This document shows positions 1 to 64,000 of a stretch of DNA of 64,000 nt, one piece after another (position 1 is the first letter of the stretch; each line of letters starts with the position of its first letter). Both the position numbers and the translations under genes were made by a program. The notes under the pieces were generated by a model. That model saw only the letters and a list, made by a program, of their open reading frames with translations. It did not search any database and was not told where the DNA came from. Source of the stretch: Bradymonas sediminis (lineage in GTDB: Bacteria; Myxococcota_A; Bradymonadia; Bradymonadales; Bradymonadaceae); contig NZ_CP030032.1 in the NCBI RefSeq assembly GCF_003258315.1, positions 906,001-970,000 of the forward strand, given 5' to 3'.

Positions 1-11
1 ATGTTTTTGAG

Positions 12-1532
12 CTAATTATCGCCGTCAGTAGTGGCGAAGAGTGCTCTTATTTGATGTCGGTTCGTTTTTGAAGTGGCGGTCCGCGGTATTTCGTCGATAA
101 ACCGCCATTTTCTCGGTATTTTAAAGGGAGCCAACTCGGCTGCGCACGCTTGTTTGAGCGTCTGTAATAGGGGCTCCGTCGGGGCGTTGGAGTCCTTGCG
201 GACAACAACCGCCGCCACGACCTGGCCCCATTCCGGGTCATCCACGCCGACCACGGCAAGTTCCCTTACACCGTCAACGCCGCGCAGCACACGCGCAACT
301 TCGGTCGGGTCGACATTTTCGCCGCCGCTCACGATCAGGTCGCTGATGCGATGCTCGATATGAAGGTAGCCCTCCGCGTCGAGCCAACCCATATCGCCGG
401 TGTGAAACCATCCGTCGATAAATCGCAAATCATGCTCGGGTGGGTCCGCGTCCGTGCTCAAATAGCCCGGACTTTGCATCGGGCCGCTCACCCGAATTTG
501 GCCGACCTCGCCGGCCGCGCACGCGCTGCCATCCTCGGCTTCGATGCGAATCGTGACGCCGTCCAGTGGCGTCCCTGCGGTGTCAAATCGGTCGTCGCCA
601 CCGGGTGTGCGCTGGCGGGTCTCGTGCGGCGACAGCGTCGCGATTTGAGAGCCCATTTCGGTCATGCCGTAGGTCGGCAGCGCCGGGATGCCTCGGCGGT
701 GTGCCTCGCGCAAGAGCTCCGCGTCCATCGGACCGCCGCCGATGAGCACTGCGCGCAACCGGGTGCGGATATCAGCATCGGCTTCGTCGAGCAAGCGATA
801 GAGCATCGTCGGCACAAATGAGGCCAGGGTCACGCGCTGCTCGGCGAGGAGCGCGAGGACCTCGGGGGCCGAGAATCCCGGCATCAGCTCAAACGAGGTT
901 CCGTAGATCGCGCTTCGCAGCATGATGGCCAATCCGCCGACGTGGCATAGCGGCAGGCAGCAGAGCCAGTGGTCATCTTCGCACAGCCCCAGGCGCATCG
1001 ACGACGCGCTTGCGCTGGCCTGATGATTTTGAACGCTCAGCGGCACCGCCTTGGCGTGGCCGCTGGTGCCCGAGGTGAAGAGCACCGTCATGGTATCTTC
1101 GCCGTTGATTTGCGCGGGCAGGCATTCGCTTCCAAGCGGCGCGATGGGCGCGCTAAAATCAAGGATATTTGTCGGCGGATGCTTCAACTCAGCGAGGCGA
1201 CCCGCGTCGTCCACGAGCAATAGCTCCAGCGCGATCTTCGAGAGCTGGATATCCAATTCGGCCGCGCTCGCCTTCGAGTGCAGGGGAACAAGTGTCGCGC
1301 CCACCCACAAAATCGCGTGCGCCCAGAAGACAAAATCGAGGCTATTCTGGGAATCTGGCGAGGTCAGGATGCCGACCCGTGAACCACGCGCAACCCCGCG
1401 CTCTTGCAGGGCGATCGCGCGGCGCTGGGCCTCACCGGCGAGCTCGGCATAGGTGAGCGCGACGTCGCCGGCGCGCAGCGCGAGCGTGTCACCTCGGTCA
1501 ATCCATCGTTGCGCGAGCCACGGTCTCATCAT
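12..1532 (-). CDS. menE: o-succinylbenzoate--CoA ligase (MenE)
   Basis: Activates o-succinylbenzoate with ATP and CoA to OSB-CoA, the step before MenB in menaquinone synthesis. The protein is an ANL-superfamily adenylating enzyme of about 506 residues. Visible are the P-loop TSGTSGHAK (about 153-161), the YGMTEMGSQ motif, the hinge region GWFHTGDMGWL followed by SGGENVDP, and a C-terminal TSKTNR whose lysine (about K489) is the expected adenylation lysine. The frame is open upstream, but that stretch is Arg-rich and overlaps menC. The ATG at 1532 overlaps the menC stop as ATGA and gives a normal N-terminus, so it was chosen. It is the last gene of the men operon in the window, and its stop lies 11 bases from the left edge. 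Confidence 0.95.
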   Translation of the reverse strand: MMRPWLAQRWIDRGDTLALRAGDVALTYAELAGEAQRRAIALQERGVARGSRVGILTSPDSQNSLDFVFWAHAILWVGATLVPLHSKASAAELDIQLSKIALELLLVDDAGRLAELKHPPTNILDFSAPIAPLGSECLPAQINGEDTMTVLFTSGTSGHAKAVPLSVQNHQASASASSMRLGLCEDDHWLCCLPLCHVGGLAIMLRSAIYGTSFELMPGFSAPEVLALLAEQRVTLASFVPTMLYRLLDEADADIRTRLRAVLIGGGPMDAELLREAHRRGIPALPTYGMTEMGSQIATLSPHETRQRTPGGDDRFDTAGTPLDGVTIRIEAEDGSACAAGEVGQIRVSGPMQSPGYLSTDADPPEHDLRFIDGWFHTGDMGWLDAEGYLHIEHRISDLIVSGGENVDPTEVARVLRGVDGVRELAVVGVDDPEWGQVVAAVVVRKDSNAPTEPLLQTLKQACAAELAPFKIPRKWRFIDEIPRTATSKTNRHQIRALFATTDGDN

Positions 1533-2704
1533 GCTCCCTCGGTCGAAGTGAAGGCGACGGTCGGCACAAATCCCAGGCCGTGGGCGCCGCTGAGGATAAA
1601 CTTCGCGCCTTCGATGCGGTCGGCGTCGGGCGCGGTGTCTTCGCGAAACCACCCGCCGGTGGCGAGGCCGTGCGGGCCTGCGACCTGCGGGAAGGCAGCG
1701 GCGAGCTGGGCGACCGCGCGGCGTCCAATCGCGGAGGCGATAAGATTGCTCAGGACCACGCGCACGTCGTTCTCGATCGCCAGGGCGATGAGCTTCGCGC
1801 TCGGCAAAAGGCCGCCGAGGGTCGAGGGTTTGAGGACGACGGCGCGCATCGCGCCCCCCTCGATCAATCGCGCGCAGGCCGTGTAGGAATCCGCGCTCTC
1901 ATCGGCCGCAATGGCCAGGTTGGAGGAGGCGCCTCGTTGCTCGGCTTGGGCGGCGAATTGGGTGAGGAAGTCGTCGAAATCTTCGACGGCGACCGGTTGC
2001 TCGACGAGGTCGATGCCGTCGGTCGGGAAGTCGCGCGCGATGGTGTGGGTGATGCCCAGGGCCTCGGCGACCGACCACGCGCCGTTTGCGTCCAGGCGCA
2101 ACTTGAGCTCCGGGGCGAGGGCGCAGAGGGTGGCGATTTTGGCGATGTCATCGTGCAGCGGGTCGGCGCCGACCTTGACCTTCAGGACTTCGTAGCCTTC
2201 TTGGCGCGCGAGGGTCGCGTGCTCCAAAAGCGCGTCGAGCGCCACCGCGCCGACGGTGCTCTGAAGCGCGATGGCGGTCGGCAAATCGCCGACCACCTCG
2301 GGGCTGAATCGCTCGTAAATTAGCTGCGCAATCGTCGTTTTTTTATGGCGCGCGAGGGCATCCAAAAGCGCCAGTTCAACGCCAAATCGAAGCGTCGGAT
2401 ATTTGCCAATCTGGGGGAGGGCCGCGTCGAGGTTCTCGATGGATTCGACGCTCACAGCGCCCTCGAGCGCCTCCAAAATCGCAGCGCAATCCGCCACGGT
2501 CTCGTCGCTCCAGCCCGGCAGCGGCGCGACTTCCCCGTAACCCATCACCGACGCACCGTCGACCTGAATCGTCGCGCGCAGCACGATGACCTCACGCCGC
2601 GTGATCGTCTTTCGCGACGTCACAAAGGGGCGCGTCAGCTCTAGCTCAATCGCGCTGAAGTCGAGGCGCGCAAGCTCGAATGCCTGGCTGCGAATCGTGC
2701 TCAT
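1529..2704 (-). CDS. menC: o-succinylbenzoate synthase (MenC)
   Basis: Dehydrates SHCHC to o-succinylbenzoate. This is an enolase-superfamily protein of about 391 residues. The catalytic pair KVK lies near 176-178, metal ligands are seen in LDANGAW (D206), VEQPV (E236) and IAADES (D269), and the second-face lysine is in VLKPSTLGG (K293); numbering is from the upstream TTG. Two starts are possible. TTG at 2707 is immediately followed by ATG at 2704, and the menA stop TGA (2706-2704) shares its last base with that ATG. I prefer ATG. The stop overlaps menE as ATGA, implying translational coupling. Related dipeptide epimerases share the fold, but the men context settles the call. Confidence 0.94.
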   Translation of the reverse strand: MSTIRSQAFELARLDFSAIELELTRPFVTSRKTITRREVIVLRATIQVDGASVMGYGEVAPLPGWSDETVADCAAILEALEGAVSVESIENLDAALPQIGKYPTLRFGVELALLDALARHKKTTIAQLIYERFSPEVVGDLPTAIALQSTVGAVALDALLEHATLARQEGYEVLKVKVGADPLHDDIAKIATLCALAPELKLRLDANGAWSVAEALGITHTIARDFPTDGIDLVEQPVAVEDFDDFLTQFAAQAEQRGASSNLAIAADESADSYTACARLIEGGAMRAVVLKPSTLGGLLPSAKLIALAIENDVRVVLSNLIASAIGRRAVAQLAAAFPQVAGPHGLATGGWFREDTAPDADRIEGAKFILSGAHGLGFVPTVAFTSTEGA

Positions 2705-3615
2705 CAAATGCCCCCCGAGAGCGCGATGCCGATCGTGTATAAGATGCCGAAAATAATAAGCAATTGCGCGGTTTGGCCCAGCAGCGGGTTGAGCTCGCGC
2801 CCGGTCTTTTGCCCGATGGCGCGCACGCGAACAATCGCCAGCGGCAGCGTCAGCAAGGGCAGGAGCACCCAGGCGTTGGCGCCGAAAAACGCGATATGCA
2901 GCGGCGGAATCGCGTAGGAGGCGAGCATCAAAATCGCGTATTGCGCGCGCGCGGCGCGCCCGCCGAAGCGCACCGCAAGGGTGTTCTTGCCGACGACGCG
3001 GTCGGTGTCCATATCGCGATAATTATTGACCACGAGGATGGCCGTCGACAAAAATCCGATGGGGATCGCGGCGACAAACGACAGCGTCGACCACTCAAGC
3101 GCCTGCACAAAATAGGTCGCGCTCACGGCGATGAGGCCGAAGAAGATAAAGACGAAGATATCGCCCAACCCGTTATAGCCCAGCGGATACGGGCCGCCGG
3201 TGTAGGCGATGCCCGACAGGATCGACGCGATGCCGATGACGACGATGGGCCAGCCCGCCACCCAGATAAGATAGACGCCGACGAGCGCCGCCAGGGCGAA
3301 GGTCAGAGCCGTGGCGTTTCGCACCTTTGTGGCCGAGATGATCCCGGCCTGGACGACGCGCGTCGGCCCGAGGCGGTCCTCGGTATCGGCGCCCTTTTTA
3401 TCGTCGAAATAATCGTTCGCGAAATTCGTCCCGATCTGAATCAGGCTCGCCCCGATCAATGCGGCCAGCGCAGGGAGAAGAGCAAATTTGCCGGCAGCAT
3501 ACGCCAGCGCGCTACCCACCAATACGGGGACGATGGCCGCCGCCATGGTTTTGGGGCGAGAAGCCATGATCCAGGCTTGGACGGTCGACGGGCGGGATGT
3601 GGGGGCGGTGGACAT
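2704..3615 (-). CDS. menA: 1,4-dihydroxy-2-naphthoate polyprenyltransferase (MenA)
   Basis: Joins DHNA to a polyprenyl diphosphate to give demethylmenaquinone in the inner membrane. It is a UbiA-family integral membrane protein of about 303 residues with many hydrophobic helices. Both Asp-rich motifs are present: NDYFDDKKGAD near the N-terminal third and NYRDMDTDRVVG in the middle. The open frame extends to 3693, which would overlap the end of menD. The ATG at 3615 gives an N-terminus leading into IMASRPKTMAAAIVPVL, as in other MenA proteins, so I used it. The gap from menD is 55 bases. The prenyl donor is probably made by the divergent polyprenyl synthase at 8.0-9.1 kb (inference). Confidence 0.94.
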   Translation of the reverse strand: MSTAPTSRPSTVQAWIMASRPKTMAAAIVPVLVGSALAYAAGKFALLPALAALIGASLIQIGTNFANDYFDDKKGADTEDRLGPTRVVQAGIISATKVRNATALTFALAALVGVYLIWVAGWPIVVIGIASILSGIAYTGGPYPLGYNGLGDIFVFIFFGLIAVSATYFVQALEWSTLSFVAAIPIGFLSTAILVVNNYRDMDTDRVVGKNTLAVRFGGRAARAQYAILMLASYAIPPLHIAFFGANAWVLLPLLTLPLAIVRVRAIGQKTGRELNPLLGQTAQLLIIFGILYTIGIALSGGI

Positions 3616-3670
3616 ATTTACTGCTATCCAAACGACAAAAAAAGGAGTCTTAAAATTAATTAATCGTGAT

Positions 3671-5536
3671 TCAATGAGACGCGATGGCCGCACCGACGCG
3701 CTTTCGCAGGGCGTCGGTGGTCTGCTTATCGAACTCGGGATCGATTTTCACGTGGATGACTTGCAATCCCGGGGTGCCGAACGATTCGTTGAGCGCCTCT
3801 TTCAACGCCTCGCTGGTATTGGCCTCGAGCCGGGTGATGGCGCCCGGGAGCATCGCCTCGACCGACAGCGGCGGGGCGGTGGTGAAATGGCGCTCGTGCA
3901 CCTTCTCGAATTTTGTAATCGGCAGATAGTCGAAGATGGCGCCGCCGGCGTTGTCGACCACCAGCACGGTAGCCTCGACCCCGATCTCGGCGGCCAAAAG
4001 TAGCGCGCTGAGGTCGTGTCGAAGGGCGACATCGCCGATGACGATCACCGTGGGCGCGGCGTCATTCGGGGCTTCGTATTGTCGGCCCATCGCCAGGCCC
4101 AGGCCGGTCGCGATGATGCCGTCGATGCCATTTAGGCCCCGGTTAAAATGCACGTCGAGCGTAGCGTTTGCGCGGCACATATAGGTGTCGAGGTGGCGCG
4201 TCGACATGCTATTCGACACAAAGATCCCCGCTCCCTCCGGCAACTCCTGTCCCAGCGTATCCCAGATGCTCGCCGAGTTTAGCTGAGTAATATCAAGGAG
4301 TTGGGTGCTGAGGGTGTCGGCCGCGACGGTGTCGCGTTGGCGATGGGTGTCAACCCAACGCGGTGAACCCGAGATGGTTTGAGAGCCGTCGGCCAGCCGC
4401 GCGTTAAGCGCCTCGAAGAAGTTGCGCTCATCGCAGCTTATTTGCTGGGCCGCGAAATGCTCCGGGTCGTTGAGGTCGAGCGTCGGGCCGACCACGATTT
4501 GCTCGACCCCGTCGAGATTTCGCAACCATTTTTGCAGCGCCCACAAAAGCGGCGCGCGCCCGGTGCGGATGATAAGGTCCGGCGTCTCATCGGGCGAATA
4601 CGCCGTATAGGGCGGGCTCGAAAAGAGCAGGTCACCGGCGCTCAAAATATTTGGCCCACGCTCATTCCAATGGCGCATCGCCGAGGTCGGCTCGGCAAAG
4701 ATCGGCGCGCCGATATTCTCGGCGAAGTCGCGAAGCGCGTCGCGATAATAGGCGCCGCGCTCGTCGGCGCCGGCTAAAATCATCGGCCGCTTCGTGGTCT
4801 TCAGCCGCCCCAGCAGGGCAGAAATCGTCGCCGAGTCCGGCGCGCTCAGCCCGGTTGAGATCTGTAAATAGGGGCGGCCGTCCGGGCGCCCCATCGTGGC
4901 GACGGGCGCCGTTTTTGCCAGCTCGGTCGGCACAAAGTCGGGGCTGCTCGCCGGGACTTCGATGGGCTCAAGTGGTTTTCGGAACGGGATATTCAGGTGC
5001 ACCGGCCCGGACTTCGCGTGGGTAAATGCGCGGCAGGCGATGCTGCGCAAATATGTCAGTTTGGAGGCAGTCGCCTCGGGTTGGGCGAAGCCGTGGAACC
5101 AGCGGATGCGGTCGCCGAAGAGCTTATGCTGGTCCATCGTCTGCGAGCCGCCGCAATCGTGAAGATCGGCGGGCCGGTCGGCGCTCAGAATAATCAGCGG
5201 GATATCGGCCTCGCTGGCCTCACATACGGCCGGAAAATAATTCGCGGCGGCGGTGCCCGAGGTGCAGATAAGCGCCACGGGGCGGCCGGTGGCTTTGGCC
5301 AGGCCGAGGGCGAAGAACGCCGCGGAGCGCTCGTCGACGATCGAGATATCGCGAATATCGGGATGCTCGAAGGCCTGGACCACCAGCGGCGTGGAGCGCG
5401 AGCCGGGGGAGATGCAGATATCGCGAAGCCCGCAGCGCGCGAGCTCGTCGATCAACGCCCGCGACCAGAGCGTGTTGATATTGGGCGCCAACAGGGCGTC
5501 GGTCTGGGCGGGGCGGGTTTGGGTGGAAGAGGTCAT
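3671..5536 (-). CDS. menD: SEPHCHC synthase (MenD)
   Basis: Thiamine-diphosphate enzyme that condenses isochorismate and 2-oxoglutarate, the committed step of the classical menaquinone route. About 621 residues, a little longer than the usual 550-580. The N-terminal part carries SPGSRSTPL (substrate-binding arginine). The C-terminal ThDP-binding segment begins at GDVALRHDLSALL and continues to VVDNAGGAIFDYLP, and the middle has NRGLNGIDG. The ATG at 5536 overlaps the menF stop (ATGA); the longer frame to 5599 is dropped because it lies within menF. It is ThDP-dependent and sits about 4.5 kb from a TPP riboswitch, but that riboswitch faces a different gene and does not control this operon. Confidence 0.95.
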   Translation of the reverse strand: MTSSTQTRPAQTDALLAPNINTLWSRALIDELARCGLRDICISPGSRSTPLVVQAFEHPDIRDISIVDERSAAFFALGLAKATGRPVALICTSGTAAANYFPAVCEASEADIPLIILSADRPADLHDCGGSQTMDQHKLFGDRIRWFHGFAQPEATASKLTYLRSIACRAFTHAKSGPVHLNIPFRKPLEPIEVPASSPDFVPTELAKTAPVATMGRPDGRPYLQISTGLSAPDSATISALLGRLKTTKRPMILAGADERGAYYRDALRDFAENIGAPIFAEPTSAMRHWNERGPNILSAGDLLFSSPPYTAYSPDETPDLIIRTGRAPLLWALQKWLRNLDGVEQIVVGPTLDLNDPEHFAAQQISCDERNFFEALNARLADGSQTISGSPRWVDTHRQRDTVAADTLSTQLLDITQLNSASIWDTLGQELPEGAGIFVSNSMSTRHLDTYMCRANATLDVHFNRGLNGIDGIIATGLGLAMGRQYEAPNDAAPTVIVIGDVALRHDLSALLLAAEIGVEATVLVVDNAGGAIFDYLPITKFEKVHERHFTTAPPLSVEAMLPGAITRLEANTSEALKEALNESFGTPGLQVIHVKIDPEFDKQTTDALRKRVGAAIASH

Positions 5537-6900
5537 CCTAAAACCATGGCTGCGAGGGCGCGCAGGAGCGGCTCGAATTTTGCGCGGGTTTCGGTCCATT
5601 CCAGCTCGATATCGCTGTCGCGGGTGATACCGGCACCAGCGAAGAGCAGCGCCTGGGTGTCTCCGGCCAGCGCGCAGCGAAGGGCGACGTCAAACTCGCC
5701 GTTCCCCTCAAGGTCCATCCAGCCGAACGTGCCGGCGTAGAGGCCGCGGTCGAAGCCTTCAAATTGGGCGATGAGCTCGCGGGCGAGCTTTCGCGGTGTG
5801 CCGCAAACCGCAGGGGTTGGGTGCAGGGCGTCGACGACTTCGGCCAGGCCCACGCCGGGTTTTAGTCTCCCGGAGATATCGCTCAAAAGATGCGACACAT
5901 TGGTCAGACGTTTGATCTTCGGCGTCGGGTCGCTCGTCAACTCGCTGCAATAGGGCGCCAGCGAGTCGAGGATCATATCAACCACGAATTGATGCTCTTC
6001 GAGTTCTTTGGGTTTGTTCAGCAGGGCGTCGCCCTCGTTCGCCTTCGCGGTGCCAGCGAGCGCCATCGTATGAACCTCGCCGTCTTTGACCTGGGCGAGG
6101 CGCTCGGGCGTCGCGCCGAAAAATACCGGATAATCCTCGTTTTCGGGCGACGAGATCGCAAAGCGGGTGCAGGTCGGATAGGACTCCGAGAGAAGTTGTA
6201 GGGCGGCCCGAAGATCGATGGACTGCGTCATATCCAGACGGACGCGGCGCGCCAGGACGACCTTGGGGGCGACGTGATCTTTGGTGACGCGCTCGACGCC
6301 GTAGCAAAAGGTGTCGCGGTCGAGCCAGAGGTGATCTGCGGATTGGGTGGTTGTGAAGCCCAGGCGACCGCTCCGATGGTCGCGCGCTGCCGCCGCCAGC
6401 AGCGCCTCCCAACGCTGCCAGATCGCTTCGAGTTTATCTGCCTCGCCGATGATCAGCGCGCTGGTTTTGCCGTCTTTTCGGCGCAGCAATATCTCGGGCA
6501 GATAGATCTCGCGGCGGGCGTAGCCGGCCCAACTACTCGCTGGATCCCGGGCGTATTCGGGGTCAAACGCGCTCCAGCCCAGCAGGCGGATCTTATCCTG
6601 GTGGGCGAGCGTGTCGGCGTCGGTGAGCGCGTCGCGCAGCGCCCCAAATCGCGAGGCGATGGAGTCCTGCTCGCCCGCGCGCGCGCTGGCCGCGACGCCA
6701 AGCCCTAGGAGTTGGTCACCGGCGGCGGTGCTTCGATAATACGAGCGCGCGAGCGTGGCGGAGCGGGCGAAGACAACGCGGAGGTCTTCGCAATCGACCG
6801 TTCGGAACGCGGCCGATAGGCGCGCAGGCATCGGGCTATCGGGCTGCGCCGAGGCGGCGCAGTCGTGGGTCGATGTCTTTTCGTTGCGGTCGTTCGCCAT
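5533..6900 (-). CDS. menF: Isochorismate synthase (MenF)
   Basis: Converts chorismate to isochorismate, the entry step of the pathway. The 455-residue protein has a typical chorismate-binding domain in its C-terminal two thirds, with HPTPAVCGTPR, GLYAGTFGWMDLEGNGEFDVALR, and a terminal EWTETRAKFEPLLRAL segment. The N-terminal third is variable, as usual for this family. ATG at 6900 is preceded by a TGAGGA ribosome-binding site. The gene starts 30 bases after menB and overlaps menD by four bases. The menD/menA/menC/menE context separates it from salicylate- or siderophore-type isochorismate synthases. Confidence 0.93.
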   Translation of the reverse strand: MANDRNEKTSTHDCAASAQPDSPMPARLSAAFRTVDCEDLRVVFARSATLARSYYRSTAAGDQLLGLGVAASARAGEQDSIASRFGALRDALTDADTLAHQDKIRLLGWSAFDPEYARDPASSWAGYARREIYLPEILLRRKDGKTSALIIGEADKLEAIWQRWEALLAAAARDHRSGRLGFTTTQSADHLWLDRDTFCYGVERVTKDHVAPKVVLARRVRLDMTQSIDLRAALQLLSESYPTCTRFAISSPENEDYPVFFGATPERLAQVKDGEVHTMALAGTAKANEGDALLNKPKELEEHQFVVDMILDSLAPYCSELTSDPTPKIKRLTNVSHLLSDISGRLKPGVGLAEVVDALHPTPAVCGTPRKLARELIAQFEGFDRGLYAGTFGWMDLEGNGEFDVALRCALAGDTQALLFAGAGITRDSDIELEWTETRAKFEPLLRALAAMVLG

Positions 6901-6930
6901 AATCCTCAGGCCTTCACGGCGGGGAAATGA

Positions 6931-7896
6931 TCAATAATGCCACGGGAATTTTGAGAAATCCTGCGGACGCTTCTCAAGGAAGGCGTTGCGACCCTCTTGG
7001 GCCTCGTCGGTTCCGTAGCCCAGGCGCGTCGCTTCGCCTGCGAAAAGCTGCTGCCCGACGATGCCTTCGTCGGGCATATTGAACGCGTATTTAAGCATCC
7101 GCATCGCGGTCGGGCTCTTGGAGTTGATGATATCACCCATCTCCAGCGCGCGCTTCTCAAGGTCGGCGTGGTCGACGACTTCGTTGACCATGCCCATCTG
7201 CAGAGCTTCTTCGGCGCTATAGTTTTTGCCTAAAAAGAAGATCTCGCGGGCGCGTTTCTGACCAACCTGACGGGCGAGCAGGGCGGAGCCGTAGCCGGCG
7301 TCAAAGCTTGCGACGTCGGGGTCGGTTTGTTTGAAGATCGCGTGCTCACGGCTGGCGATGGTCATATCGCAGACCACGTGCAGGCTATGCCCGCCGCCGA
7401 CCGCCCAGCCCGGCACCACCGCGATGACGACCTTGGGCATAAAGCGAATCAAGCGCTGAACTTCGAGGATATGCAGGCGCCCAAGCGCAGTCGGGGCTTG
7501 CCCTGAAGCGCCATCGTATTTATAGCCGTCTTTTCCGCGCACGGATTGATCGCCGCCAGCGGAGAAAGCCCAGCCGCCGTCTTTGGCCGAGGGGCCGTTT
7601 CCGGTGATCAAGACGCAGCCCACGCCCGAGTCGCATCGGGCATGCTCGAGCGCCTGATAAAGGGCGTCGACCGTCTGCGGGCGGAAGGAGTTGCGGCACT
7701 CCGGCCGGTTAAAAGCGATGCGCACGGTGCCCTTGGGGCGAATATTTCCGTCGGCGTCGGTTTCGATGGCGCGGTGGTAGGTGATGTCTTCAAAGTCAAA
7801 CCCTTCGACCGCCCGCCACGCGGAGGGATCGAAGATCTCAGAGACCTTGGTATCCAGAGATTTGTTTTTTTCTGAAGCTTGATTGGTGGTTGCCAT
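6931..7896 (-). CDS. menB: 1,4-dihydroxy-2-naphthoyl-CoA synthase (MenB)
   Basis: Crotonase-fold enzyme that cyclises OSB-CoA to DHNA-CoA. 321 residues, longer than the ~285 of the E. coli protein because of an N-terminal extension. Diagnostic segments are FSAGGDQSVRG, the oxyanion/CoA region PGWAVGGGHSLHVVCDMT, SFDAGYGSALLARQVGQK (active-site Asp region) and FFLGKNYSAEEALQMGMVN. It is the first gene of the six-gene men operon and is divergent from the polyprenyl synthase across a 125-base gap. The start at 7896 has a weak GAGAAA ribosome-binding site. Confidence 0.96.
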   Translation of the reverse strand: MATTNQASEKNKSLDTKVSEIFDPSAWRAVEGFDFEDITYHRAIETDADGNIRPKGTVRIAFNRPECRNSFRPQTVDALYQALEHARCDSGVGCVLITGNGPSAKDGGWAFSAGGDQSVRGKDGYKYDGASGQAPTALGRLHILEVQRLIRFMPKVVIAVVPGWAVGGGHSLHVVCDMTIASREHAIFKQTDPDVASFDAGYGSALLARQVGQKRAREIFFLGKNYSAEEALQMGMVNEVVDHADLEKRALEMGDIINSKSPTAMRMLKYAFNMPDEGIVGQQLFAGEATRLGYGTDEAQEGRNAFLEKRPQDFSKFPWHY

Positions 7897-7948
7897 AATT
7901 TTCTCGGGGATTTATCGAGGTTGGGGTGCGATTCAAAAGGTCACTCTT

Positions 7949-7999
7949 GACGCCTTCCAATACCCGGTTTAGCATCTTTGGCGCAAAGTTCAAGGCGTC
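7949..7999. promoter_or_regulatory. Inverted repeat in the menB / polyprenyl synthase divergent promoter
   Basis: GACGCCTT (7949-7956) and its exact complement AAGGCGTC (7992-7999) lie in the 125-base gap between two divergent menaquinone-related genes. The 8-bp arms are 35 bases apart. This could be a shared operator or a transcript stem; no protein or RNA family is recognised. It is short enough to be chance. Confidence 0.3.
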
Positions 8000-8021
8000 T
8001 TGAACTCATTAAACTCAATAA

Positions 8022-9110
8022 ATGTGGCTTTTTATGACTGATGCATCGGCGCTAAAAAATTCATCGTTTTCACCCGCGGGACTGCCTGTTGAGCAGGGGG
8101 CAGAACCGACCTTTGGTGCGAGCGAGGCCGGGTTTGTTGCGGCGGTCGAGCGGCGCCTTCGTGAGGCGCTTTTGCTCGGGGAAGATGCGGATTCCGCAGG
8201 CGAATTGCTCAGCGAGGCGTCCACGCATCTGACGCTGGCCGACGCTGCCAAGCGTGCGCGGCCTCGACTGCTCTGGTATTTCGCCCGGGCGCTGTCCGAA
8301 GGCGATCTCTTCAGTGACGGTCCGGGCGCCCAGGAAGAGTTCGCGGCGCTGGTCGACTTTGCGGTCGTCGCCGAACTTATCCACACCGCCAGCTTGATGC
8401 ACGACGACGTGCTCGACGAGGCCACGCTTCGCCGCGGGCTCCCGAGCGTCAACGCCAACTGGGGCAATTGCATCGCGGTGCTCGGCGGTGACGCGATGCT
8501 GGTCAAGGGCCTGCAGATGCTCGAGCCGTACGGCATGAACTTCATGTCGCTGGGCCTGAAGGTCGTCGGTCAGATGACCCACTCCCTGGTGCTCGAGGTG
8601 CAGTCTCGCGCGCAGACCGATGTCACCGAAGAAACCTGGCACGCGATCGCCGACGGCAAGACCGGGATCCTCTTTGGCTGGTGCGGGTCGACTCCCGCGA
8701 TGCGCGCCGGCAAATCGGATATCGCCGAGCGTCTACACCGCTGCGGACACCACCTCGGCGTGGCCTTCCAACTCGCCGATGACCTCAAAGACCTCACGGG
8801 CGCAGACGTCGGTAAGCATCGCTTCACCGATATTCGCACCCGCACGCCGGCCTATCCGCTGGTCTGGGCGATGAACGCCTCGCCCGAGACCCGCGCGCGC
8901 TTCGAGGAGCTCTGGGCGAGCGAAGAAATCTCGGAAGACGACGTCGAGTCTGCCGGCCAGCAATTGCTCGAATCCGGCGCCCTCGAGGCCACGCAAGCCG
9001 CGCTTCGCCTCGAGATCGACAGCGCCCTCGAAGCGCTCGGCGAATACGCCACCCGCCCCGGCGGTCGTGAGATCGCGGGCTTCGCGATGAGCCTTCGCGG
9101 GTTCCTCTAA
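8022..9110 (+). CDS. Long-chain polyprenyl diphosphate synthase
   Basis: Trans-prenyltransferase that extends FPP or GGPP with isopentenyl diphosphate. 362 residues. The first Asp-rich motif is MHDDVLDEA (DDVLD at about 128-132), followed by RRGLPSVNANWG. The second is QLADDLKDLTG. KRARPRL near residue 78 matches the substrate-binding region upstream of the first motif. ATG codons at 8022 and 8034 are both possible, neither with a good ribosome-binding site. Its divergent position beside the men operon suggests it makes the menaquinone side chain (heptaprenyl/octaprenyl synthase class). Chain length cannot be read from sequence alone. Confidence 0.9.
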   Translation: MWLFMTDASALKNSSFSPAGLPVEQGAEPTFGASEAGFVAAVERRLREALLLGEDADSAGELLSEASTHLTLADAAKRARPRLLWYFARALSEGDLFSDGPGAQEEFAALVDFAVVAELIHTASLMHDDVLDEATLRRGLPSVNANWGNCIAVLGGDAMLVKGLQMLEPYGMNFMSLGLKVVGQMTHSLVLEVQSRAQTDVTEETWHAIADGKTGILFGWCGSTPAMRAGKSDIAERLHRCGHHLGVAFQLADDLKDLTGADVGKHRFTDIRTRTPAYPLVWAMNASPETRARFEELWASEEISEDDVESAGQQLLESGALEATQAALRLEIDSALEALGEYATRPGGREIAGFAMSLRGFL

Positions 9111-9136
9111 GTGCTTGAATTGATTGCCCTTACGCA

Positions 9137-9179
9137 GAAAAGCCTCGCCCGTGAGTGAACTCACCGGCGAGGCTTTTTT
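9137..9179. terminator. Bidirectional intrinsic terminator
   Basis: The stem AAGCCTCGCC / GGCGAGGCTT closes a smaller GTGAG/CTCAC hairpin. T-runs follow on both strands. It lies between the convergent polyprenyl synthase and SDR genes and can serve both. Confidence 0.85.
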
Positions 9180-9196
9180 GTGCTCATGAGGCGAGC

Positions 9197-9973
9197 TTAG
9201 TTTTTGACCAGGCCGCCATCGACCACCAGGTTTTGACCAGTGACCGATCGCGCCCACGGCGAGGCGAAGAAGAGGGCCGCGTCGGCAAATTCAGCCGGCG
9301 TCGTGACGCGGCGGAGCGGCGTCGCTCCCGCGATAAAATCAAAGACAGCCTCGGGCGTCGCGGCCGACGCATCGGTCGTGCGAAGCAGCCCTCCGGACAC
9401 CATATTGACCGTGATTCCGTCCGGCCCAAGATCCTGGGACATCGTACGCGTCAGCGACAAGAGCGCAGCCTTTGCCGCGGTATAGTCATGGTACGGGACC
9501 ACCGGGTTCTGGAAGAGGTTGGTCCCGACGTTGATGATGCGCCCGAAGCCCAATTCGCGCATCCCGGCAAGCGCGGCTTGGGTGGTATTGAGCGACCCAC
9601 GCACGATACCGTCGAGCTGCTGGTTCATATTCTCCCAGCTCAATTGATCCGCGTGCGGACGCGCGTCGCCGTTGAAGGAAAACGCCGGCAACGCGTTATT
9701 GACCACGGTCGTGATCGGCATGCCAAAATGCGCCTGCGCCTCGGCGAAGAGCTTCTCGACCGCGGCCTTGTCGCGCACATCCGCCTGCACGGCCAACGCT
9801 CGCTCCGGCGCCTCGGCGGCCAACGCGGCGGCCGCGTCTGAGCTCTTAAAATAGTTGATCACGACACGGGCACCCTCGCGCAAAAACGCGCGCACCAGAT
9901 GCTCGCCGAGCCCCCGAGCGCCGCCGGTGACCAGGACCAATTGATTGTCGAATGTGTGTTTTGAATGCGTCAT
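9197..9973 (-). CDS. SDR-family oxidoreductase under TPP riboswitch control
   Basis: Short-chain dehydrogenase/reductase of 258 residues with a Rossmann fold. It has the cofactor motif TGGARGLG (16-23), a VVNNA motif and the catalytic YTAAK. Thirteen residues before the catalytic Tyr, where SDRs normally have Ser, there is Thr (in NVGTN). The C-terminus VTGQNLVVDGGL is FabG-like. The gene is preceded by a TPP riboswitch about 70 bases upstream, so its product is predicted to act in thiamine synthesis, salvage or a thiamine-linked pathway. The substrate is unknown. The ATG at 9973 has GAGAGG 8 bases upstream. SDR genes behind THI elements have, I believe, been noted in earlier comparative genomics (name oarX), but I am not certain this is the same family. 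Confidence 0.85.
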   Translation of the reverse strand: MTHSKHTFDNQLVLVTGGARGLGEHLVRAFLREGARVVINYFKSSDAAAALAAEAPERALAVQADVRDKAAVEKLFAEAQAHFGMPITTVVNNALPAFSFNGDARPHADQLSWENMNQQLDGIVRGSLNTTQAALAGMRELGFGRIINVGTNLFQNPVVPYHDYTAAKAALLSLTRTMSQDLGPDGITVNMVSGGLLRTTDASAATPEAVFDFIAGATPLRRVTTPAEFADAALFFASPWARSVTGQNLVVDGGLVKN

Positions 9974-9980
9974 CTTCTTT

Positions 9981-10002
9981 GCCTCTCATGGTTGTGGGAG
10001 GC
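9981..10002 (-). promoter_or_regulatory. Possible Shine-Dalgarno-sequestering stem
   Basis: On the minus strand GCCTC (10002-9998) pairs exactly with GAGGC (9985-9981), which contains the SDR ribosome-binding site. There is no U-run hairpin between riboswitch and start codon. Translational control by hiding the ribosome-binding site is therefore more likely than transcription termination (inference). Confidence 0.45.
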
Positions 10003-10045
10003 GAAGGTATGCGCGGGCGCAACGCGCCGCGAGCCGGTAGGGCAG

Positions 10046-10131
10046 ACATCCCTTCGCCAGTATGAACTGGATCAGGTTCGACGGGTATTATCTCAGCCCG
10101 CACAGCCGGTTGGCCGCGGGACACCCCGTGT
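10046..10131 (-). promoter_or_regulatory. TPP riboswitch (THI element)
   Basis: Read on the minus strand, the region contains the conserved THI-element blocks in order: GGGGTGTCCC, a variable P3 arm, GGGCTGAGATAATACCCG, GAACCTGATCCAGTTC, and ATACTGGCGAAGGGATG. These match the CUGAGA pyrimidine-sensor loop and the CCUGAUC...GGCG(A)AGGGA pyrophosphate-binding half of known TPP aptamers. It lies about 70 bases upstream of the SDR gene and on the same strand. The lipoprotein gene upstream ends at 10223, so the riboswitch leader starts in the gap. Confidence 0.95.
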
Positions 10132-10170
10132 CACGCGAGGAACTTAGCGCAGATATGCGGTGGGTTCAAT

Positions 10171-10203
10171 CGGCGAGGCGGCCCGCTTGTGCGCGCCTCG
10201 CCG
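10171..10203 (-). terminator. Strong hairpin after lipoprotein gene
   Basis: A perfect 10-bp stem, CGGCGAGGCG / CGCCTCGCCG with a 13-base loop, lies 20 bases past the stop of the lipoprotein gene. No T-run follows, so intrinsic termination is uncertain. It may insulate the riboswitch transcript from upstream readthrough. Confidence 0.5.
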
Positions 10204-10222
10204 TAGGTGGGAGTAGGCGATA

Positions 10223-10840
10223 TCAGAGCGACTGTCGCGGGGTCGCTTCGAAGCTGCCGGTCACCTGGATTGTGCCGGCGGGGGTTGCGTCCATCGGCTC
10301 CGCGTAGCGGTCGGCGGTGAACTCAAAGGTGCCGCTGACCTTGGCGTCGGTCGAGGTTTCGATCTTTAAGACGCCGCCGCCGGAGCGTTGAGAGGTGTAT
10401 TCAACCGCGTTGACGAAATCGCCATCTTCGATATGGGTGTAGACCGCCTGGAATTGCCCCGGATCGTTGCTGGCGGCGCCGATGATATACTCGCCCGGGC
10501 TTGGCCGGGTGGCGGTATCCGAGATTGCCATAAGGGTGAGGCTAAAGGTCTGGGGAGAGATGTCGTTCATGGACAACTCCCAGGTCTGGGTGGGGCCGAA
10601 ATCCATCTCGCTAAAGTCTGCGAAACCCGCACGGCTTGCGCTGACCTCGCCGCTTAAGTTTAGCGTGACGCTACCCATGCTGGAGTCTGATGGCCTGTCG
10701 CCGCCGTTGCCACTATTATTGCTGGCGCTGCTGCCCCCGTTGTCATTATTGGTGCTATCGCCGTCGTCGCCGCAACCGCTGAGTCCAATGGCAAGCGCCG
10801 CAAATAAATAGATAAAAAGATGAGATTTTTTACGCATCAT
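10223..10840 (-). CDS. Lipoprotein of unknown function
   Basis: 205-residue predicted lipoprotein. The N-terminus MMRKKSHLFIYLFAALAIG is followed by the lipobox LSGC, and then by a Gly/Asp/Asn/Ser-rich linker (about residues 25-55). The remainder has alternating hydrophobic residues typical of a beta-sandwich (VTLNLSGEVSASRAGF, GVLKIETSTDAKVSGTFEF, TIQVTGSFEATP). No family is recognised. It is monocistronic by appearance, ending before a strong hairpin. Two adjacent Met codons make the start uncertain by one residue. Confidence 0.75.
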   Translation of the reverse strand: MMRKKSHLFIYLFAALAIGLSGCGDDGDSTNNDNGGSSASNNSGNGGDRPSDSSMGSVTLNLSGEVSASRAGFADFSEMDFGPTQTWELSMNDISPQTFSLTLMAISDTATRPSPGEYIIGAASNDPGQFQAVYTHIEDGDFVNAVEYTSQRSGGGVLKIETSTDAKVSGTFEFTADRYAEPMDATPAGTIQVTGSFEATPRQSL

Positions 10841-11081
10841 TTCTCCATCGAAAAATTGGGTGGTGGTCGGTTATTTCTTCCGAAGTTCTATCGCAAATGC
10901 AGTATAGGGTATAGACGTCGAGCCATGATAATTATTCAAATCCAGCGCGAACGCCTGGAAATAGATATGAGGCGAGCCCGGGCTTGTTGTTTTTTGGCCA
11001 AAGAGGCAATTCTGGCCTAAGCTGGGGTTGAGCGTGCGATGCGCGTGCTTTTAAGAAAATTATTATTTCATCGAGTTATAA

Positions 11082-12014
11082 ATGCTGAGTCGTACGATGA
11101 GCAGGGTGTCTAAAATGATGCGGATCGGGTTGGTGGTGCTGGCGGCGCAGATGATGGCGTCGGTGGCCAGCGCCCAGGCCCCAAAGCCGGCAAATGATCT
11201 TCTGTTGCTGATCACCGAACGGGTGGACGGCGGGTTTAATGATGCCCAGGCGCCCACGCTCAATTATTGGTGGGCGCAGCCTGCCGCACCAAATTGGTCG
11301 CCGTCAGATAAGATCATCCACGAGGTCCTGGGGCAAAAAAAGGTCGGCGTTTTGGCGCCCACCGGAAAGGTCCAGATCAGTAAGATCTACCGGCGCCCGG
11401 GGCTCTCCACGGCCAACGCCGCGACGCTCGGTGAGCTCGTGGGCGCAAAGAAGGTGCTCGTCGGGACGGTGACCTATTCGCTGGCCGAGCCGATTGATGC
11501 GCTTGGGTTGCGCCGGGTGTCGGCCTACGCCGAGCTGCAATTGATGGCGGCCGAATCGGGCGCCTCGCCCCAGCAGCGTTTTACGGTGGAGCGTGAGGTC
11601 TTCGCTGCTCTGGGCGACGACGGCCTGACCCAGGCGCGCGAGGAGCTGAGCCGGGCGCTCGGGACCCTGGTCGCGGCGAGCGTAAGTCGCGGCGCCGGGC
11701 CTGTTGGAGTGCAAGAAGAGGAGCGCTATATTGGGCTGAGAAACGCCGAGAATGCCGAGACACTTCAGGAGGTTGTCGCGTTTTTGGAGAGCCTTGATGT
11801 CGTCAAAAAGGTCAGCGTTCGCTGGGCCTCCGAGGGGGTGATTGCCCTGGAGATTAACCCGGGCGCGGTCGATAGCTCCGACACCATTGAGTACGCGATC
11901 CGCGCGCTGAGCAACCAGAGCTTTGAGCGCTTCTCGCTGGTAAAGAACGCGCGCTCCCGTGTGGAAGGCATGGCCGAATTTGATGTCGCGCCGGCCGCCG
12001 GAACAGCATTTTAA
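11082..12014 (+). CDS. Secreted protein of unknown function
   Basis: About 310 residues with a signal peptide ending near ASVASAQA. Internal Met codons at residues 6, 12 and 13 could be the true start; MMRIGLVVLAAQMM gives a more normal signal sequence. The middle contains GAKKVLVGTVTYSLAEP followed by a strand-rich AYAELQLMAAESG, reminiscent of the CsgG/FlgT/LpoB-type fold where surface lipoproteins report a 'can this be detected' segment, but similarity is weak. The C-terminal half has a LQEVVAFLESLDVVKKVSVRW segment. No confident family. It lies 126 bases upstream of the AI-2E-type permease on the same strand. Confidence 0.65.
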   Translation: MLSRTMSRVSKMMRIGLVVLAAQMMASVASAQAPKPANDLLLLITERVDGGFNDAQAPTLNYWWAQPAAPNWSPSDKIIHEVLGQKKVGVLAPTGKVQISKIYRRPGLSTANAATLGELVGAKKVLVGTVTYSLAEPIDALGLRRVSAYAELQLMAAESGASPQQRFTVEREVFAALGDDGLTQAREELSRALGTLVAASVSRGAGPVGVQEEERYIGLRNAENAETLQEVVAFLESLDVVKKVSVRWASEGVIALEINPGAVDSSDTIEYAIRALSNQSFERFSLVKNARSRVEGMAEFDVAPAAGTAF

Positions 12015-12140
12015 GTGAATCAATTTTGGCGTATTGAGATCGCTGGTTTTTGAATTGCGGTGACTTATCTGCCCGCTGATTTTGCCTCAAGCCGAGGTGC
12101 AGCGAAGGGCCTGGCTTAACCTGGAAGTACGGAGTGCATT

Positions 12141-13718
12141 GTGCCCGAGGAATCGCAAGAAAACGAGACGACCAAGAAGCCGAGTGAGGCGACGCCAAAG
12201 CCCGACGCATCCAAGCCCGGCGCGCAGCGCAAAGAAGCCAGCGCGGGGCGCAAAAAGGAGGCGGTCTGCGTCGACGAGGTGGCCGAGGCCGTCGCGTTGC
12301 ACCCAGCCCTGCAGCGCGAGCCGCGCTTGCTGACGCCGTCGGCTCAGTGGAGCCATTATAGCCGCTATGTTTATCTGCTCTCGAAGCTCTTATTCTTCGG
12401 GATCATTTTGGGCATCGGCGTCTGGCTCACCCAGTCGCTGGCCGCGGTGCTCTTCCCCATATTTGTCAGCTTGCTTATCGCGTATCTGCTCGACCCGGGC
12501 ATCGATTGGCTCGAAGGGCGCCGGGTCAATCGCACCGTGGGAATCCTGCTCTATATCTTCTTGGGCGTGCTCGCGATGGCCGGGATGGTGCTCTTCCTCT
12601 ACCCGACGATCGCGCGCCTGGTGATGAGCCTTGTGCACAAGGCCCCGGGTCTATTTGAGATGCTCCAGAAGGAGCAAATCCCCTGGTTTGAGCGCACCTT
12701 TAGGGTCAGCATTCCGCCAACCTTCCGCGAGGCCATCACGGAGTATAGCGCGCAATTAGAGCAAGCATTACCCGGGGTTATCCAGAAAGTCGGCGCCTGG
12801 CTCAGCGGCATCTTGACCCAGACCGGCGCGATCATGTCGAGCCTGCTTAACCTGGTGATGATCCCTGTATTTAGCTTCTACTTCTTGCGCGATTTCGACG
12901 TCATGAAGCGTCACTCGACGGTGTTGCTCCCCGCCTATCGTCGCGACTTCTTGATGAATCGTCTCCGCAAGATGGACGCGGTCGTCGGTGAGTGGTTCCG
13001 AGGTCAGCTGCAAGTCGCGGCAATCCTGGGCGTGCTCTACTCGATTGGTTTGACCGCCGTCTTCGCCAGCGTCGGCATTGAGTGGAGCAGCGGCGTGGCG
13101 GTCGGCGTGGTGGTCGGCATCCTGAGCATCATCCCGTATTTCGGCGTCTTTATCGGCGTCATCATGGCCGCGCTCATCGTCTTGATTGAGTGGAGCGGCA
13201 TCGGCGCGGTCATCGCGGTCGGCGCCGTATTCATGGTCGTGCAGCTGCTCGAGGGCTATATCATCACCCCCAAGGTGGTCGGTGAGAAGGTTGGGCTGAG
13301 CCCGGTCGTCGTTATCATCGTGTTGCTCCTGGGCGGCGAGTTGGGCGGGCTGATGGGCATCCTCTTGTCGATTCCGGTCGCGGGCGCGCTCAAGGTGCTC
13401 CTGCCCGACCTCATCGAATATTATCAATCTACCCCGTTCTATACCGGCACGGTTGAGCGCCCCGCGTTTACCAGTACGCTCGACGCCCGCACGCGCCCGC
13501 GCTTTGTGAATTATGCCGACGAAGCCGCAGACGGAGCGGTGGACGAAAAGGCTCCCGCTCAGCCCGCGCCAGCCGATGCGCCGCCGAAGTCCCCGACAAA
13601 AGAGGTCGCACCGTCGAAAACTGCCGGCCCGATGTCGGACGAAAAGGGCGCCTCGCAGCCAGGTTTTTCCGCCGACGCTACGCCCGATGTGCCGGTGGCT
13701 GAGCCCGAAGCGGACTGA
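12141..13718 (+). CDS. AI-2E-family (PerM/YhhT-type) membrane permease
   Basis: 525-residue integral membrane protein of the AI-2E exporter family. Residues 1-75 form a charged Lys/Glu/Ala-rich cytoplasmic tail. A core of about eight membrane segments follows: a paired N-terminal set (YLLSKLLFFGIILGIGVW, AVLFPIFVSLLIAYLLDP), a long amphipathic middle, and the conserved C-terminal block with GILSIIPYFGVFIGVI, LEGYIITPKVVG and LLLGGELGGLMGILLSIPVAG. The last 100 residues are Pro/Ala/Lys-rich and disordered. The start is GTG at 12141 with GGAG 7 bases upstream. Transported substrate is unknown; the family name does not imply autoinducer-2 export here. Confidence 0.85.
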   Translation: MPEESQENETTKKPSEATPKPDASKPGAQRKEASAGRKKEAVCVDEVAEAVALHPALQREPRLLTPSAQWSHYSRYVYLLSKLLFFGIILGIGVWLTQSLAAVLFPIFVSLLIAYLLDPGIDWLEGRRVNRTVGILLYIFLGVLAMAGMVLFLYPTIARLVMSLVHKAPGLFEMLQKEQIPWFERTFRVSIPPTFREAITEYSAQLEQALPGVIQKVGAWLSGILTQTGAIMSSLLNLVMIPVFSFYFLRDFDVMKRHSTVLLPAYRRDFLMNRLRKMDAVVGEWFRGQLQVAAILGVLYSIGLTAVFASVGIEWSSGVAVGVVVGILSIIPYFGVFIGVIMAALIVLIEWSGIGAVIAVGAVFMVVQLLEGYIITPKVVGEKVGLSPVVVIIVLLLGGELGGLMGILLSIPVAGALKVLLPDLIEYYQSTPFYTGTVERPAFTSTLDARTRPRFVNYADEAADGAVDEKAPAQPAPADAPPKSPTKEVAPSKTAGPMSDEKGASQPGFSADATPDVPVAEPEAD

Positions 13719-13752
13719 GCGAGCGCTCCCTCGATCGCCTCGATTGTCGGCA

Positions 13753-13785
13753 CCCGGCGCCAATTCCAATTGTCATTGGCCCGGG
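13753..13785 (+). terminator. Possible terminator hairpin after permease gene
   Basis: CCCGG-C-GCCAAT pairs with ATTGGC-CCGGG around a 10-base loop, with one bulged base. It stands 34 bases after the permease stop. There is no clear T-run, so it is a moderate candidate. Confidence 0.45.
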
Positions 13786-13884
13786 TTCGCGCGTAAGGTG
13801 AGTCAAAGAGTAATTCGCCGAAGCCTCAGGCTCATCTTTGGCGTCCATGATCTTGATGACGTCCACCTAAGTTGTTGAAAGTCT

Positions 13885-16269
13885 ATGACCGAGAAGCCCG
13901 ACACGCCCGACAGCGCACAATCGCCGCAGGATGGAGCGTCGCTCCGTGATCGGCTGCGCGCTTATGTTCGCCAGCAATTCGGAGACCTCCCCACCGCCGA
14001 ACTCGCCGCAGCACTGTCTGATTGCGCTGAGGAGTTTCGCGACGAGGCGACGACCGCGTCGCACCCTGCCGGGCCAAGCGGCTCGACCCTGTCGACATTC
14101 TCGAGCGTCCGCTCGGAAGCCCCGCGTACCACGCTGAGCCTGAGCGGCGCGATTACACCGGCGCAGAGCACCCTCAATACCAAGAATCCCTATATCATCC
14201 TGCGCGCGGCGAATCGCGACGAGGTCGCGGTCCTCCTGCATCAGGCCATTCAGGTCGGCGCGATTGTGCTGAACCTGGATGAGTCCGTCGCCCTCAACGA
14301 TTTGATCAATATTGAGTTGACGCTGGTGGACGCGCAATTCTCGATCCGCACCCAGGGCAAAGTCGTGCATATCTCCCCGGCGGGCACCGCGGTGGAGGTC
14401 TCGCGCATCGATCGCGAAGATCGCATCGCGTTGCAGGGGATTCTCGGGGACCATCAAGAAGCGGTGACCCGCCTGCGCAACGCGCGCGGCGGCGCCGGGC
14501 AGGCCGACGCCTCCTCATCCGAGAGTGGCCGACGCGGGCGCGGCGCGACGGTATCGTCGGGCCGTATGACCGCGGCGCTTCGCCAACAAACGCTGCACGC
14601 ATCCTTGCCCAACCGTGGCGAAGCGATGGAGGCAGGCGAAGCTCACGACGCCGAAGAGGAGTCGAGCGTGGCCAATAGCGCGCCCGCGCAAGGAGCCGCG
14701 CTGGATCGCTCGTCGCGAAGCGCCAAGGGCGCTGCCCTGGCAAATTCGATCTTCTCGCGTCACAAGCGGCCGTCATCGAGCGTGACCCTCGGCGCGCTCA
14801 ATCGCTTCGACGGTCCGCAGGATTTCACCTCGCGCCGAGAAGTCGAGCTCATCGACCCCGATATGCGGGTGCTCACCTCAACAGCGCGCCGCATTGGGGC
14901 TGCGCTAAAGCCCAGCGATACGCAACCGCTGGGCAGTCTTCCGTCCCTGGGGGACGAGGGCAGTCCCGAAGAATTGAGCACCCTATTTGGCCCCGAGCTT
15001 CCCTGGATCATTCCCGCCGGCTCGCCGGCGCGCGTCGAGGAATTGACCGGCGAGCGCGTGGTCGATGTCATGCTTCAATTGTCTGGTAGCGGCTTTAGCG
15101 GGCTGGTTGAGACCGTCGGTTCGGGCATTGACCGCCAGATTTATTTTGACGGCGGGCTGGTGGTCGAGATCCGGCGCCGGCCGCGCTTCTCTCACGAGGA
15201 GCTCGGCCCGATGCTCCATATGGCCGACCATATCGACGCCCAACAACTGGCGATGGCCGCGGCCTATGCCGAGGAAAATCAGACCATTTTCGAGCGAAGC
15301 CTGCTCGAACTGGAGTTGCTCGACCAGGACAGCATCCGCCACGCGATCGCCGGCCGACTTACCTTTTTGCTCCGCGCGATCTGTGAACTCGACAGCGGCC
15401 AAATTCGGGTCTTCGACAATCAGTCGATGCCGGCGGGGTATCTGCCCGCGCCGCCGCTGCGCGTGCACGTGCCGGTTGAGCGCATCATCTATAAGCGACT
15501 CTTCGAGCGTCTCAAAAAGTTCGACGCCGTCCAGCGCGGCGCGATGGTCTCGGAGCATCTGGATGCCTATCCCGAGGTCGCGCCCGACGGCTATGAGCGC
15601 CTTGAGCGTGTGGTGCTTAGCCCGGAGCATACCCGCCTGGTCGAGCGCATCCTGGGCGAGCGTCGCCGGCTTCGCGAGGTCTTTACCGAGAGCAGCCTGT
15701 CGCCCTCGGAGACCGCCGCGGTGGTCCACGCATTGCACCGCATGGGCGTGCTGCGCTTCGACACCTCATTGCATAAAACCATCGTGCGCGAGCGCTACCG
15801 CGAGAACGTCACGGTGAAATATCTCAGCGTGCATAAGGCCAGCTATTTCGAAGTCTTGAACGTGCACTGGTCGAGCTATGATGAGATGATCGACAAAGCC
15901 TATAAGGAGTTGTCAGACCAATTCGACCCGGCGGCGGTCCCGGACTCCATGGAAGCGGAGGTGGTGGGGCGGGTGCGTGAGATTCACGAGCGGGTCGAGC
16001 GCGCCTATCAGACGCTGGCCGACCATGAGAATCGCCAGGCCTATCGCAAGCGAATTATGCCTGCCTATAAGCTGTCTCACGCCATCCCATTATTCTTGAA
16101 GCAATCGGAGTTGGCTGAGCGGCGCACCGAATGGGCCGAGGCGATCGATTCGCTGCGTCGGGTGCTTGAGATCGACCCGGGCAATGAAAAAGCCGGCCTG
16201 CACCTCGCTCGAATTCAGCAGATGCAGGCCAGCAATATTTCTCCAGACCCCACCGAGTCGAACTTCTAA
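13885..16269 (+). CDS. PilZ-like / DUF4388 / J-like / TPR regulatory protein
   Basis: 794 residues, multi-domain and predicted cytoplasmic. About 102-190 looks like a PilZ-type beta-barrel (YIILRAANRDEVAVLL, then GKVVHISPAGTAVEV). Residues 190-360 are low-complexity and Ala/Ser/Glu-rich. About 388-630 resembles DUF4388 (VVDVMLQLSGSGFSGLVE, RQIYFDGGLVVEIRRRP). About 651-730 resembles a DnaJ J-domain (YFEVLNVHWSSYDEMIDKAY, VERAYQTLADHENRQAYRKR) but lacks the HPD triad, so it should not stimulate DnaK. A TPR-like repeat ends the protein. Such architectures occur in myxobacterial signalling proteins. Function is unknown; cyclic-di-GMP sensing is possible but the PilZ RxxxR motif is not evident. 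Confidence 0.75.
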   Translation: MTEKPDTPDSAQSPQDGASLRDRLRAYVRQQFGDLPTAELAAALSDCAEEFRDEATTASHPAGPSGSTLSTFSSVRSEAPRTTLSLSGAITPAQSTLNTKNPYIILRAANRDEVAVLLHQAIQVGAIVLNLDESVALNDLINIELTLVDAQFSIRTQGKVVHISPAGTAVEVSRIDREDRIALQGILGDHQEAVTRLRNARGGAGQADASSSESGRRGRGATVSSGRMTAALRQQTLHASLPNRGEAMEAGEAHDAEEESSVANSAPAQGAALDRSSRSAKGAALANSIFSRHKRPSSSVTLGALNRFDGPQDFTSRREVELIDPDMRVLTSTARRIGAALKPSDTQPLGSLPSLGDEGSPEELSTLFGPELPWIIPAGSPARVEELTGERVVDVMLQLSGSGFSGLVETVGSGIDRQIYFDGGLVVEIRRRPRFSHEELGPMLHMADHIDAQQLAMAAAYAEENQTIFERSLLELELLDQDSIRHAIAGRLTFLLRAICELDSGQIRVFDNQSMPAGYLPAPPLRVHVPVERIIYKRLFERLKKFDAVQRGAMVSEHLDAYPEVAPDGYERLERVVLSPEHTRLVERILGERRRLREVFTESSLSPSETAAVVHALHRMGVLRFDTSLHKTIVRERYRENVTVKYLSVHKASYFEVLNVHWSSYDEMIDKAYKELSDQFDPAAVPDSMEAEVVGRVREIHERVERAYQTLADHENRQAYRKRIMPAYKLSHAIPLFLKQSELAERRTEWAEAIDSLRRVLEIDPGNEKAGLHLARIQQMQASNISPDPTESNF

Positions 16270-16299
16270 AGCGACTCGGTTGATTTGATGAAAGGCGAC

Positions 16300-16932
16300 T
16301 TATAGCGGGCTGACAAAGGTGCTCAGGCTATTCTTGGATTTGAGCTTTTCCTGGAATGCCTGGGCTTCTTTGGTGGTGGCGAATTTGCCCACGCGCACCC
16401 GATAGAAGGTGCCCTTGCCCGGGATCGCGGCCGAGACAAGCTGCGGCTCAAGGCCCATGCCTCGCAATCTCTCCATATGCGCTTTTGCGCCATCGAGGTC
16501 GGGGTGTGCTGCGACCTGCAAGGTGTAGCGGGCGGGCGCGTCGGCCTTGGGCTTGGCGGCCGCCTTGGGCTTGGCGGCGGGTTGTTTCGCCGGCGCTTCT
16601 TGCTTTGCAGCGTCTTCTTTTTTGGCAGGCTTTTCCTCGGCCTTCGGAGCTGCGGCGTTGCGCGTCGAGGAGAGTGAAACCTTGGCCTTGCTCGAAAGTT
16701 GGTCGAAGAAGGCGAACGAGCGGGGCTTATCCTCCTCCCTCTCAACGTCGACGTCTTCGTCGATTTCGGCGACCTGGTCGTCGACCGCGACGAGTCCCGC
16801 GAGGGTCTCCTTTCGCAGAAGCCGCTCGCCGGTGATCAAGCCCGCGCTAAAGACCAGCGCCAAAAGGAGGGTCCAGCCCAGGAGGCGTTTGAAGGGGCTT
16901 GCTGGGATGTCGCTTGGATGCTTTCGACTCAT
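16300..16932 (-). CDS. SPOR-domain membrane protein
   Basis: About 210 residues. A short cytoplasmic tail (MSRKHPSDIPASPFKR) leads to one membrane helix, LLGWTLLLALVFSAGLITG. An acidic stretch and a Lys/Ala/Pro-rich linker follow (about 80-135). The C-terminal SPOR domain (about 138-210) has YTLQVAAHPDLDGAKAHMER and TFYRVRVGKFATTKEAQAF. SPOR domains bind denuded septal peptidoglycan, so a cell-division or envelope role is likely. The frame extends to 16995, but the ATG at 16932 gives a normal N-terminus. Convergent with the PilZ/DUF4388 gene, 30 bases apart. Confidence 0.85.
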   Translation of the reverse strand: MSRKHPSDIPASPFKRLLGWTLLLALVFSAGLITGERLLRKETLAGLVAVDDQVAEIDEDVDVEREEDKPRSFAFFDQLSSKAKVSLSSTRNAAAPKAEEKPAKKEDAAKQEAPAKQPAAKPKAAAKPKADAPARYTLQVAAHPDLDGAKAHMERLRGMGLEPQLVSAAIPGKGTFYRVRVGKFATTKEAQAFQEKLKSKNSLSTFVSPL

Positions 16933-17167
16933 AATATTTCTGCGGAGGTACTTAAAAGAGGTATTTGAAAACAATGAGTGGCGCAAACCTCGCACCTTTG
17001 CGGTGGTGCGCCTACATAGAACCTACATGCACCGTGTAGGAAGGCCCAATCTAGCACGGGTCCGGCGGACGACAAGAAAATTTCTGCGCATCGCGTCGCC
17101 TGGCTGGGTATCCCCCTGGGAATGCTCATGAATTTAAGGTCAGGCGCGTGGTGAGGCCGCGTAGACG

Positions 17168-18067
17168 TTATTTCGAGGTGCGACGGCGCTCGTCTAGACC
17201 ATAGATAACCAGCGGCGGCGCGTCCGCGACGATATCGACCACATCGCCGATCGAGAAGGAGTGGCTGATATGGGGGCCGTCCACAAAAATCCGCCCATCA
17301 TCCATCTTCGACGTGACCTCAAATCGCTCGCCAAGTGGCCGAATTCCCTTGAGAAAATGGTAGCTCTTGCCGGGCATGGGGTAGGGCTCGCGCACAAGAT
17401 ATTGCAGGCGGCGGCTGTCCAGAGAGAGCACGTAGCCGCCGGCCGAGCGTATCGCGGCGGTCGAGCCGGCCGGGGTCGAGATCCAGATGCCGCTGGATTT
17501 TTGCTCCTCGGGCTCATTGCCGTTGATGCGCAGCAAATAGCGCGACACCGCCGCGGGGTTCGAGCAAGTGATCAACACATCGTTGAGCACCGGTACGCTG
17601 CTGGTCTTGCCGTTAATGCGCATGCGAAAACGCTGCAATTCAAAGGGCTTCCAGCGCTTTTCGAGCGTGCGCTCGAGCAGCTCGGGGAAGTCGTTGGCGG
17701 TGCCCGCGCAAAAATAACCGACGCTGGATTTTGGGTCGGAGTTGATCGCCAGCAAGGGCGTGGTGGTGATGCGGTGGGACACGTCGAGCACGGTGCCATC
17801 GCCGCCCGCGCTCACCACCAGATCAAAGCCCTCGGTCGGGCGATCATCGCCGCGCTCGCGCTGCTCGAAGGTCACGCCGAGTTGGGTGAGATGTTCGCAG
17901 ATCTGCTCAAGGCTCTTCGCATGCGCCTCGTGGGAGCGACGCAGCGAGCGCACGCTGATATCACCGGCCTCCACAAGCGCCGCCACCGACGCGTCCTGCT
18001 TCTCCAGGACATAGGTCTCGTAGGCGCTTTTTTTGTGGGTGATGAGAATATGAGGTTTTTTGTCCAT
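17168..18067 (-). CDS. NAD kinase, NADK2-like subfamily
   Basis: Phosphorylates NAD(H) to NADP(H). 299 residues with the hallmark GGDGT (88-92), a LNDVLI motif in place of the usual NE, and a glycine-rich STPAGSTAAIRSAGG. Two segments, INSDPKSSVGYFC and EEQKSSGIWISTPAG, resemble the mitochondrial NADK2 type (INTDP..SEGHLC and EKQKSSGLN in the human enzyme as I recall it) more than the short E. coli NadK type. ATG at 18067 has GGAGA 8 bases upstream. It may be the only NAD kinase or a second one; the window cannot tell. Confidence 0.85.
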   Translation of the reverse strand: MDKKPHILITHKKSAYETYVLEKQDASVAALVEAGDISVRSLRRSHEAHAKSLEQICEHLTQLGVTFEQRERGDDRPTEGFDLVVSAGGDGTVLDVSHRITTTPLLAINSDPKSSVGYFCAGTANDFPELLERTLEKRWKPFELQRFRMRINGKTSSVPVLNDVLITCSNPAAVSRYLLRINGNEPEEQKSSGIWISTPAGSTAAIRSAGGYVLSLDSRRLQYLVREPYPMPGKSYHFLKGIRPLGERFEVTSKMDDGRIFVDGPHISHSFSIGDVVDIVADAPPLVIYGLDERRRTSK

Positions 18068-18159
18068 GCAAATGTCTCCAGCAAAAAGATCTTAATCACC
18101 GCTAAGATGCGTTCAAAAGCTGAGAGTAGTGTTGGGCGTAAAGTTAAAGCATGAACGAA

Positions 18160-18185
18160 AGGAGCCGCTTTTAAAAGCGGCTCCT
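18160..18185 (-). terminator. Perfect palindrome, probable terminator
   Basis: AGGAGCCGCTTTT is followed directly by its exact complement, a 26-base perfect inverted repeat. It lies 28 bases after the TPR gene stop. A short T-rich tract follows on the minus strand. Confidence 0.65.
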
Positions 18186-18213
18186 AACTCCAACAACGTT
18201 CAACCCCGGGGCG

Positions 18214-18885
18214 TTATTGCATCAGCGTATAGATGCCGTAGACGACTGCGGCGCCGCCGAGCACATAGAGGGAGGGACCAATAAAGTCCTCGGCGTCTGT
18301 CTGTTTATTGGTCGCGTAGCCGGGAACCGTATCGAATACGATACCAGCAGCGATAGCCGCCGCGCCGCCGCCCATCCAGATATAGGGCGCCGCCGACTTC
18401 TCGGGCGGCTGCGGGATCGGCTTAACGCTTTTGATATTCTCGTCGCCTTTCCCAGCGCCTTCTTGCTCGGAGCCGTTCGGGTCCGTCGCTTCCGAAGCGC
18501 TGGCGCATGAGGCTTCCAATTCCGTGCGATAGCGCGTGATCGCCGCCTCGATCTCGGCGACCGACGGCGCCTTCACGGGCTGCGCCTTCAGCGCCTTTTC
18601 GTAGGATGATTCGGCGTTCTCACAGTCGCCCATATATTGATAGGCGCGCCCCATATTAACATAAGTGATATTGAGCGCGCCGAGATCGGTCGAAGATCGA
18701 AAGAGGCGTACCGCTTTCTCGAAGTCCTTCTCCCTGATCGCCTGGACACCCTGATTATTCAGCTCAAGCTGGGCGCTCGTCGGCTCAATAGGCTCTTGCG
18801 ACTCCGCCGATTGAGCGTGAGCCGCGGGTATCGCGACCGTCGAGGAGAACGCCAAGGCGATCGTGAGGGCTAGGATATATTTCAT
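18214..18885 (-). CDS. Exported TPR protein with C-terminal membrane helices
   Basis: 223 residues. A signal peptide (MKYILALTIALAFSSTVAIP, cleavage near AHAQ) precedes a TPR region (about 38-115: NNQGVQAIREKDFEKAVRLF, YVNMGRAYQYMGDCENAESS). An acidic Gly/Ser linker follows, then two hydrophobic segments (YIWMGGGAAAIAAGIVF and LYVLGGAAVVYGIYTLM). It probably scaffolds a complex at the inner membrane facing the periplasm. No specific partner is visible. It is divergent from nothing and stands alone between a terminator and the RCC1 lipoprotein gene, with which it shares strand; a 128-base gap separates them. Confidence 0.75.
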   Translation of the reverse strand: MKYILALTIALAFSSTVAIPAAHAQSAESQEPIEPTSAQLELNNQGVQAIREKDFEKAVRLFRSSTDLGALNITYVNMGRAYQYMGDCENAESSYEKALKAQPVKAPSVAEIEAAITRYRTELEASCASASEATDPNGSEQEGAGKGDENIKSVKPIPQPPEKSAAPYIWMGGGAAAIAAGIVFDTVPGYATNKQTDAEDFIGPSLYVLGGAAVVYGIYTLMQ

Positions 18886-19013
18886 TTGGATAACGTCTTC
18901 GGGTCAGTATTTAACGAACAGATGCAATATCGCGCGGAGTTTATCCCAATAAACAATGGATAGCGAGCAAGTTATTTGCCTAACATAGCCGTTGGGTCAA
19001 TGTATACAAAGGC

Positions 19014-20594
19014 TCACTGCGAAAAATCAACCTGCAGCGCCGTTGGTGAGCAACTCGAGAGCGAACCCGTCGGCCCGCAAGTCCCGTTGATTTGTGTCGG
19101 CGAGCTGCCCAATTGTCCGAACGTGTTGTTGCCCCAACACCAGACTTCATTTTTGTCTTGCTCGTTCTTTATGAGCGCGCAGGCGTGCGACCCACCGGCG
19201 TCGATGTCAATCACCGTCGCATTCTCATTGGCGCCGAGGGGATTGCCGGCTCGCTGACTCGCCAATGCCGAACCCACCTGGCCGAATGTGTTGTCCCCAA
19301 AGCACCACGTGTTTGAACTCGCGCTCTGGTATAGGCAGTTAAAGTTGTCTCCGGCAGCAATATTCGTGCTCAATTTGGCTTTTGCCGGCAGTGATCGAGT
19401 CGGTCTTATATAGGTATTGGGATCACTCTCTAATGGGTTAACCTGCCCATGCGTATCCGTTCCCCAGCAATACAGCCACACGCCTTCGGGCTCGTCGTCA
19501 ATCCAGGCGTCAACCAACGCGCATGTGTGACTGAGCCCCGTGGCAACGTCGAGCACTTCGGGAGCGTCAGTCTGCGACCAGGCGGGATTTGTTGCGCGAT
19601 CGATCGCGGGAAGGGATTGATTCGACCCGATTTGGCGCTTGCGATTGTCGCCCCAGCAACTCAGGTTATTCGACGCGTCGATTGCACAGACGTGAGTCCC
19701 GTGCGTTTCGACTCGTTTGGCGTCGGTGAGCCAGGTGCGCGGTTCCGATTGATAGTCGAGGACCGCCCAATAGCCTGGATACAATTGAGACGCAGCGCAA
19801 TCAGAATTGGCGCATTGCTCGGCTGTATTGTCACCCCAGCATATCACTCGATTGCTGACGGGCTCGGTAGGGGAATCCCGATGTGCCGTCACTACGCAGG
19901 TATGTGCCGCGCCGGTCGCGAGGTCGATGAGTGGCTTTTCATTGATGAGCGACGCCGAATGCTCGACCAATTTTGGCCTGGCGGCGCTCGTGGTGTCGCC
20001 GGTGCCCAGTTGCCCGGACGCATTATTTCCCCAGCAATACAGCTTATCTTGGCTGTTTTTGGTCAAGATGGCGCAGGTATGTTTTTGGCCCGCGGAGACC
20101 ATGCGGGGCTTAAACAGTGGTGCATCAAAAACGACTTTCCGGGGAACGCTCAGGTCGTCGAGTCCGTAACTTCGGCCCAGTTGCTTCTCGGTATTGTCTC
20201 CCCAGCATCGAATCGAGTGGTCATCCAACAGCGCACAGGTATGGTTGGCGCCCGCCGATATGGCGACCGGGTACGCGCATTCGCCGTTGAAATTGCACGC
20301 CCCTGCACCGCACTGATCCTGGCAACTTGCCGACCCGGTATCGGTGATATCCGCGGATGCATCAGCGTCCTCGCCAACAGTATCCGGGCCAATATCCTCG
20401 TTATGAGTGTCGAGGCCGATGTCTTCGGTCGACGCGTCGTTGACGACGTCTTTATCCTCGCCGGCGGGTTCGCTACGGTCGCTGCTCATCGCGTCGATGA
20501 TCGCGCAGCCTGGCAGCGCGCTGAGCATCAAGACGCCGGCGAGGAGCAGGCTTGGTGAGGTGAAGGACTGCTTGAGATTCGGCAAATATATCAT
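19014..20594 (-). CDS. RCC1-repeat lipoprotein
   Basis: 526 residues. The lipobox LSALPGC follows a hydrophobic signal. Residues 35-85 form an acidic Asp/Glu/Thr linker, then a short Cys-rich module (CQDQCGAGACNFNGEC) appears. The rest is seven RCC1-type repeats, each with a CWGDN-like core: CWGDNTEKQLG, CWGNNASGQLG, CWGDNTAEQC, CWGDNRKRQIG, CWGTDTHGQVN, CFGDNTFGQVG, CWGNNTFGQLG. Seven repeats fit one complete beta-propeller. Each blade carries a HTCAL- or HxCA-type segment, giving paired cysteines that could form disulfides. Such surface propellers are frequent in myxobacteria and bradymonads; ligand unknown. Confidence 0.85.
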   Translation of the reverse strand: MIYLPNLKQSFTSPSLLLAGVLMLSALPGCAIIDAMSSDRSEPAGEDKDVVNDASTEDIGLDTHNEDIGPDTVGEDADASADITDTGSASCQDQCGAGACNFNGECAYPVAISAGANHTCALLDDHSIRCWGDNTEKQLGRSYGLDDLSVPRKVVFDAPLFKPRMVSAGQKHTCAILTKNSQDKLYCWGNNASGQLGTGDTTSAARPKLVEHSASLINEKPLIDLATGAAHTCVVTAHRDSPTEPVSNRVICWGDNTAEQCANSDCAASQLYPGYWAVLDYQSEPRTWLTDAKRVETHGTHVCAIDASNNLSCWGDNRKRQIGSNQSLPAIDRATNPAWSQTDAPEVLDVATGLSHTCALVDAWIDDEPEGVWLYCWGTDTHGQVNPLESDPNTYIRPTRSLPAKAKLSTNIAAGDNFNCLYQSASSNTWCFGDNTFGQVGSALASQRAGNPLGANENATVIDIDAGGSHACALIKNEQDKNEVWCWGNNTFGQLGSSPTQINGTCGPTGSLSSCSPTALQVDFSQ

Positions 20595-20982
20595 TACTAA
20601 ACTTCGCTATATTGTGGCGACTCAATGAGCAAGGCGGTGCCCTGATTCGATGAGTGCTGTCGCGGCGTCGAGCGACATATTTGCCTGAGCTCGCTGCTCG
20701 AAAAGTTGTGACCCCCCGAAAAGTAAAGAAAATTTCATACGAATACTAGTATGGTGTAAAATTGAGGGGAAGTTGTTTGAAATTGAATTCACTACAAGCT
20801 AGATAGGTTCGACACGAGCCTTAAATGTTGCTGGTGCACAACTAAATGGATGCCCGTCTCATGTCTGAAAAAGTCTCCACGGTTCCTTTGCGCATCTGGC
20901 ATATTAATGGAATACGGGGCATATTTACGCGTTGGCCATAAACAGCCATTCCTTAAAGCCTTGCTGACACGTTTTTCAGGTT
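20595..20982. other. Intergenic region with a 10-bp palindrome
   Basis: 388 bases between the divergent RCC1 lipoprotein and Ser/Thr kinase genes, more AT-rich than its neighbours. The only structured element seen is the perfect palindrome ATACTAGTAT (20743-20752), flanked by CATAC/GTATG. It probably holds both promoters. No RNA gene is recognised. Confidence 0.4.
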
Positions 20983-22698
20983 ATGACTATTGAAACCACA
21001 GCACAAACACTCGCTGAGATTCGCCCAGGCAGTGTGATCGACGGGCGCTATACCATCGAGGGCGAGCTCGGAGCGGGCGGTTTCGCGACCGTCTTCTCGG
21101 CTTTCGACCGCGAGATTGAGCGACAGGTTGCCATTAAGGTGCTTAACCTGGCGGCGATGGGTGGCGGTCAAAATGTCGACGTGCAGCCATTTCTTGAGCG
21201 TTTTCGCCGGGAGGCTCGCCTCGCCGCGCGGATTCGCCACGGTAATGTCGTTGAGATCTATGATTTCGGGGTGCTCGGGACGCGGTCGAACCCCTATATG
21301 GTCATGGAGATGTTGGACGGCCATGACCTCCAGGACGAGATCGATAAAGGCGGCGGCATGCCGCCGAGCCGTGCGCTTCCGCTTTTTTGCGGTGCGCTCG
21401 ACGCCCTTGGAGAGGCGCATCTGCTCGGAATCGTGCACAAGGATTTGAAGCCGGCGAACCTGTTTATCAACCGTCCCGGCACCCGCCACGAGATCTTAAA
21501 GGTCGTCGACTTCGGCATCGCTCATATTGGAGAGTCCAGCGAGAGCCGCATGACCCAAACGGGCGCGATGTTTGGCACCCCCCAATATTTACCGCCGGAG
21601 TATATCCAGACCCAGGTCGTCACCCCCGGAATGGACGTCTACCAGATGGGCCTCATCCTGGTGGAGTTGTTGACCGGGCGTCCGGTGGTCAACGAGGACA
21701 ATCCCTGGCAATGCGCCGTCAAGCACGTCACCCGCGAGATCGACATTCCGGTGGAGTTGCTCGACGGCGTCCTCGGCCCGATCTTGCGGCGCGCGCTTGA
21801 GTACGAACCCGAGGATCGCTACGCCACCGCCGCCCAATTCGGCGACGCCCTCAGTGAGATCGATCCGGCCCAGGTGGGCGATGTTCGCTCGCCGAATACG
21901 CCCTACCGAAAGATCGATAACTCCTCGGGCCAGTTCGTGCCGATCGCGCGTCCGGAGGATATCGTCGCCGCCCAGGACACCGCAGCGATGCTCCAGCCGC
22001 CAGTGGCCCAAACGCTTGGGATTAGCGGTGGCCTCGACTCCCTGGGGGCGCCGCGCCCGCCCGCGCATGTCGCCGTGAATGACAATAGCGAAACACTTGT
22101 GAGCTGGGAGGACGCGGAGCCAGACCAGGGGTCGAATAAGAAGTTGTGGCTCGTCTTGATCTTGCTGCTTTTCTTGGTGATCGGCGCTGGGGTTTTGGTT
22201 GCGCTATTTGGCCCCGGATCGGGCGATGGCGCCACCGACAGCACCGTCGGGGAAGAGAAGCTGATCGCCGAACCGACCGAAGCCAAGGCCACTCCCGAGC
22301 CAGGCGAAATTTTGGGCGCGGATGCGCTGAAAGATCCGGTCGCTCAGCCCACAAACATCGGCGAGAAGGACCCGCAACCAGCGGTAGCTGCCGAGCCTTT
22401 GGGCGCGGATCATGGCGTCGGCGCAGACACTGCAAAGACTCAGCAAGATGAACCGGCGAAGGTTGTTGAGAAGCCCAAGCCCGCGCCGGCGACGACGAAT
22501 AAGCCCAGAGATACGAAACAAAACACGGTAAAACCAAAAGACACCCGGCCCAAGACCATCACGAAGGTCGAGCGTCCGCCGGTCAAAACGGTGACACCCA
22601 AGCCCAAACCACCGGTCATTAAGGAAGAGCCGCCGAAGAAAAACACTGGCATGCTCTTGGCGCCGGAGCTCGAGCCCTCGATGGACCTCGCTCCCTGA
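20983..22698 (+). CDS. Membrane Ser/Thr protein kinase
   Basis: 571 residues. Kinase domain at about 22-285: glycine loop GELGAGGFATVF, VAIKVL lysine (K52), catalytic HKDLKPAN (about 152-159), VDFGIA (about 175-180) and the TP..PPEY activation segment. HKD in place of HRD makes it a non-RD-like kinase, so activation-loop phosphorylation may be less important. One membrane helix at about 387-410 (LWLVLILLLFLVIGAGVLVA) is followed by a long Pro/Lys/Glu-rich periplasmic tail with no recognisable sensor domain. A PknB-type kinase of the myxobacterial class. The gene at 22759 follows after 60 bases on the same strand and may be cotranscribed. Confidence 0.92.
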   Translation: MTIETTAQTLAEIRPGSVIDGRYTIEGELGAGGFATVFSAFDREIERQVAIKVLNLAAMGGGQNVDVQPFLERFRREARLAARIRHGNVVEIYDFGVLGTRSNPYMVMEMLDGHDLQDEIDKGGGMPPSRALPLFCGALDALGEAHLLGIVHKDLKPANLFINRPGTRHEILKVVDFGIAHIGESSESRMTQTGAMFGTPQYLPPEYIQTQVVTPGMDVYQMGLILVELLTGRPVVNEDNPWQCAVKHVTREIDIPVELLDGVLGPILRRALEYEPEDRYATAAQFGDALSEIDPAQVGDVRSPNTPYRKIDNSSGQFVPIARPEDIVAAQDTAAMLQPPVAQTLGISGGLDSLGAPRPPAHVAVNDNSETLVSWEDAEPDQGSNKKLWLVLILLLFLVIGAGVLVALFGPGSGDGATDSTVGEEKLIAEPTEAKATPEPGEILGADALKDPVAQPTNIGEKDPQPAVAAEPLGADHGVGADTAKTQQDEPAKVVEKPKPAPATTNKPRDTKQNTVKPKDTRPKTITKVERPPVKTVTPKPKPPVIKEEPPKKNTGMLLAPELEPSMDLAP

Positions 22699-22758
22699 GT
22701 TTGCTGGCCAGCAACCTCCCTCCATTTTTCCCGCAGCGCGTTGCGCGCAGGCCTTTTT

Positions 22759-23871
22759 ATGTCGACGACACTCCCCAAACAGGCGCGTCTTGATGACGCG
22801 CCGTTTATTCTTCAAGACGGCCTATACGGCCTGATCCAGACCCTTCACGGAGCGATGCGTCGCGCCGCCGACGCCGGCGCGACCGCGCCCGAACTCGACG
22901 AACTCTTGTTGATGTCCGGCGTGGCCTTCAAGAGTTATATGCCCGAGTTTGAGGCGGCGGACCCGCACGCGTTTCAGCCCGATCATCTGGGAAAATACGT
23001 TTGCAATTGGGGCGCCTTTGAGAGCCTTGGCTATTATTATGGCTGGGACCTCAAGGAGTTTTTAACGCTCAATATTTTGGATTTCTGGAAGCTTCTGCAA
23101 TTCGAGATCGCCAGCGGCCGCCCGGTCGTCACGCTGGACGCGCGCCCGGGCCTGCCGCCGATGCTCGTGCTCGGCTACGCCTTCGAGAAGGTCGAGGAAC
23201 CCGGCGAGGACGGCAAGACAAAGCTGAGCGTTCGCAAATCACTTGACGTGCTTCGCGCGGGCGCCACCGAAGTCGAAACCATCGATATGAGTGAGGCCGT
23301 CGACTTCCAGCCCGACGAGCCGACGGTGCGCAATTGGATGCTCATCGCGCGTCCCGCGGTTCAGCCCGAATACGCGCCCGACCCGAAATATTTGCGCATA
23401 CGTGTGCTCCGCTGGGCGGTGTCTCACGCGAAGAATCGGCGTGAGCTGAGCCAGGAATTCTCGCGCCACTACGCCAGCGGCCATCGGGCATTCGACGCAT
23501 TCTTAGCGCGCCTCGACGCGATCGCGACCGGAGAAAAGCAGCCGGAATCCCTCGGCTCCGAATGGGCTGAATTCGCGCGCGCGCATGTCGCAGAGCTCGC
23601 GCGAGCCCGGGCCACGGCCGCGCGCTACTTGCCAAGATGGGCGAAGGACTTCGCCGAAGACTCGGAGTTATTCCCCGAGCCGCAGCCCCAATTTGGCGCG
23701 GCGATGCGCGCCTGCGCCGAAGCCTACGGACAGGTCGCCGAAGTGCTGGGTGCATGCAATGGCGAGGATTTTGAGTCGCTTCATCTGGCCTATAAGCAGG
23801 CCTATGACGCCGAAATTGCGGCGACTGGCGCCCTCAGCGATGCCCTCTCCTATTTGCCCTCCGGCATCTAA
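22759..23871 (+). CDS. Conserved protein of unknown function downstream of kinase
   Basis: About 370 residues, soluble, no signal peptide. The N-terminal region has LYGLIQTLHGAMRRAADAGA, CNWGAF and GWDLKEFLTLNILDFW. A central part with SGRPVVTLDA and MLVLGYAFEKVEE is loosely like the inactive papain-fold (BtrH_N/C39-like) proteins, which I cannot confirm. The C-terminal third is helical. The frame extends 18 bases upstream, but the ATG at 22759 has AGG at a better distance. It lies 60 bases after the Ser/Thr kinase and may be its substrate or partner (inference). Confidence 0.65.
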   Translation: MSTTLPKQARLDDAPFILQDGLYGLIQTLHGAMRRAADAGATAPELDELLLMSGVAFKSYMPEFEAADPHAFQPDHLGKYVCNWGAFESLGYYYGWDLKEFLTLNILDFWKLLQFEIASGRPVVTLDARPGLPPMLVLGYAFEKVEEPGEDGKTKLSVRKSLDVLRAGATEVETIDMSEAVDFQPDEPTVRNWMLIARPAVQPEYAPDPKYLRIRVLRWAVSHAKNRRELSQEFSRHYASGHRAFDAFLARLDAIATGEKQPESLGSEWAEFARAHVAELARARATAARYLPRWAKDFAEDSELFPEPQPQFGAAMRACAEAYGQVAEVLGACNGEDFESLHLAYKQAYDAEIAATGALSDALSYLPSGI

Positions 23872-23987
23872 GCCGCGACAAAACTTAGCGAAAAAATTTA
23901 TTCGCGTTCCTCGCTTTGTTAGTGTGTGAAGGTCATCATTTGGTGCGGAACGCAGGAAATTAATCTTCACAACATAAGGACTTCGTC

Positions 23988-25097
23988 ATGAGAATGAGAG
24001 CGAATATCGGAAGATGGTGTGCCGCGGCGGCGCTTGCTGCATTTTGTTTGGCCCCCGGCAGCGCTTTTGCCGAGAGCGAGTGCTCCGTCGACAGCGATTG
24101 CGGGGAGAATTTCGTGTGCAATCTCTCGCAGGCGCCATGTGCATCGCCGCCGCCTTGTGACCCGGGTTCGGGCGAGGAATGCCAGGATATGCCGGCTTGT
24201 GAGCCGGAGACCTCCGGGCGATGCGAGCCCGCGCCGCCGGAGTCCTGCGAGACCGTGGCGGACTGCGAGGGCGGTCTGGTCTGCGTCACTTACACCTACG
24301 AGACTTGCACGGGTTGGGCCGAGCCAGCGTGCGACCCGAGCGGTGAGTCTTGTCCGGAGCCCGGGCCGACGCCCGATCCTGAGTGCACCACCGAAACTGA
24401 AGGTTATTGTCTGCCGCCATACCTCGCCCCATGCGAGAGCGCGTCGGATTGCGGCGAGGGCTTTGAGTGTAATGCTCCCGAGATTTGTAGTTGTTCGGGC
24501 GGTGGCCCTACCGATCCCGGTGCTCCGGCTGAGGGCGGCGACCGAGAGGGCGGCGAGCAACCGATGCCCCCGCAGGAAGACTGCGCCTGCGAGCCGGGTG
24601 ACGTGAAATATTGCGAATTGCCCGAGCAGGAGTGCCAGACCGACGCGGACTGCGCCGGCGAGCTTATCTGCGCCGAATTGCCCGGTGGTATGTCGCCTGC
24701 GCCCGATGGCACTTGCACGAGCACGCCCGACGGTGAAACGGTTTGTGAAGAATTCGAGAGCCCCGAGCCCCAGGAGTCGGTCAGCTACTGCCTGCCGGCG
24801 GACTTCGAGCGTTGGATCGGCTCGGGTATCCCGGGGCACGCGGGCTACGGCTCGGCCGAGGACGACGCCGGAGCGCCCGATGGTGAGGGGCACTCCAATG
24901 GAGGAGAGGGCGATCGCGACTTCGTAGCCGCCGACGTCGACCGCGGCGACGCGCCGCAATCGGGCGGTGACGCCGGCCAGGACATGGACGACGGCTGTGG
25001 CTGCGCGAGCACTGGAAACTCGCTGCCCGGCTCCTTCGCAGCGCTGTTCTTTGCCCTGATGGGCATGGCCGGATTGCGCCGTCGCTCGAGCAAATAA
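23988..25097 (+). CDS. Cys-rich secreted protein with MYXO-CTERM-like tail
   Basis: 369 residues. A signal peptide (to about ALAAFCLAPGSAFAE) is followed by repeated cysteine modules of the form C-x3-DC-x2-3-xxC: CSVDSDCGENFVC, CETVADCEGGLVC, CESASDCGEGFEC, CQTDADCAGELIC. Between them are Pro/Glu-rich linkers. The C-terminus CGCASTGNSLPG, a hydrophobic helix and RRRSSK match the MYXO-CTERM pattern: Cys, membrane helix and Arg cluster, a surface-sorting signal in myxobacteria. It is presumably anchored or displayed on the outer surface. The terminator at 25146-25190 follows. Confidence 0.82.
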   Translation: MRMRANIGRWCAAAALAAFCLAPGSAFAESECSVDSDCGENFVCNLSQAPCASPPPCDPGSGEECQDMPACEPETSGRCEPAPPESCETVADCEGGLVCVTYTYETCTGWAEPACDPSGESCPEPGPTPDPECTTETEGYCLPPYLAPCESASDCGEGFECNAPEICSCSGGGPTDPGAPAEGGDREGGEQPMPPQEDCACEPGDVKYCELPEQECQTDADCAGELICAELPGGMSPAPDGTCTSTPDGETVCEEFESPEPQESVSYCLPADFERWIGSGIPGHAGYGSAEDDAGAPDGEGHSNGGEGDRDFVAADVDRGDAPQSGGDAGQDMDDGCGCASTGNSLPGSFAALFFALMGMAGLRRRSSK

Positions 25098-25145
25098 GCG
25101 AGCGCTATTCGCCCGTCATCCGGCGGGCGAATGCGCTAGATAAGA

Positions 25146-25190
25146 CGAAGCCCGGACCGCTTGATTAGCGGCCCGGGCTTCGTTTTTTTT
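25146..25190. terminator. Intrinsic terminator
   Basis: GAAGCCCGG-A-CCGC pairs with GCGG-C-CCGGGCTTC around a seven-base loop, followed by eight T residues on the plus strand. It ends the Cys-rich gene and faces the convergent squalene synthase gene. Confidence 0.9.
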
Positions 25191-25199
25191 GTGGAGCTT

Positions 25200-26300
25200 T
25201 TAGGCGTCGATTAGCGCGGCGAATTGTGCCCGAAGCGCCGGGTCGTCGCCGGCGCTCTCAAGCGCCTGAGCGATCAATTCGGTGACCTCCGCGCGCGAGA
25301 TCTTCACTGGCGCGTCGGCGATAAACATCGCGTCATTGCCGCGCGCGTGGCGCAGCGTGCGCGCGGCCATCCATAGCGGGAGGATGCAAAACAGGCGCAT
25401 CTCAACCTGCTCGGGCGGAATCCCCAGCGTGAACTCGAGGGCGTTAAAAAGACAGTGATGCGCGCGCTCAAATACCGGGGCCACTGTCTGGTGTGCGCTG
25501 CTTCGCATCGCCGGGTCCAGCATATCGCGGGGCTCCATCTCCTGGGTGTCCCAGAGGGTCTGGGGGATGAAACACCAGCCGCGCCCGAGGTCTTCGGTCT
25601 GATCCTTGAGGATATTGACTAATTGCAATCCCAGGCCGAAATCCTCGGCGTTCGCGCGCATTTGACGGATTCGCGCCTGAGAAATATCGGGCATCTCGGC
25701 CAAGAAGAGGCCGGTGAGCATCTGGCCGACGGTCCCGGCGACGAAATAGCAATACCGCTCCAGATCGCTGAGGGTGCGCAGCAGGACCAGCCCGTCCTCG
25801 CCGGGCTCGCGCCTGGCGTATAAGCCCATGCCGCGGATCATTTCGCCGGCCCAGGTGACGCATACTTTCTGGTGTTGGGGCGCCAGGGCGCGGAACACGC
25901 GCATCACCTGGTCAATATTTCGCGCCAGGCGAAGCTCGCAAGGGCGCCCGCTGAGGCCAGCGGCGAGTTGTATAAACGTATCCGGCGCGGCGCCGTCTTC
26001 GAGCACCTCAAGCATCGCCGCGAAGAGCGCGTCGCGCTCCCGGTTGCTCAGCGTCTCATCATCCTCAATGGTGTCGGCAATGCGGCAAATCAGATAGCCA
26101 CAGGCGGTCGCTGCGCGCAAATTCGGGCTCAGCATCTCGATGGGCTTTGAGAAGGTGCGCGAGACCTCGACCAGGCTGCGCCAACAGAAGGCCCAGGCGC
26201 CCAGGTCGGGGCAATGCGCCGCGGGCGCCGGCGGCTCAATGTCGGCGCGGGGCGGGGGGACGTGAACAGATGCGTCTGCAGTCGAGGCTGAGTAACTCAT
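25200..26300 (-). CDS. Squalene/phytoene synthase-family protein
   Basis: 366 residues of the head-to-head prenyl synthase family. N-terminal SRTFSKPIEML aligns with squalene synthase; first Asp-rich motif is RIADTIEDDE (about 73-82), second is LVNILKDQTEDLGRGWCF. YCYFVAGTVGQMLTGLF is the family YC.FVAG.VG motif. It resembles squalene synthase (two FPP to squalene) somewhat more than phytoene synthase, but the distinction is tentative. Product could feed hopanoids, sterols or carotenoids; no neighbour settles this. Confidence 0.82.
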   Translation of the reverse strand: MSYSASTADASVHVPPPRADIEPPAPAAHCPDLGAWAFCWRSLVEVSRTFSKPIEMLSPNLRAATACGYLICRIADTIEDDETLSNRERDALFAAMLEVLEDGAAPDTFIQLAAGLSGRPCELRLARNIDQVMRVFRALAPQHQKVCVTWAGEMIRGMGLYARREPGEDGLVLLRTLSDLERYCYFVAGTVGQMLTGLFLAEMPDISQARIRQMRANAEDFGLGLQLVNILKDQTEDLGRGWCFIPQTLWDTQEMEPRDMLDPAMRSSAHQTVAPVFERAHHCLFNALEFTLGIPPEQVEMRLFCILPLWMAARTLRHARGNDAMFIADAPVKISRAEVTELIAQALESAGDDPALRAQFAALIDA

Positions 26301-26533
26301 CCTGGCTCGATTCGAATAAGGTAGGTTAACGCATCAAGACGGCTCTATTTCGCCTCAAGGCTTGTCGAGTCTTAAGAACCGCTCTGCGCAGCAAAAACGT
26401 AGCTTATGGGCTCGGGGGCGCGCCGTCTATTCTTCAGCCGTTGGAATAAGATGGAGTGAAAGCGTCGCGTATGGCTTCCCCTTGGCATCGAAATGTTTAA
26501 CCTAGAGATGAGCCCAAGCCCCGGAGGCAGACG

Positions 26534-26899
26534 ATGCGGATCATTCTTGAGCGAGCCTATGACGATTCCAAGCGCGATGGCGTGCGCGTGATGGTCGACC
26601 GACTCTGGCCGCGCGGGGTCAGCAAGGAGCGGCTTCACCTCGACGAGTGGGCAAAATCTGTCGCCCCCAGCGAGGATCTGCGCAAGTGGTTCGGCCACGA
26701 CCCCGAGCGTTGGGAGGAGTTTAAGGCCCGCTATTTCGAGGAACTGGAGCAGAAGAGTGACGCCTGGCAACCGCTGCTCGAGTCAGCCTGGGAGGACACC
26801 CTGGTCCTCATCTTCGGCGCGCGCGATCGCGAGCATAATAACGCCGTCGCCTTGCGCGAATTTCTCGAAAATCAGCGCAAAGGTGACGGCTCGAATTAG
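26534..26899 (+). CDS. DUF488-family protein (YeaO-like)
   Basis: 121 residues with the family signature RIILERAYD, VMVDRLWPRGVSKERL, DEWAKSVAPSEDLRKWFGH, and a C-terminal LVLIFGARDREHNNAVALRE. Small soluble protein of the DUF488/YeaO family. Role unknown; some members are linked to metal or stress responses, though I cannot assert that here. Preceded by GGAGG nine bases before the ATG. Confidence 0.88.
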   Translation: MRIILERAYDDSKRDGVRVMVDRLWPRGVSKERLHLDEWAKSVAPSEDLRKWFGHDPERWEEFKARYFEELEQKSDAWQPLLESAWEDTLVLIFGARDREHNNAVALREFLENQRKGDGSN

Positions 26900-26926
26900 G
26901 CGCCGGGTTTCGCCGGGCGGTCCTGA

Positions 26927-28843
26927 TTATTTGCTCTTGAGCGTCTTCGCGTAGCCCTCATGAAGGTTGATCGCGCGGCTGCGCCATTCCAAAAGGCGTT
27001 GGCGTCGCTCGCCCAAATCGTCGCGGGTCGCGGCGAGGTTTTTGGTTTCGAGCGGGTCCTCACTCAGGTTGAAGAATTCGTCGGGTTGGGCGCCAAAATG
27101 ATAGATATATTTCTCATCGCCGAATATCTCGGCCATGCAGCGGCGCTCGTACCAGCAATTCATAAATAGGCGGCGTTCCCGGTCGACCTCGGCCAGGGGG
27201 GTGCCCGGGAATTCACCGGCGACGATCTCAAAGCCGAGGCTCTTTACCGCGCTCGGCAGCAGGTCGAGATGATTGACGTTATACTCCACCGAGCGGGGCG
27301 TAGGGTTCTGCGGATCGAAGATCAGCATCGGGATATGCGTGCCTTCCTGATAGGGCACATTATCATGCTGGTAGCGCCCATGCTCGCCAAACGCCTCGCC
27401 GTGGTCCCCCACGATCACGAAGATTGTGTCTTCATAAATGCCCAATTCCTTATATTGCGCGAAGATATTCGCGACGAAGCGATCGACATAATGCACCGCA
27501 TTAAGATAGCGATTGAATAGCTCATCTTCGGAGAAATCGTGGCGGCCGTAGCGGGTGGGCGCCAGATAATCGTGGTGCGCGGTGAGGGTAAAGTAGGTAG
27601 TGAAGAATGGTTTGTCTCGATGCTCAAGCAGCCACTCCCGGCTCGGCGCGAGCATGATATTATCCTCGTAGCCAAAATAATTGGCCATCTCCATGCCGGT
27701 CGGGTCCATATCATCGCCCGGGCGGAAGTCGTCGAAGCCGAAGTTCGCCACGAGCTGTTTGCGGTTCTCGAATTCCTGAGTCGCCGATTGGAAGAACGCG
27801 CTTTGATAACCGTGTTCGCGGAGCAATTGCGGCAGGCATCGCCCGGGGATGCGCCCCGGGAACGCCTCGGTAATCGGCATATGAAAATTTGGCTCAATCC
27901 CGCACAAAATCGCGACCAATGCCTTGGAGGAGTGCGGCACCACGGCATACGCGTTCTGCGCAACCGTCGAGCGCGCGGCGAGGTCGGCCATAAAGGGAGT
28001 CGTCTTCAGATCGGGCGCGTGGATCGTCGAAGCGCTCGCGCGCACGGACTCCAAGACCAGAAAGACAAGGTTTCGTGGCGCGGTTGTCGCGCCACCTTCG
28101 TCGCCCATCGCCGGCTGTATTCGCGCGTTCAGAGTGGTCGGCAAGACCTCGACCGATGAGACCGTAAGGCTCTCCTGGAGTGAGTCGGCAGCCGACAGGG
28201 CGACGTTGACCGTCGGCGCGCGCACCAGCGATCCATCGTCCACCGCGATAATGCCCGGCAGCGTGGCCGCGAATAAAAAGGTGAAGCTAGCAAACGCCAG
28301 GACCCAACTTCCCCTGGTTTCGCCATGCTCTTGGCCTGGGGCCGGGCCGTTTAAGCGGGATTGGCGGCGATAAATATACCAGGGCGCGACCGCCAGGACG
28401 GCGATATAGAGCACCAGGAAATAATAGATATCCGCGGGCACTTCATTGCCAATGACCCGGGCGTTGTCGGCCAGATGCGTCAAGGTGAAGACCATCAAAT
28501 AGAAATCAATGGTCGTCCCGGTGGACAGATAGAATTGATGGCTCGAAAGCTCGACAGTGACCAGAAAAATCCACACGCATTGCAACCCGACGAGCGCCAG
28601 CTTTTGCCCAACGCTGCCGCGCAAAAGCTGAAGCAGGGCCACGCCTCCCATCGCCAGGCCCAGCGACAAGAAGACCACCGACTTCATCATATCGAGCTGA
28701 CCCCCGAGGCTGCGCGGCACCACCTCGCCGAGCAGGCGCATCAGCGAAAAAGTCACCGCGAGCAGCCCGCCCGGCAGCGCCAGCCCGAGCAGATATCCCC
28801 ATTCCATGGAGCCGAGTTTTCGAAAGATGCGTCGGAATATCAT
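26927..28843 (-). CDS. Membrane alkaline-phosphatase-fold enzyme (LtaS/sulfatase-like), paralogue 1
   Basis: 638 residues. Five or so membrane helices fill residues 15-205, then a soluble alkaline-phosphatase-superfamily domain follows. The metal-binding LVFLVLESVRAS, the nucleophile region VPHSSKALVAILCG, YFTLTAHHDY and VIVGDHGEAFGEHGR are visible. The formylglycine motif CxPxR of true sulfatases is absent; the position reads PHSSK. This fits a lipid-headgroup phosphotransferase or hydrolase better than a sulfatase. The substrate is unknown. A second copy lies just upstream on the same strand and is closely similar, indicating tandem duplication. Confidence 0.83.
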   Translation of the reverse strand: MIFRRIFRKLGSMEWGYLLGLALPGGLLAVTFSLMRLLGEVVPRSLGGQLDMMKSVVFLSLGLAMGGVALLQLLRGSVGQKLALVGLQCVWIFLVTVELSSHQFYLSTGTTIDFYLMVFTLTHLADNARVIGNEVPADIYYFLVLYIAVLAVAPWYIYRRQSRLNGPAPGQEHGETRGSWVLAFASFTFLFAATLPGIIAVDDGSLVRAPTVNVALSAADSLQESLTVSSVEVLPTTLNARIQPAMGDEGGATTAPRNLVFLVLESVRASASTIHAPDLKTTPFMADLAARSTVAQNAYAVVPHSSKALVAILCGIEPNFHMPITEAFPGRIPGRCLPQLLREHGYQSAFFQSATQEFENRKQLVANFGFDDFRPGDDMDPTGMEMANYFGYEDNIMLAPSREWLLEHRDKPFFTTYFTLTAHHDYLAPTRYGRHDFSEDELFNRYLNAVHYVDRFVANIFAQYKELGIYEDTIFVIVGDHGEAFGEHGRYQHDNVPYQEGTHIPMLIFDPQNPTPRSVEYNVNHLDLLPSAVKSLGFEIVAGEFPGTPLAEVDRERRLFMNCWYERRCMAEIFGDEKYIYHFGAQPDEFFNLSEDPLETKNLAATRDDLGERRQRLLEWRSRAINLHEGYAKTLKSK

Positions 28844-28990
28844 CAGTTATAAGCTTCGATAGAGGGGACTCGCCGCAATGCTCATGAGAGGGCCCGGCAA
28901 CTATAAGATTGCTGGGAGTTCTGAGCAACTGGGGGCGCTATTTCGGCGGCGCGCTGTCTGGATGCTCTTCTGAGTGTTCTCACGATTCTC

Positions 28991-29023
28991 AAAAAAAACG
29001 CCCCTCGTGCGGAGGGGCGTTTA
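28991..29023 (-). terminator. Intrinsic terminator after paralogue 2
   Basis: AACGCCCCTC GTGC GGAGGGGCGTT stem-loop followed on the minus strand by eight T residues. It separates the two paralogous enzyme genes into distinct transcripts. Confidence 0.9.
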
Positions 29024-29049
29024 CTCAAGGCGTCATTTACTTCACCTGA

Positions 29050-31401
29050 TTATTTTGCCTGGACGGGCATCGTCACCGGCATTGCGCGGTTGTTGCCGTC
29101 GGTCGGAATGGTTCCGGTAATTTCCATTCGCTCACCGGTTTTGGCGTTCCAGAATCCTAACAAAATCTTTAGGTCGCCGGTCTTCCATTTTCTGGGGACT
29201 CGGATGACCTGTTTGTCGGCGATGATAGTGCCAGGCTTCCAATCCTCAAGCGGGAACAGCCCTTGAGCGGGGGCGTGGTCCAAGTTTTTCATCTTTCCGG
29301 GGCCTTCCAGATGAACAAAGAGCTTTAGATCTGGGTTGAGCTTCTTAACTGCTTCAAAATACCAGGTCACCGTGAATCGACCTCCCGGTACGGTGCTCTC
29401 GGCCGTAATATCGTAGCCGCGAAGCTTCACGACGTCGCCAAACTGTGCGTCGAGTTGATGCTGGACGTCGGGCAGACTCTCGAAGAGCACATCCTCGGCG
29501 ATTCGCTCGGCGTGTGAGCGATGCATGCCGATAATCTCACGGCGCCAGTCCAATAAATCGCGCCGGAGTTCACTCAGATCGTCTCGGGAATTCGCGATAT
29601 CATTGCGCTCGTCGGGGTCCTCGCTGAGATCAAAATACTCGTCCGGTTGGCTATCGAAGTGATGAATATATTTTTGGTCGCCGATAATCTGGGCCATACA
29701 CCGGCGCTCGTACCAGCAATTAATGCGCATCGGTCGCTCTTCTTCGACCTCGAGGATAGGCATTCCAGGGAAGTCACCATCGAGCACTTCGTAGCCAAGT
29801 CTCTTGATGACGCTTGGGACGACATCCAAATGGTTGACATTATATTTTACCCGCCGGGGCTGCGGGTCCTGCGGATCGTAGATGAGAAATGGCACGCGCA
29901 CGCCTTCCTGATAGATCACATTATCGTGCTGAAAGCGGTCATGCTCGCCGAGGCCCTCGCCGTGGTCGCCGACGATCACAAAAATCGTGTCCTCATAGAG
30001 CCCCAATTCCTTAAATTGATCGAGGACGTTCTTAACGAAATTGTCGACGTAGTGAATCGTGTTCAGATAGCGATTCAGCAGGTCGTCTTCGGCATAAGGA
30101 TGGCGCCCATAGCGTCGAGGCGCCAGATATTGATGGTGCGGCGTGAGGGTGAAATAGGTCGCAAAGATGGGTTTATTCTTATTTGCCTCGAGCCATTTGC
30201 GGCTCGGCTTGAGCATAATATCATCTTCGTAGCCGAAATAATTCGCCTTCTCGAAGCCCTTCGAGTCCAGCTCATTGCCCGAGATGAACTCGTCGAAGCC
30301 AAAGTTCTCGACCAACTGGTAGCGGTTCTCGAAGGTCCCAACCGCCGATTGGATAAAGAGGCTCGAATAGCCTTGCTCTCCAAGCAGGTCTGCAAGGCAG
30401 CGCCCCGGGATATTCCCCTCGATGGCTTCAGTAATCGGCATATGCAGGTTTGGGGTGATGCCGCATAAGATCGACGTGAGCGCTTTCGACGAATGTGGTA
30501 CTTGGACATATGCTTTTTCCGCCACAGTCGAGCGCTTCGCGAGCTCGGCCAAGAACGGGGTTGTTTCCAGCGTCTCATCGTAGACGGTCATCGCGCTCGC
30601 GCGGGTCGACTCCAATACCAAAAAGACGACGTTTCGCTGCTTATGCGCTCCGTTATCTCCGCCAGTCTCGCGAGGCTTGAGGTGGATGTCGAGGGTCGTC
30701 GCCTTGGCCTCTTCGACGGTGCTCATGGATGAGCTGAGCGCGGCAATTGCCGTGACGGCAATGGTGGGCGTCGTCGCGCGCGCGTTGTGCGTCGCCTGGC
30801 TTGAATAGGCTGGAAGCGTGGAGGCGAAGATCAACAAAAATGAAAGCACTGCTGTTGGCAGCAGCGGTAGGTTCTGTTGAGCCGTCGCGTCCTCGTCTTG
30901 AGCATGCCCTTTAGTGGCCAAAAAGCTTCGAATCAGCCAGGGGACGCAGAGAATCGAAACCGTGACAAGCGGCACCGCGATATAGATCCAGAGGGGAACT
31001 TCGCTGCTGATGACCTCCGCGTTGTCGCTCAGGTTTCCGAGCGAAAACGCCAGAAGATAATAGTCGAGCACCGACCCGGTCGTGATGAAAAATTGATGTC
31101 CGGCGACCTCGAAAAATGCGATGATGGCCCACAATACCTGCATTACGAACAATGCAACCGCTCGCCCGGAGCGAGCACGCATAAAGCGCAGAAGAGCCAG
31201 TCCGCCCGCGGCGAGTCCAAGGAGCAGAAATACCTCCGACTTGAGCATATCGAGGCTGCCCAAGAGCCCGCGCGAAACCTCATCGCCGGCGAGGCGAACC
31301 AGGTTCAACACGAGGACCAATATCGCCCCGGGCAGCGCCGCTCCCAGAAGATATCCCCATTCCAAAGAATCGAGTTGCTTCATATATTTTTGCAATGACA
31401 T
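29050..31401 (-). CDS. Membrane alkaline-phosphatase-fold enzyme, paralogue 2 with C-terminal beta-domain
   Basis: About 783 residues. It shares the membrane part and catalytic domain with paralogue 1: SLEWGYLLGAALPG, VFLVLESTRAS, VPHSSKALTSILCG, YFTLTPHHQYLAPRRYGRH, VIVGDHGEGLGEHDR. It also has an extra C-terminal domain of about 150 residues (from about GDVVKLRGYDI) with a FVHLEGPGKMKN / GDLKILLGFWNAKTGERM pattern. That pattern resembles the beta-sandwich at the end of some membrane glycosyltransferases and may bind sugar. The open frame begins at GTG 31410; ATG at 31401 or 31383 is more likely. Not a formylglycine sulfatase (PHSSK at the nucleophile site). Confidence 0.82.
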   Translation of the reverse strand: MSLQKYMKQLDSLEWGYLLGAALPGAILVLVLNLVRLAGDEVSRGLLGSLDMLKSEVFLLLGLAAGGLALLRFMRARSGRAVALFVMQVLWAIIAFFEVAGHQFFITTGSVLDYYLLAFSLGNLSDNAEVISSEVPLWIYIAVPLVTVSILCVPWLIRSFLATKGHAQDEDATAQQNLPLLPTAVLSFLLIFASTLPAYSSQATHNARATTPTIAVTAIAALSSSMSTVEEAKATTLDIHLKPRETGGDNGAHKQRNVVFLVLESTRASAMTVYDETLETTPFLAELAKRSTVAEKAYVQVPHSSKALTSILCGITPNLHMPITEAIEGNIPGRCLADLLGEQGYSSLFIQSAVGTFENRYQLVENFGFDEFISGNELDSKGFEKANYFGYEDDIMLKPSRKWLEANKNKPIFATYFTLTPHHQYLAPRRYGRHPYAEDDLLNRYLNTIHYVDNFVKNVLDQFKELGLYEDTIFVIVGDHGEGLGEHDRFQHDNVIYQEGVRVPFLIYDPQDPQPRRVKYNVNHLDVVPSVIKRLGYEVLDGDFPGMPILEVEEERPMRINCWYERRCMAQIIGDQKYIHHFDSQPDEYFDLSEDPDERNDIANSRDDLSELRRDLLDWRREIIGMHRSHAERIAEDVLFESLPDVQHQLDAQFGDVVKLRGYDITAESTVPGGRFTVTWYFEAVKKLNPDLKLFVHLEGPGKMKNLDHAPAQGLFPLEDWKPGTIIADKQVIRVPRKWKTGDLKILLGFWNAKTGERMEITGTIPTDGNNRAMPVTMPVQAK

Positions 31402-31630
31402 CGGTGACACGACTTCGAAGGTTGGAATAGTGAGACTCGGGGGGCTTCAGAAGCCCTCGGCGGGCCGCCAAAGTTGAAGATGGCAGCCAGGCGCAGTTTC
31501 TAGAACGGGGCTTTGACGCGTTGCAAGTATATCACGAAGAGAGCAGCGCGATTTTGATTGTTAAATACCGCAAAATCGGGGCAAATGCTAATATTTTCGG
31601 GGGATTGCAGGGAGGGGAGGGCGCAGATAT

Positions 31631-31656
31631 GAGCGCCCCGAAAACTCGGAGCGCTC
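31631..31656 (-). terminator. Hairpin after arsM
   Basis: GAGCGCTCCGA GTTT TCGGGGCGCTC forms an 11-bp stem including G-T pairs, 15 bases after the arsM stop on the minus strand. No T-run follows, so termination is likely but not certain. Confidence 0.5.
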
Positions 31657-31670
31657 GCATTAAGTACAAC

Positions 31671-32471
31671 TTAGCAGCAGCTCTTCGCCGGCTTCTTCGC
31701 CTCGATGGCCGCCGAGCGGATATACTCATCGACCACATGTCCCGGGGCCCACTCGCGGATGAACTCGCGGCTGTCGCCCTTGGGCGCGATGGAGATATCG
31801 ACGAAGCCTGCGTCCTTGAGCATCGCTTCGAGCGCGTCGATGGTGCTGGCGCCGGAGACACAGCAGGAATAGAGCTCGGCGTCATCGAGCATCTCCGGCG
31901 GGAACTCCGCGGTGGCGACCACGTCGGAGATGGCCAGGCGTCCGCCGGGCTTGAGCACGCGCATCGCCTCGGCGAAGACCTGCGGCTTGTCGGTGGACAG
32001 GTTGATTACGCAATTCGAGATAATGACGTCGACCTTGCGGTCGGCCACCGGCAGGTGCTCGATCTCACCGAGGCGAAAGTCGATATTCTCGGCGCCAATC
32101 TTCACGGCGTTTGCCCGCGCGTTCTCGACCATCTCGGCCGTCATATCGACGCCGATGACCTGGCCGGTTTCGCCGACCTGGTTCAGGGCAAGAAACGCGT
32201 CAAACCCGGCGCCCGCGCCCAGATCCAACACGGTCTCGCCCGGCTGAATCGCCGCGATGGCCGACGGGTTCCCGCAGCCCAGCCCGAGGTTCGCGCCCTC
32301 GGGCACCGACGCGGCTTCTTCTTTGGAGTAGCCCAGGCGCTCGGCGTGGATATTGGCCAGCTCCCGCTCAGACTGCGCCCCTGAGCAGCACCCAGAGCTC
32401 GACGGCGTCGCGGTCGCGACATTTCCATAGGTCTTTCGAATCTGCTTGCGGAGCTCTTCTTGCTTGCTCAT
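31671..32471 (-). CDS. arsM: Arsenite S-adenosylmethionine methyltransferase (ArsM)
   Basis: Methylates As(III) using SAM, giving volatile or less toxic methylated arsenicals. About 267 residues. SAM motif I is VLDLGAGAGFDAFLA, post-I is IGVDMT, and ISNCVINL and VLKPGGRLAISDVV follow. Conserved cysteines in SGCCSG, LGLGCGNP, NCVINL and YSCCVSGA fit arsenic binding, and the protein ends in SCC. The frame extends 120 bases upstream, but ATG at 32471 has a clear GAGGAAG ribosome-binding site. No arsR, arsB or arsC gene is adjacent, so it is a stand-alone detoxification gene here. Confidence 0.92.
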   Translation of the reverse strand: MSKQEELRKQIRKTYGNVATATPSSSGCCSGAQSERELANIHAERLGYSKEEAASVPEGANLGLGCGNPSAIAAIQPGETVLDLGAGAGFDAFLALNQVGETGQVIGVDMTAEMVENARANAVKIGAENIDFRLGEIEHLPVADRKVDVIISNCVINLSTDKPQVFAEAMRVLKPGGRLAISDVVATAEFPPEMLDDAELYSCCVSGASTIDALEAMLKDAGFVDISIAPKGDSREFIREWAPGHVVDEYIRSAAIEAKKPAKSCC

Positions 32472-32735
32472 ATCGACTTCCTCGTGGCTATTTAAGGGCC
32501 ATTGTTGGCTTATATAATCAATGCTTGAGTTGAATAAATGGACGCGTTGTGCTCGACCGGTGCGATAGCGCAATCCGCATTCCGGGCGCAACCCAAGGCG
32601 ATAACAAAGTAGGCGCCAAATTCATTCAACTGCTCTTTGTCCGCGAACTCTAATGCGCGCTGTCTGGTTGTGAAGTCAATGGATATTGATTAGAAAAATG
32701 CTCTCGATAATTCCCATGCCCAAAGGGTTGGTGAG

Positions 32736-33572
32736 ATGACAGAGTTTTTCCAAATCGCGCTTTCACTGCCGACCGTCGTGTTCAGCGCGTTGCTCGTGGT
32801 GCTCTCTCTGTATTGGGGGCTGGTGGTTCTGGGCGCGCTCGACCTTGATTTTGCCGATGTTGACCTCGATTTTGACGTCGACACCGACCTCGGCATTGAG
32901 ATGGGCGTTGATATTGGCAGTGATGTCGACGTCGACGCGGGCGCGGAGGCGCCCAGCGCGAGCCTGCTGATGAGCGCGGCGAGCGCGCTGGGGTTGGGCG
33001 TCGTGCCGGTGACGGTGGTGGTAAGCATTATCACCCTCTTCGCCTGGCTCTTTAGCTTCACCTCCGTCTATTATCTGACGCCGCTGCTCGGCGACGGGGC
33101 GCTGGCCGCGCTGCTATTAGGCGTAGGGAGCGCCGCGCTCTCGCTTATCCCCACGGTGCTCGCCGTGAAGCCTCTCAAGCATCTCTTTCACACCACCGAG
33201 GGCCCCCAGGGCGGGCGCGCGCTCGTCGGCACTGTCTGTGTGGTCTCGACCAGCCGCGTCGATGCGCGCTTTGGCCAGGCCACCGTCGAAGACGACGGCG
33301 CCGGTCTTATTTTGCCCATCCGCTGCGAGGACGTGTCTAACGGGCTGACGCGTGGCTCAAAGGCGGTAATTATCGACTTTGATTCGAGCGATAATAGTTA
33401 TATGGTCGAGCCATATGATGTTTTTTTGGGGACGGACCGCTCCAATAAAGGGCTTGAATTGGCGCAGAATATTTCGCGCGCGTTTGATGAATCCGACGCT
33501 CGGGCCGAGGCAGAAGTCGCGGAAGTCTCAGAGCAAAATATCCCGGAAACGATGCCTCAAAAGGGCGCATAA
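32736..33572 (+). CDS. YqiJ-like OB-fold membrane protein
   Basis: 278 residues. An N-terminal membrane helix (about 8-38) is followed by an unusual Asp-rich stretch, with repeated DLDFADVDLDFDVD-type acidic residues (about 39-68). Two more membrane segments (about 80-155) follow, then an OB-fold-like C-terminal domain (RALVGTVCVVSTSRVDARFG, NGLTRGSKAVIIDF), and an acidic tail. This layout matches YqiJ/NfeD-type partners of flotillins. The flotillin gene follows after 88 bases, so they probably form an operon. The acidic segment may bind cations such as Ca2+ or Mg2+ (inference). Confidence 0.75.
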   Translation: MTEFFQIALSLPTVVFSALLVVLSLYWGLVVLGALDLDFADVDLDFDVDTDLGIEMGVDIGSDVDVDAGAEAPSASLLMSAASALGLGVVPVTVVVSIITLFAWLFSFTSVYYLTPLLGDGALAALLLGVGSAALSLIPTVLAVKPLKHLFHTTEGPQGGRALVGTVCVVSTSRVDARFGQATVEDDGAGLILPIRCEDVSNGLTRGSKAVIIDFDSSDNSYMVEPYDVFLGTDRSNKGLELAQNISRAFDESDARAEAEVAEVSEQNIPETMPQKGA

Positions 33573-33660
33573 CCCGGGTTTGGCAACCACTTACAGAACC
33601 CACCGCGCGCTCGATTCGCGGCGGCGCTAGAATTTACAAAAACAACACACGGGTAAACGC

Positions 33661-35814
33661 ATGGATATGGAAGCTTTGGGAGCGATGGAATTTGGCCTGC
33701 TATTTTGGATCGTGCTCGCCGTGCTCGGGCTCGCCGCCATCGTGGCGATGGTGATGCGCTTTTATATCAAGGTCGACCAGGGCGAGGCGCTGATCGTCAA
33801 TACGCTCAGCGATATCCGCGTGACCTTCAGCGGGGCGGTGGTATTGCCGATTATCTACCGCGCCGAGATCATGGATATCTCGCTCAAGACGGTCGAGATC
33901 GACCGTCGTGGTAAAGAAGGCCTTATCTGCCAGGATAATATCCGCGCCGACATCAAGGTCACCTTCTTCGTGCGCATCAATAAGACCCGCGAGGACGTGC
34001 TGCGCGTCGCTCAGTCGGTCGGCTGCAAGCGCGCCAGCGACCAGGACAAGATCGAGGAGCTCTTCGTCTCGAAATTCTCCGAGGCGCTTAAAACCGTCGG
34101 TAAGCAGCTCGATTTCGTCGCGCTTTACCAGGAGCGTGTGCATTTTCGCGAGAAGATCATCGAGATCATCGGCCAGGACCTCAACGGTTATGTCCTTGAG
34201 GACGCCGCCATCGACTTCCTTGAGCAGACCCCGGTCGAGAGCCTGGACCCCAACAATATCCTCGACGCCCAGGGCATCCGAAAGATTACCGAGCTGACGT
34301 CTGAGCAGCGCTACCGCACCAACGAATTCTCAAACAAAGCCAAAAAGGATATCGGAAAGGACGACCTCGAGACGCATATGGCGATGCTCGAATACGCCCG
34401 CCAGGAAGCCGAGGCTGAAGCCAAACAGCAGCGTGAAGTCTCCGTCGTCCAGGCCCGCGAGAAAGCCGAGGCCGAAGAGCTGACCGCCAAGGAACTCGCC
34501 CGCGCACAGGTCGCCACGCTTAAGGCGCAGCAAGAGATTGAGGTCCAGGCGATTAACAAATTGCGCGAGCAGGAAGTCGCCCAGAAAAACCGCGAGCGCG
34601 TCATCGCGGTCGAGCACGAGCATGTCGAAAAAGAGCGTCAGCTTCAGATTATCGCGCGTGAGCGGGAGACCCGCCTGCAGCGTATCGAGGCGGATAAGGA
34701 GGTCGAGGCCGAGAAGAAGAATATCGCCGAGATCGTGCGCGACCGCGTCGTCGTCGACAAGACCGTCGCCGAGGAAGAGGAGCGCATCAAGGATCTGCGC
34801 ACCATCGCCGAGGCCGATCGTCAGAAGAAGGTCACCATCACCGCCGCCGAGGCCCAGGCCGAAGAGGCGCTGGTCAAGGATATCAAACAGGCCGAGGCCG
34901 CCGAGGTCGCCGCGGGTTTCCGCGCCAAGCAGCGTGTCATCGAGGCCGACGCCGAGGTCGAGGCCGCCGAGCGCACCATGCGCGCCAAGAAGCTGCTCGC
35001 CGAGGGTGTCGAAGCCGAGGAGGCCGCGCTCGGGCTCGCAGAGGCGCGCGTCAAAGAAGCCGACGCGCAGGCCAATGAGAAGCAGGGTATGGTTGATGTT
35101 CGCATCAAGGAAGCCGAAGCGCTTGCCATCGAGAAGCAGGGCATGGTCCAGGTGCGCTTGAAGGAAGCCGACGCCGAGGCAAACGAAAAACAAGGCATGG
35201 TCGAAGTGCGCATCAAAGAGGCTGACGCGCTGGCCACCGAGAAGCAGGGCATGGTCGAAGTGCGCATCAAAGAGGCCGACGCGCTCGCCAAAGAACAGCA
35301 CGGGATGGCCGATGTTCGCGTCAAAGAGGCCGACGCGAAGGCCGTCGAGATGCAGGGGATGGCCAGCGCCAACGTGCTCAAGGCCCGCCTGTTGGCCGAG
35401 TCCGAGGGCTTGAGCGAGAAGGCCGAGGCGATGAAGTTATTCGACGCCGAATCCCTCGCCTTCGAGCAATTCCAGATGAAGCTCGACCTGGACCGCGAGC
35501 TCGGCATGGAGCAGCTCGCCAAAAATGTTGACATCGCAAACGCCCAGGCCGGCGTCTTCGCCGAGGCGCTTAAGGCTGCCGACATGACCATCGTCGGCGG
35601 TCAAGAAGCCTTCTTCAAGAGCTTCACCAACGCGCTCACGGTGGGCAAAATGGTCGAGGGCTTCCTCGACAATAGCCCGACCGCTCAGAGCGTGGTCGAG
35701 CGCGCCATGGAGCATTTTACCGGCCCCGCCAAGTCGAGCGCCACGCGCTCACAGGATCCAAACGCGAGTCATATCGATCCCGACCTCGTGACTGATTTGA
35801 CGCCCGGAGAGTGA
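33661..35814 (+). CDS. Flotillin-family protein (YqiK-like) with repeats
   Basis: 717 residues. A membrane hairpin near 15-37 precedes an SPFH/band-7 domain (about 38-200: FYIKVDQGEALIVNTL, VEIDRRGKEGLICQDNIR). A very long Glu/Ala/Lys coiled coil follows. Residues 463-570 are six tandem 18-residue repeats of the type RIKEADALATEKQGMVEV, encoded by 54-base DNA repeats. C-terminal DLDRELGMEQLAKNV resembles other flotillins. Such proteins oligomerise into membrane microdomain scaffolds. The stop overlaps the ATPase start (GTGATG), so the two are translationally coupled. Confidence 0.9.
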   Translation: MDMEALGAMEFGLLFWIVLAVLGLAAIVAMVMRFYIKVDQGEALIVNTLSDIRVTFSGAVVLPIIYRAEIMDISLKTVEIDRRGKEGLICQDNIRADIKVTFFVRINKTREDVLRVAQSVGCKRASDQDKIEELFVSKFSEALKTVGKQLDFVALYQERVHFREKIIEIIGQDLNGYVLEDAAIDFLEQTPVESLDPNNILDAQGIRKITELTSEQRYRTNEFSNKAKKDIGKDDLETHMAMLEYARQEAEAEAKQQREVSVVQAREKAEAEELTAKELARAQVATLKAQQEIEVQAINKLREQEVAQKNRERVIAVEHEHVEKERQLQIIARERETRLQRIEADKEVEAEKKNIAEIVRDRVVVDKTVAEEEERIKDLRTIAEADRQKKVTITAAEAQAEEALVKDIKQAEAAEVAAGFRAKQRVIEADAEVEAAERTMRAKKLLAEGVEAEEAALGLAEARVKEADAQANEKQGMVDVRIKEAEALAIEKQGMVQVRLKEADAEANEKQGMVEVRIKEADALATEKQGMVEVRIKEADALAKEQHGMADVRVKEADAKAVEMQGMASANVLKARLLAESEGLSEKAEAMKLFDAESLAFEQFQMKLDLDRELGMEQLAKNVDIANAQAGVFAEALKAADMTIVGGQEAFFKSFTNALTVGKMVEGFLDNSPTAQSVVERAMEHFTGPAKSSATRSQDPNASHIDPDLVTDLTPGE
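35047..35370 (+). repeat. Six tandem 54-bp repeats within flotillin gene
   Basis: Repeat starts at 35047, 35101, 35155, 35209, 35263 and 35317. Each encodes 18 residues of the form RIKEADA-x-A-x-EKQGMVEV. The copies are diverged at third positions in places, so this is an old but still regular coiled-coil extension. It may change copy number between strains. Confidence 0.92.
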
Positions 35815-38800
35815 TGTCGAACTCGGAGAGTAGCACCGCCCCGCCCACTGAGGCGGGGATTGAAGGCAGCAATTACGATATCATCCGGCGCCGCCTGGAA
35901 GACCAGGCCCAGGAGTTGCGCCGGCGCACCGACGCCCTCAACGACGCGCGCGCCGCCAAATTCGGCGGCACCGAGATGAGCGTGGTCGGCCAGGAGCGCG
36001 TGCGCACCGAGCATAATTGCGTCCCCCGCGATATCGTCAGTATCGGCCAGAAGCTGCTCTTCGGCTATAATGTGAAGATGGGGCTGAAGACCAAAACCGA
36101 GGTCGCCGACGTCTTCACTTTGCATCATTTTAGCCGTGAAAAAGACCCCGACTCGGCGGCGACCTTTCAGCTCAGCCCCTTGCCCGAGGAGACCTCTGAT
36201 AATTTCCTAAGCGACCCGAAATTCGTCCAGAATTTCGACGAGCTTTATAATTATTATAAAGACACCCGCCTCGCCCAATTGCTGCGCGTCGAGGGGCGTT
36301 TGCTCGCTATTTTTCAGGTCGGCTCAACCCTTGGGGACCGGCGCGTTTTGCGCTGGGGCCTCGACGCAAACGACGATATTCAATACCTCGACAACGCCGG
36401 CGACCGCGACCTTAAGTTGCCGGATTCCCACGACTTTGACTGGCGCGCGCTCGGGCGCGAGCATCATGTCCTGGGCAAGAATCCGCATATCAGCATCATC
36501 GACGAAGTCTTCGTTGAGACGGTCGGCGGCGACCTTACGATCAAGGTCGAGGACAACACCGCCGACGGCCAGGGCATCTACCGCGAACCCGTTGAGGATA
36601 AACATCAATCGCTGGGCGACGCGGAGTGCTATTGGGCCAAAGTCGGCAACCTGATCCTCATCAAAATCCTGCCCTATCGCGAAGACAAATGGCGCTACTT
36701 TGTCTTTAATACGCTGACCAAGGAGGTCGAGCGCCTCGACGCCATCGGCCAATCCTGCATCCAACTCCCCGAGGAGCAGGGCGTCGTTTTTCCCGGCGGC
36801 TTCGTCCTCTCCAACGGTCGCGCGCGGCGCTTCGACGGCGAGATTGAGGGCATGCGCATTCACCAGGTGATTCGGTCGGCCAACGGTGAGGATGTGCTCT
36901 ACGTCTTCTATCGCCCGCAGGACGGCAATTATCTGTTGCTGGCCTATAATGTCATCCGCAAAGACGTCCAAAATCCCATCAATTGCCAGGGCTATTCGCT
37001 CTTTGAAGACGGCACGATGATCGTCTTTCGCTTTCAGGGCGACGAGCCGACCCGCGTGCATCCGATGCAAATCTGGCAGACGCCTTTTGTGGGCGACGAG
37101 TTCGCGGCGAGCCAGCCGCAGGATGATTCGCTGCTCTCGAATATCGGCAATCCCGAGCTCGTGCGCGGCATCTCCGACGCCTATAGCCTTGCCGGCATGG
37201 TCGATGAACTCGCCGCGTCGATGCCCGTCTACGAGGCGCTGATCGCCAGCGCCCAGCGGCTCATCGACGGCTACTTCTGGCTGAGCGACGCCCAGGTCGG
37301 CGACCTCGCCAGCGTCGCCCGCGAGATGGTCTCGACCGCCGGTTTGGTCATCGACGAATTCCAAAAAGTGACCGTGCTCCAAGAGAAGGCGCGCGACGCG
37401 ATCGTCGAGGTCGAGAGCGCTCAGCGCGAACTCTTCACCGACGTGCGCTACCAGGATTGGCGCCGCATTGAGCGTTTTGTCGACGGGTTGGGGCGCCTGC
37501 GAAAGCAGCGAGGTCGCCTGATCACGCTCAAAGATACCCGCTATATCGACGTGGCTCGCCTCGACGAGCTCGAGGTCGAAGTCACCAAGCAATACGACCA
37601 ATTGAGCAAGGCGGCCGCTGATTTTCTACTCGACGAGGAGGCGCTTAAAACCTATCGCGACGGCCTCACCAAGCTGGAGTCGGATCTTGAGACACTTGCC
37701 GATACCAAACGCGGTCGCGAACTCGAGGAGCAGCTCAACGAGATCAACGCCGGGCTCAATCTTTTGACCGAAGTTGTCAGCACTTTGCAGGTCGACGACC
37801 CGACGCAGCGCACCAAGATTTTGGAGAATATCGGCGAAGTATTGGGCCGCCAAAACCGCGACCGTGCGCGACTTCAACGCCGCCTCAAGGAACTCGCCGA
37901 ATCCGAAGGTCGCGCTGAGTTTGGCGTGCAAATTCAACTGTTTAGCCAGAGTATAGCGAGCGCCCTGGGCATCTGTAATGAACCTGAGGATTGCGACGAA
38001 CATCTCACGCGTTTGATGGCCCAACTCGAGGAACTCGAAGGCCGCTTTAGCTCTTTTGATGGCTTTTTGACCCAATTGGCCGAGAAGCGCGACGAGCTCT
38101 ACGAGGTCTTCGAATCCCGCAAACGCGCGCTTGTCGAGGCGCGCCGGCGCCGCGCGGATAATATGGCCGCCAGCGCGGACCGTATCCTAAAAGGCGTGGT
38201 TCGGCGCGCGTCGAGCCTGAAGTCGGTCGAAGACCTTAACGGCTATTTCGCGGCTGACCCGATGGTCATGAAGGTGCGCGACCTCGCCCAGAATCTGCGC
38301 GCGTTTAACGAGGGCGTGCGCGCCGATGATATCGAGTCGCGCCTGCGCTCCGCTCGCGATAAATCCGCGCGCCAACTGCGCGATAAGATTGATCTTTTCG
38401 CCGGCGGCGACGACGTCATTCAATTCGGGCGCCACCGCTTTAGCGTGCACACCCAGAAGACTGAGTTGACCCTGGTGCCCCACGCCGACGCGATGGCCCT
38501 GCATATCAGCGGCACCGAGTTTTTGGAGCCCCTGGAGGACCCTGAATTCGAGAAGACGCGTCCCTTCTGGAGCCAGGCGCTGATCTCGGAGACCGACGAG
38601 GTGTATCGCGGCGAATACCTCGCCGCCTCCATCCTCTTTGCCGCCGAGCAGCACGAGCACGACCTTGATATGGGCGTGATCGAAAAAATGCGCGTCGAGG
38701 GGCGCATGGAGAACCCGGACGACCCGGCTAAATTAAAATCATTGGCCCGCGACTTTATTAATCGCAACTTCAATGACGGCTACGAGCGCGGCGTGCACGA

Positions 38801-40892
38801 CGAAGATGCCGCCCGCATTTTGGACGCGTTTTTGGGGCTCTACGCCAGCGCCGGCTTGCTGCGCTTTACCCCCGAAGGCCGCGCGCTCGCGACCCTATTC
38901 TGGGCGTATTCGACCTCTTCGCATATCGATAAAGAAACCCAGGAATCTCGGGACCTTATCCGCAGTCGGGACCATTGGCGCACCCGGGCGCTCAGCCTGG
39001 GTCGCCTGCGCGAAAGCCTCGGCCACGCCGAGCCGATTCAACGTCTGGGCGAAGACCTGGCCGAAGCAATCGAGCCCTTTGCGCGGCAATTTGGTGATTT
39101 CGCGGGGCGCACCAAACTCATCGCCGAAGCGGGCGAATACCTGGCCGAAGAGCTCGTCGACCAGACCCCTCGTTTTATCGAGAGCAGCGAGGCCGCAGCG
39201 CTTCGAGATAAGTTTTTAGGCTTCCTCGACCAGAAACACGCGCGCCTCGATTTCGACGCAGATCTGGCGGCGCTGGGCGATAATGTCAGCGCGAGTTGGC
39301 GCCTCGCGATGGCCTGGATTGCCGGCTTCGCGCGCACCCACGTCAAGGAAGATGTCGAGCATCTGTTGGCCGAGGTCGCCGCGTTGATCCTCTGCGATAA
39401 AAAGCTCGAGCGGCAGAGCGCAGAGACCCGAACCTCGGTCGAAATTACCGACCTCTTGGGCGACCATCCGCGCATCCAAAAGGGCAAGCTCCTGCTGCGT
39501 CTCGACGAGTTTTTGACCCGGCTGCGCCGCTATTTCGCGGTGCAGGTGCCCGGCTACCGGGCGTATCGCCAGGCCAGCCGCGATATCCTGGCGCGCGAGC
39601 GCCTGCGCCTGCGCATCGATGACCTCGAGCCGCAGGTCTTCGGCGGTTTCGTGCGAAACCAACTCATCGACAAGGTCTACTTGCCGCTCATCGGCGATAA
39701 CCTGGCCAAGCAGATGGGTACCGTGGGCGATGATAGCGGCAGCGCGCGCAGCGGGCTCCTGCTGCTTATCTCGCCGCCTGGCTACGGTAAGACGACGTTG
39801 ATGGAGTATATCGCCGACCGCCTGGGCGTGATTTTTATGAAGATCAACGCCCCGGCGTTGGGTCATAATGTCACCTCATTGGACCCGGCCGAGGCCCCAA
39901 ACCTCACCGCCCGCCAGGAGGTCGAGAAGATCAACCTCGCCCTTGAAATGGGCAATAATGTCATCCTCTATCTCGACGATATTCAGCATACCCACTCGGA
40001 ATTTTTGCAAAAATTTATCTCTCTTTGCGACGCTACTCGCCGCATCGAGGGCGTGTGGAAAGGCAAGCCCAAGACCTACGATCTGCGCGGCAAACGCTTC
40101 GCGGTCATCATGGCAGGAAACCCCTATACCGAGTCCGGCGCGCGCTTTCGCATCCCCGATATGCTCGCCAACCGCGCCGACACCTATAACCTGGGCGATA
40201 TCCTAAGCGGCAAGCGCGACGTCTTCGAGATGAGCTATATCGAGAACGCGCTGACCTCGAACCCGGTCACCGCGCCGCTGACCCGCCGCGAGCGCGGCGA
40301 TATCGCGCGCTTCCTGAAATTGGCCGCCGGAATGCAGATCCCCTTGAGCGAATTCGACCACGCGTATTCCTCGGTGGAGGCTGGCGAAATCGTCAATGTT
40401 TTGAAGAAGATGAACCAGATCCGGGACGTCGTCCTCAAGGTCAACCAGCAATATATCGAGTCGGCGGGCAAAGAGGATAATTACCGCACCGAGCCGCCGT
40501 TCCAATTGCAGGGTAGCTATCGAAATATGAATCGGATGGCGGCCAAAATCGCGTCGGCGATGAACGACGCCGAGGTCCAGGCGCTCATCGACAATCACTA
40601 CGACCAGGAGAGCCAGACGCTCACCAGCGGCAGCGAGCAGAACCTGCTCAAACTCGCCGAGCTTCGCGGCACGATGACCGAGGGCGAGCGCGCGCGTTGG
40701 GAAGAGATCAAGGGCGAGTATCGGCGGCGCAACCAGCAGGGCGACGAGGACCCGATCGGGCGGGTGGCGAGTCAGTTGGGTGATATCCGCGAGGTGCTGG
40801 AGTTGGCGACGCGCTCGGCGAAGAAGGGCGCGCCGAAGCTTCCTAAACCGCGCACGAATACACCGGATACGAGCGGCCAGCCGGCGGAATAA
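35814..40892 (+). CDS. Giant coiled-coil AAA+ ATPase ("DNA repair ATPase" family)
   Basis: 1692 residues, predicted cytoplasmic. The first ~460 residues have many short beta-strands (VEGRLLAIFQVGS, YRPQDGNYLLLAYNVI), suggesting a beta-propeller-like region. A long coiled coil follows (about 480-830). A mixed helical region leads to an AAA+ module near 1290-1560: Walker A SPPGYGKTTLM (near 1323), Walker B VILYLDDIQH (near 1386) and AVIMAGNPYTESGARF. Homologues are often labelled 'DNA repair ATPase', with, I believe, a DUF3686 region; that name has little support. It starts within the flotillin stop codon (ATG 35814, with GGAGA 3 bases upstream; GTG 35811 is an alternative). It probably acts with the flotillin and YqiJ-like protein. 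Confidence 0.8.
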   Translation: MSNSESSTAPPTEAGIEGSNYDIIRRRLEDQAQELRRRTDALNDARAAKFGGTEMSVVGQERVRTEHNCVPRDIVSIGQKLLFGYNVKMGLKTKTEVADVFTLHHFSREKDPDSAATFQLSPLPEETSDNFLSDPKFVQNFDELYNYYKDTRLAQLLRVEGRLLAIFQVGSTLGDRRVLRWGLDANDDIQYLDNAGDRDLKLPDSHDFDWRALGREHHVLGKNPHISIIDEVFVETVGGDLTIKVEDNTADGQGIYREPVEDKHQSLGDAECYWAKVGNLILIKILPYREDKWRYFVFNTLTKEVERLDAIGQSCIQLPEEQGVVFPGGFVLSNGRARRFDGEIEGMRIHQVIRSANGEDVLYVFYRPQDGNYLLLAYNVIRKDVQNPINCQGYSLFEDGTMIVFRFQGDEPTRVHPMQIWQTPFVGDEFAASQPQDDSLLSNIGNPELVRGISDAYSLAGMVDELAASMPVYEALIASAQRLIDGYFWLSDAQVGDLASVAREMVSTAGLVIDEFQKVTVLQEKARDAIVEVESAQRELFTDVRYQDWRRIERFVDGLGRLRKQRGRLITLKDTRYIDVARLDELEVEVTKQYDQLSKAAADFLLDEEALKTYRDGLTKLESDLETLADTKRGRELEEQLNEINAGLNLLTEVVSTLQVDDPTQRTKILENIGEVLGRQNRDRARLQRRLKELAESEGRAEFGVQIQLFSQSIASALGICNEPEDCDEHLTRLMAQLEELEGRFSSFDGFLTQLAEKRDELYEVFESRKRALVEARRRRADNMAASADRILKGVVRRASSLKSVEDLNGYFAADPMVMKVRDLAQNLRAFNEGVRADDIESRLRSARDKSARQLRDKIDLFAGGDDVIQFGRHRFSVHTQKTELTLVPHADAMALHISGTEFLEPLEDPEFEKTRPFWSQALISETDEVYRGEYLAASILFAAEQHEHDLDMGVIEKMRVEGRMENPDDPAKLKSLARDFINRNFNDGYERGVHDEDAARILDAFLGLYASAGLLRFTPEGRALATLFWAYSTSSHIDKETQESRDLIRSRDHWRTRALSLGRLRESLGHAEPIQRLGEDLAEAIEPFARQFGDFAGRTKLIAEAGEYLAEELVDQTPRFIESSEAAALRDKFLGFLDQKHARLDFDADLAALGDNVSASWRLAMAWIAGFARTHVKEDVEHLLAEVAALILCDKKLERQSAETRTSVEITDLLGDHPRIQKGKLLLRLDEFLTRLRRYFAVQVPGYRAYRQASRDILARERLRLRIDDLEPQVFGGFVRNQLIDKVYLPLIGDNLAKQMGTVGDDSGSARSGLLLLISPPGYGKTTLMEYIADRLGVIFMKINAPALGHNVTSLDPAEAPNLTARQEVEKINLALEMGNNVILYLDDIQHTHSEFLQKFISLCDATRRIEGVWKGKPKTYDLRGKRFAVIMAGNPYTESGARFRIPDMLANRADTYNLGDILSGKRDVFEMSYIENALTSNPVTAPLTRRERGDIARFLKLAAGMQIPLSEFDHAYSSVEAGEIVNVLKKMNQIRDVVLKVNQQYIESAGKEDNYRTEPPFQLQGSYRNMNRMAAKIASAMNDAEVQALIDNHYDQESQTLTSGSEQNLLKLAELRGTMTEGERARWEEIKGEYRRRNQQGDEDPIGRVASQLGDIREVLELATRSAKKGAPKLPKPRTNTPDTSGQPAE

Positions 40893-40905
40893 CGAATCCA
40901 ACCCG

Positions 40906-40943
40906 AAAAAAGCCCGGCCTCTCGAATCGAGGCCGGGCTTTCT
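40906..40943. terminator. Bidirectional terminator
   Basis: AAGCCCGGCCTC and GAGGCCGGGCTT form a 12-bp stem with a seven-base loop. It is flanked by A- and T-rich bases, and sits between the convergent ATPase and catalase genes. Confidence 0.88.
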
Positions 40944-40961
40944 ATCGAGCGGCGTGGAGTC

Positions 40962-42416
40962 TTATTTTAGTCCGAGACCCTTCTTAACGCGCGCTCCGTA
41001 GTCTGGGTCCGCGGCGCTGAAGTGGGCGAGCTGGCGGCGTTGAATTTCCTCGGGGACGCCAGCCATCGCGGCGACGATATTGTCGGCCAAGACCTGTTTT
41101 TGCGACTCGCTCATCAGTCGGTAGAGGTTGCCGGGCTGTGTATAATCGTCGTTGCCCTCGCGGTGGTCATAGGATTGGGCGAGGCCGTCGAGCGCCAGCG
41201 CCGGCTCGGCGTTTTCGGGGCTCTCGGTCGGACCGTTGAAGCTATTGGGCTCGTAGTTGACGCCCGGGCCGCCGTTGTCGCCATAGGCCATCACGCCGTC
41301 TCGCTGGTAGTTATTCACCGGCGACTTCGGCCGGTTGACGGGCAAATGCTCGGCGTTCGCGCCGATGCGGTAGCGGTGCGCGTCGCCGTAGGCGAAGATG
41401 CGTCCCTGGAGCATGCGGTCCGGCGAATAGCCGATGCCCGGGACGACATTGCCCGGCGAGAACGCAGACTGCTCGATCGTCGCAAAATAGTTCTCCGGGT
41501 TGCGGTTGAGCTCGAAATAGCCCACGTCGATCAGCGGGAAGTCCCCATGCGGCCAGACTTTGGTTACGTCGAAGGGGTCATAGGAGGTCTGCTTGGCCTG
41601 CTCCTCGGTCATCACCTGAATCTTGAAATTCCAGCGGGGATAATCGCCGCGCTCAATCGCCTCATAGAGGTCGCGCTGGTGCGTCTCGCGGTCCTCACCG
41701 ACCCGCTCGGCGCCCTCGGCGTTGGTCCAATTCTTGATGCCCTGGGCGGTCTTAAAGTGAAATTTGACCCACACGCGCTCGTTATCGGCGTTGATGAGGC
41801 TATAGGTATGGCTGCCATAACCGTTGATATGGCGGTAGCTTGTGGGCAGGCCGCGGTCGCTAAATAGAATGGTGACCTGATGCAGGCTCTCGGGGCTCAA
41901 AGACCAGAAATCCCACATCGCCGTCGCGCTGCGAAGGTTGGTCTTGGGGTCACGCTTTTGGGTGTGAATAAAGTCGGGGAATTTGAGCGGGTCGCGCACA
42001 AAAAAGACCGGCGTATTATTGCCGACCAGATCCCAGTTGCCCTCTTCGGTATAGAATTTGAGCGCAAACCCGCGCACGTCGCGCTCCGCGTCCGCCGCGC
42101 CGCGCTCGCCGGCCACCGTCGAGAAACGCGCGAGCATCGGCACCTCTTTGCCGACCTCAGAAAAGACCTTCGCCCGGGTGTATTTGCTAATGTCGTGGGT
42201 AATCTTGAGCGTGCCAAACGCGCCGGAACCCTTCGCGTGGACAACCCGCTCCGGGATGCGCTCGCGGTTGAAGTGAGCGAGTTTGCTGAGGAGATGGTGG
42301 TCCTGAAGCAATAACGGTCCGCGATGGCCGGCCTGCAAGGAGTTCTGATTGCTCGCCACCGGGCTGCCGGTCGCTGTGGTAAGTTTTTGAGTTTTCTTGT
42401 TTTTTGCGTCCGTCAT
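40962..42416 (-). CDS. katA: Catalase (KatA-type, monofunctional haem)
   Basis: Converts H2O2 to water and oxygen. About 484 residues, the size of small-subunit clade-3 catalases. Distal His is in [11 protein letters not shown] (about H60), distal Asn in [13 protein letters not shown] (about N133), and the proximal haem Tyr in [13 protein letters not shown]. Other family segments are [12 protein letters not shown] and [11 protein letters not shown]. The frame runs far upstream into the repeat array, but the GAGGAG ribosome-binding site fits ATG 42416 best (six bases); ATG 42422 would be too close. Regulation is probably peroxide-responsive, but no operator was recognised. Confidence 0.95.
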
Positions 42417-42610
42417 GCTCATCTCCTCACATCTAAGATAGGATTGGCTCACCAAATAATCGTGTGCTCGAACTCGGCACAGTCGCCCGTATAACAATCG
42501 AGACCCGGTTATTATTGCAGCTTTGCGGGGCCGTAGCGGGGCAGGTGAGAGTGTGTGGTGGGACTTTAAGCGATGAGCCGATAAGTTTCTAGCTGCGTCC
42601 GAAACAAGCC

Positions 42611-42991
42611 CGGAGCCAGACCCAGCGGGTCTGGCTCCGGAAGGCGACGCAACACGAATGCGGAGCCAGACCTTCAAGGTCTGGAAGACCAGCGTTTATC
42701 AGCCAGACCCAGAGGGTCTGGCTCCGGAGGGCGACGTAACACGAATGCGGAGCCAGACCTTCAAGGTCTGGCAGATCAGCGTATATCAGCCAGACCCAGC
42801 GGGTCTGGCTCCGGACGGTGGCGGAATGACAAATCATTCGGAGCCAGACCTTCAAGGTCTGGCAGATCAGCATTCACTAGCCAGACCCAGAGGGTCTGGC
42901 TCCGGAAGGCGACGCAACACGAATGCGGAGCCAGACCTTCAAGGTCTGGCAAACCAGCGTATATCAGCCAGACCCCGAGGGTCTGGCTCCG
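42611..42991. repeat. 66-nt nested palindromic repeats
   Basis: Four full 66-nt copies (42661-42726, 42748-42813, 42839-42904, 42926-42991) and one shortened 29-nt copy (42611-42639). Outer arms CGGAGCCAGACC / GGTCTGGCTCCG are perfect complements, and each unit contains two inner 7-bp hairpins (CCAGACC / GGTCTGG). Linkers between copies are 21-25 nt and mostly alike (AAGGCGACGCAACACGAATG). The short copy looks like a deletion between the two CCAGACC direct repeats. The rest of the 614-base gap between catalase and trpB (42417-42610 and 42992-43030) shows no other feature; promoters of katA must lie there. Confidence 0.92.
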
Positions 42992-43030
42992 CATGTTGAA
43001 TCGCCCGCCGAGGCGATCATATGGGGCGAA

Positions 43031-44236
<1,206 letters not shown>

Positions 44237-44410
44237 GGCGTACTTCTCTAAATATGATGTTTGGGGTGTTAAGGGAGCGGGCATCGTCAGGGCGACGGCG
44301 CTCACGCAAGGTTGGCAGGGAGAGCGTCCGGCAGGACCCGGACGAGCTAACCTGCAGCGATAGCACGCCTATTCCCTGAAAAGAAAGTCATATTCCTTCG
44401 CCCACCCTCC

Positions 44411-44582
44411 GCCGAGCAGGTGATCCATCGCCGGAGGCGCGACCTGACCCTCAGCCAAGCAGGTCATCCATCGTCGAGGGCGCGACCTGACCCTCAGACG
44501 AGGAGATGATCTATCGCCGGGGGAGCCGCCTGACCCCCAGACGAGGAGATGATCGATCGTCGCGGGCGCGTCTCGGCGCCGT
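44411..44582. repeat. Four 43-bp degenerate tandem repeats
   Basis: Copies start at 44411, 44454, 44497 and 44540. The shared core is GATGATCCATCG (or TCATCCATCG) with a GGGCGCGACCTGACCCTCA-like second half; the fourth copy is diverged at its end. Further isolated copies of the core occur inverted at about 44670-44687 and direct at about 44716-44730. The whole 44237-44788 gap between trpB and lplA is unusually G-run and C-run rich and has no gene that I accept. Confidence 0.8.
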
Positions 44583-44788
44583 CCGAGAATATCGTATATC
44601 TCTACGGGTGCGGGTGACCCCCCGGGCGAGGGGGTCGGGTATCGCAAAAATGGGGGTATACCCCCCCGGCCGACGATGGATCATCCCCGCTCGCCGGGGG
44701 TAGGGCGGGGGCTCGGCGATGATCTATCGTTCGTTTTGAGCCTAAATTGGCGAGCGGGGGGATGCTCGATATGGGGCGCTGAGGGTGA

Positions 44789-45826
44789 TCAGCCAGCCGA
44801 CGGTGCGGGCGCGGGTTCCGCCGGTTGCTCGGCGAGCTCGAAGAGCAGGTCGCGGAACTCTTCTTTGGTGATGGCGCCGAAATATTTTTTCAGGGCCTCC
44901 TCGCTGACGGACTCCAGCAGCACCTCCTCGTGGTAGGGCTGGCCGGTCAGGTGGGCTTCCAGCTTCTCGACCCCTTCGGAGCCGAAGAAATCCCCGTAGA
45001 ATTTACACGTGTCGATGGTTCCCTTTTTGATATCGAGCCTCACCTCGATGCCGCCGAAGGGGTATTTTTTATAGTTTTTATAGCTAAATTGCGGCGCGCG
45101 CCCGTAATTCCAATCCCATTGGGAGTATTTCTCCTCGTAGAGCGCGTCGATACCCGAGAGCTCATCCTCGCTCAGGACATATTCGGTGGGCTCTTCGCCG
45201 GCGAACTCAAAAATATATTTGAGCAGCAGCCCCTTGAACTCCTCGATGGTGATGCCGTCGGCCAGATAATCCTTGATATTGGTGACCCGGCTGCGCACCG
45301 ACTTGATGCCCTTGGACTCAATCTTATCCTGCTTGACCGTGAGGGCCTTGGAGAGCACGTCGAGCTGGGTGTCAAAGAGCAGGGTGCCGTGGTTCAGGGC
45401 GCGGTGGCGCCAGATGGACTGCGCGATGCCCGAGAATTTCTTGCCGTCGATGGTCATATCGTTTCTTCCCGACAGCTCACCGAGCAAATTGAGGCGTTTT
45501 AGCGCGTTTAGGATGGGGATATTATATTCGCGGAAGTTGATCTCGTCGTAATTCCCGGTGGCCTTGATGATGGAGAAGTTCAGGTTCCCCAGGTCGTGGT
45601 AGACCGCGCCGCCGCCGGTGATCCGCCGCACCACCACGATATCGTGGGCCTTGATATACTCGGTGTCGACCTCTTCGAGGGTGTTCTGGTTTTTGCCGAC
45701 GATGATGGAGGGCCCGTTGACCCACAGGATGACGTAGTCCTCGTCTTTGGGCAGATTTTTGAAGCAATATTCTTCAAAGGCCAGGTTATATTGGGGGTCG
45801 TTGGACAGGTTTTGGATATATTTCAT
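44789..45826 (-). CDS. lplA: Lipoate--protein ligase A
   Basis: Attaches free lipoate to E2 and H proteins. About 345 residues. It carries WVNGPSIIVGKNQNT, VVRRITGGGAVYHDLGNLNF (the RRxxGGGxVxHD motif) and GKKFSGIAQSIWRHRALNHG with the lipoyl-AMP lysine region. A C-terminal accessory domain follows, ending in a Pro/Ala/Glu-rich tail (EQPAEPAPAPSAG) not typical of the family. The frame reaches 45961, but the ATG at 45826 matches the known N-terminus. Salvage of lipoate is implied; no lipA or lipB is near. Confidence 0.92.
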   Translation of the reverse strand: MKYIQNLSNDPQYNLAFEEYCFKNLPKDEDYVILWVNGPSIIVGKNQNTLEEVDTEYIKAHDIVVVRRITGGGAVYHDLGNLNFSIIKATGNYDEINFREYNIPILNALKRLNLLGELSGRNDMTIDGKKFSGIAQSIWRHRALNHGTLLFDTQLDVLSKALTVKQDKIESKGIKSVRSRVTNIKDYLADGITIEEFKGLLLKYIFEFAGEEPTEYVLSEDELSGIDALYEEKYSQWDWNYGRAPQFSYKNYKKYPFGGIEVRLDIKKGTIDTCKFYGDFFGSEGVEKLEAHLTGQPYHEEVLLESVSEEALKKYFGAITKEEFRDLLFELAEQPAEPAPAPSAG

Positions 45827-45976
45827 GGGCTTGGTCCGAATTATTTTAGGCGTAAATTGGAGTAGTTGGCGGTTTGCTGGGATAACCCAAATGGCCCGGG
45901 AGGGCGAAAGAAACCGCCATTCCGGGCCATCGTCGCGCTTGAGAACGCTTTTGACAAGCAATTGATTTCGGCGGGC

Positions 45977-48196
45977 TTAGCCGTAGACCCCGAGGCGCTC
46001 GGGCAGGCCGGTGTGGCGCACCATCGAGGTCGCCGCGCCCCGGGCGAATAGCCCCGCCGGGTCGAGCAGGGTGACCGATTTTGAGGCGCGGGTCACCGCG
46101 GTATAGAGCAATTCTTTGCTCAGCAGCGACATCGTCTCGGGCGGCATCACCAGCGCGATATGCTTGAACTCGCTGCCCTGGGATTTGTGCACGCTGGTGG
46201 CAAAGGCGTGCTCGAGTTGGCCGCTTATTTGAGCCAGGGAGATAACGCGCCAGCCGCCGTCGGAGCGGGGGAAGATGACCTTTCGGCGCGCGTTTTTACC
46301 GCTGCGCGAGACCTTCGCCACCAGCCCGATATCGCCGTTAAAGATATTGAGGTCGTAATTATTCTGGGTGACCATGACCGGCTCGAGATGCATAAATTTG
46401 GGCGCGTTCTTAGGCCGGCGATCCGGGTCCGAATAGGTCTCGAAGAAGCGCTTGTGCAGGGTCTTATTGATGGCGCGCGCGCCGGTCTTTGAGACCTGCG
46501 TCAGGCAGAGGATTCGCGCCCTGGCGTGGTGTTCAAACACACGCTCAATCGCCTCGGTCGTGGCCGCGTCGAAGCCGTCCTCGCCGCGCTCAAACTCGGC
46601 GCGCGCCGGCATCTCATCCTCCTGAAACACGACGAAATGCTCGAACCAGGCGCTCAGGAACGCGTCGAGTTTTGCGTCCTCCTCGAGCTGCGCCACGCCC
46701 TCGGGGCGCGCGAGATAGGCGTTCAGGTTCTCGGCCGAAACCATCGACTCGAGGTGCGTCTGGACCGACGCGGTGTTGGCCTCGGTGCAGGCCAGCACCG
46801 CCCGGGCCAACTCCAGGATTCTCTTGCCGCCCTGGTCGTTTGCGTCCATACGATAGCTATGCTCAAGGCGCGTGGTGAAGGCGCTCATGACGTTCTTGGG
46901 GGCCGGCCCGTCGGCGGCCAGCGCGTGGGTGGGGGCGCCTTCGATGAGGTCGCGAAAGGGCTGTCCGCCGCCCACCGGCGGGAGTTGGTCGGCGTCGCCC
47001 ACCAAGATAAGCCGCGTCTCCTCGCCCAGCGCGTCGACCAGGGCGTGCATCATATCGAGGTCGATCATCGACGCCTCGTCACAGATGACGACCTTCGCCT
47101 CCAGCGGATTCTTCTTATTTCGTCGGAAGATATCGCGCCCCGGTGAGTATTCGAGCAGGCGGTGAAGGGTGCGAGCCTCGGGAAGATAATGCTGTAATTC
47201 CAGGTCTTTGAGCGGGACCGCCGGGGCCGGGCCGTCGGCGCGAAGCGGGTTTTTGTCGAGGGAGTTGAGCTGCTCGAGCGCCGATTCGCGCATGCGATAG
47301 GCGGCCTTTCCTGTGGGCGCGGCCAGCGCGATATCGCCGGGCTTGACGCCCATGCGCACCAATTGGCGCAGAATCGTCACGATAATGGTGGTCTTGCCGG
47401 TGCCGGGTCCGCCGGTCACGAAGGCGAGGCGCGAGCGCGTCGCGAACTGCGCGGCCTGGGCCTGCGCCGGGTTCAGGCGCTGCTCCTGCCAGTCGCCTCC
47501 ATTCCAAAAATAGGTCGGGTAATTGGCGACTTCATCGAGGCCGTCGTCGACATTCGTGTCGACGCTCTTTCGGCTGAGCTTCATCAGGCGCTCGGCGAGG
47601 GCGTCTTCTTTTCGCAGCATCCGCTCGCTGGTCAGCGCGCGCCGCTCGGGCGGGCCGCAGATAAGGAGCGGGCGGTAGGGGATCTCTTCGCCGCGCGCCA
47701 TCGGGTCGACCCTGGCGAGGAGCGTGGCGAGCTGCTCGTTGCTCAGCAATTGGCCGGGGTTCGACCCGCGAATGGCGGCGATTTCTTTGGCCGCCGACAG
47801 GAGTTGCTCGGCGTTCGGGGGGATGGCCGCCTCCGCGCTTCCCTCGCCGCGGGCGACCTGTTGGAGCAGGTCGTGGAGGCGCCCCAGCAGCGTGTTGAGG
47901 TAGCTCGCGTCGGTCTCGGCGCCCTCGGGAGCCAGCGGCACGCGCGTGCTCCCCTCGCTGATCGACACCAGCAGGGCGAAGACGATAAGCGTCAGCCCAA
48001 GGCGGTCGTCAGCGTCGAGGGCGGCCTCGGTGCTCACCAGATATTTGGCCGTCCAGACCAGGGTCGGATCGATATAAAGCTTGCCCGAAACCTGCGCGAT
48101 GGCGCTGAGCACCGCGTCGGTGCTGTCGACCTTCGAAGCCTGGTCGTATTTATGTCGGAGCGTGCCGCTGGGGAATAATACCGGGGTCGAACTCAT
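45977..48196 (-). CDS. recD: Exodeoxyribonuclease V subunit alpha (RecD)
   Basis: Fast 5'-3' helicase motor of RecBCD. About 739 residues. Walker A is VTGGPGTGKTTII, motif II is VVICDEASMIDL, and LILVGDADQLPPVGGGQPF is motif III. C-terminal motif VI is YTAVTRASKSVTLL, preceded by VHKSQGSEF. ATG at 48196 has AGGAAA at a good distance. It is the last gene of recC-recB-recD, starting 68 bases after recB. Confidence 0.94.
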   Translation of the reverse strand: MSSTPVLFPSGTLRHKYDQASKVDSTDAVLSAIAQVSGKLYIDPTLVWTAKYLVSTEAALDADDRLGLTLIVFALLVSISEGSTRVPLAPEGAETDASYLNTLLGRLHDLLQQVARGEGSAEAAIPPNAEQLLSAAKEIAAIRGSNPGQLLSNEQLATLLARVDPMARGEEIPYRPLLICGPPERRALTSERMLRKEDALAERLMKLSRKSVDTNVDDGLDEVANYPTYFWNGGDWQEQRLNPAQAQAAQFATRSRLAFVTGGPGTGKTTIIVTILRQLVRMGVKPGDIALAAPTGKAAYRMRESALEQLNSLDKNPLRADGPAPAVPLKDLELQHYLPEARTLHRLLEYSPGRDIFRRNKKNPLEAKVVICDEASMIDLDMMHALVDALGEETRLILVGDADQLPPVGGGQPFRDLIEGAPTHALAADGPAPKNVMSAFTTRLEHSYRMDANDQGGKRILELARAVLACTEANTASVQTHLESMVSAENLNAYLARPEGVAQLEEDAKLDAFLSAWFEHFVVFQEDEMPARAEFERGEDGFDAATTEAIERVFEHHARARILCLTQVSKTGARAINKTLHKRFFETYSDPDRRPKNAPKFMHLEPVMVTQNNYDLNIFNGDIGLVAKVSRSGKNARRKVIFPRSDGGWRVISLAQISGQLEHAFATSVHKSQGSEFKHIALVMPPETMSLLSKELLYTAVTRASKSVTLLDPAGLFARGAATSMVRHTGLPERLGVYG

Positions 48197-48264
48197 GAGA
48201 TTTCCTTGCGCCAAAACATCTATTCAAGATTCAAAAATGCAGCGAATAACGGCCGAATTTGGGC

Positions 48265-51200
48265 TCAGCTAAAGACCGGGAGCGGCCTATTCCAGGTGTC
48301 CGGGTCTTCGACGAGGCTGTTGTCCCACGCGCATAATTGCGCCCATGTCGGGCGACAAATCGCCACGCCGTATCCAGACGGCTGCTCAGGCGACATCGCG
48401 CGCAGCATCAAATAGAGGCAGCCGCCAAAGCGGGCGTCGTAGTCCTGCGCGTTGGTGATGCCGAGCATGCGCACCATGGCCAGGGTGTAGATGCGGGCCT
48501 GCAGGGCGTAGGCGTCGTCGAGCGATCTTGCGACGGCCTCGGGACGATAATCTTTAAGGAAATTCGACTTCCAATCGGCGATGAACACGCGGCTGTCGCC
48601 GCCCACACCATGTTCGAAGGTCAGGTCGATGGAGCCCTTGATCCAGCCGCGCTCAATCGTCGGCGCGTCGTCTGGCCACCGGGCAAAATCGAGGTTTTCC
48701 TGGGGCATCGGGAAGTGAAAATCGATCTCTTTGGCGATCTTCGTCATCGGGATCTCGGCGATGGCCACCGGCTTGTCGAAGCCCGGCAGCGCGAGCGGCG
48801 TGCGCAGGGTGTCGAAGAGAATCCGCGCGCTATAGGGCGTAAATTCGGGGCCGATGCGGTCCGCCTTTGAGCGCTGCTCAAAGACGTATTTGACCTCGTC
48901 GAGCGCCAGCCAGGCGTCGACATCGTCGCACCGGAGCGCGCTGGAATAATCGCTCAGATCCTCGAGCACATTATGCAAAAAGCTGCCGTAGTCGGTGCCG
49001 CCCCAGGGCATCGGGGTGTCCGCGCCAAAGCGTGGGTCCGGCGCAGGCGCTGCGGGCGAGTCGGGCTCGTCCTCGTGGGTCTTATCTGCGCTGGGGGCGT
49101 CGTGTTTTTTGACGCTACTAAAGGCGGTGAGTTGGCGGCCTTTTTTGCGCACGCCGGCCCAGTCAGGCAGGTCCTGCGTGATCGCTACGTCGGTCTCCTG
49201 GGCGGCATCCCAGTCTTCTCTGGTCACCTTCTTCGAGGGGCGGCTGTCGGGGTGCACATAGCCGGGGTTGAATTCAATGAATTTTATGAGGCTTTCGGGG
49301 AGCGATTTGTCCTGGTGAATACGGTCCAGGCTGCGCACGAGGGCTTCGTGGCGACCACCGCGGCCGTATTTTGCCTCTGGTCCGGCGTGACACAGATAAA
49401 GCCGCGATTTCGCGCGGGTGATAGCCACGTACATCACGCGCTCGCTATCCCATTGAGCTTGTTGATTAACCCGCGTCTTTTGAGGACTGTCGTTTCCGCC
49501 GAGATAGTCTTTTGAGACGCTTGTGAGGGTGACGCGCTCCGCCTCCGCTGCGCTCGGGTCATCGCTATTAATAAAGGTCGTGATGCCGCTATTTCTGCTG
49601 CTGAATCCGCCATAAATAAAGACAACTTCGGCCTCGAGCCCCTTTGATTTATGCATGGTCATGACCTGAACCGCGGGGCGGTCGGTCTCCAGGCGTTGCA
49701 GGTCCTGGTCATCCTCGCCGTCGCTGCCCTCGATTTTTCGGGCGAGCCAACCGATCAGGTCGTCCAGGCTCTTGTAGCCCTTGGACGCCTCTTCGCCCAA
49801 GGTCTCCAGGATATGCTGATAATTTGTCAGCGCACGCTCGCCTCGGCCGAGTAAAATCTCGCGCAATAGGATGCCGGAGTCATCGGCGATTTTTCGAAAT
49901 AAGCGGGTGAACGCGTGCTCCTGAGCAATCTCTCGCCACTCATAGAGCAGCGCCTGGGCGCGTTCCCCGGCGTCGCTATCGTCGAAATCGGCGAGCTCGC
50001 GGATGGGGATGGCGAAGAAGGGGGTTCGGTATGCGGCGCGGCGCGCGGCGCGCAATTTGGGCTGGGCGATCGCCTGGAGGAGCGCCAGAATATCGAGCGC
50101 CTCGCCGGACTCGTAGAGCCCTCCCTGGCGGTAGAACGAGTAGGGAATCCCGCGCTTGTGCAGCAATCGACCCATCTCGCGCGACTCGGCGTTGGAGTTG
50201 GTCAGCACAAAGATATCGGAGGCGTTGACCGGCCTCGAACCCGACGCCTCTTTTTTATCGGGGACTTTGAATTGCCCGGCGCCCCATAGGATCGATTCAA
50301 TTTCGGCGAGCATCCAATCGAGCCAGCGCGGGGCGATCGTCTCTTTCTTGTCGCCTTCATTGATGCGCAGCGCCGTGATGGCCGGGGAGGTGATCGGCGC
50401 ATCGTTCATATCTCGAACGACGCGGTCTGTCTTCGGATTCGGTTCGACCGGATTCTCGTAGGTGATCTCGGGGTTGGTGAAAAACGATCGCTCCTGCGAG
50501 CCGTCCATATGCTTAAAGATCGCATTATAGGCCGCGACCATCTCGGGGGTGGAGCGATAATTATGCTCGAGCACGACGCGGTTCGAAACCGATGCGGTGT
50601 CGTCCGACTTCGGGCATATTTCGTTCACCGCGCGCAAATAGGTCCAGACGTCCGCGCCGCGAAATTTGTAGATCGCTTGCTTCGGGTCGCCGATTAAAAA
50701 GAGGCGGTGGGAGTTCGTTCCCTCGACGAAAATAGTGCGGAAGATCTCCCACTGAACGGGGTCGGTGTCCTGAAATTCATCGATCAGAGAGTATTTATAT
50801 TGCTGGCGCAGCGCGTCCAGAAAACTCTTATTTGACGCGGGGTTGTCGGCCTTCGGTGAGAGGCTCTGGCCGACCAATTCGAGCATATCGTTATAGGTAT
50901 AGAGCCCTTCGCTTTGCTTTCGCCGGCTCATCTCGTCGGCGACGGGTTTGAGCAGGTGGCCAAGGATGTCGGTCTTCCAGCCGGGGGCCGCCTCCTTTAT
51001 ATCTTTGGCCTTCGTTGTGGCCTCTATATTTTGAAACAATAAATCAGGGGCTCGAAATGCTTCGGGCATATTTTCTGAGCGAGTGAGGCGGCCATTGCTC
51101 GAATAGACCTCCTGCAAACCTTTAGCGAGCGATTCGATTTTACCGCCGACCTTCGGGTGCAACCACGCGTCAAACCAGCGCTTTAACTTCGGGTCCGTGG

Positions 51201-51699
51201 AGATTTTTGTTCTTAGAATATCCTCGTAGCATTCGGCGAAAAGCGCCTTTTCATCGACCAATTCCAGGTCAAAGAGCTGGTGGTTTTGGAAGGCGTTCTC
51301 GGTGAGGAGTTTTTGGCAAAAGGAGTGGATCGTGAAAATCTCGGCGCGGTCAAAGCCAAGAACGGCCTGGCGAAGTCGTTTGGCCCCGTCGGGGTCGATA
51401 ACCCAATGGGGGATGTCTGCGGCGCAGGATTTCGAAGCATCCTGGGCCTCATATTGGGCCAGGATTTTCGTCAAGATCTCACGGACGCGGCGGCGCAATT
51501 CGGCCGTCGCGCGGCGCGTAAACGTCACGACGAGGATCTCTTCGATGGCGCATTCTTTGTCCTTGTCCAAGAGGAGATCAACGACCAGGTGCTCGAGCGT
51601 ATAGGTCTTGCCCGTGCCCGCAGAAGCCTCGATGACCACATGCCCTTCGCTGGAAATATCATTCAAGATGCTGGGTTTTTCGTAGCGTATCGAGATCAT
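48265..51699 (-). CDS. recB: Exodeoxyribonuclease V subunit beta (RecB)
   Basis: 3'-5' helicase and nuclease of RecBCD. 1144 residues. UvrD-like motor with EASAGTGKTYTLEH (Walker A), VVTFTRRATAEL, DEFQDTDPVQWEIF, GDPKQAIYKFRGADVW and LEHNYRSTPEMV. The C-terminal nuclease domain has GSIDLTFEHG and FIADWKSNFL, the expected Asp and DxK residues, followed by LQARIYTLAM, so it appears active. The ATG overlaps the recC stop by four bases (ATGA). Confidence 0.95.
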   Translation of the reverse strand: MISIRYEKPSILNDISSEGHVVIEASAGTGKTYTLEHLVVDLLLDKDKECAIEEILVVTFTRRATAELRRRVREILTKILAQYEAQDASKSCAADIPHWVIDPDGAKRLRQAVLGFDRAEIFTIHSFCQKLLTENAFQNHQLFDLELVDEKALFAECYEDILRTKISTDPKLKRWFDAWLHPKVGGKIESLAKGLQEVYSSNGRLTRSENMPEAFRAPDLLFQNIEATTKAKDIKEAAPGWKTDILGHLLKPVADEMSRRKQSEGLYTYNDMLELVGQSLSPKADNPASNKSFLDALRQQYKYSLIDEFQDTDPVQWEIFRTIFVEGTNSHRLFLIGDPKQAIYKFRGADVWTYLRAVNEICPKSDDTASVSNRVVLEHNYRSTPEMVAAYNAIFKHMDGSQERSFFTNPEITYENPVEPNPKTDRVVRDMNDAPITSPAITALRINEGDKKETIAPRWLDWMLAEIESILWGAGQFKVPDKKEASGSRPVNASDIFVLTNSNAESREMGRLLHKRGIPYSFYRQGGLYESGEALDILALLQAIAQPKLRAARRAAYRTPFFAIPIRELADFDDSDAGERAQALLYEWREIAQEHAFTRLFRKIADDSGILLREILLGRGERALTNYQHILETLGEEASKGYKSLDDLIGWLARKIEGSDGEDDQDLQRLETDRPAVQVMTMHKSKGLEAEVVFIYGGFSSRNSGITTFINSDDPSAAEAERVTLTSVSKDYLGGNDSPQKTRVNQQAQWDSERVMYVAITRAKSRLYLCHAGPEAKYGRGGRHEALVRSLDRIHQDKSLPESLIKFIEFNPGYVHPDSRPSKKVTREDWDAAQETDVAITQDLPDWAGVRKKGRQLTAFSSVKKHDAPSADKTHEDEPDSPAAPAPDPRFGADTPMPWGGTDYGSFLHNVLEDLSDYSSALRCDDVDAWLALDEVKYVFEQRSKADRIGPEFTPYSARILFDTLRTPLALPGFDKPVAIAEIPMTKIAKEIDFHFPMPQENLDFARWPDDAPTIERGWIKGSIDLTFEHGVGGDSRVFIADWKSNFLKDYRPEAVARSLDDAYALQARIYTLAMVRMLGITNAQDYDARFGGCLYLMLRAMSPEQPSGYGVAICRPTWAQLCAWDNSLVEDPDTWNRPLPVFS

Positions 51700-54600
51700 T
51701 TTTCACTCCATGCGAAGAAGGGGAAGCGGGCGTCGAGTCGGGCCGCGATCTGGCCGTCGCGGGGGGCCTCAAAACGGGCGTAATCCTTGATGGGGCCGTA
51801 TTTTGAAGCGATGGAAGTGCGCTCGCTGCTCAACGCTTTTTCGAGCCAGTCCTGGAGGTGTTCACGGGTGCAATCAGCAGGCTTCATATTGGGCTTCTCG
51901 GCCGCGAACTCGATGGGCAGCAGATAGTCGTGACACTCGCAAAGCAGAGAAGTGACGAGTTCTTTTAGATACTCGCGTGCGTCTTCTTTCGACCAGTTCG
52001 GCGCTTTCTTCGAGAATCGCGGGGCCGTTTTCTCAGATAGTTTATGGCTATTGTTGACCATCAACCGAGTCGCTGACGGATGCACTCGACCGGCGGCTGT
52101 GGCGACTGCCCAACTCATAAAACTTCGTGCGATATATTTGCCGCGCGGGTAGGTGCCGGTGCCTGTATCAAAGGTGAGATACAAATCACCCGATTCTGAC
52201 GAGAGTTCCGTCCTGCCGGTAATCTCGACGTGAACGATCTCCGGCACACCGTCGCGTTCCAAGTCTAGGTCGAGATGAATCGCGTCATATTTTTCGGCGC
52301 ATTCATCCGAATCGACGCCGATACCAATGGGAGAGAGTGGGGCTTTGAGCTCAAGGACATCAAAGTTTCGCCACCACGCATTTAAGAGCTCTAGATGGGC
52401 ATCACGGTTCGACGATAAGAAATGACCGCTCGGCAGTTGGGCGCGCAGGGGCATCTTGGGCAGGAGCGTTTGGGTATAGGTTTCTTCGAGCTTGTCAGCG
52501 TCTGTGCCAGTAGCCAACGCTTTCGTGACGACTCTCTTGAGCGCGATGGCTCGATAGAGCCGATTCGCCTCCAACGGCTCGCGCTCCGCCGCAAAAATAT
52601 CGTCCTCATCCTCGCGCAACCCAAGCTGGACGCTGGCGGCCGCCTGCAGCGGCGACTCAAGAAATTTGCGCAGATTCGACAGGCTGATACGCACCCGTCG
52701 CGGCTCTTTCGTGGTCTCTTTCTCCGTTGGTTGCGCAGGTGCGCTAGCGCTGTTTTTCTTGGCAATTTCAGAAGGCAACGCAGCCAATTTGAGTTTTTTG
52801 CGCATCGTTGGGGTTAGCTTGAGCGGGGAGTCGTCGCGGCGAAGCTCGTCGAGGGTCGGGAGCGTCGGTGGTTTTTGAGCATTCTCGGTCGTCGTTAAGG
52901 TCTCGCGAAGCGCCATGATTTCGCGCTCCTTAAACGCGATCGGGTGCAGGTTCGAGTCGTCTGCGAAGAGCGACGCGTCGTAGCGGCGCAGCGGCTGAAT
53001 GGTGGTGAGGGCCTCGCTGCTGTGGCCGAAGCGACCCTGGAGCACCCAGCGCAACTCGTTGACCACGGACGAGGCGTTGAGGGGCTCACCGGTGGTGGCC
53101 TCGCGGGCGACCCAGGACAGCGTGACGCCCTGGCGTGCGGCGAGCAGGGTTTCGAGGAATGCGTAGCGGTCGCGGTCGGAGGGTTTGAGGTCGCCGAGTT
53201 GCGGGTCGGCCAGGCGCAGATCCAGCGGGTCTAGAATCTCGGGATTCGGGAATTGGCCTTCGCCAAGGCCCACCACGAAGACGTGTTTGAAGGGGATGGC
53301 GCGCGCTTCGAGCAAGGTCGAGACGATGACGCCGCCGCAGAGATAATGGCTGCCGCTTTGGCGCAGGTTTTCGACGGCGTCGCGGGCGAATTCGTTGAAA
53401 ATTCGGTAGCTTATCTCGCCGTCGATGGGGCAATTCGCGCCGATGGAGCGAATGGCTCGGCAGGCGGCGCTCAGGTTTCGGCGGTCTTCTTTTCGCCGGT
53501 CTGCAGCGTCTTCTTCGTCCTGCGTGCTGACCTGCAAATAGGTGCGTAAATAGTCCTCGACGATGGTCGCCCATTCCTTTGCGTTGCGTTTGGTGGGGGC
53601 ATCATCGGGGCCACGCAGCCAGCGGGCATCGGCCATGATGGAGCTCGCGAGCGCGACGAAATTCGAGGTCGCCGGCGAGGCGGCGTCGCTGATTTCGAGG
53701 GGCTGATATTGGCTGCGGCCCATCTCAAAGAGCTTGTCCGAGCCGCTTCGCTCACCGCGCAGGAAATTGCCCAGCACGACCCGGCGAAACCCCTGGTCCC
53801 AATTATAGAGATCCCAGCGATGCTCACTCTCGTCGCTAAGGTAGCTATCGGCCTGTTCCTCGCGGCTCGCGGCGTAGAGGATGCCGAGTTGGTCGCACCA
53901 CTGGGCCCACTGGTCGATGTCCACCTCGTCGCTGCGCCCGCGCAGGTTCGGGTGGACAAGGAGTTTTAGCAATTCTGAGCGGCGAAAGCGGCTAAATGGT
54001 AGTTCGAGCAGGAGTTTGGCGGCGTCCAGGAGGCGACCGCCGGTGGTCGCCGGCAGCCCGACTTCGTTAAACGGGAGTCGATGAAAGCTGCGAAAAGCCT
54101 CGCCGAGCTGGACCTGGTAAGATTCCTGGTCGGAGCCGGCGATGAGGACGGCGATTTCGTCCGGCCGCAGGTCTTCGTCGTCTCGCAGGAGCGTCCAGAT
54201 CTCGTTGGCCACCGACTCGACTTCGCGGGCGATGGAGGGGCATTCGACAAAGCGAATACCCTGCGCGGCGTCGGCCTGCTTGGCGGGCGCATCGGCGCTG
54301 GCGATGATGTCGGATTGCAGCGCGCCGAGCAGATTATCCGGGGCTTCGGAGGCCGCCTCGCTGCGCGTGATCTCAGCCGATGTGGCGGCCCACATCTTTG
54401 CGTGAATGCCGCCCGCGCTTGCCCATTGGCGCAGCAGCGGGTGGTCGTCGTCGCCGAGTTCCGCGTCGCTTCCCTTCGCCCATTTTTGGGCGGGAGTGAG
54501 CGCAAAAACATGAACATCGGAGTGTTGGGCGAGGAGTTGGGTCGCCTCAACAAAGACCCGCGCGATATAGGGAAAGCCGACCATATAGACGGTCTTTGGC

Positions 54601-55349
54601 ATTGCTTTGTCTGCGCTGATTTGCGCGGCCCCAAATGCCTCAAAAGCCTCGGGGAGCGTCATATAGGGTGCTTCATGGTTGGCCGCGCCCCTGGCGTTTA
54701 GCTGCGAAATAACGCCGCCCTTGCCGAAAACATGCGTCCAAAGCGCGTGCTGCCACACCTCGATGGGGTTGTCGGATTCAAGGTCGGCGCGCTTACTCCA
54801 TGTAACGAGCAGGGGCGCGGGTTCCATCGGCGGGCCAAAGACCGGGGCAGAGCGCGAGAAGCTATATTCGACAAAAAGTCGGGCGAGCTCGCCGGTGATT
54901 TGGTAGAGGCGAAGTTCGCGCGCAGCCTCGTTGGGCTTAGCGTCGCTGCCGGTCGTCACGTGCAGGTACGCGCGCAGCGCGTCGCATTTCGGCAGCGAGG
55001 CCGCGTTTGACTCGCCATTAAAATAGGCGTCCTGGAGCACCTTGATGAGGATTTGTTGGAGCTGCTCGGCGCTCAATATTCGGGGCTTCGGCGTGGCCGG
55101 GCCGCCGGTCGCCGGAGACAATTTGTCGGCCAAATATCCGCGCAATAGATGAAAGCGAAGATTAGGCGTGACGCCTAATTGGCGCGCGATCTCTTGCTCG
55201 AGATAGGCCTGCATCGTCAGGCTGGGGACGATGATATCGAGCGGCGAGAAGAGCGATTCGGTGCTCTGAAGTCGCGGCTTGAGTTGTTCGGAGAGGGCGC
55301 GCGCAAGCGCCGGAAGACGATAAGCGTAATGAAGACTTAAGCCAGTCAT
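51696..55349 (-). CDS. recC: Exodeoxyribonuclease V subunit gamma (RecC)
   Basis: Chi-recognising scaffold subunit of RecBCD. 1217 residues, slightly longer than E. coli RecC (1122). N-terminal segment DIIVPSLTMQAYLEQEIARQ and LRFHLLRGYLADKL, central VFVVGLGEGQFPN and LETLLAARQGVTLSW are typical. Middle region ELPFSRFRRSELLKLLVHPN is also characteristic. The C-terminal third resembles a degenerate RecB-type nuclease domain. First gene of the operon, with 133 bases to the upstream ABC gene. Confidence 0.93.
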   Translation of the reverse strand: MTGLSLHYAYRLPALARALSEQLKPRLQSTESLFSPLDIIVPSLTMQAYLEQEIARQLGVTPNLRFHLLRGYLADKLSPATGGPATPKPRILSAEQLQQILIKVLQDAYFNGESNAASLPKCDALRAYLHVTTGSDAKPNEAARELRLYQITGELARLFVEYSFSRSAPVFGPPMEPAPLLVTWSKRADLESDNPIEVWQHALWTHVFGKGGVISQLNARGAANHEAPYMTLPEAFEAFGAAQISADKAMPKTVYMVGFPYIARVFVEATQLLAQHSDVHVFALTPAQKWAKGSDAELGDDDHPLLRQWASAGGIHAKMWAATSAEITRSEAASEAPDNLLGALQSDIIASADAPAKQADAAQGIRFVECPSIAREVESVANEIWTLLRDDEDLRPDEIAVLIAGSDQESYQVQLGEAFRSFHRLPFNEVGLPATTGGRLLDAAKLLLELPFSRFRRSELLKLLVHPNLRGRSDEVDIDQWAQWCDQLGILYAASREEQADSYLSDESEHRWDLYNWDQGFRRVVLGNFLRGERSGSDKLFEMGRSQYQPLEISDAASPATSNFVALASSIMADARWLRGPDDAPTKRNAKEWATIVEDYLRTYLQVSTQDEEDAADRRKEDRRNLSAACRAIRSIGANCPIDGEISYRIFNEFARDAVENLRQSGSHYLCGGVIVSTLLEARAIPFKHVFVVGLGEGQFPNPEILDPLDLRLADPQLGDLKPSDRDRYAFLETLLAARQGVTLSWVAREATTGEPLNASSVVNELRWVLQGRFGHSSEALTTIQPLRRYDASLFADDSNLHPIAFKEREIMALRETLTTTENAQKPPTLPTLDELRRDDSPLKLTPTMRKKLKLAALPSEIAKKNSASAPAQPTEKETTKEPRRVRISLSNLRKFLESPLQAAASVQLGLREDEDDIFAAEREPLEANRLYRAIALKRVVTKALATGTDADKLEETYTQTLLPKMPLRAQLPSGHFLSSNRDAHLELLNAWWRNFDVLELKAPLSPIGIGVDSDECAEKYDAIHLDLDLERDGVPEIVHVEITGRTELSSESGDLYLTFDTGTGTYPRGKYIARSFMSWAVATAAGRVHPSATRLMVNNSHKLSEKTAPRFSKKAPNWSKEDAREYLKELVTSLLCECHDYLLPIEFAAEKPNMKPADCTREHLQDWLEKALSSERTSIASKYGPIKDYARFEAPRDGQIAARLDARFPFFAWSEK

Positions 55350-55482
55350 TTAACTCCAGTAGCCGGTTGAGCGGCCCCCGTGCAGGTGAACAAATTAAGT
55401 TGCACGGAGTATGGAGCGGGGCTTTCGTTCTGTCAAAGCATAATTCGTTTGTTTTGGTCGACAACGATCGAATTAAGGTAAA

Positions 55483-56178
55483 TTACGCCGTCCGACGGTC
55501 GTCGGTGCTGATATTACCGTCGACGAGTTCGATGACGCGCTCGGCGCGATCGATGATCTTGGGATCGTGGCTGGAGAAGATAAAGGTGGTCTCCATGGAG
55601 CGATTGATCTCGCGCATCAGGTCGATGATATTTCGGCCCGTGGCGGAGTCCAGGTTGGCGGTGGGTTCGTCGGCGAGCACGATCTTGGGGTGGGTGACGA
55701 GCGCGCGGGCGATGGCGACGCGCTGGCGCTGGCCGCCGCTGAGCTCGTTAGGGCGCTGGACGAGTTGTTTGGTGAGGCCGACGCGCTCGACCATATCTTC
55801 GACACGTTTTTTGCGCTCGGCCTTATCCAATTTACCCTGCAGGAGCAGGGGGAACTCGACGTTGTCGAAGACATTGAGCACGTCGATCAGGTTAAAGCTC
55901 TGGAAGATGAACCCCAGGGTGTGCAGGCGCAGGTCGGTCAGCGCGCGGTCGGACATCTCGGCGGTGGAATGCCCGTCGATGAGCACCTTGCCGCGGGTGG
56001 ACACGTCGATGCAGCCGATCAGGTTGAGGATGGTGGTCTTGCCGCTGCCGGAGGGCCCGGCGATGGTGGTGAATTCGCCGCGGTGGATGCTCAGGCTGAC
56101 GCCCTTGAGGGCCTGCACGACGGTGGCGCCGAGCGGGTAATCTTTATCGACTTCGCGAAGTTCGACGATGGCTGACAT
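55483..56178 (-). CDS. ABC transporter ATPase, LolD/MacB type
   Basis: 231 residues with Walker A GPSGSGKTTI (about 41-50), Q-loop FQSFNL, signature LSGGQRQR and Walker B IVLADEPTANLDSATG. IHRGEFTTIAGPSG and FSSHDPKIIDRAERVIEL fit the MacB/LolD subfamily, which powers lipoprotein release, drug efflux or cell-division exporters. No permease gene is adjacent, so its partner is unknown. Its frame ends 133 bases after the recC start. Confidence 0.9.
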   Translation of the reverse strand: MSAIVELREVDKDYPLGATVVQALKGVSLSIHRGEFTTIAGPSGSGKTTILNLIGCIDVSTRGKVLIDGHSTAEMSDRALTDLRLHTLGFIFQSFNLIDVLNVFDNVEFPLLLQGKLDKAERKKRVEDMVERVGLTKQLVQRPNELSGGQRQRVAIARALVTHPKIVLADEPTANLDSATGRNIIDLMREINRSMETTFIFSSHDPKIIDRAERVIELVDGNISTDDRRTA

Positions 56179-56211
56179 AAATGCTCCAGACGGGACGGCC
56201 CGCGTGAGTTA

Positions 56212-56254
56212 ATAAAACGCCTCCCACCTCGGTGCGTCACGAGGTTGGGAGGCG
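56212..56254 (-). terminator. Intrinsic terminator after amidase gene
   Basis: CGCCTCCCA-CCTCG pairs with CGAGG-TTGGGAGGCG around a seven-base loop; TTTTATT follows on the minus strand. Lies 71 bases past the amidase stop and just upstream of the ABC gene, so it separates their transcripts. Confidence 0.85.
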
Positions 56255-56325
56255 ATGCTAGCACCCTAAATCGAAAAATTCACCTTTCGGGGCGCTCGTC
56301 TCGGCGATTGTATATTATCGGGCCT

Positions 56326-57870
56326 TTAGCGCATCGGCAGGGGCGCCACGGCGTCCCAGGGGAAGGCGCGCTCGAATTGGCCGGCCAGCGATAGCAGCAT
56401 CGCGTCCTCGGCGTGGGGACCGTAAAATTGGGTGCCGATCGGGAGGCCGTGGTGCTCTTTTTCGCCGGGGCGCGACTGGTCGCAGCGGTACAGCGGCAGC
56501 GACATCGACGGCAGGCCGGTGCTATTGGCCAGCGGCGTCAGCCCGGCGAAGTTGAAGAGGTCGACCTCGAGCTCCTCGAAGTCCAGCGTGATATCGTCAT
56601 AGTGGCCGACCTTCACCGGCGGCTTGCAGAGCGTGCTGGTGAGCAAGATATCGTGGTCGTCAAAATAATGGGTCATCGCGGCGGTCGCGACGTTGAGCTG
56701 CTGCCAGATGAGCCACAGGTCTGAGGGCGCCATGCGGTCGGAGTGGATGGCCAATTTGCGCGTGAGCGGCTCGATCAGCGGTTTGCCAACCGCCTCGGCC
56801 GCGCGCAGCGTGGTCTCAAGCGCGCCGGGGACTTGCAGCAGGCGAATCAACGGCCTGGGCAAATCCTCCATCGTGTCCAGGTCGGCGCGCACGCGCTTGA
56901 GGAAAAAACTCGCCGCGGTCGCCCACAATTGGCTAAAGGCCTGGCGGAAGGCCAGCCCGTCGATGGGCGATTTAATCTCGACGACTTCGTGGCCGAGCTC
57001 TTCGCAGAGCTTCGCGCTCTTTTCGACCGCGGCGCGGCAGGCGGGGTGCAGCGGTTGGCCCATAAAGTCGGTGTACATCACGCCGACGCGCAGCGTGTCG
57101 GGGTCCTGCGTGGCCGCGTCGGCGAAGCTTTTATAGCTCTTGCGCGTGCCCGAGGGTTTGGGCGTGCGCCATCGCGAGCCGGGGTTTCGCCCGGCGCTCA
57201 GGTCGAGCAGGAGCGCGCTATCGCGCACCGTCCGGCTGACGCAATGCTGTGAGACAAAGCCCGCCGGCACCTCGTCGATCGGCTCGACGACCAGTCCGCG
57301 GGTGGGCTTGAGGCCGAAGAGCCCGCAGGCCGAGGCCGGGATGCGGATCGACCCGCCACCGTCGGCCGCGTTGGCCACCGGGACGATGCCCGCGGCCACC
57401 GCCGCGGCCGACCCGCCGCTGGATCCGCCGGGGGTATGTGTGAGGCTCCAGGGGTTTCGGGAGGGGCCGTAAAAGGTCGGCTCGCTGACCGGCAAGAGCC
57501 CCAACTCACTCATATTGGTGCGCCCCAGCGGGATCAGCCCGGCGTCCAAGTAGCGGCTCACCAGCGGGTGGGTCGACTGGGCGACATAGCCGTCGAGCAG
57601 GCGAGAGCCCAGCGTCATCGCGCGCCCCTTCCACTCGACCATATCCTTGAGCAAGAAGGGCACGCCCGCCAACGGGCCGTTCGCGTTCCACTCGATGCGC
57701 CCGCGGCGCGCGTCTTCAACCCAAGGCTCGATAATCGCGTTGAGCGACTCATTCCACGCCAAGATTCCGTCGGCCGCGGCGTCGATCAATTCCAATGCGC
57801 TGACTTCTTTTTCGCGCACCATGCGCGCCAATTCAATGGCGTCGTAATTGCGATATTCCTCGAACTTCAT
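56326..57870 (-). CDS. Amidase-signature hydrolase
   Basis: 514 residues. The Ser-cisSer-Lys triad is visible: Lys in [12 protein letters not shown] (about K75), cis-Ser in [15 protein letters not shown] (about S151) and the nucleophile in [12 protein letters not shown] (about S174). The amide substrate is unknown; it is not the GatA of tRNA-Gln synthesis on context, since no gatB or gatC is nearby, and C-terminal features differ. No signal peptide, so cytoplasmic. It has its own terminator, and is likely monocistronic. Confidence 0.9.
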
Positions 57871-58139
57871 GGGTACTCCGGTGGAATGGTGGTGGGTTGA
57901 AAAGCGCCTTCCCGAGCCCGGGCGGCATTTTCCAGGACGATGCGCCTCATCTCATACCTGCGATCGAATGGGGCGTCGACCGGCGAATTGGGGGAATAGA
58001 TGCAGCGCGATGAATTATCGAATGACGATCATCCGTGGCGAAGTAACGCGCCCCATCTCAAAATTCTTCCTGGGGCGTTCCACTGCAACCTGGTAGATTG
58101 CCCGCAGATAAACTTTTGTAATTCTTGCAGGGGAAGTAG

Positions 58140-61100
58140 ATGGCATCGAATTTGGCACCTGGACTCTACGAGCGACTGATCACCGAGGCGCTGGCGAAGG
58201 CTTTGGAGGGTTTGGAGCCCGGTCTTGTGGAGCGCGATGCGCTCGATGACGGCGACGCGCACGTACTGCTCGCGCGCCATATTTATCGCGAGGTTGAGGG
58301 CGCGCTTGAGGGAATTCGAAACGACGCGCCTCGCCAGCTTGCCCTGGTCAATCGGGTGCTCGGCGTGGTGCGAGAGTTTGCGAATTCCGGCAGCGTCGGG
58401 GGCGACGTGACCGAGCCGGCCGGGGCGCTCTATGGCATCGGCGAGGTCGATGAGCGGGTCGGGGGCAGGGCGTTTTTGCCGCCGCGCCCGACGATTCCGC
58501 TCGGGGCGAGCGACCTGTTGGTGAACGCGAAGCATGAGCCGCGGGTGGGGGATGCGGTGAAGCGGGAGGTCGTGTCGGCGGATCGGGTCGATCTTCTGTG
58601 CGCGTTTATTCGCTGGCACGGGGTGCGGGTGCTGCGCGATAGGCTCTACGAGCATCTGGTTGAGCGGGGACGGCCGATGCGCATTCTGACCACCACTTAT
58701 ATGGGCGCGACCGAGCGACGCGCGCTCGATGAGCTCTCGAAGATGGGCGCCGAGATTCGAATTTGCTACGAGACCCAGACCACGCGCCTGCACGCGAAGG
58801 CCTGGCTGATGCATCGGGAGACGGGGTTTTCGACCGCGTTTATCGGCTCCTCGAATATCTCGCATTCGGCGCTGATGGACGGGCTTGAGTGGAATGTGCG
58901 GCTCTCGCAGGTGGAGACGCCGGATATTCTGGAGAAATTTCGCGCCACATTTGAGGACTATTGGGAGGATGAGCTCTTCGAGCCCTACGATCCGGCGCGC
59001 GTCGAGGATGTCGAAAAGCTCGAGCACGCGCTGGACCAGACGCGCGGCACCGAGGCGACCGATATCGCCTACGTGGACCTCAAGCCCTACCCGCACCAGG
59101 TCGAGATCTTGGAGAAGCTCGAGGCCGAGCGGGTCCGGCACGGGCGCTATAAGAACCTTGTGGTGTCGGCGACCGGCACCGGCAAGACGATGATCGCTGC
59201 CTTTGATTTCAAGCGCTGGTATGAGGCGAATCCCGACGCCACGCTGCTCTTTGTGGCGCATCGTGAAGATATCCTGAAGCAGAGCCTGCGCACCTTCCGC
59301 ACGGTGTTGCGGGATGGGGCGTTTGGCGAGTTGCTGGTCGGTGGGCAAAAGCCTCGCAAATGGCGGCATGTCTTCGCCTCGATTCAATCTTTGACCAGTC
59401 AAAAGGGCGCGTTTGCCGAGACGACGACGCTCGCCCCGGATGCCTTCGATTTTGTGATCGTCGATGAGTTCCATCACGCCCAGGCGCGCACTTATAGCGA
59501 GCTTCTGGAGCACCTGGAGCCCGAGATTCTGCTCGGCCTCACCGCGACGCCTGAGCGCGCTGATGGGAAGTCGGTGCTGTCCTGGTTTGGCGGGCGAATC
59601 GCCGCCGAGATTCGGCTTTGGGAGGCGCTCGAGCGCCAACTTCTTGTGCCATTTCAATACTTTGGCGTCCACGATAATACCGAGCTTCAGCGCCTTAAGT
59701 GGACGTTGGGGAAATATAACGCCACCGAATTGGGCAACCTTTATACCGCCGACCATGGGCGTGTGGCGCTGATCCTCAACGAGATTAGTGACAAGGTGCT
59801 CGACCCGTCGAAGATGAAGGCGTTGGGTTTTTGCGTGAATATCGAGCACGCCGAGTTTATGGCGGCGGAGTTCAATCGGGCGGGGTTTTCGACGCTCGCG
59901 CTGACCAGCAATTCGTCGCGCGAGGACCGCGACACCGCCAAGCATCGGCTGGTGAGCGGGGAGCTGCAGGCGATCTTTACGGTCGACCTCTTTAATGAGG
60001 GCGTCGACATCCCCGAGGTCGACACGGTCCTATTTTTGCGCCCGACTGAGAGCGCAACGGTTTTCTTGCAGCAGCTCGGGCGAGGGCTTCGGCACGCGCC
60101 GAAGAAGTCGTGTCTGACGGTGCTCGATTTCATCGGGCACGCGCATAAGAAGTTTCGCTACGACGTCCGCTACAAAGCCCTCACCGGCATTTCGGGCAAG
60201 GCGCTCGCCGACGAAATCGAGGACGGCTTCGGGTATTTGCCGGCGGGCTGCTCCATCGAGCTCGACCGCGTCGCCAGTCAGTTGGTGATTGATAATATCA
60301 AGTCGAGCATCGGCGGAAGCGTCAGCGCGGTGGCGGCCGAGTTGGCCGAGTTCGGCGATATTTCGCTGGCCGAATTCTTGGCGAAGACGCAGCGTGAGCC
60401 CGAGGAGCTCTATCGCTCGCAGTCCTGGTATTGGACGAAGATTCGGCGCCAGGCAGGCTTTGAGACGTATGACGCGGGTCCGGATGAGGCGCGCTTTGGC
60501 GGGCGTCTGCATCGAATCCTGCATATCGACGCGGCCGACCGGCTGAGCTTCTATGACAGGCTCCTCGGCGCCCAGTCGCCGCCGGCGCCTGGCGAGCTGA
60601 CGCCTGCCGAGGAGCAGATGCTCTATATGCTGCATTTCTCGCTCTGGGGGGATAGCGCGAAGAGCCGCGCCGAGTGGCCCTATGCCGAGGCGTTGCTCAA
60701 GAATATGTGGCAGCACCCGGCGGTCTTGCAGGAGCTTCGCGAACTGCTCGGGCTGCTCGATGACCGCGCCAGTCACGTGACTTTTCCGCTGGATGGGGAG
60801 ATGGGCTGGGAGCACCGCGTGCCGCTGTCGGTGCACGCGCGCTACACGCTCTCCGAGATTCGGGCGGCCTTCGGGCTGCTGTCTCCCGAGAACTCCACGC
60901 CGATTCGCGAGGGGGTTCGCTACCTCGAGGCCTTCGACACCGACCTCTTTTTCATCACGCTGGAGAAGACCGAAAAGCATTATTCGCCGCAGACGATGTA
61001 TAAGGACTATGCGATGTCTACGCGGTTATTTCATTGGGAATCGCAGTCGAATACATCGGCGGATACGCCCACGGGCCAGCGCTATATTCATCATCGGGAG

Positions 61101-61289
61101 CGCGGCTCGAAGGTGTTGCTCTTTGTGCGTCGCCACAAAAAGGTCAACGGGCGCACGCAGCCGTACACGCTGCTTGGGCCCGCGAATTATGTGCGCCACG
61201 AGGGCGAACGACCGATGGGTATCGTGTGGGAATTAGAGCGGGCGATGCCGAGCGATCTCTTCTTGGATTCGAAGGTTTTGGCCGGCTGA
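58140..61289 (+). CDS. PLD nuclease / SF2 helicase / DUF3427-like protein
   Basis: 1049 residues. An N-terminal helical region is followed by a phospholipase-D-like nuclease motif, LHAKAWLMHR...IGSSNISHSALMDG (HxK near 216). An SF2 helicase core follows: Walker A VSATGTGKTMIAAF (near 343), DEFHHAQART (near 441), GLTATPERADG (near 466) and QQLGRGLRH (near 644). The last ~350 residues look like the DUF3427 region. This three-part architecture is widely found as a lone gene with a suspected DNA-repair or anti-phage role; no confirmed function is known to me. Ribosome-binding site GGGGAAG precedes ATG 58140. It stands alone, convergent with the next gene, 16 bases apart. Confidence 0.88.
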   Translation: MASNLAPGLYERLITEALAKALEGLEPGLVERDALDDGDAHVLLARHIYREVEGALEGIRNDAPRQLALVNRVLGVVREFANSGSVGGDVTEPAGALYGIGEVDERVGGRAFLPPRPTIPLGASDLLVNAKHEPRVGDAVKREVVSADRVDLLCAFIRWHGVRVLRDRLYEHLVERGRPMRILTTTYMGATERRALDELSKMGAEIRICYETQTTRLHAKAWLMHRETGFSTAFIGSSNISHSALMDGLEWNVRLSQVETPDILEKFRATFEDYWEDELFEPYDPARVEDVEKLEHALDQTRGTEATDIAYVDLKPYPHQVEILEKLEAERVRHGRYKNLVVSATGTGKTMIAAFDFKRWYEANPDATLLFVAHREDILKQSLRTFRTVLRDGAFGELLVGGQKPRKWRHVFASIQSLTSQKGAFAETTTLAPDAFDFVIVDEFHHAQARTYSELLEHLEPEILLGLTATPERADGKSVLSWFGGRIAAEIRLWEALERQLLVPFQYFGVHDNTELQRLKWTLGKYNATELGNLYTADHGRVALILNEISDKVLDPSKMKALGFCVNIEHAEFMAAEFNRAGFSTLALTSNSSREDRDTAKHRLVSGELQAIFTVDLFNEGVDIPEVDTVLFLRPTESATVFLQQLGRGLRHAPKKSCLTVLDFIGHAHKKFRYDVRYKALTGISGKALADEIEDGFGYLPAGCSIELDRVASQLVIDNIKSSIGGSVSAVAAELAEFGDISLAEFLAKTQREPEELYRSQSWYWTKIRRQAGFETYDAGPDEARFGGRLHRILHIDAADRLSFYDRLLGAQSPPAPGELTPAEEQMLYMLHFSLWGDSAKSRAEWPYAEALLKNMWQHPAVLQELRELLGLLDDRASHVTFPLDGEMGWEHRVPLSVHARYTLSEIRAAFGLLSPENSTPIREGVRYLEAFDTDLFFITLEKTEKHYSPQTMYKDYAMSTRLFHWESQSNTSADTPTGQRYIHHRERGSKVLLFVRRHKKVNGRTQPYTLLGPANYVRHEGERPMGIVWELERAMPSDLFLDSKVLAG

Positions 61290-61305
61290 TGCGGCCTCTG
61301 TGAGC

Positions 61306-64000
61306 CTAAGCCTCGGCGCTGGATGGTTCGCGCGCCGCGGCGTGCGGGCCGCTCGTGCTGCGTCGGGGGCCGAAGGCTTCGAGGTTAGGCGCATCGGTCG
61401 CCGATGCCAAGTTTTTAAGCTGGGCGCGTCGGTAATTTCGGGCGGCGAGGGCGCGGGCGCGAGCGTCCTCGAGCTCGATTTGGACGGTGGCTGCTTCGGC
61501 CGAGGCCAGCGCGTTGGCGAAGTCTGCGCGCTCGATTTGCTCGGCGGCTGCGCGAAGGTCTGCGCCGGCTTGGGTGCAGTCGCCGGTGACTTCGTAGCCG
61601 TAGGGTGCGTCGTGAATTTGGGCGTGCCGGGCGTTTGCGTGGGCCAATTGCTGGTGGGCGTTGTCGGCGAGCGAGCGCGGGGATTTAGCGAGCTTGAGGG
61701 CGCGGGCGCAGGCTGCTGCGACGGCGTGGCCGGTGCGCAGCAGGGCGCCTCCGCCGGCGCCTTCTTGCATTTGCTGGCGCCAACCGTCGAGCAAATTCTG
61801 GGCGTTCGCGATGATCCCCGCGTAGTCGGCGCGTGCGAGGCCGTTGGACGCTGCGCCGAAGTCCTGCTGGACCTGCTGAAGAAGCTGCTGGGCCTGGGTG
61901 AAGGCGTTGCGGTCGGCGTCGGCCTGGGCCCCGAGGAAGAGCAGGCTTTTCTGAAGAGAGTCGAGCTGTGTGCGCGCCTCAAACCAGTCGATCTGCTCGT
62001 TTTCGGCCTGCGCGTTTAAGGTCTCGAGCGCGTCGTGTGCTTGGGCGATGAGGGCCCGAAGGTCGGGATCGATGCCGGGCTCTTGAGCTTTCTTTAGGAG
62101 CGCGTCGCAGTCGGCGTTGCAGGTCTTGAGGAGTTGTTCGCATTTGGCCTGGGTGACGCCGATCGTGGTTTCGAGGGTGCCGAGTTGCTGGACGAGTTCC
62201 TCGGCCTTTTCGACCAGACGGGTGGCGGAGTCGAGTCTTTCGGTGGCGCTTAAAAAGCGTTTGAGGCGGTGGTCTTCTTTGGCTTTGCTAAGCTCGCGCC
62301 CCAGACGGTCGAGCTGGGATTGATAGCGTCCTACCTGCGCCGAGCTTGCTTGATAGACGTTCGGGTTGCCCTGCGTTGCGAGTGATTTAAGGGCATAGCG
62401 AAGATCCATAAGGCGTTCTTTGAGCGTGTCTCCGCGCGAGCTAAGGTTTTGTATTCTTTGGGGAATTTTCTCTTTTGCGACGGCCACGATTTCGAGGCGT
62501 CGGCTGAGTTGCTCGAGGTTGGCTCGCAGTTGTTGGGCAGCGTCGCCGACGCTCTTATCTTCCCCGTCTGCGAGCGCCTCGACAATGCGCGAAGCCTCAC
62601 GCCTGGCCGCGCTGAGGTCCTGCTCGGGGGCGAAGCGTAGTTTGTCGATATCGACGCCCGAGAAGCGCAGTTGCTTGATGCGCTGGCGCAGGGCTTCGGC
62701 GGTATCGCTGAGGTCGCCGCGGATGGCTTCGATGGCGTGGTTTCCGGCTTCGGCGCGCTCGGCGATATCGGTGAGTTGGGGCGTGATGCGGGCGTAGGTG
62801 TCGGCGGCGGCTTTGGGGTCCTGGTCTCCGCGATTAACCGCGTCCTGCCATGCTGCGGTGGCTGATTCGAGGCCTGTGAGCAGATATTCGGCGGGTAGGC
62901 CGAGGTCTCGACGTTTCTGGACGGCCTGCTCGGCGCGGGACACTGCGGCAGCCGCTCGGGCGGCCTCTTCGTCATGGCGTGCCCGGGTGGCGAGGAGGTC
63001 GTCGAGCGCGCCGAGCGCCTCGCGCTGTGCGTCGGCGAGGTTGCCTAGAAGTTGTGATGCGGTGGCGCCGTCAGCCGCGCTCGCCACCGCGTCGAGTGGC
63101 GTGTTTCGCAGCAGGGTGAGCGCGTCTTCGAGGCGTTTTGCGTCAAGCGGGTGTGATTTCGCCTGAAGTTGCTTTGCCTGGGCGAGGAGTTGGTTGCCCT
63201 GCAATAGGAGGGCGTCCACGCGCGCCCCGTATTCGCCCAGGCGCTCGTCAATCGCGGCGCTCTCGCCGGTCCAAGAGGCGCGTCCGGGGGCGAAATAAGT
63301 CGGTGCTTTGAGCTCGAGTTCTTGCTGTGATTTCGCGGCGTTGGCGAGTCGGTTTTCCCACTCGACCAGGTCCGGTTGGAGCTGGGCGAGGGCGCGACGG
63401 CGGCGCAGGGTTTGCAGGAATACAACGGCGATCGCGCCCAGGATGAGCAGCATCAGCGCCAGCAGTGGGAGCAGGGTTTTGAGGTAATAATCATGGACCT
63501 CGGCCCGGGCGACTTCGACGTCGGCCTGGGCGAGATGCTCGTCGACGAGGCGTCGGCAATCGCTGAGCTGTGCGGGGTTTCCCTCATATTTTTCGCGGAT
63601 CTGTTGCGTGAGCTTTTCGCATTCTTGGACCTGAAGGAGCGCGCGTTTGGGGTAGTCTTCGTCGACGTCGTCACGCGCCAGGAGCGTCGATTTGAGCGTG
63701 GCGATCTCGGCCGCGACCGAGTCGAGCTGCTCCATATCCTGGTTGAATATCTTTAGCTCGTCGCGCACCGGTTGCAGGACGGCTTCGGCCTTGTCGGCCA
63801 ATCGGACCGCGTCGGTGGGCGCGTCTTTGGCCCGCTCGGTTGCCTCTGTCAGGTGGGTGCGGGCGGCGGCCAATTTGGCCAATAGTTTCTGGCCGAAGGG
63901 GTGATCTTTATTGGGTAATTTAGCGAAGCGCGCGCTTACCTTTTTGTGCAGCGCGCTGAGCTCTGCGTCGACCGTCGGCAGGCGCTCCTCGATGGCGGCG
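61306..64000 (-). CDS. Large membrane coiled-coil protein (5' end outside window)
   Basis: At least 898 residues remain; the frame stays open to the right edge, so the true start is beyond 64000. The visible N-terminal part (about 180 residues) is helical and charged. One membrane helix follows (LLPLLALMLLILGAIAVVF, RRRR on the cytoplasmic side). The remaining ~700 residues are almost all coiled coil, rich in Leu, Ala, Glu, Gln, and end in a charged Ser/Ala tail. No enzyme motif is seen. Proteins with a TPM domain can have such coiled-coil C-termini, but that domain is not visible here. Unknown function; probably a membrane-anchored scaffold. Confidence 0.75.
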   Translation of the reverse strand, partial: AAIEERLPTVDAELSALHKKVSARFAKLPNKDHPFGQKLLAKLAAARTHLTEATERAKDAPTDAVRLADKAEAVLQPVRDELKIFNQDMEQLDSVAAEIATLKSTLLARDDVDEDYPKRALLQVQECEKLTQQIREKYEGNPAQLSDCRRLVDEHLAQADVEVARAEVHDYYLKTLLPLLALMLLILGAIAVVFLQTLRRRRALAQLQPDLVEWENRLANAAKSQQELELKAPTYFAPGRASWTGESAAIDERLGEYGARVDALLLQGNQLLAQAKQLQAKSHPLDAKRLEDALTLLRNTPLDAVASAADGATASQLLGNLADAQREALGALDDLLATRARHDEEAARAAAAVSRAEQAVQKRRDLGLPAEYLLTGLESATAAWQDAVNRGDQDPKAAADTYARITPQLTDIAERAEAGNHAIEAIRGDLSDTAEALRQRIKQLRFSGVDIDKLRFAPEQDLSAARREASRIVEALADGEDKSVGDAAQQLRANLEQLSRRLEIVAVAKEKIPQRIQNLSSRGDTLKERLMDLRYALKSLATQGNPNVYQASSAQVGRYQSQLDRLGRELSKAKEDHRLKRFLSATERLDSATRLVEKAEELVQQLGTLETTIGVTQAKCEQLLKTCNADCDALLKKAQEPGIDPDLRALIAQAHDALETLNAQAENEQIDWFEARTQLDSLQKSLLFLGAQADADRNAFTQAQQLLQQVQQDFGAASNGLARADYAGIIANAQNLLDGWRQQMQEGAGGGALLRTGHAVAAACARALKLAKSPRSLADNAHQQLAHANARHAQIHDAPYGYEVTGDCTQAGADLRAAAEQIERADFANALASAEAATVQIELEDARARALAARNYRRAQLKNLASATDAPNLEAFGPRRSTSGPHAAAREPSSAEA

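Follow-up and report, generated by a model that had tools for sequence, protein, structure and literature searches.

A YqiJ-like membrane protein, a repeat-extended flotillin and a giant propeller-AAA+ ATPase form a conserved three-gene unit in Bradymonas sediminis and other bacteria

Flotillin operons that include an ATPase have been described before. Ravi et al. (PMC11237479) described in 2024 an operon of CesT/Tir-PspA, band-7/flotillin, propeller AAA+ and YqiJ genes as a likely membrane-stress system, together with an abbreviated form that lacks PspA. A genetically studied relative is probably the bac operon (bacA-F) of Pseudomonas aeruginosa, in which BacA is YjfI, BacB is PspA, BacC is a short NfeD and BacD is a 76-kDa SPFH protein (PMC10948618, PMC2587700, PMC13086221). 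The next gene after the SPFH gene, PA3728, is listed as an "ATPase" (PMC8190622), and we infer that bacE/PA3728 encodes the DUF3686 ATPase discussed below. All six bac genes share a transcript, and their products increase together (PMC10948618); when bacA is mutated, every product is up 6- to 13-fold (PMC10948618, PMC2587700, PMC13086221). Mutants of BacA or BacB lose biofilm and rhamnolipids, and deletion of the bac flotillin (paFlo3) leaves almost no phenotype (PMC13086221).

The window, that is, the whole 64,000-nucleotide stretch of Bradymonas sediminis DNA that we analyzed, contains three open reading frames on the plus strand, encoding proteins of 278, 717 and 1,693 aa (Table 1). The junction between the flotillin and ATPase genes reads ...GAGTGATG, and the GTG start of the ATPase at 35811 overlaps the TGA stop of the flotillin by 4 nt; an alternative ATG start at 35814 would give a 1-nt overlap. 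The genes on both sides lie on the minus strand, with a sulfatase and an arsM-like methyltransferase preceding the operon and a catalase (judged from sequence) following it, which points to a self-contained three-gene unit and agrees with the first-pass annotation, where a coupled cluster had been proposed from the ATPase start within the flotillin stop. Farther downstream are two tandem arrays, one between the catalase and trpB-like genes (42614-42991; 87-bp unit, 4.3 copies) and one apparently intergenic (44404-44570; 43-bp unit, 3.9 copies).

No CesT/Tir-like (YjfI) or PspA gene was found adjoining the window operon among the open reading frames and Pfam matches. The PspA gene of the host genome is at 2957387-2958043, approximately 2 Mb away. 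At 2953572-2958043 that genome has a closely spaced pair of PspA-family genes, one on each strand, and this pair is possibly the PSP partner of the operon in trans. Of the two forms in PMC11237479, the window operon corresponds to the abbreviated one, with adjacent, same-strand genes for a YqiJ-like three-TM protein, a flotillin and a propeller/coiled-coil AAA+ protein, and departs from the full CesT/Tir-PspA-flotillin-AAA+ form in that YjfI and PspA are not in the operon. Given these precedents, the earlier suggestion that the locus is the best candidate for an undescribed system is not supported.

Table 1. Features of the three-gene operon (window coordinates; residue numbers refer to the encoded protein).
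Feature	Position	Strand	Basis
YqiJ-like / NfeD2-type membrane protein, 278 aa	32736..33572	+	ORF, hydropathy, homology
Asp-rich TM1-TM2 loop, residues 36-67	32841..32936	+	sequence; acidic loop likewise placed in relatives
Flotillin-family SPFH protein, 717 aa	33661..35814	+	ORF, Band_7 in 6/41 relatives, E. coli YqiK
Six predicted 18-residue coiled-coil repeats, residues 466-573	35056..35379	+	repeat analysis
Giant AAA+ ATPase, 1693 aa	35811..40892	+	ORF, Pfam domains
Predicted WD40-like beta-propeller, residues 54-425, main part of DUF3686	35970..37085	+	Pfam, predicted structure, structural matches
DUF7902, residues 610-694, within helical/coiled-coil part	37638..37892	+	Pfam, predicted structure
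Residues 1196/1197, two-gene break site in one gammaproteobacterial clade	39396..39401	+	homologue comparison, tree
Predicted MoxR-like AAA+ module, residues 1266-1621	39606..40673	+	predicted structure, structural alignment
Walker A GYGKTT, residues 1324-1329	39780..39797	+	invariant residues, alignment A4
Walker B Asp-Asp pair, residues 1389-1390, LDD	39975..39980	+	invariant, alignment A4
Asn1437 (MAGNP), sensor-1 candidate	40119..40121	+	invariant, alignment A4
Arg1455, arginine-finger candidate	40173..40175	+	invariant, alignment A4
Arg1571 (GSYRNMN), sensor-2 candidate	40521..40523	+	invariant, alignment A4

The neighborhood of the ATPase gene was compared across 80 named loci and 18 loci from relatives of the host genome, of which the 96 with more than 250 bp upstream of the ATPase were usable. 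The ATPase gene is preceded by a same-strand flotillin gene in 87 of these 96 and directly adjoins it in 84. YqiJ-like genes covering most of the family profile were present at 76 loci, nearly always just upstream of the flotillin. The loci span Pseudomonadota, Myxococcota, Acidobacteriota, Actinomycetota, Gemmatimonadota and other phyla. Eight of the nine loci without an upstream flotillin (all but L021) were searched genome-wide, and every one of the eight genomes carried the flotillin elsewhere.

Whole-genome counts outweigh these neighborhood counts because they are independent of linkage. Across three bacterial groups, all 50 sampled genomes with the ATPase also carry this flotillin, linked or unlinked. 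Among the host genome and its relatives (n = 58), the ATPase occurs in 19 and the flotillin in 21, all 19 being shared, so that the flotillin is present in 19/19 genomes with the ATPase versus 2/39 without it (Fisher p 2e-13, an optimistic value since related genomes are not independent, although the pattern repeats in three separate groups). The two extra flotillin genomes involve contig ends: the AAA+ half runs off a contig end in one (G017), and the flotillin does so in the other (G014), where the AAA+ half was not found. The order of a Micromonospora genome has the ATPase in 13/101 genomes and the flotillin in the same 13 (13/13 versus 0/88). That of a Hahella genome has the ATPase in 18/146, every one with a flotillin above 700 bits; full-scoring flotillins thus occur in 18/18 genomes with the ATPase versus 0/128 without, and in 10 further genomes the only matches are distant flotillins scoring under 200 bits. 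Within a plasmid collection, some of whose records are chromosome-sized, the ATPase occurs in 12 records, and these also occupy the first 12 places of the flotillin list. Loss of linkage does not abolish the co-occurrence, as G004, G031, two Sorangium genomes and the split-ATPase clade described next all show. The first-pass annotation had named conserved co-occurrence as support for a system, and both the 87/96 loci and the repeated co-occurrence support the view that the YqiJ-like, flotillin and ATPase genes are one conserved unit.

Four Thiotrichales-type genomes carry the ATPase as two genes on different contigs, one for the N-terminal part (window residues 1-1196; ∼1165-1240 aa) and one for the AAA+ part (1197-1693; 625-645 aa), with the flotillin at a third locus and YqiJ beside it in three of the four. 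In the predicted structure, a loop spans the break site. Since the four genomes form one clade with full support, one event is enough to account for the split, which is either a fission or the older state, the root of the tree being weak. That the unlinked pieces have all been retained argues for a shared function over mere operon inheritance. We also considered whether loss of the AAA+ part is tied to loss of the flotillin (L076, L079, L082 and L092) and rejected this, because both are kept at other loci.

By hydropathy, the YqiJ-like protein has hydrophobic segments at residues 14-32, 84-102 and 117-135, followed by a soluble C-terminal domain that homology to YqiJ/NfeD (PMC2636767) predicts to be an OB-fold. 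The window protein alone matched no Pfam model, and neither the YqiJ-like nor the flotillin query gave anything useful in direct sequence searches of Pfam, NCBIfam and PDB; with no Pfam match of their own, both proteins are assigned through their relatives. A profile of the YqiJ-like family found E. coli YqiJ (E 7e-10), and PF21001 was matched by 1 of 40 relatives. The extreme Asp-rich segment previously remarked upon in this membrane protein is indeed there: the acidic stretch DLDFADVDLDFDVDTDLGIEMGVDIGSDVDVD holds 12 Asp and 1 Glu with no Lys or Arg. The loop is a family trait: between TM1 and TM2, relatives have an acidic segment that varies in length from 10 to 143 residues, contains hardly any basic residues or none, and is built in some of Asp-X and in others of A-E-G repeats. 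The topology shown for S. aureus NfeD, three TM helices with the OB domain in the cytosol (PMC11222466), would place this loop on the cytoplasmic side.

The window flotillin likewise matched no Pfam model alone. Band_7 was detected in 6 of 41 relatives (best E 9e-10), and E. coli YqiK aligned at 27.6% identity over 421 residues (E 4e-30); together with the coiled-coil repeats, these similarities place the protein in the flotillin/SPFH superfamily on sequence grounds. It is repeat extended, as noted before, and its six 18-residue units are visible in the DNA as a 54-bp tandem array (35046-35362). Other flotillins of the family have repeat periods of 11, 22, 29 or 33 residues, all of which, like 18, are sums of 11 and 18, and the 18-residue repeats are the window's version of a family trait. 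Periods built of 11 and 18 suit straight, not tightly wound, coiled coils. The repeats would fit a tall SPFH cage wall whose height grows by repeat addition. Two further observations concern flotillin-like sequences elsewhere: at one locus (L104, genome G006) a second, shorter match adjoins the full one, and more than 200 Escherichia plasmid records gave low-identity tblastn matches to the window flotillin, ranked below the best 20.

The ATPase matches DUF3686 (PF12458) at residues 35-489 with an E value of 4e-199 and 662 bits, against a curated cutoff of 25, and AAA_5/AAA at about 1317-1440. A model of its N-terminal part (residues 1-720; pLDDT 88) has strands from 57 to 423 and helices and coiled coil after them. 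Nearly all structural matches listed for the propeller region are themselves propellers, of WD40 or other type (best Z 9.9), so that DUF3686 is predicted to be a WD40-like propeller. For the C-terminal part (residues 860-1693; pLDDT 86), the best structural match of the AAA+ module was CbbQ (Z 17.3; 251 residues, 3.8 A), with NorQ at Z 16.5; CbbQ/NorQ matches ranged from Z 15 to 17.3 over 226-251 residues, compared to ∼14 for dynein and ∼13 for Clp. These models support the order of propeller, coiled coil and AAA+ that had been proposed for the ∼1690-residue protein, and in fold they put the motor nearest to the MoxR-type remodeling ATPases. Because no match to VWA, the typical MoxR partner, was found by Pfam in the operon or in two scanned upstream genes, we claim similarity of fold and not membership of the MoxR family. 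MoxR enzymes such as CbbQ and NorQ remodel protein complexes; a predicted MoxR-like fold would not by itself prove remodeling. K1327 of Walker A, D1389-D1390, N1437, R1455 and R1571 are invariant in 44 aligned ATPase sequences. The Walker B pair is Asp-Asp where Asp-Glu is usual, which may mean slow or regulated hydrolysis.

We lean, with slightly better than even confidence, toward a reading in which the operon encodes one membrane machine whose ATPase remodels the flotillin scaffold, or extracts or releases proteins held there, in an envelope-stress response. The YqiJ/NfeD-like OB-fold protein would anchor and organize the flotillin (SPFH) scaffold on the inner membrane face, and, like the assemblies of other SPFH proteins, the scaffold would be a cage or clamp. 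The giant ATPase may dock on it through the propeller and coiled coil, its MoxR-type AAA+ ring spending ATP on scaffold remodeling or on client extraction or release. Gammaproteobacterial versions would work beside YjfI, which is chaperone-like, and PspA, an ESCRT-III family member whose participation would be optional. Gene order, co-occurrence and the CbbQ/NorQ-like fold favor this reading, as does DUF2170/YjfI, which occurs in 18/18 ATPase genomes of one order versus 18/128 others. Precedents exist for parts of this scheme: FloA-NfeD stabilizes unfolded proteins without ATP (PMC11222466), and in B. subtilis an SPFH protein recruits PspA (PMC8581546). Against this reading, our literature search found no report of physical contact between the ATPase and the flotillin, and the paFlo3 deletion is nearly silent (PMC13086221). 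The Asp-Asp Walker B pair and the missing VWA partner also weigh against it.

PspA also figures in an alternative, in which the ATPase mainly disassembles a PspA/ESCRT-III-like coat, as a bacterial Vps4 analogue, and the flotillin and YqiJ only position it on the membrane. YjfI and PspA do lie upstream of the ATPase operon in 23 of the 80 named loci, all gammaproteobacterial; on plasmid pQBR103 the two belong to a larger version that includes further stress genes; and PspA is present in all 19 ATPase genomes near the host. Yet PspA is so common there (51/58 genomes; p 0.08) that its co-occurrence is uninformative, and most operons outside the gammaproteobacteria, including that of the window, have no neighboring PspA. 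The tight partner of the ATPase is the flotillin, not PspA, and we regard the coat-disassembly alternative as unlikely.

Two other explanations were considered. A conflict system, anti-phage or other, that attacks or guards the membrane would suit the patchy distribution of the ATPase (19/58, 13/101 and 18/146 genomes) and its presence on some plasmids, but PADLOC gave only coiled-coil (LmuB) and P-loop (IetA) similarity with no system model matched, the recurrent neighbors are YjfI and PspA and not defense genes, and the ATPase appears in no phage record and has a tree that follows phyla to a large extent, making such a role highly improbable. Pfam and NCBI labels would instead have the ATPase work in DNA repair and merely share an operon with membrane proteins, and RuvB does top the Foldseek matches to the AAA+ module, although by E value only. 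Structural alignment prefers CbbQ and NorQ, domain searches found no DNA-binding domain in the ATPase, and a membrane flotillin accompanies it in every genome tested. The first-pass annotation had already doubted this label, with good reason: nothing beyond the shared AAA+ fold speaks for it, and we give a repair function hardly any credence.

More tentatively, and at somewhat less than even confidence, we propose that this flotillin subfamily never acts as a scaffold on its own and supplies the membrane-bound half of an ATP-driven machine, the other half being a MoxR-type motor carried on a propeller arm. Such a machine would be an unfoldase, or a system for scaffold disassembly, that is attached to the membrane and differs from both HflK/C-FtsH and Vps4-ESCRT-III. 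Flotillins of bacteria are generally regarded as passive scaffolds; if one widespread subfamily always had an AAA+ motor of its own, the energy source of flotillin domains could be tested directly. Outside the ESCRT world of eukaryotes and archaea, the unit also connects flotillins with PspA and AAA+ enzymes, and it offers a better working hypothesis for a protein family mislabeled "DNA repair ATPase."

The literature search found no mention of DUF3686 by name and no paper joining a flotillin with MoxR. The available text of PMC11237479 includes the ATPase "in some cases" and names no AAA+ clade for it, whereas we find near-absolute co-occurrence for this flotillin subfamily and a predicted MoxR-like fold. 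New here are the predicted MoxR-type motor and propeller folds, the split ATPase, the flotillin repeat periods and the acidic loop as a family trait. The bac operon resembles the gammaproteobacterial form in its YjfI, PspA, short NfeD and 76-kDa SPFH genes, in that order, and differs from the window operon in having PspA and YjfI inside it and a sigma-54 site (PMC2587700, PMC10948618). One Pseudomonadales genome has proteins of 15.3, 23.3, 76.3 and 204.8 kDa in bac order; a weak match to PspA lies between the 15.3- and 23.3-kDa proteins. Beside bac-type operons of Pseudomonadales we also observed convergent Hsp70-like and apparently J-domain-like genes (L150, 2681-5196; L151, 2751-5236; a similar pair at L152), a pairing that would fit protein quality control; PF00012 was tested on, and matched by, the Hsp70-like gene of L150.

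Comparison with other known systems sets the window operon apart from each of them. E. coli yqiJ-yqiK shares the order of a YqiJ-like gene followed by a flotillin gene and has no adjoining ATPase, DUF3686 being absent from the E. coli control genome. CbbQ and NorQ have the nearest solved folds to the AAA+ module, whereas the window ATPase, at 14% identity, is fused to a propeller and a coiled coil and has no VWA partner that we could find. HflK/C-FtsH likewise joins an SPFH protein to an AAA+ enzyme, but FtsH, a protease, belongs to another AAA+ type. S. aureus FloA-NfeD pairs an SPFH protein with an NfeD OB partner, as the window operon appears to do, but works without ATP (PMC11222466).
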